Assembly (NCBI GenBank): GCA_014526335.1
Contig: JACTAT010000177.1
Span: 23,320 to 87,319 of the forward strand
Direction: 5' to 3'
Source of the DNA: Chrysaora quinquecirrha
Lineage: Eukaryota > Cnidaria > Scyphozoa > Semaeostomeae > Pelagiidae
DNA length: 64,000 bases
Part shown: positions 1 to 64,000 of the stretch, one piece after another
Numbering within the stretch: the stretch's first letter is position 1
Layout: each line of letters opens with the position of its first letter
The notes under the pieces: generated by a model
Databases searched by the model: none
What the model saw: the letters and a program-made list of their open reading frames with translations, nothing else
What the model was told of the DNA's origin: nothing
Translations under genes and position numbers: made by a program

Positions 1-2637
1 CAATGCCTAATGAAGAAAGCATCGCTTCTCCAATGCTTACTGTGTAAACATCTGGTCCACCACAACAGCTTTGTGGACTGTTACATTGCTCATTTGATTG
101 ACACGCTGTACTGCATTTGCTATCTTCAACTTGTTTTCCTCTTGGATATGTGCTGCCACAATGGCATTGGTTTCCTTGCGTTGCAGCCAAAACAAAGCCT
201 TCATATCTGCATGTGTGTTGGCATTTTACATTGGAGCCCGAATCTCCCATCGATGTCGGGCTTCTTGAGCCTGTAAATGAAGAGAAACAGCCTTCTACTC
301 TGTAGGAGCTGGTTGATCTCTTCTTCAGTCCATTTTTTATACTTGCTGAATTTGTTATGAAAGGGCACTGAGCAACCACCAGCAGAATCATGCATGCTGT
401 TATCATTGCTGATTTGTTTGATAACTAAAAAAAGACCAAAACACCTGAAAGGCTTTTCGAGCATGTTTCTCCAAGATATTCAGCTTGTACTACTTTTATT
501 GAACAACATTAATTTCGGCAAGGAATATGATTTTCGGAAGTTTTCGCTAAATTACTCAAGCTATCATCTAAAAGTCTTCACGAAAAATTTATAATCTTTC
601 TTCTTCTAAAAATTTTGCATTGCATTGTTAAATATTAAAAAATCCCTTCTGAAAATCATTCCATTATTTATCTCTAAAATTTGACACATGTTTTAGCTTT
701 CGAACGAGTTTCTCTGTCAAACTTTTCTTTTCAATGAAATAAATTGTTCTCATTTTGAATTTCAAAGCCAGTAGAATAACAAAGATTTTCCCACCAAATT
801 TTCAGTCATGAGAATCTTCGTGCATCTTTGCTTTTGTTATGAAAATAGTTTGCTTTAGACAAGGTGCCCATTGCTACCCGTCTGGCCAATGAGCATGGTA
901 TAGCGGTGCAGTGTTTGGACTAAACCCAACTGGCCTGGTTTCAAATAATGTTAAACTTAAAAGACTAAACCTTTTCAGTGAATTGGAAATGGGCATGAAA
1001 GATTACAAGATTCAACTAAACCAGAATTGTGTCATGCTACATGTTTTTATAAGGAACTTTTGGTCTTGGTTGAGGCTACTCGAAGATCCTAAATTTTTCA
1101 ACAAAAGAAGGCTGACAGCTGTTCCTTATTTTTTTTTTTCATTCAGGCATCTAGGCCGAGATGGCCCTTTACCATATAATTTACTGCTCCATGTTGCTGT
1201 GAGACTGAAATATGCTTGAATTTTAATTCCTACGGCAAGTTAATTTGACATTGTTTCATTTTCTAACTTTAAAAAATTATAAATTGAGTCTTTTGGGAAA
1301 CAACGAAGGGAAACATGTTGTTATTATGATACAAATTTGTATAAACCTTCTTTTCTTGAAGAAAAAGGGATCCTTAGATTTTCATCCGAGCCTCGATGGT
1401 GCTCTAATTAACGTTTCTTAGCCTTTCAGCCTCGAGTTCCTTATTAAGGTGATCCTTAAAAAAACGTGGTGTATTCAGAGTAAGTTTCCAAAAACTTTTT
1501 TATAAAAGTGAAATACTGAAGATTAAAAAACTATCAAAAGATTTAAACTCACCCTAACTTTGAATTATCAATTCAATTCGCTCTTGAGACAAACCATGAA
1601 TTAGCGTGCAATGATCTTCAATCATCTCTGACACTTTAAATGTTTATGATCATGATCAGGAGTGGGTTTGACAGAAACCCGCTTTACTTAAGTAAACAGT
1701 GATAACGACGAGGCTGGATACAAATGCAAGTTGCTTCTAGAGACAATGCAAGTTGCTTCTAGGACTTGAATGTTTAGTCGCTTTTCAATGATTCGTTTGC
1801 TCAATGCTGTCTAACTTGACATAGCTAATGAACATCAGAAAAATAATGGGGCCGCCTTCCAATCGCAATGAATTCCAATTTGAACTGGCCGTTAAGGCCA
1901 ATCATACATAAAGGATCAATTGAGGTATGGCCAAGTTCACAAGATCCGTTTGCGTGATATAACTTGAGCTATTTCAGAATAAGGAACATTTGAAGAAAAT
2001 ATCTTTGCAGTTTTTCGTATAAATCAGGTTGCGTGTTCATGTTTTCCTTTGTTTAGCCCTCGCTGTGTTTTGTGAAAATTTGTGTCTCCAGCATCTTCTT
2101 GATCTTCTTTAACTTAAGACGATTTTCCTTTAGTAAAGTGTATTGAGTGAGAATGGGAGTGAGAGTTAGTTCGGCAGAATGTTCGCCAAGGGTCAAGTGG
2201 CCCAAAAACAATATTTGATAATTCTACTGCAAAACATGCAAAATGGATGGTAAAGATAAGTCGATGATGCCGGAATTAGTACTAAAAGGTTCTACGGTAT
2301 GAAGAGTTCTGCAACCAACAAATCATTGAGTAACAAACTCACATGATACGTAAGACTCATAAGACGAAAGAGATTATGAACGCAAGGATAGGTAAACATT
2401 GTGCAAAAAATTCAGTGGCAAAATGAGCTCGCATTTTACAATGTGCGATTGCACATTTCAATAAGCGCCACATTTTAAAAGCAATAACCAAGGTATTTAA
2501 GGGCTAGCTTGCTCAGACTTTGGTAGGCCCTAGCTGATATTATTCTTGAATCGAACAATTTAGGTCCAAACTCCAAATGATGAGCGTTTCTGAAGCATTT
2601 GGTATCTGTATTAGCTGATTGGCTTGAATCATCTTTC
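1..2637. other. No gene recognised
   Basis: AT-rich sequence. The short open frames here show no domain, signal peptide or splice-bounded exon that I recognise. The terminal inverted repeat at 2641 starts immediately after it. Confidence 0.5.
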
Positions 2638-2640
2638 TTA

Positions 2641-3209
2641 AGCCTGGTTTCCAATTCGACGCAAGGATCGCTGGATCGCTAGGATCGCACACAATTGTGA
2701 CCAGCAATCATCAGCGATTCTTGCGTCAAGAAGTTTCCATTCATCGTAAGGATCGCACGTTTTTGTTACTTTGGCGCGAAATTAAATTTCTTAAAATGAC
2801 GACATCAGGGCGCCAAAATCAACTTCTCAAAATTCTGCAATCACGATTGAATTTATTATATACACAGTGGTACTTCTGTACTCCTTCCACAAAGGCATGA
2901 TTCTCGGGATTATCAAACGCCATTTTGCCAGTAAATGTGAAAGGGAGACCTCGATCTCGAATCTACTGAACTAGAAAGAGAGGCCTCGATCGCTGAAATT
3001 CATGTTTACTTGATTTCCACTGAAAAATCTCTCGACGCAAGGATCGCTGCGATCGCAGGGATAGAAATTTTTCTATCTCGAACGCAACGATCGCTGGCAA
3101 CGCAACGATCGCTACCGAATTGAAAAAGTAGTTTCCATTTCGACGCAAGGATCGCTGGTCACGAATTCGTGCGATCGAGCGATCCTTGCGTCGAATTGGA
3201 AACCAGGCT
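2641..3209. mobile_element. Harbinger-like MITE with TTA target duplication
   Basis: A 569-bp element bounded by inverted repeats starting AGCCTGGTTTCCAATTCGAC, followed by GCAAGGATCGCT. It is flanked by the trinucleotide TTA at 2638-2640 and 3210-3212. A 3-bp TTA/TAA duplication is typical of PIF/Harbinger elements. The motif GACGCAAGGATCGCT and its complement recur several times inside (near 2656, 3034, 3140 and 3180), giving internal foldback structure. No transposase is encoded, so it would be non-autonomous. The class rests on the target duplication alone. Confidence 0.7.
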
Positions 3210-3659
3210 TTACATAACTAGTCTGATGAACCTGACTTACCCAACACCGCTTTCTTGATGTAATATATCAGGCTAATCTATTGTGTAAGATATAGTCCCG
3301 TCATTACTTAATACCTCTATTATTTCTTTCGATCTTTTATCTTAAACTCAAGACTCTCTTGCAGACTTTCGTCATGCTGCAAGAATTTCTCGGACTCCAT
3401 TGTTCCTGTGGTAAGCATTTTTATACTTCTTCTTCCTCTGGTCGATCTCTTCCTGTATTTCTATCTGTTTTACCAATGTTTTTCAAATTCACCGACAATG
3501 ATATCACCTTCTGTTCGCATCGATTTATTCTTGCTCTGGAGCTTTTCCATAAAGAAAACTCTTAGCTATCGTTTCTGACTTCTTTAAGTCTTTTTATCCT
3601 TGTTCTTTTCCTCCAATTCGTATATGCTTCAAGGAAATCATCTTTAAAATTTGAAACCC

Positions 3660-3884
3660 CAGACCCTCAAAATTACTTCGTAACAAATGAGCATTACCAT
3701 TATGAGACCAGGCAAAAACAAAACTACAAAATTGTTAAATCCAATAAAAAATGGCGAAACTACACTCTACAAAATATTGGGGCTAGACTTTGGAATGACC
3801 TTTCACTGTTTCTTAAGACAGCATCTAAACATAAAAAGTTTAGTAAATTGATAAAGCGAAATATACTCTCCACTTACAAAAGCT
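3660..3884 (+). pseudogene. Non-LTR retrotransposon C-terminal fragment
   Basis: From about 3690 a plus-strand frame encodes a tail including the peptide IGARLWNDLSLFLK, then a basic stretch, ending at a stop near 3884. This matches the conserved end of LINE reverse-transcriptase ORF2 proteins (G-x-x-x-W-N-x-L, then a spaced F-K-x-x-L/I), also seen in the LINE at 47.5-49.6 kb. No RT catalytic region precedes it, so it is a 5'-truncated remnant. Confidence 0.55.
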
Positions 3885-4254
3885 AAGAAAGAACAAAGGA
3901 AATTATCTAGAAAATTGTAATTAGAGACTTTGTAATAACATTGCTTCGTAAGTGATTTATTTGTTGATTTGGTAAAAAAGAATAAAAAATATAAAAATAA
4001 AAAAAATAGAAAAAAAAATTTTGATATTATGTTGAGTAGTTTTAAATTTTACTGCACTCTTGCTATTATGCTTTTCTTTATTGTTATCGAAGTAGTCATT
4101 GTTACTTACGTATTTTCAATGATTTTATTGCATTTTTACACTTTAATTTAGCGACCGAAGCTAGATAAGCTCTGCTTTTCTTCTTGGGTCGCGTAGAATA
4201 CCAATATTTTTGTAGTAACTTTTTCTTTTGTAAATTTGATTATAAGTAAGGTGA

Positions 4255-4390
4255 CAATAAACATTTTCCATCCGTTTAATAGAGCATTCTCATTATAGAC
4301 CATCCATGGTAAATAAACAAAACTAAATTTATATACCATGGATGGTCTATAATGAGAATGCTCTATTAAACGGATTGAAAATGTTTATTG
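4255..4390. repeat. Near-perfect hairpin, 57-bp arms
   Basis: Arms at 4255-4311 and 4334-4390 are reverse complements with one mismatch that I can see, separated by 22 bases. They include CCATCCATGGTA and its complement. There is no coding content. This looks like a small foldback/MITE core or a recent palindromic duplication. Confidence 0.8.
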
Positions 4391-4932
4391 TCGTTATAAT
4401 CGAATTCATTTCAAAACTGCGATTTCCTTCTAATGTGCCCATTTCTTTTGTAAACTTGTATTTTACGAAAAAAATTGAGTTGAGTTGAATTGAACTACCA
4501 AGCATCGTAATTCCTTTCTTTTTGTAAAAAAGAGAGGAAAACATGTTGTAGATAAAATATGCTAAATCTTCTAAGCACTTTAGGAAAAACATGTTTACCT
4601 GGCTAATGTCATAAAACGAAAGAGCTAAAACAAAACATCAAGGATGTTACTGCGAGAACTCCTTGAAATTTGTTCTTTTTTGATGATCTTACGAGTTTCT
4701 GCTTGACAATTTCACAACACTCCGGATTGATATTTTGTCTATCTTGTTTTAATCATCAAAATCTTGATAATTTGAAATATCTAAATACACTGTGAGGTGT
4801 GTACTAAAAATCTTAAAACAGTTGCAAATCTTCGAAAGTTTTAAGACAAGAGATTAGCTAGCCAAGTCGAAAGTTGATTCATTGTTAGTTCTTTAAAAAC
4901 CATTTCCATGTTAGGAATCATTTTGCTTTAAA

Positions 4933-5098
4933 AGATGGTGATGGTGATGGTTATAAAAATGATGTGATAATGATGATAATAATGATGGCTATCATTATAA
5001 TTGTTATTATTACTGTTATTATCATTATTATCTTTATTATTATCATTATTAATATCATTATTACTAGTACTATTATTATTATTATCATTACTATCATC
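4933..5098. repeat. Imperfect GAT/ATT trinucleotide-rich tract
   Basis: Runs of GATGGTGAT, then ATTATTATC-type triplets with many interruptions. Simple-sequence repeat with no coding signal. Confidence 0.75.
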
Positions 5099-5416
5099 AT
5101 ATACTATAGCTAAGCATGTTTGCCTCGATTTTCTTTTGTTAACAAATCAAGTTATTAGATAGGAAGCTGCTACAAAACATTGGAGTATTGTTTTTCTTTA
5201 TCCTTTAATAATTTCATGCTTGCAAAACACACCAGAGGACGTAATTCTTAGGTAGAATTAATCCATAGGAACCAATTGTAATGTCTCAGCTCTATGAACA
5301 TGGCAGATTAAAGTAAAATCATATATAAATCACAATAATAAAATCTTTAATTCATTTCAGTTTATCATATCTGATCTTAAGTAGAGTCGTTAGAGCACTA
5401 TTGGTTTCTTGATAAA

Positions 5417-8400
5417 ATGGACTTGTGGAATTCTTTTATATTTTGTGCTTTCTTGGTATCTATTTCTGATGGATTGAGTTTCTTGGGAAAGCAGCATATG
5501 CATGCATTTCAAGGCGAGTGGTGTTCGTTTCCTCTTTTGCAGTGACTAATTTATTTGTAAATAGGCAACTTTCATATAACTACGATCCAGAAATTGCCAC
5601 GGTATCAGGTATCTTTATCGAGCTTGAAATAAGGTAATAAGTTGTCAATGCAGAGTCTGAAGAATCCCTCGCTCTTTTTCTCTGTTTTTACCCTTTCGTG
5701 AGTAGGTAAGTCCATATTTCTTTTATTTAATACTTCAATATTTTTCATGCAATGACAACTTTGCAAAAAGAAATCAAAAATAATGTAGATACTGCACTTA
5801 ATATATTATTGCACTGCGGATGGAGTGAAAAGGTTATTGGAAGGAATCTTTTCTTTTCTTCTCTGCTTCAGTATGATTTTCTTATAACTGATAAACTTCA
5901 TAGTATGCCCGATAATGATTCCGCTGTTCATCGCAATTTCGAAGTTTTTTTACAACTCAAAGACTATTAACTGATAAACTTTAACCAGCTATAGCATTTT
6001 TCACCTTGTACAACGAGATCTGATTTGTCAGTCCAAGAAGACTTGAATATAGGAATATAATAGATACCTGTTTGTGACGCCTGTATATGAATCCTGTCCC
6101 AATACAAGCAATGGTAGTAGTACTACCAAGAACGACGTCTCGTTTTTATCTACTTAAATGATCCCAGAGACTGGCGCTCAACAAACCATATCACCTTCAC
6201 TTACACCTTCACTCAAATGCGAGGGAAAGTAACTGGGTAACTAGGTCAAAGTCAAGAAATTACATGCAAAACCCGGATAATGTCGGATCATATATACCAC
6301 TCAACTTATGGTAGTTATGTATCCTATGTATCCTATGTTATGTATCCTAGTTGTGTATCCTGTGTTGTGTGTACCACTCAATTTATGTTAGTTATCTATC
6401 AACTTATGTATTCCCTGAAAAAGACCTGACCGTTTGAATTCAGATTCTCGGAAGAGCATGTTTCAGAATAAAAAAAAATGTAGTCTTTGTGTAAAGATGT
6501 GTCCATTATTGCTCAAAATAAAAACATATTTTATAACGAGGTTTCCATCTACTTTCGCTTCCCTTGCTATGGTGCGTTCCCACGGCCTGTATTAATTAAT
6601 CAATGGGATTTTTCCAAATTAATCAGTTGATTAATCTGAGACTATTCCAAGGAAACTATTGCTTTTGCCTGCTCAGATGCGCAAAACGTGATTAATCTGG
6701 GATAGCATCCCGCTGTCATAGCGACGGGAGCACACCAACCGCGATGTAATGGTTTGTGTTCACTGTTCAGGTTTGAGATCAGTCAGCTCATTCCCGCGCA
6801 AATATGGCACGGGAACTTAACAGGGCATCTTTTAAGGATTTGCGACTGGTGGGGCAAAATTCTAAGGGGCCCGGGTCCTATGCTGCATGGAAAGTGCACT
6901 AACCACTTGACACATCCTTTCTACTGACAGCGCCTTTAGGGCGATGCACAATTTGTGTCCACTCAAGGAATACCTGTCTTCTAGTAGCTGCAAACCAATG
7001 GTGCAATGTTGTACCTAGCTGCACCCAGTACCTACAATGCACCATTCTAGGGGGTCCAGGGGCATGCTCTTCGAGAAACTTTTTTAAAACCCATACCTCT
7101 ACATTGGCTTAGAATGCTTAATTGCAATGTTGTATAGTGGACAGCCGAATCACCGAAGAGGAATTATTCTAGAACGTTGAAGGCTCCTTGAAGATGCTCC
7201 AGAAAATTTTTTGAAATTCAAGCCTCTAGATTGGCTTAAATTGGCCATTTTCAAATAAATCGTCCATGAGGGATAGTGTGGTAGGGAAAGGAGATTAAAA
7301 GCTTGGTTCTTTGGAAATAAGACCTTTTAACTAAAATACAGTGCACAGTAGTTATTCCTTTTACCAAAAAAGAATATTGTTTTGCAAAGACCTAACCAAA
7401 CAGGGGCCCATCACTGGTGGGGCAAAACCAGGTTTTGGCAGAGGAGTACTGGGGCAGTCAGAGGGCCCCACCACTCAGTACGTTAAAAGATGCCCTGGAA
7501 CTTAACGAAGAGTTAAGGATAGGCAAGTTGTGGTCTGATCCCATTACTCTAAAGATGCTCCACGTTAAAGGTGGAGAGAAATGCCACCAGCCACCCTAAA
7601 ATGATGTTAGTTTTGCAATTAGATATTATATATCACTTAGATAGGCAGGCTGTGGCTTTACCAAATCGTAGGAAATAAATGGATAATTCTGTGGAAAAGG
7701 CCTATCTGTGAGAATTTCTCATAAACAGCAGAAAGTCAATGCAAAAAGCTAGACTAAAAATCTTTGTGCAAGACTTGAATATCAATAAGAAGTAAAAGCT
7801 CCAATCAAAGCCTTTTTTTTTTAACGGTTAAATCAATTTAGACTCTTTAATCGTAAGGTTAATATCCTTCACAAAACTCCCTTCATTGTTTTTAACACTC
7901 AGCCTCATAATAAACAAAAGACAACAGTGTCCTTACAACTTTCTTGCAATTTAATTTCAAATTTAAAGCTCAACAACTGCTAGTGCAAGAAGCTAAGCTT
8001 AGCCATGACTGTTGCTCTATATTCCATCAAAGCTGCAAAGATTGGTTTCACAGCTTCCTGAAACATTTGTTTTTCGATCTTCCTTGTGCTAATTCAAGAA
8101 ATTAAAGAAAAACAGAGAATAAAAGCGATGATTTGAAAAAAGGGATTAATCTAATAAAAATTTTAAAATTGTAAGCTGCTTATTTGGTGTTAAATTCGCT
8201 TTCACTGATTAAGCAGTCACAGTATTTTTCATATTGTGGAATTCGACAAGCATCTTTCGTGCAAATCGACTGTCACAGATATTACTTCGACCAAAACAAG
8301 TAATACAATACAAAATACACAAGTTTTTCTAGCGATTCCAGCTCCTCTCTATAATCCCTGACGATGATTTCCTTTTAGTATTTTCAATTCAATTTTTTGG

Positions 8401-11400
8401 AAGAAATATGTTTTTACCATTACAAGTAGACTAGCTTTTTAACTTGACGCCCGCGATGCGGGCGAGGTTTTTACCCTGACACCCGCGATGCGGGTGAACT
8501 TAGTACCAGTTTAGCCTTGGAAAGACAAGATACCACTCAGCTGCCTTTTCACTTGATTCCTTTTAACTTGCAGCCTTCTGAACTCTCGCTAGAGTCCGGG
8601 GAGGTTAGCTCCCCATGGCATCCCACAACCTCCCCGGACTCTAGCGAGAGTTAAAGTTAAAAGGAATCAAGTGAAAAGGCAGCTGAGTGGTATCTTGTCT
8701 TTCCAAGGCTAAACTGGTACTAAGTTCACCCGCATCGGGGGTGTCAGGGTAAAATTTGGAAGAAAATTGTTAGTTTTGGAGTTAAGTAGTACGAAATTTC
8801 AAAATTTCGAGAAAAAGCGGAAACATCTTGGTCATATTCAAAGGCTGTTTTTCGTCCGACACTTTTCAGAGTATAAACGCCAGAAATAGACTGAAACAGT
8901 TGACCAAGGCAGATTATATACCAAGATGCGGATCGAAATGCACCAATAAGAAGCCCGAAGCTGAATTGGTATTGTAGTTGAACGCCAATCAGCTCACGAG
9001 ATACAATGGTAAGACCAATTGAATATTAACTGAAGAGTCCATGTGAGCAAGCTAACTTTTTTGCGTGTTCTAGTTTTATAATGGACAGATCCAGAACGTT
9101 CCAGCATCCATTAAAACATAATTCCGTAGCTACCTACCACACAAAAAGCGTGGATATTTTTTAAATTTCGTGCAGGTACGATCTGTAATGCCAGGTACTT
9201 AGGTCGCACTTCTACTAACAGATAAGGAGGAACCAGCTAATGAATGAAGCGAGCAGCATATATGGCAGCAAAAATCTATGCTAACCAGTCACGAAAATCA
9301 TAAGTTCGAAAACGTTCCACAGCAAGAGCTATAAGTTGCTTTTGATGTCAGCAACAAATGGTAAGAAACAATACTTTTTGGACTTCAATGTGCGAAATCT
9401 ATGACACGATAATTCATGCGCGATGATAGCTGTCCTAGGTGAAAAAGGCATCGAGAATCACAATCAATCTAGCTACATCGAAACAAAAGAGGGACATCGG
9501 TTTAGTTTGTAAAGATCTGTCAAGTCTGAAAGTTTCCTTAAAAATCTTTTTGCAGTGAATGCAGTAGCAAATGGCAAAAAATACACCGGAAAAGAATTAA
9601 CAGGTAAAGAAAACCAATATATGTCTGTGCACTCTGGCAATAACTTATATGGGATTTTCTAAGCCATGGAGTTTTGGTCTTCTCACATCCAAATATCTGG
9701 AAATTTTAGAGATTTACATTTTTGATCAATTACAAGGACCAAGCAAGGGAACGATCTTTTTCCTTGCCACTCTTCAATACCCCTGAAAATTCAGATACGA
9801 ACAACTCCAGTAAATGTTTTGGTCCCCAGATTATTATTATTCTTAGCTTGCTGTCCTTCACATCAATGCATCTTCGTTAACTGTAGCTGTTGTTAGGTTG
9901 TATGTTGATGTATCACAGTAAGGTCTTTTACCTATACCTTTTCCACAATAACTTTCCAGAACAATGCTATTATTTATACTTTATAAACTATATTATTTGT
10001 GCAGTCATTTACAGATGACAACGAAAAGCAATAATATTGTTAGAAAGAGTATAACAGTTAAGAGAATGACCAACAGTTAATCTCTCTTGGTTGACTAGTA
10101 TAAAATTTGTACAAAAGCAACTTCGCCCGGGTCTAGTTAAAAGAGTGGCTTACTTTTGGACCTCTTATGGCCACCCTTTAGTAGCAAAGTTGCTTAGTAG
10201 TTGCTTAATTTTAGCTGTATATTTTGCCCTAAGAATAGTATGGAGGCTAGAAAAACAGCAAAATTTGGAGTTATAGTCCTATAGCTTTTTATGCAACATA
10301 ACGCTAGAACATGACCTTGTACGGCAAAGAAATACTATAAATAACATCACTCAAAAAGTACCATGTAATTGCTACCATATAGAAACTTTGAATTGAAAGC
10401 TAAACGGAAACCCCTCAATGAAATGCTTCACGTATAATGAGTAACACACTCCGTTGATATGCGAGCGTTTGACGGCAAATGAAGGGAAATAGCGTCTATG
10501 TTGACCAATCCTTGATTGCTTACAGTGATATAATGTATTTAGAATTCAAAATGCTGCTTCGGTTTTCTTCCTGTGGTACTATAAGTTGCTTAAAGTTTAA
10601 GGTCTTCTACAACTCGGTCGCTTATAAGCGGTTGCTTACTGTATAAGGAAAACTGCGTGTAGCCTACCATGGGGAGCTTTTGAGGAGTGCGTACTTGGAA
10701 CAGCCTTAACAATGAGGCGAAAAGAGCAAATTCATTTTTGGGTTTTTAGTCAAAATTATAAAAATACGTCTTTAGGATGATGCCAAAATGGCAACAAGTA
10801 TTCACTTTCCTGTGCAATTTTCAATTTTCTTTATCTTTCATATAAGTATTTTAAATGATGTATTTATTTACTTATGTAAATGTATTAGTATATATTATAG
10901 ATAGCTAGGTTTTTAAACAGGACAGTTTGTAAATCAATTTCAAACAATTGTTAACTTTATACTGTATTAAAAATATAAAATGAAATGAAATGAAATATAT
11001 GCGATGCCCGTTTGGAGGGAGAATTTGCTCTGAAATTATCGATGCGTGGGTATTGAGTTAACCAATCATTTAGAAGGGAGGCAGTCAAAATAGCATCTAA
11101 AATGTTTGTTTGTTGTACTAGATCAAATAAATTAGCTCCACAAGCTCTTATTTGCTCTCTGTTCGGTTTCATTAGCCATACTGTAATACAGGGTCTTTGT
11201 GTTAAATCCTTATAATTTAGGTGACTTGTGTCACATCTTCATCGTTCAAAAATTTATGCAACCAATGAAATCCGGCAAGATAATTAATGTGGGTTCTTTG
11301 GATGTGTTTTCTGTGAAGCAGTATAGAGCTGTCCGTTAAGTGCGGTTCTATTGTATATTAAGCATTTTCATGTCGTTGATAAAGGAGAGCTGTACAGCCG

Positions 11401-13301
11401 CATGCAACAGTCTAGCCAACTACAGTAACGGCCAGTCATCCTTAGTTAATGGCATGACTTTCAACTTGGTAGATTATTTTCCTAAAGGTGGGTTCAATTT
11501 TTAAGTCTTCTTTTCAAGCATTAACACGTTTAAACGTTTCAATCTTTTTCCAAATTACAGCTTGCGAGGATATAAATGCTGACTGTAAAATCATGAAAGT
11601 AAATTGCATGGATGATTTGACTAGAAGACTGTGTCCAGTGACATGTGGAGTTGAATGTGGTAAACTGTCTTTTATTACTCTTGTGTTAGCTACAGGCCAG
11701 ATATATGTAACAATTGTACTTTTTGAGCTATGTAGAAGCTATTCGTTTGAATACAACCTGAACCTAGAAGTACTGCAAGAATATTCTAAAACCAAGTCTA
11801 CGTGTTCCATAAGTTCAAAGTTCCATAATAGTGATCCATGCGACCAAACATTACTTATTGACTATTCATTAACATATAGGTGACAATTTTGCAGCGAGAC
11901 AAGTGGTTCAAGCCGTTGGGTCATGAGATTCGTTCGCTTCCTTCCAACATTTATAGACTCCAAAAAAGCGTTCGACAAGAGACCCTTACATGGGCCATTT
12001 CTTTTTTACCGTTGCAATGCAAGGGCAAATTGAGGGATTTCATTGTTACCCACCGGTCGGCCATTATCACCTTGTGGTATTGACGATATTATGTGTGTAA
12101 ATACACTCATACACTCCTTATTTTATAAGAACCAGGGAATTTTGGTCGAGGCTGGCTGTTCTTAAATTTTTGCCATTTTTGAGCCTGAAATGTTCTTAAT
12201 CTGTTCTTAATTCCTTGGTAACTTAGATATCAATATTTTTCAATGAATGTCTTGGGTCGAACTAGGTTTGTGTGAAAATGCAGCATTCTTGTCTCTCTTT
12301 GTTTGCTTGCTTTTTACGTTCATTCTGACTGTCTTGCTTACATATTTAGCTGGTATTCTTAGGGCTTTTGAAAATGCCAGCCTCAGCTTGTTCTTAATTT
12401 GTTCTTAAAATCTGGGCAAAATCCAGGCTCGTGTTCTTATCAAATTGTTCTTATAAAAAAGAGTGTATATCGGGTCAACTGGAATGAATGAAATGACATC
12501 GCAAGAGTATGGCGGTATGATGAGAGACACCCCGAGTTGTTCAGCTGCATCGAAAAGTAATTCAAGTGGTCCCAACTTTCGTTCTTTGCAACAGCGAGAA
12601 AACCGCCAGAATAAAACTTCCCAAACCATGTTTTAAAGTTAGAAGAATTAAGCAATGATTTTGAATTAAAGAGTATGTTTATATAATATCCTAAATTCTA
12701 GGCCCAGTTGCCACTTTTTAGTCGGTGTCGGATTGGCATTCGTGTTGAAGGATTGTTCCTAGTTGTTTAATAAACAAACAAAGAATGAAAATGAGCTGGA
12801 AGACGACTTGTCGAGCAGCCAACACGCTGCATTAATAATGTATACTTTCGATGCGCAGGTTATAAGAAGGGTTGAAACGGCGAAATCTCTGCTAAGCAAA
12901 GAAGTCACACTGGTTTTGACGTTAGATATAAAATTTTACTATAATGATTTTCCTTCTGAAGGTTTTCTTGTACAAAAATGCAGCAAATCCAAAGTTACCT
13001 ACCTTGCCAGTGCAAAACTTTAAAAAAGTACTTCGATTAGAAAGCAGCGACTCAAGCAAAGAGACCATTTATCTGTGTAATAAAAATAATATAAATCATA
13101 AAAATGACAGTAATAAAAATGAAAATTAAGTTATTAGAGTGAAAGAATCAACAATAATTGAGAATTTTTTCTTTTGAAGAAATGTGCATTGATGATCCAA
13201 ACCAGGCAGAACATTGTGCTGGGTTTAAGAAATTTGGAATTTGTGCTTCGGATCCCGATTTGATGAAAGAGTATTGCAAGAAAAGCTGTGGCTTTTGTTA
13301 A
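5417..13301 (+). CDS. Secreted multi-ShKT protein (gene 1), multi-exon
   Basis: Exons supported: 5417-5513 (ATG start, hydrophobic signal peptide MDLWNSFIFCAFLVSIS), 9556-9603 (48 nt), 11561-11659 (ShKT, starts CEDINADC, ends CGVEC) and 13180-13301 (ShKT, starts CIDDPNQAEHC, ends SCGFC-stop). All junctions are phase 1 and acceptors are AG. The first donor is GC (AAG|GCGAGT); the others are GT. The 48-nt exon matches the 48-nt second exon of the minus-strand gene at 22.7-32.8 kb (shared A-N-G-K-x-Y-x-G-x-E-L), with the same split valine codon, which supports linking the signal exon. A weaker candidate exon is 11398-11487. Counterparts of gene 2 exons 3 and 4 were not found. ShKT is a six-cysteine fold found in potassium-channel toxins and in many ordinary secreted proteins; the role here is unknown. 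The last two exons are the firmest. Confidence 0.68.
6821..7497. mobile_element. Non-autonomous hAT element, 8-bp TSD GAACTTAA
   Basis: Terminal inverted repeats CAGGGCATCTTTTAA (start) and its complement (end) are flanked by perfect 8-bp duplications GAACTTAA at 6813-6820 and 7498-7505. CAGGG tips with 8-bp duplications are the hAT signature. The interior (677 bp total) has no transposase. Its tips match those of the element at 51711-52189. Confidence 0.85.
7506..8460. other. Intronic sequence of gene 1, nothing recognised
   Basis: AT-rich and non-coding by eye. It lies within the long first intron of the plus-strand ShKT gene. Confidence 0.4.
8470..8754. repeat. Long hairpin with nested CCCGC-GAT-GCGGG palindromes
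   Basis: Left arm about 8470-8606 and right arm 8627-8754 are near-perfect complements, apart from a short unpaired insert near 8570-8580. The innermost 25-bp arms (8582-8606 and 8627-8651) are perfect around a 20-bp loop. The outer part holds the small palindrome CCCGCGATGCGGG twice (around 8449 and 8482). Its GC content is much higher than its surroundings. Non-coding. Confidence 0.85.
12112..12465. mobile_element. TA-target MITE, AAGAAC family
   Basis: Ends CACTCCTTATTTTATAAGAA and the complement of GTTCTTATAAAAAAGAGTG are flanked by TA at 12110-12111 and 12466-12467. The word AAGAAC/GTTCTT recurs near each end beside GAGGCT-like spacers. No transposase. It lies in an intron of the plus-strand ShKT gene. 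Confidence 0.8.
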
Positions 13302-13834
13302 GGTAAGAGATGCAAAACAGAAATTAGGGTCACAGGAGGCCCAATCGCATAAATATCATGAATGATGTAACCTTACTTGTATTATTTATAACGAATATAT
13401 ATTATTTTTGAAATATTAATACGAATTATAATAAATAATAATTATTATTTATTATATAGGCATAAAGCTATTTTGATGTGGCATTTTCCGAACAACAACA
13501 ACAACCAAATATCTTTATTGAAAATAGGACGTTTTAGGCAGAAAACAACACAAGTTCGTTCATAATATTTATGCGATTGGGCCTCTTGTGTAAGGATTAT
13601 TTAGGGATTTTCGAGAACATTGAAACACGCAAAATGTATCCAGGTAACCAGGGCACATGGCCAAAATAAGAAGAAAGCAGTGGAACATTGAATAATAGGA
13701 ACAGGTAACATCCTCTCTATCATTTTGATAATCATAAAACGAACGAACAAGATGATCATACGACGAGTCCAAAGTCCGGATATTCAGAACATTAGTCACA
13801 TGTCACGTGTTTGATTGAGTTGAATTTCTTACAG
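13302..13834. other. 3' flank of gene 1
   Basis: Follows the TAA stop of the ShKT gene. A GT donor (GGTAAG) sits right after the stop, where gene 2 also has a donor, so splicing in the 3' UTR is possible. AATAAATAATAATT sequence near 13430 could include a polyadenylation signal. No other gene seen. Confidence 0.35.
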
Positions 13835-14107
13835 TATCATCATCGTTATCATCATCATTATCTTCATCATCGTTATCATCACCATCATCTTCACCGTCGT
13901 CATCATCATCATGATTACATATCATCATGATCATGATCATGATCATCACCATCATCATCACCATCATCATCATCTTCATCATCATCATTATCATTATCAT
14001 AATGACCCCAATTGTCGCCATCATCATCTGCGCAACAATCATCATTATGCTATTCTCCTCATTATTTATCATCGACATTGCCATCATGATCATGATCATG
14101 ATGATGA
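13835..14107. repeat. Imperfect CAT/ATC trinucleotide microsatellite
   Basis: Long tract of CATCATCAT/GTTATCATC triplets with ATCATG interruptions. The Met/Asp/His/Ile-rich frames it opens on both strands are artefacts of the repeat. Confidence 0.9.
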
Positions 14108-15517
14108 ACACCAATACTCATAACCAATATGGTAAGAGGGACTCAAAATTTGTTTGTCATGGAGCCAGCCTCCGTAACCAAATTCTGTAGTCACATCTCA
14201 GTAATAAGCAAACATAACCATAGTCCATAACGCAGTTGGTTACTCTCATCTCTTTAGATTTTCCAACTCAAATATCTAATTATGCTATAAGAACAGAAAA
14301 TATTCTGATAACCATCGAGTCAGAATGAATTTGGCAAAAATATCTACAACGCAACATACGACTCTAATCTGCACCGTGATATCTTATCACATCTCATTAT
14401 GCAAATGAAAACTTAGAGAATTTTCTGATTGGATGACCTTCGACAACTTGTGCCAATTACTCGGCCGCAATGAATCATCTACTTGTTTACGTTGATCGAA
14501 TTCAGTAGGTAATTGCTGCTAATTGCCAAGTAGTTGGTTTTCATGATGACCAATTACGGCGACATCAAAGTTTACTTCCTCTTATTTGTGGCTTAGCTAT
14601 TGTTACCAATTTGGCATAAAAAAGCGTCTATACATGTATTCATACCTACATGCGTTCCACCAACACCCTCTCATTATGTCCTTCGGACATAAAAACTACA
14701 AAACTCTATGGAAGGAGGGTTTTTAAGGGAATAGGGGAACATATGACACCCAAAAACGACCCTCAGAAATCTTATGCAAAAGATAATATTGATACACTCA
14801 CTCGCTTATTTCGCTTATCTTACATCTTCTATTATTTCAATCAACAGAGTCACGACATGGAGTTCTGAAACGTGAAAGAAGGAAAATGAATTGGCATTCG
14901 CCATGTGAAACATTGATAAAAATACCAATAATTTTTTACCAAAGTGAATATAACTTATTTTGTCTAAAATTATTACAAAGATTACTTTGTTATAATCTTA
15001 GGTGCCTAATTGCTGTTTCCTGACGCTTGGTCAACTGTTAACTTGGTTAACTGTTCGACAATATCACAACTCCCCGCTTTTATCAGGAGTCTCACTTGAA
15101 CAAGATCAAGAATTACAAATATTTCTTCCTTTCTTAAATCAAAACCTAGAAGGATGACATTAAAAAAAATTGGATGTTTTAAAGAAAAACATGAACAATC
15201 GTGATACTGAGATTCGTTCGGAGGGATGAAATTCCAAACCCCCGCCAATTTTTTAGCATCCCACGCTAATTAGCCATATCATTAAGTTCTAATCTACTCT
15301 CTCCTTTGTTCCAATTTTCAGCAGTAAAGTACCTTAGAGTAGCTAGCTTAGGGTAGCTGCCTACCTTTGTCATTCTAGTTTTTTCATTATTCTTTGAGAA
15401 GCTGTAGAATTAAGATTTAATTGAACGTAGACTATTGCAACTTCGAGTAGGCTAAATGCCAATGTTATCTAGTAATATTCTTGCTGTGTTCCTTAAGATA
15501 ATCAAATTTTTTCACCA

Positions 15518-15628
15518 ATGACAAGATATCTAGTCATTATTTCAGTGCTATTTCTGCTGTTCTTGGCAAAGAAAACTCTGGGTCTGTTATGCCATACCTC
15601 TACTTTTTTCCAAGAAAATTTTCTTTAA
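15518..15628 (+). CDS. Candidate signal-peptide exon or micropeptide
   Basis: An ATG opens a 36-codon frame beginning MTRYLVIISVLFLLFLAKK, a textbook signal peptide (hydrophobic core after a basic residue). Inside it ACTCTGG|GTCTGT offers a phase-1 donor, as in the signal exons of both ShKT genes. No matching downstream plus-strand exon was found, so it may be the orphan first exon of a lost paralogue, a small secreted peptide, or chance. Confidence 0.3.
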   Translation: MTRYLVIISVLFLLFLAKKTLGLLCHTSTFFQENFL

Positions 15629-15719
15629 GTCTTAAAATATGGTGTTTAAGTCACAAACTCGCAACATAAGTCTCTGTAGTGCTACTATGAATTGAAATGA
15701 CAGGTTGCTTCCAACAAAG

Positions 15720-16314
15720 CAGGGGCTAATCCAGGTTTCGATAAAGGGAGGTGGCTGGTAGAAATTAGGGGTTTAGAGCCAAAATTTTTACGACCATGCC
15801 CTTTTCGATTTTGGGAAACGCCCTTTTTGTTTTAGGAAAAGGCCCTTTTTATTCCAGAAAACGGCCTTTTTAAGCTGAGAAAAGGTTTTGAGGCACACTA
15901 TACGTAGTTTATTGTTCATCTGTTATCTTTTACACTTTTACGAAACTTTTAACCGATAAATGCGCTTGCTCGTATTGAAGTAAGTGATAACCAATGCAAT
16001 CTCTGAGGCTGCTTCATGTTAGTATGAATTAGTGAAGTATCACTATTGTAATACAATACAAATACCGATATCTTTGCTGATATTCACCTGTTAACCAGTT
16101 TATAAGCTGCAGCTTATGGTTGATTCAGTTCTTAACCATGGTGAAATTTCCAATATAGCTCTTTATGAACGGCTAGTGAATGCATCAAATAAATTTTCAT
16201 TGCGTTTATTACTATTTTCGGTGTTCGAAATGCAACTTTTTATCACAGTAAAAAAATTTCTCTCTTAAAAAGGGGGTGGGTAGCCACCCCATCCACCCCC
16301 TGGATAAGCCCCTG
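15720..16314. mobile_element. hAT-like inverted-repeat element
   Basis: Tips CAGGGGCTAATCCAGG at the start and CCTGGATAAGCCCCTG at the end pair as imperfect inverted repeats. Only a 5-bp CAAAG similarity is seen in the flanks, so the target duplication is not clean. The interior carries near-repeated CGCCCTTTTTG/GGCCCTTTTT segments and no transposase. Confidence 0.5.
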
Positions 16315-17239
16315 CAAAGAATTGTTGCAAACAGTTGCTGAAAACGGACAATGCTTGCCTTCAATTTCTTCGAGCAAATAAAAACCAGACTAGGCCTAGG
16401 CCTAGCCATAATAGCGACCTCTTACTTGTTAATAGAGTTTGCAGACAATGCTTTACCTGTATTACGGTTCTAGAAACCATTTTTATGATGAAAACAAACA
16501 ACTTCTAGTGCATAAGTGTGTACCATTTTCAAACTGCTTCAACGAATGAATGAAAAACTTATGCGACAGAATATCAGACCCGTTTCGTTTCCAAGCAAGT
16601 TTGAAAGGATGGAACTGCTCAAAGTTGATTTCTCCTCCACTCAATCCCGGGGGAGGGAATACTTGACTTAGTTTCGGACAGAGGCATGCCGCCCAAGAAA
16701 CAAAATGCCTACTCATATTTATACCAAATTCTTGAAAATGTATAGTATACCCAAAATCATGCCAAAATACTAACTCGCTCGTACACTGTAGACTGCTACG
16801 TATAAATCTTTAAATGTACTATAATATGTCAGTTCGAATCAAATTTCTCCAAGAGAAGTTTTTATAAAGTTGACATCAATTATCGAGAAAGCAATACCCT
16901 TATTTATACAAATTTTCAGAAAATTCATGTTCAATTCAATTCAATTCAAACTCGTGAAAAACGATACCCTTTTGGCGGAAAGCCCCCTTCTAAATTTTTC
17001 GGGATAACGACTTGTGCGCGACAATTCCTCAAATGGCCCCATTTCAAGCAGAGCGTTTTTAATTTAGGCAAATGACCGCATTGAGGCTATTTACGGAAGT
17101 CTTGTTAATGCAAAAGCCAGATGTGAAGACTGTTAGGAAGTATGATAAAATAAGTATTAAATGGATGATAAGAGCTGTTAATCCTTGCTGATACCGCATG
17201 CATACATTAACTCCCAAAAGTTTAGACGTAAAATTTTCG

Positions 17240-17404
17240 AAGTCTGTGTTTCGGTTTACCGAAAAAGTGCTCGATACATATAAGTAGAGCGGTATATATA
17301 TACTAAGAAGACAAGACTCAAAAGACTAGACTCTTCATCTCGACAAGCCTGTTTCGTGGTTTCCCACTCATCAGGAGATGTTACCATTGGATGTCACAGA
17401 TGTC
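17240..17404 (-). mobile_element. Ribozyme-bearing retroelement remnant between 14-bp direct repeats
   Basis: A 165-bp insert flanked by identical direct repeats ACGTAAAATTTTCG at 17226-17239 and 17405-17418, consistent with a target-site duplication. The insert contains the hammerhead ribozyme at 17336-17380 on the minus strand. Penelope-like elements and retrozymes carry such ribozymes in their terminal repeats, so this is plausibly a solo terminal repeat or severely truncated copy. Confidence 0.6.
17336..17380 (-). ncRNA. Type I minimal hammerhead ribozyme
   Basis: Read on the minus strand. CATCTC (17380-17375) and GAGATG (17341-17336) form stem I. CTGATGA (17374-17368) is the first core box. 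GTGG-GAAA-CCAC forms stem II with a GNRA loop. GAAA (17355-17352) is the second core box. ACA-GGCT-TGT forms a very short stem III, followed by the cleavage nucleotide C17342. All invariant core residues are present. A 3-bp stem III is typical of retroelement hammerheads, which usually act as dimers. Confidence 0.88.
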
Positions 17405-18478
17405 ACGTAAAATTTTCGGAAGATTTATTTTCGGGCGATTAATTTCGGACGCAATTTTCAATACCGGACAGAATAAAATGATACGATAAAGAGATAATCT
17501 CCGACGACATTAATTATAAAAAATTCTTTCTTTATCTTTATTTTTTCATTCAAAGAATGGTAACAAGGAAATATCAATCATTCTTAAATCAAAAAACAAG
17601 TGTTTGTATCAAGTTAGTTATCAACATTATCGGTATCCATGTTAGTTACTATATTCAAGAAAGAGCAGTTTAGCTTACTGCGAACGACTGTAACTGAATA
17701 ATGATCTTAGAACTAACAAGGTATTTATACTACAGAATCACATGACCATAATAAGACGGGGTGCACTAAGGGGGGCTCTACATCCAGATCTTACAATGCA
17801 TCTTCTGTCCCTAAATCATTGTTGAAAGCCTCTTATTGATAATACTTGCCATTTCCAAGTAGCGTTTCACAAGAAGCAATAAAGAGCATAAGTCGAGTCA
17901 AACGGCCAACATTATTCTCTCATATTTTTCATGGCATCGATCAGCTAAAAATTTTGATCTCGGACGATAGAATTTTCGGACTTCGAATTTGTCAACAAAT
18001 TTAACCGTCTTTGTATCTAATTTATCCTATGCCGCCTTCATCAAAATCGAGGCAACTGTTGTTTTTCTGCGTAACGACGTCTACTTGCTCCCAGCTGTAC
18101 AAATTTGCAAGGTATGCCAGAAATCCGAAATATGCATTTTAATCTTACGTTAATAGCATCATCAAATTAATCATATCATCTTCCGTGTTCAGGCAATGAG
18201 ATACCAAAGGAATGGTAAACAAATTTTTGGTATGCATAACAGGATATATATGCTGGAGAATCAAAGCTGATGCGATTCGGTGCATATTTGCATACTTAGC
18301 TAATATTACCAAGACTTTTCTACATCAGGAGTCCTTGTTATCCATATCCAACTGAAAAAACTCTAACATAAAATTTGTAACAAAAGCAATTAAATTGCAA
18401 AAAATATGTTATGGGCCATTACTCAACCCTTGATGTCCCTAGCCAAGTAAGCAGATACCAGAAGGAGGAGAGGTATAG

Positions 18479-19415
18479 TATGGAGCGGCGGGAGGGTCAA
18501 AAATAATCCGTGAGGAGTACTCCTTGTCGTCGTGGAAAACCTTTCCCGTGACTGTACCTCCCCGTCGTCGTGAGTGCTCTTTGTCGTCGTGACTGCTCTT
18601 CGTCGTCGTGAGTACCTCAAACCGTGATCGAAATCTATTAGTCACGGTCAAAAATAATCCGTGAGGAGAACTCCTTGTCGTCGTGGAAAACCTTATCCGT
18701 GACTGTACCTCCCCGTCGTCGTGAGTGCTCTTTGTCGTCGTGACTGCTCTTCGTCGTCGTGAGTACCTCAAACCGTGATCGAAATTCATTAGTCACGGCT
18801 TATTAATTTCATTCGCGATTTGTCAACATGTCGTCATTTTTTTCGGCCTGAACACGTGATCTTGTTGACAGAGCTTGGAAAAAGAGAGAAAAAAATAAGA
18901 GTTTAGATTTGTTTTAAATACTACGTTAAAAACATGGTGATGAAGCCCCCGAAACAAATATTGCATCATCTTCAGATTCGCCATTTCGTATCCGAAAGTA
19001 CTTGGCATGAATATTTGTGCGATGCTTTGATATTTTCAGATTCCGAGATCACATTGTTTTTGAAAAGGTCAAAGAAGACTGCGAAGGAGGCAATTTCGAT
19101 GACGATTTTGCAAAAATGGTGATTCAAATTTATTAGCTATGACTAATAGATTTCGATCACGGTTTGAGGTACTCACGACGACAAGGTACAGTCACAGGAA
19201 AGGCTTCCACGACGACAAAGAGTACTCACGACGACAAAGAGCACTCACGACGACGACAAGGTACAGTCACGGGAAAGGTTTTCCACGACGACAAGGAGTA
19301 CTCACGACGACAAAGAGCTCTCACGACGACGACAAGGTACAGTCACGGGAAAGGTTTTCCACGACGACAAGGAGTACTCCTCACGGATTATTTTTGACCC
19401 TCCCGCGGCTCCATA
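18479..19415. mobile_element. Foldback element with GACGACAAGG-type subterminal repeats
   Basis: Ends TATGGAGCGGCGGGAGGGTC and its near-complement enclose arms at 18479-18800 and about 19135-19415. Possible flanking duplication GTATAG at 18473-18478 and 19416-19421. The arms are built of repeats of CGTCGTCGTGAGTACTC type; the left arm contains two tandem copies of a unit of about 151 bp (18496-18646 and 18647-18799). The Thr/Thr/Lys/Arg-rich frames here come from the repeats and are not genes. The 937-bp element encodes no recognisable transposase. Confidence 0.75.
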
Positions 19416-20321
19416 GTATAGTTACTGGGAGAAGAGTTTCAGGCTGCGCCAGAGCTACAAATTTGCTCTTGCAAGTCATTGAGAGAAACCTTCAAGTGAC
19501 CCACGTAGCCAAATTGTGGAGTGCTGGAAAAACTCTGAAAATTCCCTTACTACATTAAGGTCCCTAAGTCCTTGGAAGTTGTTAGGAATATCTCTTAAAA
19601 ATTAACAAAGTTAATAGTTTGTAAACAAAGTAAATTACTTTTCGAAATAAAGGTGATAAAATTGAGCAATCCAGATCACATGATATATGAAAGTTAAACA
19701 TGCAAAATGAACTTCAAATAATAGCTTTAATAAATTAATAAAAACAAATTTTCGAACCACGATAGTTATAAATTTCTCAAGTGAGATGTAAATCTTTCGA
19801 AAATTTCATAATCACATTCAGAGGAACAAGACAAAGATTGAAGTAATAAAATGAAGCAATTGTAGTAAAGGAGTACAGATAATGGCTCATTCAATTCACC
19901 CATGATTTAACAAATAGCAAAAAACTAATGACACGGTGCAGTGTATAGGCTTTTAAGCAACGGTATGCCAAAGTAATTTTTATCAAACGTGGATTTATTC
20001 AAAATTTGGTAGCACAACAGAACAGGCCTAACATTAAGTTTTTGTTTTTGAAAGTAGACTTTCATAGCCTGCCGACGCCACAAGCATACATATTTAATAT
20101 TCTTATAATGTTCACCATATTAAATTAAATTTGAATATTTCTACCTCCTGTATTGTGGCCAGTTTCGACTCCCCCAAAATGTTTGTAACAACGTCAAAAC
20201 CAACATGGCGATGGTCCTAGGCAGTAAAGGGTTGCCATCTCTACATAGTGTTGCCAGATACAATATCATTGGCCAGATTACTGTTCCTGCAACACTTAAT
20301 TAACATTGAATTGAATTCAAC

Positions 20322-20400
20322 AACAAGACACATAACACAGAACGAAGAACACAGGACACAGAACACAGGACACAGAACGCAGGACACAGGCCACAGGTCA
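20322..20400. repeat. ACACAGAACACAGG-type minisatellite
   Basis: Short tandem array of CAGGACACAGAACA variants with single-base changes between units. Confidence 0.75.
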
Positions 20401-20674
20401 AAGAATTGTGGTCAAGTGTTTCCTGAATTTCGGTTGACGCACAAACTTAAAATTCATGCTGAAATATTGTCAAATACAACTTTCTTAGCTTTTTTCCAGG
20501 TCTAGGTTCAAGTCATATAACAGGATTTCAAAAGTGCCACTTTTTATTGACTTAACCTAGGCTTAACCTACCTAATTTGGCTCCCTGAAAACAATAAGCC
20601 TTTTCTTACATTTCAGAATGTTCCTGGCTTTGACTTATGTTCTCCATCCTTTTTTGGATTGATTTCTTGTGATG

Positions 20675-21028
20675 CACGTTTTTTTATAAGAACAAAGTAT
20701 ATAAGAACATAAGGCTTCAGGGGCTGAAAAGTTAAGAACATGCTAAGAACATGACAAGGCTTTGTGAAGATAGAAAAAATTAGAATTTAATTTCTTAAGT
20801 GGTACTGTCCTCTTCTCCACTCTAGAAAAGAGGTGAACTATCAATCATTGTGACTATGTAACATTTTTACATGCGCGTCCCTTTTCGTAGCTATTATCAC
20901 CTAATTTGAAAAACAACAGCTTTTTAAAAACCACGAAAGTTAAGAACATTTCAAGAACATTTTAAGCCTTCAAAACGAAAAAATTAAGAACATGGATTTC
21001 TTCCATTTCAGTGTTCTTTATCTTTTAA
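20675..21028. mobile_element. TA-target MITE, AAGAAC family, decayed right end
   Basis: The left tip CACGTTTTTTTATAAGAACA and the subterminal sequence match the nested copy at 30747-31116 closely along their length. The right tip has degenerated to GTGTTCTTTATCTTTT, and the left flank is TG instead of TA. No coding capacity. Confidence 0.7.
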
Positions 21029-21030
21029 GA

Positions 21031-22490
21031 TGGACTTAAAAACAGCAAAATTTACCCTCCTAACTAGATATGATTGCCAAAAGCTGGTAAAGTGCGAAAG
21101 TTGCTTGTAACCAAATTATGTTGGCCAACACAGAGACAATAAGACGTTTCAAATTTTTATGTAAATGAACTGTCAATGGTCAATTAGATATTTCAAAGCA
21201 AAAGAGTAGATACGATACACGACTACATAGCATCAAAATATCATTAAGTTTACATATTAGCTATAGCTACTTAAAGGGAATGTACAGCAAATCAAACTAG
21301 CTGATTATATCAAATTCTTTAATCCTTGGTTATAAGATACAACATTTTTAATTTTAATTTTGTCTTTTGTATTCATTTATCCTTTGGATTTACGTGCTTT
21401 GCCTCGCTTTGGCATCTTTCTTCATAAGGTCCAAAGACCTTTTAATTTGCTGCACACTCTTTTTGATTATACATATCAACCTACCAAATTACTTTAACTA
21501 CTTAGCTACATAAACAACTTTAACTACGAAGTTCCTGTGAAAATCAGGGTACATTACTAACAAATATTGTTAACTATTCATTAAACTGTCAACCAGTTCA
21601 CAAATGTAAGACTAAATAGAGTACTAAATCGTTTCAACAATTTAAGCATACAAAACATAAGCCATAGAGTCAAGCAAGGAGGAACATCAACCGATTTGAG
21701 TTCAAATTAGCCAAGTGTTCATTCCTTATGTTAGCAACCAACCAATTAACGATTTACCAGAGGTCTTGGACTTTGTGGCATTTTTCTAACGATCGTCTCG
21801 TCTCCCCAATGCAAGGAATGAGATTAAAAGGCGCTTCTTATGATTAATATGTAATTGAGGCCTAGGAAAGTAAAACCAACCTGGTAATCATTTAAAAAAG
21901 CTTTTTCAGGGGACAGTGAAGTATATCGCGTACAATTCAAGGTTGATTCTTTTCTAATCGAATTTCTTCAATCTTGGGAGAAAAATGTCGTCACAGACTT
22001 CTGGCAAATTGTTTATACACATTATTACATGGTTAGTGAATGTGCTTGATTTCCTTCTTGCTTTTAACTTAAAAGGCATGACTAACTAAATAATCACAAA
22101 GCATAAATGTTTTTATTTAAACATAACTGTACAAGCTTTTAAATTACGATTACTGCAAGAAATTATATTGTTACCTCAAGGTTAATGCATGATATAGGTC
22201 GTACAAGTTATGTAGCATTACATTGAGCTGTGCTATTCAATGTGTCACAGGTGTACTTCTTTCACGGCCTGACTAAGACTGCTCAGGTCTGCATCTGGTC
22301 CAAGCCACTGGGCATTGGCCCTATTTTATGTAATTCGACTTTGAGCAATACTGTTTCTAGCCTACAAATACGAAGAGAATTAAATGAAAAAACTCATATT
22401 TGCATACAGAAAACTTTATAAGTAATACTGATATGAAAAAATTGTCAGTTCTTCTATTCACATGGTTGAAATGATGTTATCGCATTCGCT
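21031..22490. other. No gene recognised
   Basis: AT-rich intergenic sequence downstream of the minus-strand ShKT gene. No domain-bearing frames were seen. Confidence 0.4.
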
Positions 22491-22494
22491 GAAG

Positions 22495-22583
22495 GTGATG
22501 TGGCGTCGTGGTGTAATCCAGCTGACTCATGGTGCCAGGAGCTCAGTGTGGTCAGGGTTCGAGCCCAGCCATGGTAGCATCAC
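22495..22583 (+). repeat. tRNA-like SINE head with Pol III boxes
   Basis: An A-box-like TGGCGTCGTGG (22501-22511) and a B box GGTTCGAGCCC (22556-22566) lie inside a tRNA-sized unit. Its ends GTGATG (22495-22500) and CATCAC (22578-22583) pair as an acceptor stem. The anticodon arm is not clean, so a tRNA-derived SINE is more likely than a functional tRNA gene. Confidence 0.5.
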
Positions 22584-22657
22584 AGCCAGGGTCAATGTCT
22601 CGATTAAATAAACTACTACTGAAATCTAGCGACTGGAACACCAGTTCACCTTCATCT

Positions 22658-25600
22658 TCACCACTCGATTCCTGAACATGGGTTGCACACGCTTGGCCGT
22701 GAAAGAGAAGCTGAAACCAGAATTTCAATAAAAATGAACTTACGACAAAAGCCACACGTCTTTTGGCAATGCTTCTTCATAAGATCAGGATCAATCTGGC
22801 AAAAGCCGGCCATTTTATAATAGCCACAAACTTCTGCTTGGTATGGATCATCTTCACAAACTTCTACAAAGAAACAATTCAAATATTACGATAGTTCTGT
22901 CCCATTTGGCAAATAATTTGGAGACATTTGATGTGGAATTGTAGAAATTGGTCTTGAAAATGTTACAGCTGCATAAACAACCAATAACCGATTTAAGTTT
23001 CATGGACAAAACGGATAAGCTCTCTGAATAATGAAGTTCCCTTTCGTAAACTAACTTGTATTTAAGAATCAGAGAAGAAACAAAAACTGTAGAAAGGAAA
23101 TAAATCTGAAAACGATATCTAAAACAAAAAAGGAAGGTGATAGCATATTGTGACAGCTTTGCTTTGAAAACAAAGTTTCTGGGCTTTTGACATTCATCAA
23201 GATTTTTAACAGTTTCGACGTTCAGTATTACAGAATAAAAATGACGCGAAAAGGATTTGTAGCAAGAAACATAGAAAACTTAAAGAAGATGGTTTCCATT
23301 GCTGAACTTACTGCATTTCACTCCACATGTTATAGGACAAAGGCGTCTGACTGGAGCTCTTTCAGAACATCTGTCCTTCAAATACTTGCAGTCAGGATGC
23401 GTGTCAATGCAAGCTGAAAAAACAAACAAATAATGTAGAGAAATTATTGCTAGAACCACTAGCGCCAGTTCTGCTTTTATACTGAATCAAAGGCATCCTA
23501 GACCCTATCCTAGATATAGATTAATTCCGTTTTATTTATTCAGCTTCATTCGGATTGTTTCATCCTAATCGTCATTTACCCTGCTACTTTTTCTCATTGA
23601 CAATCGTTCAGGTTATTTAGAATGAAAACTGATTAGTGTGATCTTGGCTAAGGTAATTCCTTCTAAGGTTGCATAACAGTGATTTGCTTAATAATGAATT
23701 AGTACCAGCACCACCAATTCTGAACCAGCAGTTCTGTAGAACTGTCTTTTAGAATGAGATTTTATCACCATTCTGTTGTATTTCTTTTAAAATGAAGATA
23801 AAGCAAAGCCAACCTTCAACATTTCATCAAGCCATGCATCCCTGTAATGGGTTGAAAACTCGACATAAAGAATAAAGCTATTCAAACCTGGACATCCTTG
23901 TTTCTCTGGGCCTAGAGACCTTGTTATGTTATCCCAGCAGCATCCATATTTAGTTGATTGACATGGTAGAGGATAGTAAGCACCTATGGTACAACGAATA
24001 GAAATTTAGCTAACTTTTTACAAGTAAAGTGACAATCTAAGAGCTGTGACCGAGGCCAAAGAAGAGTCTTTCTAGTTATTGAAGCAATGGAAGAACTTTT
24101 CGACGACAAACCCGAAACCCTTTGATAAGCAACAAGAACCTAGCAATCCTCCGGTTGCCATGAACAATGAGGGAAGTTATTTCTCTACGGTTTGTATTGT
24201 TTCACTGTCAGAGGAAGGTAACAGCCAGATCTACATAGGCTGATTTTCGGAGAGTTTGCAGATACAGTTCAGATGAAAAAGAGCACTAAATGCCAGGGAA
24301 AAGCATGACCCAAATTTTTATAAGGCTCGCACCTCTAAAACCCTCAGAATAAGTGACGGAAATCAATTTGAGGACATATTTCGTGCAATGTTTCCAGTAT
24401 TTCCGCATTTTTGATTCATGTTTGCTCTGCCTTCATACGTTTTACTGAATTTTCGATGAATATCAGACCATAAGCCCAGACAACTCACAGTGGTCCTACT
24501 CCGAGCTTCACACACCATACTGGATGTCAAAGCCACCCAGGGGAAGGGATTGTGTACATTGCTATCAAAATCAAACGTAATTGTAAGAACAGCACTTACG
24601 GCCACAGACTCCACAAGTCTCCGCGCAAACTTCTTTGATGATCTTGTAATAACCACATAATGGTTTATAAGCATTGCAAGATAGTTTTGGCAGCCTGTCT
24701 TTGCACTTTCCTAAAACGATCAAAATATATGGCTTAAAATACTGGCATCAACTGATGGACATTATTCAAGATCTGAAGTTATGCGTCTTGTGGCGAAGAT
24801 GGAATTATTGCAGAAAGGGGCAAACAAGGTTTTATTTGAAATGAAGCACATTTGCACTTAGCTTGGCCATTGGTTAGCACATTTGCAATTGTTAAGTAGT
24901 TAACAATCAATAGAGCGTTTGTCTACTGCATTTAGCAAATGGAAATGCAACGTCAATCATCATATAGGATACAGTGGAACGGAATCTCTACAAACGGAGA
25001 GCTCTTTGCAACGGGCACTTCACAAAAACTATACAAAATATTTTTGCTCCTAAGGCTTTTCTCGATAGAAGCAAACTTATACCTCCCTATACAACATAAG
25101 GCAATAATACTGGTCCCACGTGTGGCCGCTATATGGCGGTTCCAATGTACTCAATTCTTAATAAGAGTTCGAAGGAAGGTCAGTAGAGGAAAAATATGGA
25201 AGTGATAAGGCAACAGACTATGTTGATCAAAGTTTTAACATAAGTAATCACCTCTCAATTCCCTTCCATTATAGACCTTTCCGTTTGCTCTTGATTCAAC
25301 TGAAAAAATAAATGGAATGGCATAAGCGAAGAGTCGCATTAAAACCGTTTAAAAAGACTTAGGGCCCATATACACTACGACTTAAAACCTTTCTTACACG
25401 GCAGGGTGCAGAGCAAAGGAGTGTGAATTCCAGAGTTTCCGACCTAACCTTCCTGAACAGTAAAATTAACGCCTATCAATTATTAGGACCCTTGGTGACG
25501 GTTTTGATAATTGGATTTATCTTAAAGTCTACAGAGTTTATGAACATTTCAATCTGCGATGACAGGAGTCATTAAGAAAACAAAAGATTTAGAAAATAAG

Positions 25601-28600
25601 GGATGCTCGAAAGCATCCCTAACTTAATTGGTCGGCCCTTGATCCTTACATGCGTAAGGAAAATTTCCTAAAATCGACCATGTACACTGCACATCAAGGT
25701 GTTAATTCGCATAATCTGTAGAAGAATGTAAGAAAGTTGATAGTGTATATGGTCCCTTAGGATTTCAAAATTGCGATGAACTCCTCTTTCGCTCTCAACT
25801 GCTTTTATGCTGTGCAAAGCCTGCTTTCTATCAAATCGTAGCGGTATCGGAAGAGGATCTGCGATCGTCTCGATCGCCTGCATTGCTGTCCCGATTCAAT
25901 GGAAACGTGCTCTCTCGATCACTACGACTGTCAGCTGTTTTCAGTCGTAATCATCGGGAGAGTATAAATGAGTTCAACATTCCCGATCCTCACTACTGTC
26001 AATGAAAAACTTTGGTGGAAACATAGCTAGATCGCAGAAGAATCAACTAATTTGCACTATCCTTGAAAATCTTTAAATTTGGCTTCGTTCCAGCCTCTAT
26101 CTACGATCCATCATTACGTTAAGTCGAAAAAGTTTTTCACAGAAAATACAATTGACCTTGTTGTTCGCTACTTATTCAAATTATTTCAATTCTTTAATTT
26201 TATCAATATTAAAAAATGAAACAAAATACACTAAGTTATTCAACGGATTATTTATAGTAAAATTTAATTTCAAATTAAATCTCCACCATTCGACCTCAAA
26301 ACCAAACTGATTCGGCTTTTGATTTCTTCATATCATATCTGGATTTCTGAGTCGTGAGTCAGAATCGGGATTACATAACGCAAAATTGCTTCAACAGAAA
26401 TAACAAATACCACTACGTAACATACCAACAGACGTCTTAAGAAAGGTTAAATTTAACGGTATTTTTCGTAATGCATTTCGCATGAAGTACTATTCTTTGC
26501 TGACATTAAGCTGAAAATCAGGATGCGAATTGACCTAACATCAATTGTAGATTGACAATGACTTGTATTTATTATAAGGTGTTCGAAAATACGGCTGTTC
26601 GGACCGGCAACGGCGCCATCTGATTGGTTCTTCGCCGGTCTGTACAAGCCGTATTGACCGGCGTTGATATGAGACATTGAGTTGGGAAAATGAAATACTG
26701 ACAAAATATGTTTTTTGAGTAAACATTCTCCAACAAAGTTCGAAAATATTATATAATGTTTTCAACACCATATAATAAAGCCTTTATTGAAGGATTGCGA
26801 GGTCAATGCAGGAAAATATTCGGACTTAAGCTTCTTGTACGGACCTTCACTGCGTTCAGTCCGTACGTCGTGCTTCGATCCGAATATTATCCAGCATTGA
26901 CCTCGCAATCGTTCAATAACCGCATAGTATTGCCTTCTTGTATGTCGTATTGGCCTTGTTTTATGTCTTGTATGTATGTTTGTATTGTATATATTGCCCT
27001 CTTAGCTCTGAGTAAGTGGTTGCATGTTGATGGGTGTTAATATGCCATATTCTATTCATAGCTTACTCCTTAGTTGCTAATTCAATCCACTCAGTCGAGG
27101 CTTTTGCAGTATCTGTTGTTGGTTTGACGCATTCGACCATGCATTAGAACAGAGCGTGGTGTCAAACCAACTGGAGATAAAAATAGACTTGTTGGTCAGT
27201 GAACGAAGCGGTGTATAATTTTCAATCATTATCTGTGTCATATGGCATATTAGAATCATACATTCGAGCATATTCTATAATAATTCCTCTATCATCCTAT
27301 CAGCTACCTCTCGGTTCGATTTGATCTCAAAGCTTCTTTAATCAATCTTCTCAATAGCTATCCCGTGTCGAAAACAAAAATACTTAATCAAGATTTCAAG
27401 AACTCTTCTTGCGCTGATTGGCCTGTGCATAAGCATATAAAAGATGACTGTTAGCTAAGTGAACGGCCCACTTCTATGCAGATCTCTAAGGATGCCAGAA
27501 TAAGTACGACATTCTGTTTAATATCAATGTGTTGTCTTGAGTGGAAAAGCTGCATCTTGAACGTTGCTTTCGTGGATGTTCTACTGATGTTTTAGTGCGA
27601 AACTGTAGATGTTGTTTTTAAACCGATCAAGTATCGAAACTCTTACAGGCAAAAACAATATAGCGATTCTCTGATGAAAACTAATGTACTGCCTAGTCTG
27701 GCTTTTATACTAGTGAATAAATTGAAAACAGAGTTGTCGGATCTGACTGTTCAGAATACTTTTCTGACGCTTCAGCGATTTCTGCATTTAAAATCAACTT
27801 CTAATCATGATGGTGTATCAAACCATGATCAAACAAGCCTCAGCGATAACATTAGTTAAAACACACATGAGCCCCACAGTAAACAAGATTAGATTGCAAC
27901 TGAAGATCTCTCTGATACGAAATAGATTTTCTAAAGCAATTCTCATAATAGCGGTCAGGTTCAATGAGGAATACTTTGCTAAAAATCATAATCATATCAT
28001 CCATTTTAACAGGATGAAATAAACTAATCCAAAATTTAACAAGAAAACATCAAAACATTGTGCATAATTTTCTTTAAGAAGCTATCAAACTTTTTTGACT
28101 TTCAATGCTGAGCTTTTCAAAGTCGGGCACATGCAAAACGGGAAAACCTGATCTTGACTAAAGCCAATTGCGTCCATTCTCTGAATGTGCGTCAATGAGG
28201 TTTTGGCAGTGGTAAACAGAAAAACATTTGCAAAAACATGGAATTTGCTTGCGTTTGCTGCTGTTCTTTTCTGATAGCATAATGAATTTATGATACAATC
28301 AATTTTAACAGGATAAATAAAAATATCTCAAAGATATACGAGTCAACCAGCGATGATTTGCCCAGTAAAGCTTATTACGTCCCCCGACCTAAAAATATGT
28401 TCCCACACGAATTTTTACAACACTTTTGCAACTCGAGGCTAAAATTCGCAATCAAATTGAACTATGGAGGCTCGGATGAAAAACAAAGAATATTCTGTCA
28501 AGAACAGGACGGTTTTAAACACAAACTAACATAGCTATTACAACATATATAATCCATCCGATTTCCCCACAGAAAAACCCATTTCTAGTAAAAGTTGGAA

Positions 28601-31600
28601 CAAAGCAAATTTAAATGAATTTGCTATGAAAATGAGTATTCAAACATTTTTCATGACAAGGCTAAGCACTACCAAAGGTTCTTTTCAACAAAAACAACAT
28701 GTGGCTATTGAAAGCGAGCAAGCAATATGTATGCTGAAGTCCTTCGTATATCCGACTGTTTCCACTTCGTGCGACATTGGCCATACTATACATTGTTTGA
28801 AATTCCTTGTCCCCCTTATTAAGGTTAGGAAACTGTTAAAAGTTAATTCATTTACATCTTCAAGGACATATTCATCTATGATGCCAAACGGGCATCGCAT
28901 TGATGAGGGCAGTTCCATCTTACGCATGAGTCGGCATCGGCAAATATGTTTGCCATAGGAGGACATACAGTAATGCAAGTTGGAAAATATGGGTACCGGC
29001 TGGCGAATCTTGACAAAAACCAAGTCAAAAAACTCTAGAAATCATTATGATATTATATTATTTGATGGGATAGTATAGCAAGAATCGCAATTGCACAGAC
29101 ATAAACATTACTCTTTGAAAAACAAGTTCCACGTAGGTGTCCATTGAAAAACGCCTTCGATGCACTTATTATTTCTTTATTTAATCATATAAGGATGGCA
29201 TGATTGGAAAAGAGAGCGAACAAAGATGATTTGATTTTGAATCGTTCCTGGAGAGTTGTTTACATCTGGATCTCGAAATGCAGCCCACACGTACTATTTT
29301 CCAAACAAATGGCGAAGTTTGATAACCTCGCGTCCTACTGCTTTATTCTAAAGATCTTTATTTTCAAATGAGATTCCTACGATACGTGAAAAATACATGA
29401 TATTAAATGAAAATATTATGTATGGCATGATGGGCTGGACTTTAGCCATAATTAATAAGCAATTTTGAATATGAATATCTGAATAGTGCACCCATATTGA
29501 AAGCCAATACAAGATGACATGGAATAAACCTTTGAGTCTTTGTGTCTCCTAAATGCAAACAAATATGGTCCCAGCTCAATTCAAAAAAGTGCCCACCACG
29601 TTTTGCGCTGAAGGGCTTTCTTTGACCAATGTAAAATATAACCAAGAAGCTATGGGAAGTGCGAGCTGAAATGGTCCACACGATATTGTGTACCTTATCG
29701 ACAAGCAGTCCCTCTTACATTTCAAAAGACAGACAACGCCTAACAAAGAATTTCACAGGCAGAGATCACGATTTCGAGACAGGACGACATCAAGGCATAG
29801 CAGTTAAGGTGCTGACCTGGGTGACCCTCGGACCCAGGGAAGATCGATGGTGCATACCACTTCCTGTGTGAATGCCCGGTGTGTGAAACACAAGGTACAG
29901 TTCTCTATACAGTACAACTGACTAACATTTGAATCCTAGCCCAACTCTCTTCAAAGAGCTAATACAAACGAATCATCAAACGCCGTCACCGTACGGCAAC
30001 TGAAACTAGCCATTGAAACTCGGTATAACGTCACCGTTAGCGTGTCTCTCAATACTCCATCGTTATTTATTTCTGTTTAGGTGTAAATATATATCTTTGC
30101 ACATATATTTGTGTCAGCCATGGCTGTAGTCGATAGGGCCAGTAGAATAGAAAAAAAAGTGGAATAGAAAAATTCAAAGTGGAATAGAAAAAAACAGAAC
30201 GGCTTTCCTTATATGCAGTTCCCTGTGGTTTTAAGACCTCGCCACGCCTAAAATGTTTTGGCCAGAGGTACTTAATTGCTTTTAAGTTGAGAACAAGAAG
30301 TTCTTCTTAGGCATAGTTTCAGTGTAAAATATATAGCTACACTTCGTTAATAAGACAGACTAGTCACGAAACTTCTTTCTGTATAAGAAACAGCATCAGC
30401 AGTTACCAAATATTGTCATTTAGTGATAGAAAATTCGCAACAAAAGTGAATGGATTGGATATCAAGGAAGTTGGAATCGTTCTCTAATGTACAGGCATTA
30501 TTTATAAGGAACCACTTTATAAGGAACCTACATGTAGAAGGCCTGAAAATTTAAAGAACTTACACACTTGTTTTTATAAGAATACAGTCTATAAGAATAT
30601 TCAGGCTCAAAATTGCTGAAATTTAAGAATTATTTAAGAATAATCTGAGGCTCAAGCTTGACGAGGACCATTTTTATTTCTCTGCGTTTTTTACACTGCA
30701 CAATAAGTGTGATTGTCAGGCAACTGTATTTGTTTTGAAATGCATACACGTTTTTTTTTATAAGAACAAAGTATATAAGAACATAAGGCTTCAGAGGCTG
30801 AAAAGTTAAGAACATTCTTAGAACATTACAAGGCTTTGTGAAGCTAGAAACAAATTAAAATTTACTTTCTTAAATGGCGCTGTCCTGTTCTCAACTCTAG
30901 AAAACAGGTGAACTATCAATCATTGTGACTATATGTGAAATTTTTACATGTGCGTCCTTTTCGTAGCAATTATCACCTAATTTGAAAAACAACAGCTTTT
31001 AAAAAAGCAAGAAAATTAAGAACATGTTAAGAACATTTTGAGCCTTCAAATCCAAAAAATTAAGAACATTGCATGGCTTTCTTCAATTTCAGTGTTCTTA
31101 TAAAAAAAAAAACGTGTACATCCAGTCTGACTCTTTGATACAGTAACTCTTTTTATTAATAAAATAACAAATGACAAAGATTTGACTTATTTCTCTTGAT
31201 CTTCAGGCCAATTTACAACATTGATGATTAAGAATAATTTAAGAATATTTTCAGGCTCAAAATCGAATAAGCTTAAGAATAATCGAGGCTCGGCAAAAAA
31301 TAAGGTATTCTTATAAAAAAAAAAGTGTGTATACTACGTACTAGAGAGAAAATAACTAAAGAACTTTTTATTGTTGAATAGTTTTATCACTGCAAACAAT
31401 TAAGAATTAAAATGCACGTTCCATTCATTTGCAGTCGAAAATCACATGAATTGTACGTTTACGGATGTATCAAATGTTTCCGTGAGTAGTCTCGAGCTAT
31501 GCTCACATCTAAGTGTCTCTGTATAGTAGTCATGAAACTGAACATGCAGTTAAAATGAAGGAACTTTTGGAACTACCATCGTCTCAAAAGAAGTCCAAAA

Positions 31601-32839
31601 ATAAGGAACTTTAAGAACTAGGCCTTGAGCTAGGTTCTTTATAAAAAAGCGTGTACTCAATACTTGATTTAACTGCTTATTCTCTTTACGAAACCTACCA
31701 TATGCAGACAAACAGCATAATATATAGTTTTTATGATTTCTTAACTGCCTTTAATTATTCTTAACTATTGCATTAATATTGTCTAAAGGGCTGGGTCTAA
31801 AGAGTCTTACATATTCGGTCGATAAAAAGCTGTAGCAATTCTGCAATTCGAAGCAAAAAGGCTATAGAGTATTTGTGTAGAAAGTTTTCTGAGCACCACA
31901 AGGCAAGCTTTCCCATTGGACACATTTAGATTTAGATCTTGGATTTCCATCTAAATGTTGGCGAATTTTGCAACTCGCTATTGCTTTGTTTTTTGTCTGC
32001 GGGATTTTTTGACAGTCTGGTTTTTCGTAATGACTTGACCTGATAAAAACATTTTATTTACACCAAGGAGTATTGTCTGCGGTCAAAGTTTGGAAAACGC
32101 CCGAATTTTTAGTCATTTCGTTCTGATAAGTAGTGAGGTATTTTTATAAAGATTTCGATAACACGAACTTCGAATTTAAACACAAAACATCGTTGGAGTT
32201 CGCGTTTGAATAGCGCGTTGATCTCCTGGATAATTCAAGATTACGGACACTTTTATAAATCATAGAAAGCAAATATAAAGTAAGCCTTGCTTAGTCTTGC
32301 AAATCCAACAGTTTGCGAAATCGTTTCTAACTTGATTTTTTACGAAATTCATCTCAGAAAATTAGAAAGTCTAAATGTATTAAATAAAATACAGAATGTG
32401 TAGAAGAAGGAAGTCACACCTGATCTAGTGATCTAAAACTATATCAGATCTATTATTCTGTAGAACAAACGGTTTGCTTTGTTAAAGCTTCGTTGGGGCA
32501 GGCCCAATTTTTTAATTTACTCATGCTGTTTTGCACAGCTTTCATCTACAGATAACTTTACTCATTTACACAGAGAAATCTGAGAACGAGGAAACCAGTG
32601 GTTTTAGTTAGTTAAACCACCATACCAAATCATCCTACCAAAAAAGCTACAGTAGTAGGCACTTGCGCTTTTAAGTATCAAAAAATGTGTCTATATTTAC
32701 CCAAAAAGTTATAGTAGTTTTCTCTGCCCTCTTTTGAGTCTTCAAAGCTCAGGCCATTGATCTGGAGCACTTTAGCTGCGGCTACAGCCAAAATGATGAG
32801 CAATGCAAAACGAGAGAATCTCAAGTTAACTGACTCCAT
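22658..32839 (-). CDS. Secreted protein with three ShKT domains (gene 2), seven exons
   Basis: Exons from 5' to 3' on the minus strand: 32839-32701 (ATG, signal peptide with core RFALLIILAVAAA), 25299-25252 (48 nt), 24710-24600 (ShKT, ends ETCGVCG), 23983-23888 (motif YGCCWDN then GPEKQGCP), 23413-23312 (ShKT, starts CIDTHPDC, ends CGVKC), 22863-22744 (ShKT, starts CEDDPYQAEVC, ends TCGFC) and 22671-22658 (last residues then TGA). Every junction is phase 1 with GT-AG sites, so the modules are shuffle-compatible. The product should be secreted and rich in disulphides. The GCC-type module resembles short cysteine motifs of extracellular matrix proteins. ShKT domains occur in toxins but also in proteases and matrix proteins; no function is assigned. 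Intron 1 (about 7.4 kb) holds nested MITEs. The gene is paralogous to and convergent with the gene at 5.4-13.3 kb. Confidence 0.85.
26784..26919. repeat. Short foldback element in gene 2 intron 1
   Basis: Arms 26784-26824 and 26879-26919 are imperfect complements sharing TTGCGAGGTCAATGC. A further palindrome around GTACGGACC/GGTCCGTAC-like sequence lies in the loop. Non-coding MITE-like structure. Confidence 0.65.
26925..30489. other. Intronic sequence of gene 2, nothing recognised
   Basis: Part of the long first intron. A pair of overlapping frames on opposite strands at about 28626-29023 (110 and 112 codons) lacks recognisable domains and codon or splice support. Confidence 0.35.
30563..31329. 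mobile_element. TA-target MITE, AAGAAT family, inserted in the AAGGAAC MITE
   Basis: Tips CACACTTGTTTTTATAAGAA (left) and the complement of TTCTTATAAAAAAAAAAGTG followed by TG (right). TA lies at 30561-30562 and 31330-31331. Comparison with the sister copy of the host element shows exactly one TA duplicated on insertion. The AAGAAT word recurs subterminally next to GAGGCT/AGGCTC. It is itself interrupted by the AAGAAC-family element. Confidence 0.9.
30747..31116. mobile_element. TA-target MITE, AAGAAC family, innermost of the nest
   Basis: A 370-bp element with tips CACGTTTTTTTTTTATAAGA and its complement, flanked by TA at 30745-30746 and 31117-31118. It sits inside the AAGAAT-family element, so it is the youngest insertion of the three. 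The nearly full-length relative at 20675-21028 shows family membership. Confidence 0.9.
31656..32700. other. Intronic sequence of gene 2, nothing recognised
   Basis: AT-rich intron directly 3' of the signal-peptide exon on the minus strand. Confidence 0.35.
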
Positions 32840-33727
32840 CTTGTTGCTGACGATGATTTACTGTAGGTGTATTCAACAGCAACTTTTTGAAAATTAATTT
32901 GATGGCTTAATAAAAAGATTTAGTTCAAGCAGAGTGTAGCTTTTAGTTAGATACTCAATGAATATTTCGGCTTTTCGCTGAAATAGCTTCTTCGATTTCT
33001 TCACACAATCACCACTGTCGTCTTGAAAAGTGCACGATATCTGAACCACAACTGAAAAGATTTGACCTTAAATAGACAATTTATCAACAACAATGACATT
33101 CCAATGTACTTAGGATATTTGATCCCTTGTCTGCAAAAAGCGATAACAAAGACCATAATACTCTGAGTTAATCGCCTTAAAGAATTCCATAATATCTTCT
33201 GAAGCTGTCTTACAGAATTCCTTTTTTCATCTAATAATAATGATCTAGATTAAAAACTTGATTTACTGGGCGGTAATGCTGTGGTTAGATCAATATTTCT
33301 ATTGCACACGAATTTCTCTGTAAACAACTTTAATTTTCGAGGAACTTACACAATGTCATAGCCAATGCAATGCATAGTTCAAAAATTTTTGAGCCTGTAC
33401 CTACAATCATAATAAAAGTGGTTGCAAAAACTTCAAAGGCTACAAGAAGTATGAATTTAAAAGAAAATTATCAATATAAATGTCGAAATATTGATTTTAA
33501 AAACATATAAGACTATTAAACTAACATGTAGAACTTAGAACGTTTTTGACAAAATGATAGAAGCTTGCAAAATGGCCTGAGTTATATTTCGCTTCATTTG
33601 GTTCGAACTTACAAGGAGGTTTTCGTTACATCCCCATATCTTGTGAGTATTAATAATAGCATTGCTAGATTAATATGAGCTTCCGTCAAATTATTACTTT
33701 CTGTCTGTCAGTTCTCGTAAAATTATA
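32840..33727. other. 5' flank of gene 2, presumed UTR and promoter region
   Basis: Lies upstream of the gene 2 ATG on the minus strand. The 5' UTR and promoter should be here, but no core promoter element could be called with confidence. Confidence 0.3.
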
Positions 33728-33850
33728 AGAATATCCCAATTTTTGCCAAGGCATGAACTTTTCCATTGTTATTCTTAAATTTCCATTGTTCTTTGGCAAT
33801 TTTGAGTCTGAATATTCTTATAGACTGTATTCTTATCAAAAAAAAGAGTG
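33728..33850. mobile_element. Fragment of AAGAAT-family MITE (right end)
   Basis: ATTCTTAAAT and TATTCTTATAG words lead to the tip ATTCTTATCAAAAAAAAGAG followed by TG, then TA at 33851-33852. The left tip is missing or diverged. Confidence 0.6.
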
Positions 33851-34173
33851 TACGTATGTGTGTATCATCCTGTGCATATTGTTGTAACTATTTCCAAATA
33901 TGGTATTATATTGTGGTACCACTATGGTGGTATGACACCAGCGAATGCAAATGTAAGCCTCTTTGCATTCTTGAAATACTGTTCGCATGAAAATATTTAA
34001 AATATCCTCTGTTAAGCATTTCGTACTATCCTTAGGAAATCTTAAATGAGCTCATTCCGACTTAAAATCATCATTAGAATCCCGTGTTAAGGACCACTTT
34101 GTGAATTATGCTGATGTACACTGATGTACTAAGTTATCATGTTTCATTACCTGTTTTGTTATATTGTGATACA

Positions 34174-35585
34174 GGGATGTTCTTTTAACTGGACTCCACG
34201 ACCTCACGACCCCAGACCATACGACCCTACGACCTCACGACCATACGACCCTATTTTTATTCATGATTTTTTATTTTCATAAATAGTAAATTCTAAGTTG
34301 ATTTTCATTAAAAAGTACCAAGATGATTTTGATTTTGATTTATAAAACCATTCGGAATCATTTGATAGGTGAACTTGACTTATTTCAGTATCGTGTTATC
34401 CCCGACAGTTAGCCCAGAGATCAAACAAGCGGTTTGATATGTAAACATTGCTATTTACAATCGTGTTTCATTTTCCAATGCTATATTACATTACATCGAT
34501 ACCTGCAATGCTGAATTCTATTTTGTTCGAGATCGGTAGAAAATTATATTTTGTCTTTAGAAAATATTATTTATTTTAAACGGTCTTTCTAATTTGCGAA
34601 TGCTCACTGCCGAACCAGAAGTTAAGAGCAAGAACAAACTGAAAAATTTTTAATTTCAGGTCCCATGTTAAAACTGGACTAAATTTTTCAAAATCTTTGA
34701 GCTTTTATAAAGCTCGCACCAGTAATGATTTCGTTTCGGGTCTCACTAAAGCCTAATACATGGCTACAAAAACCGTTCATATAAAGAATTTATGCACGTT
34801 TATAAAGCTTTATAAGAAACACCGGCCTGAAATTTGGGTCAAAATTTTTTGCTACCTCACAAACTATTTGAGATGCGCGCAAGTAAAATTCACCAACGTA
34901 AAGCCCTTGCCCGGAGAGGCATTTTAAACATGTTTTCGAGAAGGTAGGGGGGTGACAAGTACTTGAAAAATCGCTTCAAAAACAAGAAACAAGCAGGCTG
35001 AAATCAAAGCCAGCAAGGTGTTCTTATAAAATAGCTTCTATGTTTACAGTCCCGATTTTAGCTACATTTTGAATTGGTCGAGGGATATCAAATGCATAAA
35101 TTTTATTTATCACTTTTAACCTTCAAAACCATAAGTCATTCGTAGTCAAAGATAAAACTGTTTGAGTTTTAGGTGGCCAATGCGAAAATGCTTCGTTGTG
35201 TTGCTCAAGTTTACCTATCATTCCATTGGTGTCACGCCATGCTGACATGTTAGAAATAACTTCAGGCACCAAAATGCCATTAAAGTAATCCAAGACTCGC
35301 GAATAACAATACAGTGTAATGCAAACTGCTGTTTACTTGTGCACTAACCGCATGGATATCATGATAGCTACTGAAATAAGTCAAGTTCACCTATCAAATG
35401 ATTCCGAATGGTTTTGTAAATCAAAATCAAAGTCATCTTGGTACTTTTTAATGAAAATCAACTTAGAATTTACTATTTATGAAAATAAAAAATCATGAAT
35501 AAAAATAGGGTCGTATGGTCGTGAGGTCGTAGGGTCGTGTGGTCTGGGGTCGTGAGGTCGTGGAGTCCAGTTAAAAGAACATCCC
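34174..35585. mobile_element. Foldback DNA transposon, about 215-bp inverted repeats, 8-bp TSD
   Basis: Arms 34174-34388 and 35368-35585 are near-identical inverted repeats starting GGGATGTTCTTTTAACTGG. Each carries clustered ACGACC/CACGACC motifs just inside the tip. Perfect 8-bp duplications GTGATACA flank it at 34166-34173 and 35586-35593. The 8-bp duplication fits hAT or P-like elements. The 1.0-kb centre has no transposase, so it is non-autonomous. Confidence 0.88.
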
Positions 35586-36130
35586 GTGATACAGGAACCA
35601 TTTTGAGTGATCATGTCTTGTTAATTTTCCGCCTTATTTAAAATGGTTTCTTAATCATAGCTTTATTATTCAAAAATTGATACTGTTCCCAAAAATATGA
35701 CACATCACACGTGGGAATTTCTGGATACTCAGAAAAAATAGGAAAACGTTTTAGTATTTGTGGCCTGTAAACGCGACAATGATGAAATGTAGATTAACCC
35801 TTGTTTTCTGTTTGCAAATACAGACCTACACAAAATATAGTGTACATTTCTTGTTAAAGAATGGAGACATTTAAGTCTGAGCCTCGTGATCTAATTACTT
35901 TGTTATTAATATCAAGGGAACAATGCTACATTTATACCCACGTTCCTTTATGAGAATACCAAAATATTTGAGTACATCAATATTCTTAAAATTTTCGATT
36001 TTAGCCTAGAATTAGCTACTCTTATATCATTCTCAACCGACAACACGTGTAAGTTTGATATAAGTCGAAAAAGGAAACTCAGGTCTTTCCTATTGTCTTT
36101 CTTCATCATAGAAACGAAACGTAATAATAG

Positions 36131-36863
36131 CAGGGGCGCAAATGAGGGGGGGTGTGGGGGGGTGTGACACCCCCCCAATAATTTTGTCAACCGGTCCCAG
36201 TAGCTTCTTTATAGTGATAAAGTCGGTCCCGATCCGGCTCTGAACTAAATTATTTCCATTTTCAATAGTAATAAACAGAGTTGTACCCGAAACCCAAAGA
36301 AAAATCGGTAAAAAATTGCTCTCATGCAGATCATTGAACATTGAACTTAATTCACCACGCTGTTTTGCATAGCAGGAGATAGTGATGATGTTTTCTTGAA
36401 AGAACAAATTAGCAAACAAAAGGGCCAGAGCAGCTAGGCGGGACAACTTTCGGCCAATTGCAACCCAATCCCTTCATGACAGTACAATGTATTGGTAGTC
36501 AATACTGCCGTTAGTCAGGAGATGCCTAGCTGTACAACAAAGACAAGTTGTGTCAGCCATTTCTGGCCTTATTTTTTATGTTTCTGGACAATTCCGGGCG
36601 TCAGGCGACGACATCGACATAAATTTTGACAAAACTTGTTGTTTCTTAGGTTTTCTTCAACAGCTGGGCTACGCAAAAAATACATTAAAAGAGTCCTGAA
36701 ATGGTCACCAGAGCGATTCTAGCAACCCAATTTTTCAAAATTTTCCGGGGGAGTATGCCCCCGAACCCCCCTAGGTGGGTGCGCTGTTCGGCACACAAAG
36801 ACCAATACCCTTCGGTCCCACTTCATGACACCCCCCCAATAATTTTTTCGATTTGCGCCCCTG
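36131..36863. mobile_element. Non-autonomous hAT element, 8-bp TSD AATAATAG
   Basis: Tips CAGGGGCGCAAAT and ATTTGCGCCCCTG, each followed inward by CACCCCCCCAATAATTTT-type sequence, are flanked by perfect AATAATAG duplications at 36123-36130 and 36864-36871. The minus-strand frame across 36090-36446 runs over the tip and shows no transposase domain. Confidence 0.88.
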
Positions 36864-36873
36864 AATAATAGTA

Positions 36874-37257
36874 CACTTTTTTAATAAAAAACCGCTCAGT
36901 AACAAACTAGGGCTGAATTGACCTTAACATTAGGCAACTTGAGGGCTCAAGTGAATAACTGTAAACAACTAAGAAGTCAAACAACCAAGCTTATACACTT
37001 TCTTGTTGTTAGCAAAATTGTTTGTGTTCTTATGTTTTGCATGTTGAAGTTCGTTAGCTAAAATTTTTCCACTTACTGTCTCCCAGAAGTCGTGTTGTAG
37101 GTCTAACAGTTGACGATTTTGACCAGCGAAGTCATGGGTGGCTGTTAGGAACAAAAATTTTTTAGCAATTTTAAGCAACTTTTAGGGCTGAAATGTCTAA
37201 CATTTTAAGCAACTTTGAGGGCTGGACAAAAGTCCAGTTGCTTATTTAAAAAAAGTG
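36874..37257. mobile_element. TA-target MITE, AAGCAAC family (copy 1)
   Basis: Tips CACTTTTTTAATAAAAAACC and the complement of TTGCTTATTTAAAAAAAGTG, flanked by TA at 36872-36873 and 37258-37259. AAGCAAC-type words with GGGCT spacers occur inside both ends. The interior matches 51102-51489 in inverted orientation along its whole length. It abuts the hAT target duplication on its left. Confidence 0.85.
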
Positions 37258-37412
37258 TAGCTTAACACTACTAAACACAGTCACAACACAAGATTTATGA
37301 TTGTAGGAGCTTAACACTTATAGCAAAAAAAACACTCTACTTACTGGCAAAACTCTGGTAACAAAAATCAATCTCTTGAAAAAAAAATTGAGCCTTGTTT
37401 TTTTTCTCAATA

Positions 37413-37479
37413 CACTCTTAAATTGCAGCCACTTTGAGCCTCAATATTCTTATAAAACATATTTTTATAAAAAATTGTG
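37413..37479. mobile_element. Miniature 67-bp remnant of AAGAAT-family MITE
   Basis: CACTCTTAAATTGC at the left and TTTTTATAAAAAATTGTG at the right are flanked by TA at 37411-37412 and 37480-37481. It contains one AGCCTCAATATTCTTATAA block, an extreme internal deletion or a single-end derivative. Confidence 0.5.
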
Positions 37480-37588
37480 TACATGTGGGTGATATTCAAA
37501 ATCATGCTGCCCTTCAATTGAACTGAACAACCAAAAGGTCTTTGCATTTCATAATGCAGTACTTTCATTTTCATTTAAGAATATTTTA

Positions 37589-37959
37589 CACTCTTTTTTT
37601 TATAAGAATACTATAAATTTTGCCCAGCCTCAATATTCTTAAGAAATTTTCGTTTTGAGCCTGAAAATATTCTTAAATTATTCTTATTTTTTCAAACATG
37701 ATATGGTTTCAGGGGAACATAGTTAAAAGAAAAATTACGAGTAAATGGCGGAGCGAAAGAAAAATTCAACTATTATAACAATAAGAATGTTGTTTAACAA
37801 TCATGAAGTTTCGTTTTAACATTGCAAAACAGGCAACTGCTTAAAATGAGGCACAAATATGCGAGCTGAGGCTGACCATATTCTTAAAATATTCTTAAAA
37901 ATTGAATGATTCTGAGCCTCAATATTCTTATAAACTTTATTCTTATAAAAAAAAGAGTG
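37589..37959. mobile_element. TA-target MITE, AAGAAT family
   Basis: Tips CACTCTTTTTTTTATAAGAA and its complement, flanked by TA at 37587-37588 and 37960-37961. AAGAATA / TATTCTT words occur at and below both tips with GAGCCT/AGGCT spacers. 371 bp, non-coding. Confidence 0.85.
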
Positions 37960-38355
37960 TAATTGGAAGTAAAATAATGGTTTCGATGACTGAATGATTT
38001 CGTCCCAGGATATCCGAGGTGGACAGGGCCTAGTCACCCCTTGTGGCCAACTCAATATATTTTCGACTTAACTATATAAAACTCCTTTGTTTGTGTCTTG
38101 ATCAAAAGAAAGAACAAAGGATAAAAGAATTGGAATGATGTAAAATGAAAAATGAAACAAAATAACCAAACCACTTCAATTGCACAACACTGGTCCGTTA
38201 TCTAAACCGTAACCACAGAAATGTAAACGATATTTTAATTCCTCTTCAAAATTATTTGGTTCTGTGAATAGAGCATTGTTTTCAAGATTAAAGACCTTCA
38301 TATCGTCATAGTCACAGAAAACATCAATGACTATGTTTTGGCTATTTCTAAAAAG

Positions 38356-38785
38356 AGGAATAAGAGGAATGAAGAGGAATGAAGAGGAATGAGGAGGAAT
38401 GAGGAGGAATGAGGAGGAATGAAGAGGAATGAAGAGGAATGAAGAGGAATGAAGAGGAATGAGGAGGAATGAAGAGGAATGAAGAGGAATGAAGAGGAAT
38501 GAGGAGGAATGAAGAGGAATGAAGAGGAATGAGGAGGAATGAGGAGGAATGAGGAGGAATGAAGAGGAATGAAGAGGAATTAGGAGGAATGAGGAGGAAT
38601 GAGGAGGAATGAAGAGGAATGAAGAGGAACGGGGATGAATGAAGAGGAACGGGGAGGAATGAAGAGGAATGAGGAGGAATGAAGAGGAATGACGAGGAAT
38701 GAATAGGAATGAAGAGGAATGAGGAGGAATGAGGATGAATGAAGAGGAATGAAGAGGAACGGGAGAGGAACGGGGAGGAATGAAT
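38356..38785. repeat. 10-bp minisatellite GA(A/G)GAGGAAT, left MULE end, copy 1
   Basis: About 40 units of GAAGAGGAAT and GAGGAGGAAT with rare variants (TAGG, AACGGGG). It forms the left subterminal repeat of the MULE. The Ser/Pro/His-rich minus-strand frame through it is an artefact. Confidence 0.95.
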
Positions 38786-38892
38786 TTCAAATCATTGGCA
38801 TCTTCAAATCCTTCTCTTTACTTCCCTTTTCTATTATTTACTATACGTTTTCCGTCATACTGTACAGCTATTGGCAACATTTGCAATAATAG

Positions 38893-39325
38893 GGCTATTT
38901 CTAAAAAGAGGAATAAGAGGAATGAAGAGGAATGAAGAGGAATGAGGAGGAATGAGGAGGAATGAGGAGGAATGAAGAGGAATGAAGAGGAATGAAGAGG
39001 AATGAAGAGGAATGAGGAGGAATGAAGAGGAATGAAGAGGAATGAAGAGGAATGAGGAGGAATGAAGAGGAATGAAGAGGAATGAGGAGGAATGAGGAGG
39101 AATGAGGAGGAATGAAGAGGAATGAAGAGGAATTAGGAGGAATGAGGAGGAATGAGGAGGAATGAGGATGAATGAAGAGGAATGAAGAGGAACGGGAGAG
39201 GAACGGGGAGGAATGAATTTCAAATCATTGGCATCTTCAAATCCTTCTCTTTACTTCCCTTTTCTATTATTTACTATACGTTTTCCGTCATACTGTACAG
39301 CTATTGGCAACATTTGCAATAATAG
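38893..39325. repeat. Tandem duplicate of the left MULE end
   Basis: Repeats 38340-38892 including the tip sequence, the array and the 3' flank (ATTTCAAATCATTGGCATC through GCAATAATAG). The order of GAA/GAG unit variants is the same as in copy 1 for the first 20-odd units. It then lacks about 120 bp of array. The shared variant order indicates a recent segmental duplication. Confidence 0.92.
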
Positions 39326-40160
39326 TGAGGTACGATTTCCTTACATTCGAGAATAAGAAAAATGAGACGACACATTTTACTCAACAGAACTTAACAACAA
39401 CAAGTCAATAAGATTAATACAAAAGATTTCAATGTTGCTGTTGCCATAGGGCAACAATATCCCGGTACATCCAGGTATATTCCAACAAGTAGCTAATAGG
39501 AGTTAATTTAGTACAGCAAAAAACTAAACGCATATTGAAATTTGTGCTACAGTTATGAAATTTTCATGCACTAGGTTGGGAGAGCAAATAGAAAACCGGG
39601 CTGTACCTCCATATAACCGAAAAAACCTCCAGAAACTTATGTCAGATAAACTTATGTTAGCATTGCTGTTGAATGTTTCCCTTTTTATTCAACCGTGATA
39701 CCTGAGCAGTTGGCTGGAATTGAAGGACTTGGAAATGAATTTTTCTTGTACACAAAGCGACCAAAATACTCAAATAAAATGTTACTACAATTTAGATCAG
39801 GTCAGTTCATTTATTGTATGTACGTCCAACATTCTTGTATACTGCCTCTTCTATAAACCAAACCCTTGTTCACAAATTATTTCAGGTGTAATTTTGTTTT
39901 GGTCAGAGAAATCACAGAGTGGATGGCAATCGCAATCTCATTCTTGCATTTGAAAAGCATTTCAATCATTTTCAAATATCACCTCACACCCGCCAAAAAT
40001 TTTTAGGTAGGGAGGATTTTGATTGGGAGGGAGATATTAGTTGGATAATACCTCATAATTATCAATTAGCAAGCAAACAAACAAACAATATAACAAACAA
40101 ACATCCTAGAATAAGATAACATGCAAGAGTAACAAACAGCGACGAAAAGAACAATTAAGA
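39326..40160. other. MULE interior, 3' of the transposase gene
   Basis: AT-rich, with short AAACAAACA runs near 40070-40105. Expected to hold the gene's 3' UTR. No canonical polyadenylation signal could be placed with certainty. Confidence 0.35.
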
Positions 40161-43100
40161 TTACAAAAAAGAGTTCCAGCCAAATTCTAAACGCAGCCTA
40201 TCTAAATGTTCCATTTGTAGCAAAGGTCTGAATTCGTTTGTAACAACAAGCATATTTGGTGTGAATTGTTGGTATCTTTGCTTGATGCAGTCAAGACGCA
40301 AATGGAAATGTACATTTTGTTGTTGATCCGAAATAACTTTCTTTCCCGACTGTGGATGTCTGTACACCCGAAAGTCTTTGTATACGACGATGAGGTCTTC
40401 TGGTAGTCTCGTCGGGGGATTGCTGATCTGGCGTCCACAACCGTAGCAAACGGATACTGTTGTACCATATACCCATTTCAGCTGAAATGACTGCGCTGGA
40501 AACGACTGAATTTGCAGTCTTGGTGGAAGAGCAGCTACCTCAGAGTGAAGTTGCCAAGGTGTTGGTTGCAGTTGGCTGCTTGAAGGGCTATTTTGCATGC
40601 ATTGCTGGACATCGATATTCGGAAAGTCAGGTACTATTTTATCAATTGATGGACGTTTATTTGCAGGCGGGTGCATTTTGTTTATTTGGGCCTGGCCATA
40701 TGTCTCTTGTTCAGGGTCGCTCTGAAGCATGTCTACAAATTCTGTCGGGGCAGCTCGTTTTAAATTCGACTTCTTACGAGAGCTTGGTTTCTTTCCAGCC
40801 GTTTTTGGACCCGAGGCCAACGCCATCTCGGTTATTCTTGGTCCAGCTTTAGACTTTTTGTACCATTCAATAAAATCTTTTAACACACCTTTTTTCTGCG
40901 CCACAGCCAATGTATGCTCACACAACTTAGTTGTTTTATGTAAACATGACCGATCGCAAGATAGAGAGCCCCCTTTGCCAGGAGTAACAGTGTGGACGTT
41001 GTTGGTGGTTCCAGCAACTATATATGAGCCATTGTCGGCACCAGGTTTGGCGACAATTAGGTCTGGTTTAGAAAGAATGGAATTAGCTTTCGTAAATAAA
41101 GACTGCAAGATTGGAAACGGATGGTTGTAATACCACTTTCTAATGCAGAAATGGCAAGTTCATCATTACTGGTTTCGTCAGCTCTTGTTGATGATGTGAT
41201 GTCATTCTCGAGGTCACAATCTGCTGTTTCGATACCACTGCAGATGTCCATTCCTGCGTCTAAGAAATTGTTGATTGCATTTAGACGTTGCTTGTGACTC
41301 ATTCTTTCCCATTTTCGTTGATCTGGCACCAAATGAGAGAACTCTTTACGGACTCTGTAAGGACCTTTGCCAAAGATCGCTCGCTCTTCGTTTCGAAACT
41401 GAGTCTCGACTATTTTTTTAATTTCCGATATGAATTCATGAGGCCGCTTTGCCTCAAAATGCAAGCCATATTTGATAAGAAAGTTACTTGCTTCCGAGTC
41501 ATTATTTGTGTATTGTGCTGGTGGATCGCCAAGGCCGGCTTCAGTTCTCACATTTTGAAGCATTGACTCTTTCATTTCCTCGGCCTGTTAAAGAAGTGAC
41601 ATCTTTTAGAATGATTACTTAAATTATAGTAATTACTTAAATTATAGTCATGCAATAAACAGAAGGAAATGAAAGAAAAGGAATTAGAATGAATAATAGC
41701 AACTATCAGTGAAGTAGCAGCTCATTTTTGGACGTGTTCTTTGTAGAGGCATTATATGCTCACTCTACGAAAAATGTTTGTTCTTCCTAACAGTTCCAGA
41801 TATGACATGTCAATTTTTTATCATTTAAATTTTAATGCATTTCCTCAACGAAGAAGCTCAAAGATACTTTTCGACTGCTTTCCTCGGGATTTTTGCGTTT
41901 TCAGGCAAAGTTGTCCTCTGTATTAAATGTGAAATTACTGCTCCTAATAATGTAAATTGTAATATAGCCATTTGTAATACCTTATACTTTTTAAACCATT
42001 CGAAGAATGACTGCTCGTTGGCTTTCGTTTCTCTTCTTTCCCACGTTGATTTTAGTTTTTCCAGCTTTGAATCGAATTCATCTTCAGAGCTGCAGTCCAC
42101 CAAGCCGTAGTACTTTGTGTTTCCGTCCTGTTTTCCAAATATTTCATCGATAAAAGCATCCTTAACTGGACCAAGCAAACCCCGTTTTGTCAGTTCTCTT
42201 TTTATGTTATCTTTCATGTGAAGAAAACATCGCAGAAATACAGCAAACCGAAAACTCTTTTTCAAACCGTCGATTAATGCCTTCTCGCCGTCTGTTCCAC
42301 ATGCCAGAATTCCTTCAAGGTCTTGATTTTCAGCAAGAAGCGAATGTCCGAAGTGGAAATAGGTCTTCCAATCTTTCTTCTGGTGCATCATCATAGGACC
42401 GATAAATACTGGAGATTTGTTTGTTTGTTTACTGACAAGCCTAAGATTTCGGTACGAAGTGACAGTGAGACTGATGTTTTTTTCAAAGACATTGAAGGTT
42501 GGATCAATACTGTATACAGCGAATTCACGTGGATTGGTGCAGAATTGGGCAACCTGTTTCAATTGCTTGTCACTTGCGAGCACTATGTATAGACTGGGAT
42601 GTATCTTGCATTCACGAATAATAGCCGATTCTTGCGTCTGCTCTTCCTCTCGCTTTGCGCGTTCCAATAGCATCCATAAATCGTCACAGGTTGAGTTTCT
42701 TTGAGCATCCACTGCGAGCGTCCCTTTGGAATCATCCCTTCGTTTTTCATTATACCTCGCGTTATATAAGTCTTTAGGACCTCTTGGCAGTTTGTCTAGC
42801 CGGTCGACATCAAGGACGTCTCCTAAAGAGCAGTATACGTCATCCAGCATTTCCTTCGGCGTCTTATCTTTACTTTTCGCACTCGCTTTGATTTGCTGTA
42901 TTGTGCTCGGCATTGTACGTCGATACGGGATACCATGCTTGAATTGCCATGGGCACGTTCGTAAGTGACCTCGTGTTCTTCTTTCTCAAATATATATTGA
43001 ACAAGTACGTTTTCAACTGACATCCACTGCCATCTACAAATGAATTTATAATAATTTTCAATAAACTCATACTAATACAGTCGAACGAGTTTTCTAAGAT

Positions 43101-43913
43101 TTTGTAAACTTTTTGTCAATTAGGTCGATAGCTGTGTCGTGTCACATGACCAAAAAATACACAAAATTTTATATTATAAGATACAATGCCTGGCCCCCCA
43201 ATTCGACCAATCAGAAAGTGAAATGCACCATTAAAGTCGACTATTAAAGACCGTTGAAATTATGCATTATTCATCTGCATCATCTTTGATTTATAATTTG
43301 AGAAATAGCGAAACAGGGTTTGCCCATTTGCTTGAGTATAGCTTCTTGATTTTGATCGAGGTTAAAAAAAAAAACATAAGTCAGCTAACTCATAACCTAT
43401 GTTTTGGCTTAGAATCGATAACACAACACTCTGTCTAAATAACCTTCAAGCAATACAAAACCTACTCTCTACCTACCCTGTAAAGAGACAATGATCTTTC
43501 GTATGTCAGGATCTGATGCATTCGAGTAATACCGTCTTTTCAGGAAGAACACATTTTCTTTTTTGTAATGATCAACATCGCTGGATTCAATTCTTACTGG
43601 GTTTGCAGAATCGGCTTTTCTGTTCACAAAAAAACAACCTACTGGAGCTCCTATGCGCTTCCATACTCCCATAGAATCACAAGTGATATCGTTTGGTGAT
43701 TTCAATTTGGAACAGTCTACCAAAAAGGTAACATTGTTCGCTACGTTGTATGGAGGCACTGTGCAGAGATATTTCGCGCTATAAGTCTTCAGTAATAGAG
43801 AGACCAAAGCAGTTGCCTCAAACGATCTTGATGTCCACTTGAACACTGGTGTAGCTAGGTCTTCACGATACGGACTCCCAACAGGCTCTATGCTTACTTC
43901 GTTGTCAGCTTTC
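40161..43913 (-). pseudogene. MULE DDE transposase with SWIM zinc finger (3' half of fusion gene)
   Basis: Exons 43913-43473 (N-terminal region), 43033 to about 41868 (DDE core) and 41584-40161 (end of core, SWIM finger, tail). The core shows YSIDPTFNVF, GTDGEKAL and NNDSEASNF, the three acidic positions of MULE transposases, plus LRCFLHMKDNI. The SWIM finger reads SCDRSC...LCEH. The tail has CYGCG and VHFHLRLDC, a likely second zinc site. Three breaks are seen. Near 42945 the frame shifts by one base between AHGNS and KHGIPYRRT. Near 41868 the only good donor (AAAAGTATCT) has the wrong phase for the acceptor at 41585; one G would make AAG|GTATCT. Near 41090-41110 the frame shifts between ALESGITTI and the frame encoding PFPILQSLF. 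Each is explained by one missing base: a decaying copy or assembly indels. Confidence 0.82.
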
Positions 43914-44648
43914 CTGTTAAAAAGAACAAAATTCAGTTGATCATCTTTGTAAAATTTCAACAGTTTCCGTTAAAATGACTGTAATAGCAGGTATTATCAT
44001 CTTCAACCAAACATGCTACATGTTTTAACCCTATTTCACAATTCCCTACAAGCTGTCACGTCAAAACACAGTAATTTATTATATCTAATTTGTTTACATT
44101 AGTTGTAATTTAATAATTTTTTGAACTGTGACGTCATACGTCTTGATGAGGTCATAAATCCGATGATTATCGTGCAAATTTTGATAATTTGTATTTTTCA
44201 GATAGAAAAACATCAGGAATAGGGTTATGTGAAATAGGGTTAATCCTAATCCTACCAGCGGGTGGAATTCTTTGCAAGGCAACAGATAGTAGTTACTAGC
44301 AACAAAACGTAAAGAAATTTCTGGACTTTTATTCGTATTAAGGAAGGTCGATTTTTGACCAACGTCGATAGCATGTTTTGATTATGATGTCATAATGATG
44401 TAATAATAGAAGTTGGAAACGCCCAGTTTACCAACATTACTCCTTATACATTGGCCCATGCCAGTTTTCATTGCTCTAGCTCTACAGTGAAGCAATTTCT
44501 GGAGGGGGTGAAAACACCTCTCCTAGCTATTTGAGAAAAAAAAACCGGCAGGAATAGGTTTGAAGAGAAAAAAATAAAGAGAAGGAAAGAAAAGCAAATA
44601 ATTTCCAGACTTCCGCGGTCCATTTTCGAGAAGCGATATAAAACTTAC

Positions 44649-47600
44649 TTTGCATTTGCATAAACCACTTGAGTTATTTCCAAATCATTGCTGGAGCTTG
44701 ACGATTTTTCCGAGCTATTGCTGCTGCACAAATCAACAGTTGGTTTTATGTCCTCCAAATCAACTGAGATTGGTCCATAACTGTAGAAGTAACCAATGAT
44801 GTTATTATCGAACGGAATGTGGGATTCTTCGTTACACAGTTTTTTGTTAGAATTAGCAAAGTTCAGCTGAGGCTGACTGTTTTTTTTTCTTCAACGTATC
44901 CAAGGCTGATGTTCTTACTTTTTGGTCTTAGATCATCATTACATCACTACACAAATCTTCGATTATTTATTGGCTATTGCATCTCTTAAAAGTTAAAAAA
45001 ATAACAAAAAAGCTATATTTTGAAGCTGTGTGTGGTTGGAAACTGTCCTGTCTTTAACGGAAAGCAAGATACAGCGTGTAATAGCGTAAAAAGTTGATGT
45101 GCAGCCTATTGCCGAGCTGAAAATCAGTCTGCAATTGTTCCTAGAATGTCCTTATTTTTACCATTTCTGAGCCTGGTTGTTCTTATAAAGTTTGTTCTCG
45201 TAAAAAGCTGTGTACTGGCATCAATTAATGGTAATGGAATAAGTATGCATCAATGTTTGTTTCTTACCTGTCACTATAAGTAGAAACTACAGCAAGATAA
45301 GGTGTACAGCTAGGTGCAACTTTTGAGTAATCCAGTCGTCTTGCAATCCATTGATGGAAGCCACTGACAGAATTTGTCTTAACAATTAAACCGTTTCCAT
45401 TACCACCCAAACATTCAACTATGGGATGTGTTTCGAAAGCGTACATGTTTCCATCATGGGCAGCTCCAATGGCGAAAATGTATGCAGCAGCATGGAAAAC
45501 GGCATATTTGGCCTTTCCAGATTCTTTTGCATCATGTTGCATTTGTGTGAGCTCACTCTTCATTTTTACTTGAAATTCATAACTGTAGACTTTCTCGTTA
45601 TCGACCAGTTTCTCTTCGAAACTAAACTTTTGTGACAGTAAATTATTGTCATGAAGGACTTTGGCTGCCTCGTAGACATCACACATTTCTGAGCTTTTTC
45701 GAAATCTATTGAACAAAGTAGGAAAATCGCTAATAGTTTCTTCAACTAAACTGCTTAGCTCTTCGTCGCACGATAAAATTTTTTGTTTAGCTGACATCAA
45801 TTTATCGATAATACCAATGGATAAGAAACCACAGGCATTGGTTCCATCATTCACAGGCAGCAAAGTCTTTGAAAGCTCCTCCAAATTGTTCACGGCAGCT
45901 TTGATTATTTGTTCATCACTGTTTTCGGTTGCTGTTGCTTGTGAGATATTCAGCTGAATAAAGTCTATCTTTGGATTTCCCATATCAACGTTCATTAATT
46001 GATCGATCGTGCATCTTTTGTCAATTTCGTACGTTAGATTTTCATAGACAAGCTGGCGCAAGACTTGATAGAAACCTGCTTGGTGACTCAAGTACTGATC
46101 GGAACAAGAAGGGAACGCCTTCAATCTTAAAAGTTCTAGAAGTAAAGCCTCATAATCTGCGGGGGAGTTGTCATCTGACTGCATCATTATAATGTTATTT
46201 TCAAATGGAAATCTTTGATCCGGATTTATGGTAAGGAATACAGTCATCAGAAGTGCCCATATATCCACAGCCTTGAGCTGCTCCAAGCTTGCTGAACTTA
46301 ACATATTCGATTTATCCAAAATTTCAGGCGCCATGAAGGCAGGACTACCCCTGTTCAAAAACTTTGTGCGAGTATTCCCAATCATTGCCTTCGTTTGACA
46401 TAAATTAGACCTTGCTTCGCCTAGGTCGGCTAGCTTGCAAATTATAGGCTTCTTTCTGTAAATTTCTTCCCAAGCCGATGTTGAATTACAGTAATGCAGA
46501 TTGCTTACCAGAATGTTAGCCGGTTTTATATCCCTATGCACAATATTGTGTTCATGCATGAAAGAAATTCCTGCTATTATATCCCTTGCGATGACATTGC
46601 TGAGCCCAGGGAAAGTACGAAACAAATTTTCAGAGTCAAGATAAATAAGCAGCTCTTTTAGAGAATTTACAGACATATCTCTTTGAAATGGGGAAAAGGA
46701 AAATTCACAATACTCCAACATCACCGCGAGTGGCTGTTCACATACGCCCATGAACTTTACTATGTTAGCACATTCTATACCATCAAGCAATTTTGCCTCT
46801 TTTGCGAATGTTCTACACTCGAGTCTTGACATTGCTTTGTGTAACTTCTTGACAACAACTGTTGCGTCATTGTACCTGCCCTTGATGGCTGTGGCAAAGG
46901 ATCCCTTACCTGCAAAAAATGTTTAACAACTTCTATATGGGCTAAGAAGTAAAAAATAAGAAATAAAAAGTAAGAAGTAAAAAAAGCTAAGAAAGTATTT
47001 CCGTTTTTAAATTCAGCATTCTACTCTACTGATGTTTGTCACCAAAAAATTATGAAAACACTGCTTATTCTCAATTTCTTAAAAGAAACACCTCCGAAAC
47101 TCTGTGTGAAGCTACTTAAAATTCTTTTCCGAAAAATCAAGAAAACTCTTAGGCCCTGTTCATATGACATTTCATATAAGCCCGCTTACCGGGCCAACCC
47201 ACTAAGTGAGACCCGCCTAATCCAGAATTTCCATACAGAATTCAATCCTGTTCATATGAGAAAGCGGGCTGGCCCAGTAAGCGAGAACTTGCTTCAGCAG
47301 TGGCGAGATCTCAGCAAGCGGGCTGAATATTTCTCATATGAACACTCCAACCCACTAACCGGGCTGGCATTGTTTCAACAGCGCATGTGTGAAACCACAA
47401 AAGGGTTTGAAATTGCCGAAATGAATAATTTCCGTCTCGGTAGGCGGGCCAGAATTATCCCACATGTACAGAACTTGAAATTTGTCTCGCTTAGTGGGCT
47501 GTCCCGGTGAGCGGGCTCATATGAACATTACTGACGCACTTGGTCTTAAAGAAAATCATGACGTCATCTCTAGCACAGAAGGTATCTCAGATCCTATTGA

Positions 47601-50112
47601 TAAAGCTGTGACTAAATATTCCAACCATCCCAGCATAAGAAAAATTCGCAGTCTTGCCCGAATTGAAAACAAGTTCCACTTTGGTAAAGTCACTGTTGAA
47701 GAAATGAAAATGGAAATTAGTAGACTCGATCCCAAAAAGTCAACGACTTTCAAAAACATCCCCCCAAAAATTTTAAAAGGTAGCTCTGAGATTTGTGCAG
47801 AGTCATTAAAGACTATCTTTAATGATGGTGTTGAAAGCTTTTTTGTTCCCAGATGAGCTTAAATCTGCAGATGTTACATCACTTCATAAATCTGGGGCCA
47901 AAACTTCCAAGGAAAATTATAGACCTGTAAGTGTGCTTCCAACTGTTTCTAAGATTTTTGAAAGAATTATGGATAGGCAGATAGTAGAATATATAACTCC
48001 ATTTCTATCGATTTTGCTTTGTGGTTTTCGCAAAGGTTTTAATACACAACATGCCTTGACCCGTATGCTTGAAAATTGGAAAGTTAGTTTAGACAATGGG
48101 GAAAACGTTGGTGCAATCTTAATGGACCTCTCCAAAGCGTTCGACTGTATTAAGCATGACCTCCTTCTAGCAAAACTAGACGCTTATGGCTTTAGTCGTG
48201 AAGCTTTATCTCTTATTCATAACTTTCTAGAGGGCAGGCAACAAAGGGTAAAAATCAACGGATCTTTTAGTACGTTTAAAAAACTGAAATTGGGCGTCCC
48301 CCAAGGATCAGTTCTTGGCCCCCTTCTTTTCAACATTTACATAAATGATTTGTTGTTTTCTATTGACAAAACTGATATCTGCAATTATGCAGATGATACA
48401 ACTATTTATGCATGTGGCAAGAACCTAGATAATGTAATAGAGAAGCTGGAAAATGATTCTGATATTATTATTCAATGGTTTGAGGATAATTTTATGAAAT
48501 TAAATACAGATAAATGTCATCTATTGGCTCTAGGGAAAAGTGTCAACCAATTAGTTACTGTAAATATAGGTAGCAATAGCATTGAAAATACAGCTGAGGA
48601 AAAATTATTAGGTGTTACAATCGATGATAAACTTACATTTGAGACACACATCACAAAGTTATGTAAAAAGGCTGGCAATAAACTGTTTGCTCTCTCTCGC
48701 ATGTCTCCCTATATGGACTCGAACAAGTTAAGAGTTTTAATGAGATCCTTTGTAATAAGTCAATTTCAATATTGCCCGTTAGCTTGGATGTTTCATAGCA
48801 GACAAGCAAACAATAAGATCAATAAAATACACGAACGAGCTTTACGAATTGCATACAAGGATTATGAATCAGACTTTGAGACTTTATTAGAAAGAGACAA
48901 ATCTGTGACTATTCATGCTAAGAATCTGCAAACCCTCGCTATAGAAATTTTTAAAACTAGAAACAATTTGAACCCCCCTTTTATGAGAGATATTTTCAGG
49001 CAGCGGGAAATTAGGTTTAACCTAAGAAATGACAATGACTTTCTCTTACCAAGGATAAAAACCGTACATTTTGGCTCTGAAACTGTACGATATAGAGGGC
49101 CTCAACTATGGTATCACCTCCCTGAAGGAATAAAAAATGCTGAATCTTATTTGCAATTTAAGTCAAGAATAAAACAATGGGGCGGTGATGAATGTACTTG
49201 TAGACTCTGCAGACCTTTCGTTCAAAACCTTGGTTATTTATGATTGCGAATTTTAGTTTTACCATTTAATTCTAATCAACATTTTTAAATCTTTTATTGC
49301 ATCATACAATGCTGTTTTTATATGAATTATTTTAGCTCTTTTATTGTATTATACACTGCTGTTTTATATGAATCATCTAAGCTTATTTTAACCATGAATT
49401 TTAGAAATTATCTGGACTCTATATTGTAAGTATATTTTTAACTTTTTAAGATTTTTAACTTAGATTTATAGATTTTTGAGTATTTTATACTTTAAATAGT
49501 TGGCTTTAATTAGCAAAATTAAGTAATTAATTAAGCTATATATATCCAAGCCAACTTTAAAGAAATTGATTATTATATGAACAGGCCCTTCATCCAACAA
49601 ACTTTATCCGTTTATAAAAAGCAATATACTTTTATGCCTTTTTAATCAAATAATCGTAACACAACGAAACTTCTAGTTCTGATCATCTTCATTTCTTTAG
49701 TTCTTATTTGTAACTCCAAAAAAGAATATTTGGTTCATGTCAGTGAGTTTCGGTTGAATAGGAAGGCTTCGTTTTTCGAAAGTCAGGAAACTCACAAGAA
49801 ATTTTTATTGTTATGAAATTGCCAAAACTTTAGGAACTTAAGAATTGGACCCAAACATAAGAAACCATACCACAAGGATTATTTAAATTTATCCGTAAAT
49901 AAATTAATGTGCAGAATCCGTAATAATGCAGAATAAATAATATTGTTTATTAATAAGTATTACATTGGAAGGAAATTAAGACAAATTTACTCACCAATGA
50001 TTTTCATCTCTTCAAATTCAGAGGTTTCGAACCTCTGAAGCTTTTCGTCAAATATGGATCCTTGTTTGGTCGCTGAAGCAGGGATTTTCGGAACAGCTTG
50101 AAATTGGTACAT
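44649..50112 (-). CDS. Protein kinase plus possible papain-like domain (5' half of fusion gene)
   Basis: Exon 1 50112-49995 (ATG, in-frame stop upstream), exon 2 46909-45268, exon 3 44780-44649. Phases 1 and 2 match at the two junctions, and exon 3 joins in phase to the transposase exon at 43913. Kinase residues, numbered from exon 1: glycine loop IGKGSFATAIKG (39-50), lysine in VVVKK (about 60), helix-C glutamate (about 77), HRDIKPAN (164-171), DLG in place of DFG (201-203), APE (233-235), then AVDIWAL. These predict an active Ser/Thr-type kinase. Residues about 395-580 carry NACGFLSIGI and, 135 residues on, FETHPIVECLGGNGNGLI. The Cys-then-His layout recalls papain-fold proteases or deubiquitinases, but this is tentative. 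No frame breaks are seen in this half. If the splice to 43913 is not used, it would be a separate kinase gene. Confidence 0.82.
45150..45212. mobile_element. Right-end fragment of AAGAAC-family MITE in a fusion-gene intron
   Basis: GAGCCTGGTTGTTCTTATAA and GTTCTCGTAAAAAGCTGTG, followed by TA at 45213-45214, match the right end plan of the family. The left end could not be placed. It lies between exons 2 and 3 of the kinase-transposase gene. Confidence 0.5.
47528..49574 (+). mobile_element. 5'-truncated LINE inside the intronic MITE
   Basis: Flanked by 9-bp duplications ATATGAACA at 47519-47527 and 49575-49583, which together restore the right tip of the host MITE. It starts within ORF2 upstream of the RT (no endonuclease domain) and ends without a poly-A tail. 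It lies antisense to the kinase-transposase gene. Confidence 0.8.
47560..49243 (+). pseudogene. Non-LTR reverse transcriptase (ORF2 fragment)
   Basis: An open frame of about 473 codons (to the stop at 49243) contains the RT blocks: DLSKAFDCIKHDLLLAKL, GVPQGSVLGPLLFNIYIND and the catalytic YADDTT. A conserved LINE C-terminus follows (FGSETVRYRGPQLWYHLP) with a terminal C-x-C-x-x-C motif. An upstream piece (47560-47850) in another frame carries DPKKSTTFKNIPPKILK and FNDGVESFF. The two meet at a T-run near 47840 where one base is out of register. The upstream endonuclease is absent. The clade is probably in the CR1/Jockey group but is not decided. It is dead by truncation and frameshift. Confidence 0.9.
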
Positions 50113-50472
50113 TTCGGCAATGCGCTGCGAGCGCTTGCACGAAAGAAATGGTGTGGTTTATTCAAAGCGTTTCATTTCATATATGCCAGCAGGATTAGGG
50201 TTCACTACTTTGGCGCCAACAACCATCCATAGCATGCATATATTAATACATTAATGCTATAATTTATCTGGTTAAGGAGTAATGGCAGCATACAGGATGT
50301 GGTCCTTATATGTTGTTTAAAGATATATCTCACATTTCAATGAAAATCTAAAATAGGGTCAGCTGATGAATTCTCTCTAGCCAAAACGGCAAAACAAAAT
50401 CTAAGGCACAAACGATCAACCTATCAATCAAAGTCATCATCTTATACAAGTTTAAGAGAGCAGAATAAACGC

Positions 50473-50952
50473 CCCATTCCTCTTCATTCCTCTTCATTCC
50501 TCTTCATTCCTCTTCATTCCTCTTCATTCCTCTTCATTCCTCCTCATTCCTCGTCATTCCTCTTCATTTCTCTTCATTCCTCTTCATTCCTCTTCATTCC
50601 TCTTCATTCCTCCTCATTCCTCCTCATTCCTCTTCATTCCTCTTCATTCCTCTTCATTCCTCCTCATTCCTCTTCATTCCTCTTCATTCCTCTTCATTCC
50701 TCTTCATTCCTCTTCATTCCTCTTCATTCCTCCTCATTCCTCTTCATTCCTCTTCATTCCTCTTCATTCCTCTTCATTCCTCTTCATTCCTCTTCATTCC
50801 TCTTCATTCCTCTTCATTCCTCTTCATTCCTCTTCATTCCTCTTCATTCCTCTTCATTCCTCCTCATTCCTCTTCATTCCTCCTCATTCCTCCTCATTCC
50901 TCCTCATTCCTCTTCATTCCTCTCCATTCCTCGTCATTCCTCTTATTCCTCT
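50473..50952. repeat. 10-bp minisatellite TTCATTCCTC, right MULE end
   Basis: About 47 units, mostly CTTCATTCCT, inverted relative to the left-end arrays. It merges at 50945-50966 into the complement of GGCTATTTCTAAAAAGAGG. Confidence 0.95.
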
Positions 50953-51101
50953 TTTTAGAAATAGCCCTATGTTTTCTATGACAATGATGCGATTGGGTCG
51001 TACTTTTTTATTATTTTTCCCTTTGCAGGCCTTGATTACTAATAATGTCGAAATATACGAAAAAAGTAGTACTAGCGCCAACTATCGTAACTGGTAACTT
51101 A

Positions 51102-51489
51102 CACTCTTCTTTTTTAATAAGCAACTTGACTTTCGTCCAGCCCTCAAAGTTGCTTAAAATTTAAGATATTTCAGCCCTCAAAGTTGCTTAAACGTTGCTT
51201 ATCATTTTTTGTACCTACTAACCACCCCTGACTTCGCGGATCAAAATCGTCATCTGTTAGGCCTACAACATGACTTTTGGGAGACAGTAAGTGCAAAAAC
51301 GTTAACTAACGAACTTCAACATGCAAAACATAAGAACGAAGAACAATTTCGTAGCACAAGAAAGAGAATAAGCTTGGTTGTTTGACTTCTTAGTTGCTTA
51401 CAGTAATTTAATTGAGCCCTCAAGTTGCTTAATGTTAAGGTCAGTTCAGCCCTAGTTGCTTATTGAGCGGTTGCTTATTAAAAAAAGTG
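51102..51489. mobile_element. TA-target MITE, AAGCAAC family (copy 2)
   Basis: Tips CACTCTTCTTTTTTAATAAG and the complement of TTGCTTATTAAAAAAAGTG, flanked by TA at 51100-51101 and 51490-51491. It is inverted relative to 36874-37257 and shares nearly all of its interior, including GACTTCTTAGTTGCTTACAG. It lies 135 bp outside the right end of the MULE. Confidence 0.88.
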
Positions 51490-51500
51490 TATGTCGACAC

Positions 51501-52412
51501 GTTAAGAACTTTATAGGATACAGTTGATTGCGGCGCAGGAGAGCTCATGTCGACTGCGAGTGCGAATAGCTGCGTCTGGCGAGAATCAGTTGTGAACTTA
51601 TCGCAGAAGTATACATAACGTCCCCAACTTTCGGGAACTGTGCGCGAACTCTATTAGTTGCCGTCAAAAACGAACTAGTTGCAAACCATACCAGAGTGCT
51701 CATGTCGATACAGGGCCTCTTTTAAGGGGCTAAAACTAGGGGGGGCAAAAATTTAAGCGGACTCATTGTTTTATTGTTCTATTGTTGTATCTTCAGCGCT
51801 TTTCTTTCACAGTGTGAGTCCAGTCTCGGCAAGTTCATTCTTCTCTTCGTCTTTTTGTCAGTACAGCAATTCATGCACAACCAGTGGCGCAGAGGAGCTG
51901 GAGAAAATTACTATTGGGCATCTCTACTTCAGTTGAGAATTTATACAAGTTACACTGATGTTACAGCTAACTGTAAATGCGCCGAAGGCGTACAGTGCTC
52001 CAGAGGTGTTCCTAATTAGGGGGGTCACAAAAAAATTTTTCAAAATAAACTTCAAGATTGGCCAAGATTGGTTTTTTGGCAGTCTTCTTTTGAGAGGACA
52101 TTGTACTAGGGGGGCAACTTCATGAAACTAGGTGGGCAATGAAAGGGACTAGGGGGCATTTGCTAGTTACTATGTTAAAAGAGGCCCTGTGTCGATAGAT
52201 CAGTTGCGATAAATTAGGTCCAACCATGATACAACGAATTGCCCATTGGCAGTCGGCAAAGCTCTGACTGTGAACAATGTCGAAATAGGCCGATACATAG
52301 GCCTGCTTAAGGCATGATCTGCTTCTGCGATTAGTTGACACCTGATTCCCGTCAGTCGCAGTTGACCTGAGCGCTCTTGCAACCGCGATCAACTGTATCC
52401 TCTAAGTTCTGA
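51501..52412. mobile_element. Inverted-repeat element hosting a hAT insertion
   Basis: The left arm AGAACTTTATAGGATACAG then TTGATTGCGG (from 51502), and the right arm complement CAGAACTTAGAGGATACAG then TTGATCGCGG, pair over about 60 bp. The hAT element at 51711-52189 splits it. The class is unknown, with no clear target duplication. Confidence 0.6.
51711..52189. mobile_element. Non-autonomous hAT element, 8-bp TSD TGTCGATA
   Basis: Tips CAGGGCCTCTTTTAA and complement, with perfect TGTCGATA duplications at 51703-51710 and 52190-52197. The tips match those at 6821-7497 apart from one base, so they belong to the same family. Internal CTAGGGGGGCAA-type motifs occur near both ends. Confidence 0.88.
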
Positions 52413-52552
52413 ATAGTTGTTGACAAGTAGACATTAGCAGTTACAACGAATTTTGTTAAAAATAAAAATATTCATCCTAGACGAACTGGAAAAACAAACA
52501 AACCCCTGTAAAACAGCCGAGACATTGGAGACAACCCGAGTCTTCAGTGCTA

Positions 52553-52620
52553 CACTTAGTTTTTTTCAATGAGCAACTGGTCAATAAGCAACTAGGGCTG
52601 AGATTTTGTTAAAACTTTGG
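52553..52620. mobile_element. Left-end fragment of AAGCAAC-family MITE
   Basis: TA then CACTTAGTTTTTTTCAATGA, followed by GAGCAAC, AAGCAAC and TAGGGCTGAG in the family order. No right end was found before the next element at 52741. Confidence 0.6.
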
Positions 52621-52740
52621 GTGAAATTGCTTTCTTTATACAGTACATCCTTGCAAACTTGTCAATTGCATTGAAAAGCCAGAAAAGAACCACAATAAGA
52701 GGTTTTAGGGGATACCAGTCATTCTATGAGGACTGAAATA

Positions 52741-53139
52741 CACGCTGTTTTATAAGGAACCACTTTATACGGAACCTTCATGTAGAAGGCCCGAAAATTT
52801 AAAGAACTTATACTACTAAAGAGAAAATCACTAAGGAACCTTTCATTGTTGAATATTTTTATCACTGCAAACAATCAAGAATTAGAAAGCCCGTTCCATT
52901 CATTTGCAGTCGAAAATCACATAAATTGTACTTTGCGCATGTATCAAATGTTTCCTTGAGTAGTTTCGAGCTTTGCTTACATGCAAATGTCTCTGTACAG
53001 TAGTCATTAATCTGTATGTGCAGTTAAAATTAAGGAACTATTAAGGAACTTTTGGAACTACAATCGTATCAAAAGAGGCCAAAAAATAAGGAACTTTAAG
53101 AACTAGGCCTTGAGCTAGGTTCTTTATAAAAAAAGCGTG
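52741..53139. mobile_element. TA-target MITE, AAGGAAC family, uninterrupted copy
   Basis: Tips CACGCTGTTTTATAAGGAAC and the complement of TTCTTTATAAAAAAAGCGTG, flanked by TA at 52739-52740 and 53140-53141. It is colinear with 30492-31653 minus its insertion, so it serves as the empty-site reference. Confidence 0.9.
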
Positions 53140-53569
53140 TACTAGATATGTTAAACTTTCTCACACAGAACAGTGACACAAGCTCACAGCACCAAGCTGA
53201 ACTTGATCATAACAATGGATCGACATACACACTTCCCTTTCAAAAGCCGTATCACAACTATTGTTAAAATTAAAACTTTTTCGCTGTTAGGGCATTTGAT
53301 ACTGTTATCAGTAAGAAAAAATCCCAGTCTTCTGACCAATGTTTCAGTTTTTAACGTGAGAACGATGGGAAAGTCTGGGAAATTGGCTATAAAGTGATTC
53401 TCAGAGGCGGAGTTTAACAACCCAAGCATTCTTTTCTACGATCTGCAGGTGGCTGAGAAAAGTTCGGACGTGAGATAAAATGAAGGCGCTTCTGTTTTCA
53501 AATTTTATATACACTTTCTTCATATGCCTGGATACCCTTCAATGCAAAGTGGAATTTTAAACAAATTAC

Positions 53570-53815
53570 AATGAAGCATCCGTCAACGGATCTCTCTGTA
53601 GAACGAACACGCCGGAACAACGGACAAATATTTTCGTCTCAAAAGGTCAGTTAAATGTAAAAAAGAACCTCTCTACAACGGACATCTTCCTACAACGGAC
53701 ACCTAACTACAACGAACACCTCTCTACAACGTTCGCCTCCCTACAACGGACACCTCTCTACAAAGGACACCGTGAAATTTTTTACCCAAAGGTGTCCGCT
53801 ATATTTAGATTCCAT
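53570..53815. mobile_element. Remnant with tandem CTACAACGGACACC motifs
   Basis: Repeated CTCTACAACGGACACC/CCTACAACGGACAC units end in GGTGTCCGCTAT. Similar sequences form the termini of pogo/Tigger-type DNA transposons. No transposase seen; heavily decayed. Confidence 0.45.
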
Positions 53816-54524
53816 TGCATTTGACTTCTAAGACTACATCTAAAACAGCTGAAGTGAAAAGAAAATGTATTTTTTGCAGAATTTTGGATATTGCAGTTTC
53901 ATGTATACTGCCTCCTCAAAGCCCTCTATATAAAATTGGATTCTTACCCTGTCATCCCCGCCTTCTTTGCCGCTGGCATTGCCAGCATTCTTGAAAGTCC
54001 TGTTGCGCATGCGCCATGTCGTTATTCCTTCGTTTACGGCTTTAAACTAAAGATAACTAGAATTTGACATTTTGTTAGTTATGTGTATTCTATTTATATC
54101 ATTTATCCTCACAGTAGATAATCTGCGATAATCAATTTAATTCCAATGCTGGTGCTTGGTTTCAAACGAATTATTCCTGTCCGTCATCAAATGTACTAAG
54201 AGAAACCAAGGACCTTACTAGGCGTAGTCTGGTGTTAGCATAATTTGTTTTACCGATTACCAAACATAAGCCACAAAGATTTCCTTCTCTTCATTAAATT
54301 TGGTGTCCAATTTTTGTACTGAAATTTCCAAAAACATTGTGTTTCTCGATCTTAAAACATCATTGCACTGGTTTTCACTAAGACGTTTGTTCTTCGTCTT
54401 ATACTGAAGTTGTTTTAGATCGTGATTATAGTAATTCAAAAATTTCTTAAAAGTTTGTAATGCCAATCGGTATCTTCGGAGCAAACGAAACAGCGTTTGT
54501 AGCTATATATATTTTATATATGTA

Positions 54525-54997
54525 CACTTACGTTCGAAGAGTATCGCACAACCTTTCTCAAATTGGCGGCTAGCTGTGGCTCTCGGCCTAAAGCAAGCTA
54601 TTTTCAAAACAAAGACAATAGGGCTCAGGGGCCCCTCAGGGGACACAAAAAGCCCTTCTTCAGTACAAATCTGGTCAAAATAAAGTTCAGAAAATTGCTC
54701 TTTGGAAAGGAGCAACATTTAGGCGATTTCTGCAACTTAACCTATCAATTTATCATTGAATTTGACACCACTCGAAAGAGATTTTCCTAAATCTTTCAAA
54801 GACACTGCTCCAACTGCTCGTTACTTTTGATTCTAACGGAAAGCTAGTAAAATGGCGAATATTTTCCCGCCACAATCTTTACTCATGGGGCCCCTGAGCC
54901 CTGTTGTCTTTGCTTTGAAAATAGCTTGCTTTAGGCCGAGAGCAACAGCTAGCCGCCATTTTGAGAAAGGCGGTGCGTACTTTTCCAAACGTAAGTG
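54525..54997. mobile_element. TA-flanked inverted-repeat MITE, about 105-bp arms
   Basis: Arms 54525-54645 and about 54885-54997 share CACTTACGTT tips, GCGGCTAGCTGTGGCTCTCG and AGGGGCCCCTGAGCCC in opposite orientation. TA lies at 54523-54524 and 54998-54999. The frames over it on both strands follow from the inverted repeat. Confidence 0.8.
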
Positions 54998-54999
54998 TA

Positions 55000-56496
55000 G
55001 TTGATGAAAAAATTCTATAGATTCGCTATTTTAGGTACGATTAAATGTAATTTATTCGGGTTTAATATGTGACAGGGGCTTTCTTATATTGTAATCCTAC
55101 TTTTGCACCGCATATTAGAGCTAATGAAACCTTTGCTTGTGTCTCCTGATTGGTTGAAGCTTTATCATGCAAAGCAATTCTTTATACAGCAGTGTTGCAT
55201 GTTACTATGGTGAAGCGTATTACCTGGTGCGTTTGATTCTGGCGGCTATAAATTTTAGCCATGCAATTTGTTCCTTCTTTTTTCATGTTCATTCAAACTG
55301 AACATCGACTGTTAGAAGGGAACATTTCAAAAACAATCTTTAAATCATTAAAACAGTTGATACTTCAAACAGAGAAGGATTAATATAAACGATCAACCAT
55401 TTCACCACCAACCTTATCGACTAATATTTTCATTTCTGATTATCTAATTAGTATTTATTGGCATAGCAAGGCTCACACAATTCTTGAAAATATCTAGATG
55501 TTTTCCCCTGAACAAGCTAAACCCAAAAGACTGGATAGCGCATCCTATTGACCAATTATTCAATGCATGCCTTATTGAAATCTTGAACGCCGCCATCTTG
55601 GGTAGCCAAGGAGCAGCGGACCGCACGCATGTCAGTTGCAGAGCACCTAAGGCAGCGCATGCAGACTATTCCGTTCTTTTGTACCTTCTCAGGTAAACCA
55701 AGAAGATCAGCATCACCTTCGATTCGTCAAAGAAACTTTTATGCTGTCAACTACCGACGCTAGGCTCTTGCGGTCTGTTGGCCTCCTTGCCTTCGTGGTT
55801 GCGCGAAGAGGATGCGCGCTCTTGGCCTCCTCCAATGGCTGCCAACGATGAATTCACGAAAATCCAGTAAAATGCTCGACCCAGTCTTTTTTAGAGATCA
55901 GTGGGTAAATCCGAAATGACAAATCCTTTGATAAATTTACGTCCTCAGAAGCAAACTCAATTTTAGCACTGTTGCAAAATTAATCGATTGAATTTAGGAA
56001 AAAAATCCAAAACCGGGCTGGGATTCGAAATCAAAGCATCCTGTTGTCGTCAGCTAAAATCTTAATTCGAGGGATAAAGTGACTTTTTCTAGAACTATTT
56101 TTGGAAAACGTAAAATCTTTGTTTTAATGTGATGACAGCATGACACGAATGTCCTTGATAACATTGGGGGTATTGAAATACGCAAATACTCCTTCTTCTG
56201 TCGGAAAGATACCAACATCCGCTAATTTTCCATGGTACCACGCAGTCATTTTACTCTGCACGGGACAAAAATCTAAAATACGTTCAAGAAACCCAGAAAA
56301 TACGTGATCCACCAGATACAAAAATCGGTTTAGTAAAACTAGTGAATATAAAATCCGCTTCTTGTAATCAACAAAATACACCAATCCGCCAAGCCTTTCA
56401 CTTGGCCCAGTTTTTCATAGTATGGCAAGACACTAAGGTATTGGCCAGTGCTGAACGTTTCTTTAAATTATACTAGAGTATCTAAAATTTTGGCAG
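55000..56496. other. No gene recognised
   Basis: Mixed-composition intergenic DNA. The short frames near 55444-55696 and 56124-56384 lack domains and splice support. Confidence 0.35.
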
Positions 56497-56498
56497 TA

Positions 56499-56873
56499 CA
56501 CGTTTTTTTTTATAAGAAAGTGGTTTATAAGAAAGTAGTGCTCAACGTCTCAAAAATGTAAGAAAGTTCAATACTGGATTTTTGAAAGTTAAGAAAGTTC
56601 TGTTTCATACTTTCACTCCTAATGTTCTGTATGTTATTTTGGCTCTTCTCTTCAGTCGTTCATCTTGCTATTAAACGAGTCTAATGATTATTTTCTTTGA
56701 AAAACGTGGTATTGGTGCGATGTATACAGTGCCTTAAACTGTGCATTCTTAGAATACTGCATTCCAAAATTTTTGCTAGGAAAGTCACAAGAAAATTTTG
56801 GTATTGAAAACATGAAATATCTAAGAAAGTTGCAATGCTGGCCCAAAAAAAACTTTCTCATAAAAAAAACGTG
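56499..56873. mobile_element. TA-target MITE, AAGAAAG family
   Basis: Tips CACGTTTTTTTTTATAAGAA and the complement of TTTCTCATAAAAAAAACGTG, flanked by TA at 56497-56498 and 56874-56875. The word AAGAAAG occurs at the tip, again at +30, and at two or more subterminal sites at each end. 375 bp, non-coding. Confidence 0.88.
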
Positions 56874-57649
56874 TAGTACACAATGACTAAGCACAATCTC
56901 TGAGCTCTGCGACTATAAATTGCATTTCATACACTTGACAGACAATCTTTCGCAAGACACATCTGGACTGGCATTTATTGCGCAAAGTCGGACCCATAGT
57001 CACCCTAGCCTTTCTCCCACAAGTATACACATACAAAACCTATGTTATGTCTTTTGTACGAAATGATTTCTGCGTTGTTGAACATGCTTGCTGCTTCACC
57101 TATGTTACTCCAACGCCCCAACTCTAGAACAACAGTTATCGGGCAGTTATCAAAGGTGGACAGTGGATGCAGACCATTCAAGCAATGTAGCAATGTCTAT
57201 TCGTTTTTGCCCATTATTCTATGTCTATCTGTTATAGCAGGGAAGCCTGCGCAGCAGTATATTATCTGGAAAATGGCAAATTTTTGATTGCGTTGTTTGT
57301 AATCAGTTCTATTCAACGCTAGTTGGTGCGAAATTCGTCCTCCATTTGCACTTAAGTAAATTTTTGCGAAAAACAAAAACACAGTGAGCAGGAGATAAAT
57401 ACTCAAGTCACTTGTAAAGGTTCAAACAATCGGTCATTCAGTTTGAGAATCTTCATTCTCTCTCTTAGGTGCACATAGATCAGGGTTTCAGATTATTAAG
57501 GCTTAATTGATACGTCGAACTTGTGTCGAGTTAAATCTAATTGCGATCGGGTCTGACACAAACGAAACCAAAGTTTAAGTTTGATTCAGACGTCGAATTT
57601 GTGTCAGATTCAATTCTTGAATCACAAGGAAACTGACTTGTCAGTTCGC

Positions 57650-58840
57650 CGTTCCCTGAGGAGGTATTTGTCGAATTGATGGAGTCTGCTACCAGGTCGG
57701 TAGAGTTCAGCTTCAACAATGAGATGTACCGACAAAGGGACGGAGTCGCCATGGGGGCCCATTGGGGCCAGCGCTAGCAAACATCTTTGTTGGTTTCTAC
57801 GAAGGTCAACTCTCCGGCTCCACATCAAAACCTCCAGTTTATTTTCGATATGTTGATGACACTTTCGCCATTTCCAAAAAAGAGTCCGATTGCAACGTTT
57901 TCCTCCAAAAACTTAACGCCTTGCATCCGTCTCTAAAATTTACTTTCGAAAAGGAGCAAAACAACTCTTTGCCGTTTCTCAACGTTTTTTTTTGAAAACA
58001 CTGCTACTGGATTTCTCACCAGAATATATAGGAAACCAACCTTTAGCGGCCTCTATGCACGGTGGGATTCCTTTAGTCCAAAACAGAGGAAAATTAACCT
58101 CAACAACACGCTACTTCATCGGGCACTTATGATTTGCTCTAAATATCGGCTTGATTCGGAATTGGATAAAATACGGTCTATTCTCCTTGAAAACGGTTAC
58201 CCTGAGGACGTCATTTCGGATTGTTTTCGCAAGAAGATCGCAAGTTTTGATAAAAGGTATGGTCCGCAAAAGTGCCCTGTTTACCTAAAAATGTCTTGGA
58301 TAGGAAACGTCTCATTGCGATTCGAAAGTCAAATTAAAAAGGCCAATGCTAAGTGCTTCGCTGCTGCCAACCCTCGGTTAGTTTTTGGCACTCGGAAAGT
58401 TCTACCATCTATTCAAAGGATTGCGATGGCCATTTATGAATTTTCGTGCCGGTGTGATGCCAAGTACGTAGCTAGGTCGTACTTCCCAGAGATTAAGTGA
58501 TAGGGTAAAACAGCATGCCCCTTCTAATATTCGTCTGCATAATTTTCGGCAAAGAGAGCAACCACCCCGTAGGTCTAAACAACAACCTAGTCTCAAACAT
58601 GATTCGGCCATAGGACAACATCTACTCGATAACCCTATTTGTGCGGAAAATTACAGCGAGGATTGTTTCAGAATCATTGGCAAAGCAAGATCTTTGTTTC
58701 ACTTAGGGGTTTTGGAATCTGTCTGCATCAAAACCAAAAGGCCGGTTCTGTGAAGACAGAAAGACTTCGTTTTCTCACTTGGACTCTTCAAACAATTCTA
58801 TTGGCCTTCCCGCTGTATCCGACCAGCTGATTGGTGTTTA
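57650..58840 (+). pseudogene. Penelope-like element RT with GIY-YIG endonuclease, broken
   Basis: Frame segments in order: NNEMYRQRDGVAMG; then LGPALANIFVGFYE and the catalytic RYVDDTF; then IYRKPTFSGLYARWDSF and a stretch with ENGYPEDVI; then YEFSCRCDAKYVARS, the start of a GIY-YIG endonuclease; and lastly PVLCRQKDFVFSL. This order is characteristic of endonuclease-bearing Penelope-like elements. The frame shifts in G/C-runs near 57750, in a T-run near 57985 and again near 58490, and the 5' part of the RT is missing, so it is a truncated dead copy. No hammerhead ribozyme was found beside it. Confidence 0.88.
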
Positions 58841-59412
58841 AAACACAATGTAAATTCAGCTTTTCGTTCTCTCTGATTGGTGCATTTCGAGCCGCATCTG
58901 GGTATCAATTCCGCCTTAGCCTATTGTTTCGGTCTGTTTCTGACGTTCATACTCAGAGGAGTGTCAGAAGAAAAGAAGCTTTTAAGAACACTGTTTTTGA
59001 AAAAGAAAAATAGCCTCCCGTTTATTCCAACCCCCCTCCCTACGTATTTCATTTCACCAGATTTTCCAACCACCCTGTTTATTAAAGCCCTTCATTTACT
59101 CGGGTCTTTAGAGTCTTTAGAGTATTTGTGTTATTCAATAGAGTTTCCAAGATGCAGTTACTCCAAGGCTCATACCTGACTCAATCAATTACTTTGTTTA
59201 ATGAATATTCAAATACCAAAGATTTAAACAGGATACACCTGATCAACAAAACGATTCTGCCAAAAATTCAGCAACCAATCTACAAAGGTTCTTAAAGAAT
59301 AAGAAAACGAGTATTATAGGTATTTTGAAGAGTATTTTTAAGGCTCAAAGTTTTCATCTGTCTTTAAAGATCATATGTGTAGGGTATGATAACCAAAACT
59401 ACAACAATGAAA
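58841..59412. other. No gene recognised
   Basis: Between the Penelope-like remnant and the 3' end of the fibrinogen-domain gene. The 3' UTR of the latter should start here, reading leftwards. Confidence 0.35.
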
Positions 59413-61503
59413 TTAGCAGTTATTGGAATTCTCTATTGTTTTTATCTTCATCTCTGATTTGATGATGTTGCCAAATGATGCTGCTATTTCCTTCCAGCTC
59501 ATGTATACAGGATCCGTAGCATATCTGCCAGGATACAAATTATTTAGATTTGCTAGGAAACACGCATTATACCACCATGCTCCTGAATATTTCACTGCAC
59601 AGTTACCTTTATCAAGATCATTATCTTTGTCATAAGTTGAGAACTTCATTTTGTTTTGATATGCCAACGAATCACCAGCATTTCCAGAATAGCCACCAAT
59701 CTTCAGTTGATAGCCACTAGCTTCATCTCCAATCTCGAACATTGAATACGTTGCATAAAACAGTTTGTTGGGATAATAGTGGTGTTTCATTGTAATATTT
59801 AAGACAGTTCCTTTACAAGGGCTGGCCAAACAATGCATTTTGTCCAGTCCAATCCAAAAATTCCCAGAACGATGACCAAAACCTGATTTATAATCAGACC
59901 AATTGCGGTTGAAATTGACTGATGCATCGACTCTTCTCTGGATAACAATCCAGTCACTTTTCGGCTTTGTTTCCCGACCTTGATTTACTGCAGCTGAAAA
60001 AATTAATCTCTATTACTACATTTAAGTTTAAGTTTAAGTTTAAGTTTAAGTTTAAGTTTAAGTTTAAGTTTAAGTTTAAGTTTAAGTTTAAGTTTAAGTT
60101 TAAGTTTAAGTTTAAGTTTAAGTTTAAGTTTAAGTTTAAGTTTAAGTTTAAGTTTAAGTTTACGTTTAAGTTTAAGTTTAAGTTTAAGTTTAAGTTTAAG
60201 TTTAAGTTTAAGTTTAAGTTTAAGTTTAAGTTTAAGTTTAAGTTTAAGTTTAAGTTTAAGTTTAAGTTTACGTTTAAGTTTAAGTTTAAGTTTAAGTTTA
60301 AGTTTAAGTTTAAGTTTAAGCTTAAGTTTAAGTATAAGTATAAGTTTAAGTTTAAGTTTACTTTTAAGTTTACGTTTAAGTTTAAGTTTAAGTTTAAGTT
60401 TAAGTTTAAGTTTAAGTCTAAGTTTAAGTTTTTAAGTTTAAATTTGAGCTCAAGTTAATACGAATACTAAGACTATGATTAAGATTAAGACTAAGACTAA
60501 GACAAGACTAAGTCTAGAACTACGATAAAGATAAAGATGAAGATGAAGATGAAGATGAAGGTGCAAGTGCAGGTGCAGGTGCAGGTGCAGGTGCAGGTGC
60601 AGGTGCAGGTGCAGGTGCAGGTGCAGGTGCAGGTTAAGATTAAGATTAAGATTAAGATTAAGATTAAGATTAAGATTAAGATTAAGATTAAGATTAAGAT
60701 TAAGATTAAGATTAAGATTAAGATTAAGATTAAAACTAAGATTAAGATTAAGATTAAGGTAAGATTAAGGTTATGATTAAGATTAAGATTAAAATTAAGA
60801 TTAAAATTAACATCACATTAAAATTTAAGATCAACATTCAGATTAACAGCAGGTAGTGCACAATAACTTTGAGGTGGAGATTCTTTTGAGAATAGTCCTG
60901 AGGAGGTGGTGGTTGTTACAAGGCGGTAGTCGGAGACGGGCAAGGGCTAGTCTTTATTACTAATATTCATCTTTTAAAACTAAGTTACCCCATTGCTTTG
61001 GACAATTTTTCGACTACACTTGAAAGGCTTTTAGGCCTTGTGCTACCTATAAATGCGTTTATTTTTTTAATTGGTCCCGTTTCTGGTCAAATACTGTTTG
61101 AATTGATTTAATAATGTGCAAAATTGCATAGAAGATAAATGCATAAACGGGAAATGAATTGAATGCCCGTAAAAAAGTTATTCTTACTTTGGAATAAGAA
61201 ACTCTTCTGAAACTTACCTTGTTTCTCCCATACCGTGATCGGTCGTTTTATATTCTTCAAATCTGCTTCACCATGCACTATATCATAAGTGTTGGTGTCT
61301 TTGAACTTAACCACATGCGTGCAGGAATCTTTTACTCCGCAGTCGAAGAACTCAGGGTTGACTTTTGGTTCGTCATTGGCGTTGTTTTTGGCATCACTCT
61401 TCTTGCTTATTTTTCGATAGAAATGCCTTTTTGCAATTTGGTTGCAATATTCTTCCAAAGAACATTTCGAAATGACCACCAGAATCAGAAATAAAGCTCT
61501 CAT
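59413..61503 (-). CDS. Secreted fibrinogen-related (FReD) protein, two coding exons
   Basis: Exon 1 61503-61218: ATG, signal peptide MRALFLILVVISKC, then a Cys-bearing linker. The junction is phase 1 with donor CAAG|GTAAGT and acceptor TTTCAG at 59994. Exon 2 is 59993-59413. The FReD domain fills exon 2: DWIVIQRRVDASVNFNRNW, GFGHRSGNFWIGLD, then the calcium/ligand segment DKDNDLDKGNCAVKYSGAWW followed by YNACFLANLNNLYPG, ending NSNNC-stop. This matches the C-terminal fibrinogen fold of ficolin, tenascin and angiopoietin-type proteins. In invertebrates most are secreted lectins or matrix proteins, so recognition or adhesion is likely but not shown. The ATG at 61503 was chosen because the signal peptide starts there. 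The intron holds three hexamer arrays. Confidence 0.9.
60022..60430. repeat. Hexanucleotide array (AAGTTT)n
   Basis: About 68 near-perfect AAGTTT units with occasional ACGTTT, AAGCTT and AAGTAT variants, in the intron of the FReD gene. The long alternating Phe-Lys frame is an artefact. It is not the canonical metazoan telomere unit. Confidence 0.95.
60537..60634. repeat. Hexanucleotide array GATGAA leading into (GGTGCA)n
   Basis: A short run of AAGATG units changes to about 12 units of GGTGCA (AGGTGC), starting near 60560 and ending near 60634. It keeps a six-base period throughout and is noticeably more GC-rich than its neighbours. Confidence 0.9.
60633..60800. repeat. Hexanucleotide array (AAGATT)n
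   Basis: About 24 AAGATT units, the last ones increasingly degenerate (AAAATT, AAGGTT). It continues directly from the GGTGCA array. Confidence 0.92.
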
Positions 61504-62511
61504 CTTCACGAAACCTTGCAAGTTTTAAATTTTATTCCAATTTTTGGAGTTATATCTAAATGATTAGGCCAATCGGCTTCACCTCATCAGATCAAACTGA
61601 AGCTTAACTAAAGCAAACTAACTAACTATGCAATAAATACGGCTTTTTCTAGGGTATAAAAATTATTTAAATATGATTCGCGCTCGCTAAAGAAACTTAT
61701 TGCCAAGAAGCTAATTAAGCCCAATTTATCAAAAGCAAAAGAATTCTAAAAAAATAAATCGCGTAATCAAAATGCACTTAGAGATGCAATAAATTATATT
61801 GCCCTGCTATGAATTATAGAATTTCCTAATTACTAACAAAGTAAAACATGTAATTTTTGCAAAATCTACAGCTGCAGTCAAATTTTTGCTTCTCTTATTT
61901 TTAATTTAAAAAGTTATAACATGGGGATCTCTTAATAAGCCTGGCCAATTGTATTTCGCCTTATGAATATTTGTTTCGACTAATATACTGTGAAGAAAAA
62001 GCTTTTTCCGTTATGAATGCTTGAACCGAAGAAAAAATACTTCTACGTCTGCCTGATGAATATTTGTTCCGACTAATATAATGTGAAGAATTGGCCTTCT
62101 GCCGAAAACTAAAACTAAGAAAACTAAGAAGATGGTGAGAGGGATCACTCAAGTACCAAAAAAGCTCTATTCAGCCCCCTCTCTCCTTTAAGCTTCCCTG
62201 CCTATTAAACCCCCCCCTTTTTCAAGTGAAAATTTAAAATTAGACCCTGCTCTCTCTTGAGTTCCAACAATTCAGTAGTAAACTTACGAACGGAAACAAA
62301 AACTACATGGTATTGTGTTTGATATCCAAAACTTGTGTCTAATAACCACAATATAACTACAAAATTTATGTAATCTAAGGTTAAAACTTTATTATATAGT
62401 TCATTTATTAATGTCCGTAACATCTGTCTTGACTAATTATCCTCTCTAATGAGCCACTCTCCATAATAAGTACTCCTCAAAAACTTCCAAAATAAAATAT
62501 TGAGTAGAAGT
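61504..62511. other. 5' flank of the FReD gene
   Basis: AT-rich. The promoter and 5' UTR of the fibrinogen-domain gene are expected here. A short repeated pair TGAATATTTGTT(T/C)CGACTAATATA occurs near 61965 and 62057. Confidence 0.35.
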
Positions 62512-63499
62512 ACTATAAGGCCCGTTCGCACAACATGTCAGCAGTTTCGAGACAACGTTTGTCAAGCAAATTCCAAACCCCCATTTATTCCATTCCGCAA
62601 ATTACATTTGGGCGAAGTTCCAGCCCCCCCCGTCCATTCCGATCCCTCCAGCAATTAGGCACCTAAGAGTACATTATAGCTATGAGGACCTTGTTCAATC
62701 CCCAAAGGCATTTTCATCCATTTTGCTGAAAGTAATAATCACATTCATACTTAGCCAAAATTATCTTCAAAGCCATGAATCAGGTACAAAAATTCCTGCG
62801 ATTTAGACAGTAAATCATCTTAGGTTTTGCAATTAATGTTACAAAAGTTTACCGAAATCTCTGAAAATTAAACCAATTTTCAAAAAGAATCGTTTAATGG
62901 TAAGTAATTGTTTATCAATGTAGTCCTTGTCAAAATTTTAAGTAACAAAAGTGTTTGTTACAAGCTTACATGACTTTTGATTAAAATAAACCAATAACCC
63001 AGTTACTGTTAAATTAAATGATGTCTGGGCATTTTAAGGTTAGATAGCTTATGGTAGACCATGCAAAGGAAAGCAGTCTTAATGGTTAAGAATATTTTGC
63101 ATGCTTGAGGACGAATTAAATGTTAAGTATAAAGATTTTCTCTTTCTTAAATATCTATTTGTATTCAAAAGGCACCGCAAAAATTGCTCACATAGTATCT
63201 CCTGTTCATGGTAAAATGTATCATTGCGAAATATTAACATGGCTCAGAGGACTGTTCTGCGAAACAAGATAACTTCTAAAAATAAGCAACTGCTCAAAAA
63301 ACAACTAGGGCTGGATGTGGATGTGGATAGAGCTGACATTACTCTTAGGTGCCTAATTGCTGGGGGGTCGGAATAGGCGGGGGGTTGGAACTACCGTCAG
63401 GATCTAACTGGCAGGGGGTCGGAATAAACGGGGGGTTGGACTTTGTTTGGCAAACTTTGTCTGGAAACTGCTGAAGCGCAAAGCGAGGGGCCCTATAGT
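62512..63499. mobile_element. Inverted-repeat element with about 165-bp arms
   Basis: Arms about 62512-62675 and 63335-63499 share ACTATAAGGCCC-like tips, GTCAGCAGTTTC/TTCAGCAGTTTC, runs of AACCCCCC(A/G)TTTATTCC, and CAGCAATTAGGCACCTAAGA in opposite orientation. A diverged relative of the arm occurs near 15000-15255. No transposase lies in the 660-bp centre. Target duplication unclear. Confidence 0.65.
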
Positions 63500-63745
63500 G
63501 CTAATAGGCAAAAAAAATCCATAGTTCTAACCAAAAAATTGAGTGTGCAAGTGAAATTTCAAAGAACGTTAAAGTTAGTTTAGTAAAAATGTCAACATCA
63601 ATATTAATGCAAACGTGATAAGCGGGAGGTCTTAATAAGAGCGAGGGGGGTGGACATTTTTCAAAAAATCAATTAGGGGGAGGGACGGCGATTAGGCTCA
63701 GTTGAATTACTGTAAGCAACTAAGAAGTCAAGCCAGGCTGCAGAA
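63283..63745. mobile_element. AAGCAAC-family MITE pieces around the inverted-repeat arm
   Basis: ATAAGCAACTGCTC and CAACTAGGGCTGG (63283-63315), and later CAGTTGAATTACTGTAAGCA then ACTAAGAAGTCAAG (63697-63735), match successive blocks of the family at 36874-37257. The material between belongs to the inverted-repeat element and other repeats, so this copy looks disrupted. Confidence 0.45.
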
Positions 63746-64000
63746 CTGATGTTAAAATATACATGTTGATTTGAAAAGATATAACAGCATTTGGCATTGT
63801 GCAATCCACAACTGATACCGAAAAATTAGTTTCACAAAAATAGCTGTACTGTACAATTTTGTGATATATAACCTTATCGTGCCGTAAGAAACCGCTAGAT
63901 CTGGTAAAAAATTGCCTTTTTTCTTAACAATATTTACTATTCACCCCGCACGCAAAAATTCATATCGCGAAATCTTGACATCCACCGCTGCACTGATGGC

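What the first reader, a model, noticed from the sequence alone, without database searches (positions are those of the whole stretch)
38340..50966. Complete-looking 12.6-kb MULE with minisatellite ends and a 9-bp target duplication
Identical tips (GGCTATTTCTAAAAAGAGG then AATAAGAGGAATG) point inward at 38340 and 50966. They are flanked by the same 9 bases, CTATGTTTT, at 38331-38339 and 50967-50975. Nine-base duplication is the MULE rule, and a MULE transposase lies inside. That these ends are also the outer edges of the two oppositely oriented 10-bp minisatellites explains both arrays as transposon termini. I know of no described MULE with this combination of ends and cargo, but could not search.
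Basis: partly seen in the sequence, partly recalled or inferred. Interest (0 to 1): 0.93.

Follow-up and report, generated by a model that had tools for sequence, protein, structure and literature searches.

The report
Jumping gene carrying its own kinase
A 12.6-kb jumping gene in an animal genome (likely from a coral relative), found in many copies with the same ends and duplicated target sites, holds a protein kinase just upstream of its transposase, and in a relative in the same genome the two lie in one unbroken reading frame, so this transposon family likely carries its own regulator.

Summary
The finding is real. Identical 32-base tips point inward at 38340 and 50966, with CTATGTTTT on both sides. 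Of 16 copies in this genome with both tips in hand, 14 have exact 9- or 10-bp target duplications; mismatched flanks gave 0 of 240. So 38340-50966 is a mobile Mutator-like (MULE) transposon with Foldback-type minisatellite ends, a kind of end already known from Tm1 (PMC3169594).

Two corrections. About 2 kb is a nested retrotransposon. The "cargo" is not random: a protein kinase plus an unnamed Cys/His domain lies upstream of the transposase on the same strand, with splice signals suggesting one gene. Genome-wide, 42 of 59 kinase-hit loci have a MULE downstream on the same strand within 10 kb (chance about 0.09). A diverged relative encodes kinase and transposase in one 1,423-codon frame, between 15-bp minisatellite ends and a perfect 10-bp duplication. 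A kinase cassette about 99% identical to this one also sits in an element with other ends and another transposase.

All six coding copies read here have broken frames, so activity is not shown. My paper searches found no kinase-bearing MULE.

The parts
38331..38339 (.). left copy of the 9-bp target duplication CTATGTTTT
38340..38371 (+). left tip of the inverted repeat
38353..39217 (+). left 10-bp minisatellite (AAGAGGAATG), interrupted by a tandem duplication of the left end with a second, inner tip at 38893
40161..41584 (-). predicted exon 6: rest of transposase with the candidate third acidic residue (codon 41494-41492), SWIM-like motif (40958-40914), stop; frame break near 41121
41981..43033 (-). 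predicted exon 5: MULE transposase core with candidate catalytic Asp codons at 42505-42503 and 42292-42290; frame breaks near 43014 and 42942
43477..43913 (-). predicted exon 4: conserved region before the transposase core, perhaps DNA-binding (guess; no Pfam match)
44649..44780 (-). predicted exon 3: linker with SSNDLEIT, close to SSDELEIT in P0064 and P0125
45268..46909 (-). predicted exon 2: protein kinase domain followed by a domain with invariant Cys and conserved His
47519..49583 (+). nested retrotransposon (insert 47528-49574, reverse transcriptase) between two copies of ATATGAACA, in predicted intron 1
49995..50112 (-). predicted exon 1: start codon and beginning of the kinase
50475..50953 (-). 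right 10-bp minisatellite
50935..50966 (-). right tip of the inverted repeat
50967..50975 (.). right copy of the 9-bp target duplication CTATGTTTT

Best explanation
Window 38340-50966 is a Foldback-type Mutator-like (MULE) DNA transposon, one of at least 16 copies in this genome with matching tips, and its kinase, just upstream of the transposase on the same strand, is likely part of the same spliced gene and would tune transposition by phosphorylating the transposase or host factors. Shown: tips, arrays, target duplications, copies, non-coding derivatives with long inverted arms, a nested retrotransposon, and the recurrent order kinase-then-transposase at diverged loci, including one unbroken fusion frame. 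Inferred: the transposase recognises the tip and the repeated units (the arrays acting as many binding sites), cuts both ends and inserts at a staggered cut that yields the 9-10-bp duplications; non-coding copies are moved by the enzyme of coding copies. Also inferred: that the kinase is active, what it phosphorylates, and that the Cys/His domain is a protease.
For: 14 of 16 two-tip copies with exact 9- or 10-bp duplications, 0 of 240 in mismatched pairs. Transposase homology: 161 proteins at E <= 0.001; MULE Pfam model in 12 of 22 rows of A2; candidate acidic residues D in 20 of 20, D in 21 of 21, E in 14 of 16 rows with a residue. Kinase: Pfam E 1.2e-26, catalytic His-Arg-Asp His and Asp and the Asn in 31 of 31 rows. 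Kinase followed by a MULE on the same strand within 10 kb at 42 of 59 loci, none in another arrangement, chance about 0.09; 31 of 47 when near-identical kinases are left out (counted from the rows). One 1,423-codon frame with both domains in an element with minisatellite ends and a 10-bp duplication. Gene model P0064 joins the end of the Cys/His domain, exon 4 and the transposase. Fewer nonsynonymous changes than expected, 29:19 against 3.13:1, p 0.013; exons 1-4 p 0.014.
Against: Every coding copy read (six) has frame breaks, so no autonomous copy of this subfamily is shown. 17 of 59 kinase loci and 54 of 96 transposase loci are unpaired, although only 79 of 266 and 109 of 238 candidates were scored. 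Exons 5-6 alone do not depart from neutrality (p 0.15). The window's own exon is below the Pfam cut-off for MULE, and Pfam does not see the transposase in the fusion frame; both rest on the family profile. Splicing is predicted, with no transcript. No empty allele was seen. Copy L has no duplication.
Confidence: 0.78

Rival explanations
1. The kinase is captured host cargo, as in Pack-MULEs, riding along with no role in transposition.
For: MULEs are known to capture genes (PMC6431247 passages). 17 of 59 kinase loci have no MULE hit nearby. The kinase cassette occurs at about 99% identity in an element with a different transposase, so it can be exchanged.
Against: Same order and strand at 31 of 47 diverged loci (counted from its rows), a fusion frame, a joined gene model in another species, and a low nonsynonymous share in exons 1-4 (p 0.014).
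Confidence: 0.12
2. Kinase and transposase are two adjacent genes of one element, not one spliced gene, in this subfamily.
For: No transcript data; exon 3 is short and was placed by splice signals and a short motif only. The third protein search, with exons 1-4, found no protein reaching the transposase side.
Against: GT/AG borders keep one frame through exons 1-4; P0064 spans both parts; the C324 relative is one frame.
Confidence: 0.2
3. The whole subfamily is dead: a decayed element whose coding copies no longer work.
For: All six coding copies read have frame breaks; most two-tip copies are non-coding.
Against: Coding copies differ by few substitutions (window against C: 45 in 8,977 aligned bases), and copies C and F differ by 13 substitutions but 23 small indels, 16 of them single bases at short homopolymers, as assembly error would give. 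An unbroken relative lies in the same assembly.
Confidence: 0.3
4. The tips, arrays and 9-base repeat are chance or an old segmental repeat.
For: Minisatellites are common in this window.
Against: Fifteen further two-tip copies with other flanks; 14 of 16 exact duplications against 0 of 240.
Confidence: 0.01

Closest known systems
Tm1, Mutator/Foldback family of root-knot nematodes (PMC3169594; passages and the first part of the Discussion)
   Same: composite inverted repeats made mostly of tandem units (13-15 bp), 8-10-bp duplications in 45 of 53 elements, a MULE transposase in some members and many non-autonomous members
   Different: Tm1 is placed in the Phantom subclass with a FLYWCH region; none found here. 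No kinase is mentioned in what I read. Unit and tip sequences differ.
Drosophila FB/NOF and other Foldback elements (recalled; reference entries; Tetris and Galileo passages of PMC4079207)
   Same: tandem-repeat inverted termini; Tetris has 8-10-bp duplications; in Galileo internal tandem repeats hold extra transposase binding sites
   Different: Galileo carries a P-element transposase; relation of NOF to this transposase not tested here
Rehavkus, Phantom and other MULE groups in the table of PMC6446971 (passages)
   Same: 9-bp or 8-10-bp duplications; minisatellites listed for Rehavkus and for aphid Phantom; SWIM fingers in many groups; one cnidarian group (MuDR-6_HM) with an ovarian-tumour domain
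   Different: no kinase in that main text (0 occurrences); the Cys/His domain here has no OTU match
Pack-MULEs (PMC6431247 passages)
   Same: MULE ends enclosing further protein-coding sequence
   Different: Pack-MULEs hold gene fragments and use a transposase given in trans; here the kinase precedes the element's own transposase

Membership tests
MULE (Mutator-like) superfamily | target duplications of about 8-11 bp, mostly 9 | tested here: met
   9 or 10 bp exact in 14 of 16 two-tip copies
MULE (Mutator-like) superfamily | transposase homologous to the MULE/Transposase_mut families | tested here: met
   window exon alone below cut-off; 12 of 22 rows of A2 match PF10551 at E <= 0.1 and P0093 passes the PF00872 cut-off
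MULE (Mutator-like) superfamily | DDE residues and Cys-x2-His signature | tested here: met
   D 20 of 20, D 21 of 21, E 14 of 16, C and H 21 of 21 rows with a residue; that these are the catalytic ones is recalled, not tested
MULE (Mutator-like) superfamily | mobilised by its transposase | not testable with these tools
   needs a transposition assay
Foldback-type elements | long inverted repeats made of tandem units | tested here: met
Foldback-type elements | members with long inverted arms and little else | tested here: met
   copy M arms 1,285 bp at 96% in 3,002 bp; copy L about 1.2 kb at 90% in 3,814 bp; copy A only 0.7 kb in 10.9 kb
Phantom/Tm1 clade | N-terminal FLYWCH region (so described in PMC3169594; the PMC6446971 table lists Phantom with none, FLYWCH or SWIM) | tested here: not met
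   no FLYWCH match for exon 4 or its relatives
Phantom/Tm1 clade | place in a transposase tree | not tested
   no tree was built
Pack-MULE | no transposase of its own, host gene fragments inside | tested here: not met
   own transposase present
OTU, ULP or similar cysteine protease (the Cys/His domain) | profile match to such a family | tested here: not met
   Pfam, NCBIfam and PDB sequence searches
OTU, ULP or similar cysteine protease (the Cys/His domain) | conserved Cys and His | tested here: met
   Cys in 31 of 31 rows, His in 23 of 24 rows with a residue
protein kinase | Pfam kinase domain with catalytic residues | tested here: met
   E 1.2e-26; Lys 25 of 25, His/Asp of HRD and Asn 31 of 31, Asp of DLG/DFG 29 of 29 rows with a residue

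The most novel reading that the evidence does not exclude
A kinase-armed class of DNA transposon: in this cnidarian-type MULE lineage the transposase is built as kinase, (Cys/His, protease-like domain), DNA-binding region, DDE core and SWIM finger in one enzyme. The kinase cassette has been swapped between elements with different transposases, and each lineage has grown its own minisatellite ends. The element thus brings its own signalling switch and can time its jumps to the state of the cell.
Probability: 0.55. Interest if true: 0.83.

Novelty: new variant of a known kind. Interest (0 to 1): 0.72.

Why it matters
If true, a eukaryotic transposase lineage has kept a kinase domain on the same protein over deep divergence, so self-regulation of cut-and-paste transposition becomes testable in a single protein. 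The family also gives a natural series of minisatellite ends (10, 15, 25 and 31/51 bp), with related or unrelated tips, on which the idea that Foldback arrays are multiplied transposase binding sites can be tested.

Tried and rejected
Chance or segmental repeat: rejected by 14 of 16 exact duplications against 0 of 240. Inner tip at 38893 as the true end: rejected, its flank does not match the right flank. Retrotransposon as part of the MULE: rejected, absent from the five other coding copies. Protease identity: no profile support. Empty allele here: the right-flank search spent its 40 scored places mostly on a repeat at about window 51103-51491, with 3,122 candidates; the left-flank search did not complete. 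The joined flanks read through 89 aa open, too little to call a gene. Third protein search: 5 proteins, none reaching the transposase side. Papers: aimed at a kinase in a MULE or transposase, listed 0, 1, 4 and 0 papers; judged by titles and abstract starts only, none is about such an element.
Full report
OBSERVATION. The tips (GGCTATTTCTAAAAAGAGGAATAAGAGGAATG) sit at 38340 on the plus strand and 50966 on the minus strand, and CTATGTTTT flanks both. The 10-bp minisatellites are at 38353-39217 and 50475-50953; the best inverted arm pair is 420 nt at 92%. The left end is tandemly duplicated, with a second tip at 38893 whose flank does not match the right flank, so the target duplication marks the outer tip as the one that was used.

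COPIES. The window lies in a genome of 328 Mb in 740 contigs. A search with 38300-38700 gave 95 matches, 40 of 184 candidates being scored. I fetched 25 loci besides the window. Fifteen have both tips in hand; seven show one tip in the fetched stretch and three none, and these ten were not counted. With the window, 14 of 16 have exact target duplications, nine of 9 bp and five of 10 bp; copy U has 8 of 9 and copy L none. Left flanks paired with wrong right flanks gave no match of 7 bp or more in 240 pairs. This settles mobility of the family and precision of its ends.

TWO KINDS OF COPY. Five copies (B, C, F, H, I) carry the coding interior, at 98.8-99.5% over their longest stretches; single shorter stretches go down to 94.7%, H has extra sequence and I has lost parts. 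The other ten share with the window's interior only a subterminal block (130 bp, 83 bp in K and L) and, in eight of ten, a piece of 38-54 bp. Several have long inverted arms: M 1,285 bp at 96% in 3,002 bp, L about 1.2 kb at 90% in 3,814 bp, D 704 bp at 95% in 4,492 bp; A only about 0.7 kb in 10.9 kb. This is Foldback architecture, with likely non-autonomous members.

NESTED INSERT. 47528-49574 holds a reverse transcriptase (Pfam RVT_1, E 1.2e-34) between two copies of ATATGAACA. All five other coding copies lack it; four join cleanly across the site, and the site is printed for B and C. It is a later guest in predicted intron 1.

THE GENE. On the minus strand six predicted exons with GT/AG borders can be read: 50112-49995, 46909-45268, 44780-44649, 43913-43477, 43033-41981 and 41584-40161. 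Exon 2 encodes a protein kinase (Pfam E 1.2e-26), its start being supplied by exon 1; His and Asp of the HRD motif and the Asn are present in 31 of 31 rows and the Lys in 25 of 25 with a residue. A domain with an invariant Cys (31 of 31) and a conserved His (23 of 24) follows. By motif alone I think of a papain-like protease; no profile search supports this. Exons 5-6 encode the transposase: 161 homologues at E <= 0.001, 120 listed, with names from Paramuricea, Desmophyllum and Stylophora among the few named. PF10551 matches 12 of 22 rows of alignment A2, which holds two window pieces and 20 homologues. The candidate D-D-E residues stand in 20 of 20, 21 of 21 and 14 of 16 rows with a residue. 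That the host is a coral relative is inferred from these names only.

FRAME BREAKS. The window copy is broken near 43014, 42942 and 41121, and every other coding copy read has single-base length differences too, some private, some shared. Copies C and F differ by 13 substitutions but 23 small indels, 16 of them single bases at short homopolymers, which points to residual assembly error at least in part. I could not decide between error and decay. In nine of ten pairs among five copies (H left out because of its extra sequence) coding sequence differs less than non-coding sequence, C-F being equal; window against C: 0.23% and 0.78%. Variant codons are 29 nonsynonymous to 19 synonymous against 3.13:1 expected (p 0.013; exons 1-4 7:8, p 0.014; exons 5-6 22:11, p 0.15). 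The kinase part was likely under selection until recently; the transposase part alone does not show it.

IS THE KINASE PART OF THE ELEMENT? Searches of the same genome with the kinase exon (83 hits, 79 of 266 candidates scored) and the transposase exon (110 hits, 109 of 238 scored) merge to 59 and 96 loci. Forty-two of 59 kinase loci have a transposase hit downstream on the same strand, 1.0-6.2 kb away; none has one nearby in another arrangement; about 0.09 is expected by chance. Leaving out the 12 loci at 81% identity or more, 31 of 47 diverged kinase loci (30-56%) are so paired (counted from the rows). Against this, 17 kinase and 54 transposase loci are unpaired. Elsewhere, gene model P0064 runs from the end of the Cys/His domain through exon 4 into the transposase, and P0064 and P0125 carry SSDELEIT where exon 3 has SSNDLEIT.

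THE FUSION RELATIVE. On contig C324 one open frame of 1,423 codons (L172 558-4829) matches the kinase alignment profile over residues 2-348 (E 4.8e-108) and the transposase profile over 671-1120 (E 8.5e-118), and has a SWIM-like motif by pattern. Pfam sees its kinase but not its transposase. It does not match the Cys/His part of the profile. It lies in an element of about 8.6 kb (C324:7565678-7574287) with inverted 15-bp minisatellites and a perfect 10-bp duplication GTTGTAAATG. A second relative, on C2 (kinase 51%, transposase 56%), runs from 356331 to 366082, begins at both ends with GGCTATCTCTAAAA, close to the window's tip, and has a 9-bp duplication ACTTCCATT and 31/51-bp arrays at both ends. 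C179 (kinase 49%) has the same tip and a long array on the left; its right end was not found. I looked for ends in these three relatives and in the C121 group, no others.

CASSETTE SWAP. The C121 element (99281-110935) shares window 44839-50469 at 98.7-99.4%, apart from the retrotransposon and about 0.4 kb present only in C121. That stretch covers the subterminal region, exon 1 and the kinase/Cys-His exon. Its transposase hit is only 37% identical to the window's, and its ends have 25-bp units and the tip GGCATACCGGAATTTG. Five loci carry this pair of hits. I looked for tips at all five: three (C121, C304, C246) have both in hand and none of the three shows a 9- or 10-bp duplication (for the last two read by eye), which I cannot explain.

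MECHANISM. Shown: ends, duplications, spread, gene order, one fusion frame. Inferred: the transposase recognises tips and repeated units, cuts, and inserts at staggered sites; the arrays multiply binding sites, as the passage of PMC4079207 reports for Galileo; the kinase phosphorylates the transposase or host factors and so tunes activity.

COMPARISON. Ends and duplications match Tm1 (PMC3169594: tandem units in the inverted repeats, 8-10 bp in 45 of 53; passages and first part of the Discussion) and groups listed with minisatellites in PMC6446971, which also lists a cnidarian MULE with an ovarian-tumour domain (passages). FLYWCH, given for Phantom in PMC3169594, was not found here. I found no description of a kinase in a MULE: paper searches, and 0 occurrences of kinase in the main text of PMC6446971. 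The library lacks most subscription papers (the Phantom paper was not held), so this is weak evidence of novelty.

VERDICT. The ends are a known kind; the kinase-transposase composite is the new and interesting part.

Noticed in passing
window 18474-19420: Another pair of inverted minisatellites (arms 137 nt at 93%, units around CGTCGTCGTGAGTGCTCTT), perhaps a further short foldback-like element.
   Followed up: no
window 34174-35585: Inverted arms of 217 nt at 99% containing short ACGACC-type repeats, 978 nt apart; perhaps a young inverted-repeat element.
   Followed up: no
window 51103-51491: A very abundant repeat of about 390 bp next to the right end (matches at 94-97% on many contigs, 3,122 first-look candidates).
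   Followed up: no
C121:99281-110935 (L179, L177, L173, L178) and loci on C246, C304, C324, C372: Elements with the window's kinase cassette at about 99% but another transposase, 25-bp minisatellite ends and, in the three with both tips in hand, no target duplication.
   Followed up: partly
L189 (C179:1142653-1144943): Left end of a relative with about 75 copies of a 31-bp unit, next to an 8-bp repeat array that reaches the edge of the stretch.
   Followed up: no
window 60021-60846: Long 6-bp repeat array (TTTAAG/TTAAGA).
   Followed up: no
window 38176-38339 and 50976-51080: Reading across the pre-insertion site gives an 89-aa open frame on the minus strand; possibly a disrupted exon, not tested.
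   Followed up: partly
window 38340-39325: The left end of the element is tandemly duplicated, inner tip at 38893; how it arose is not known.
   Followed up: partly
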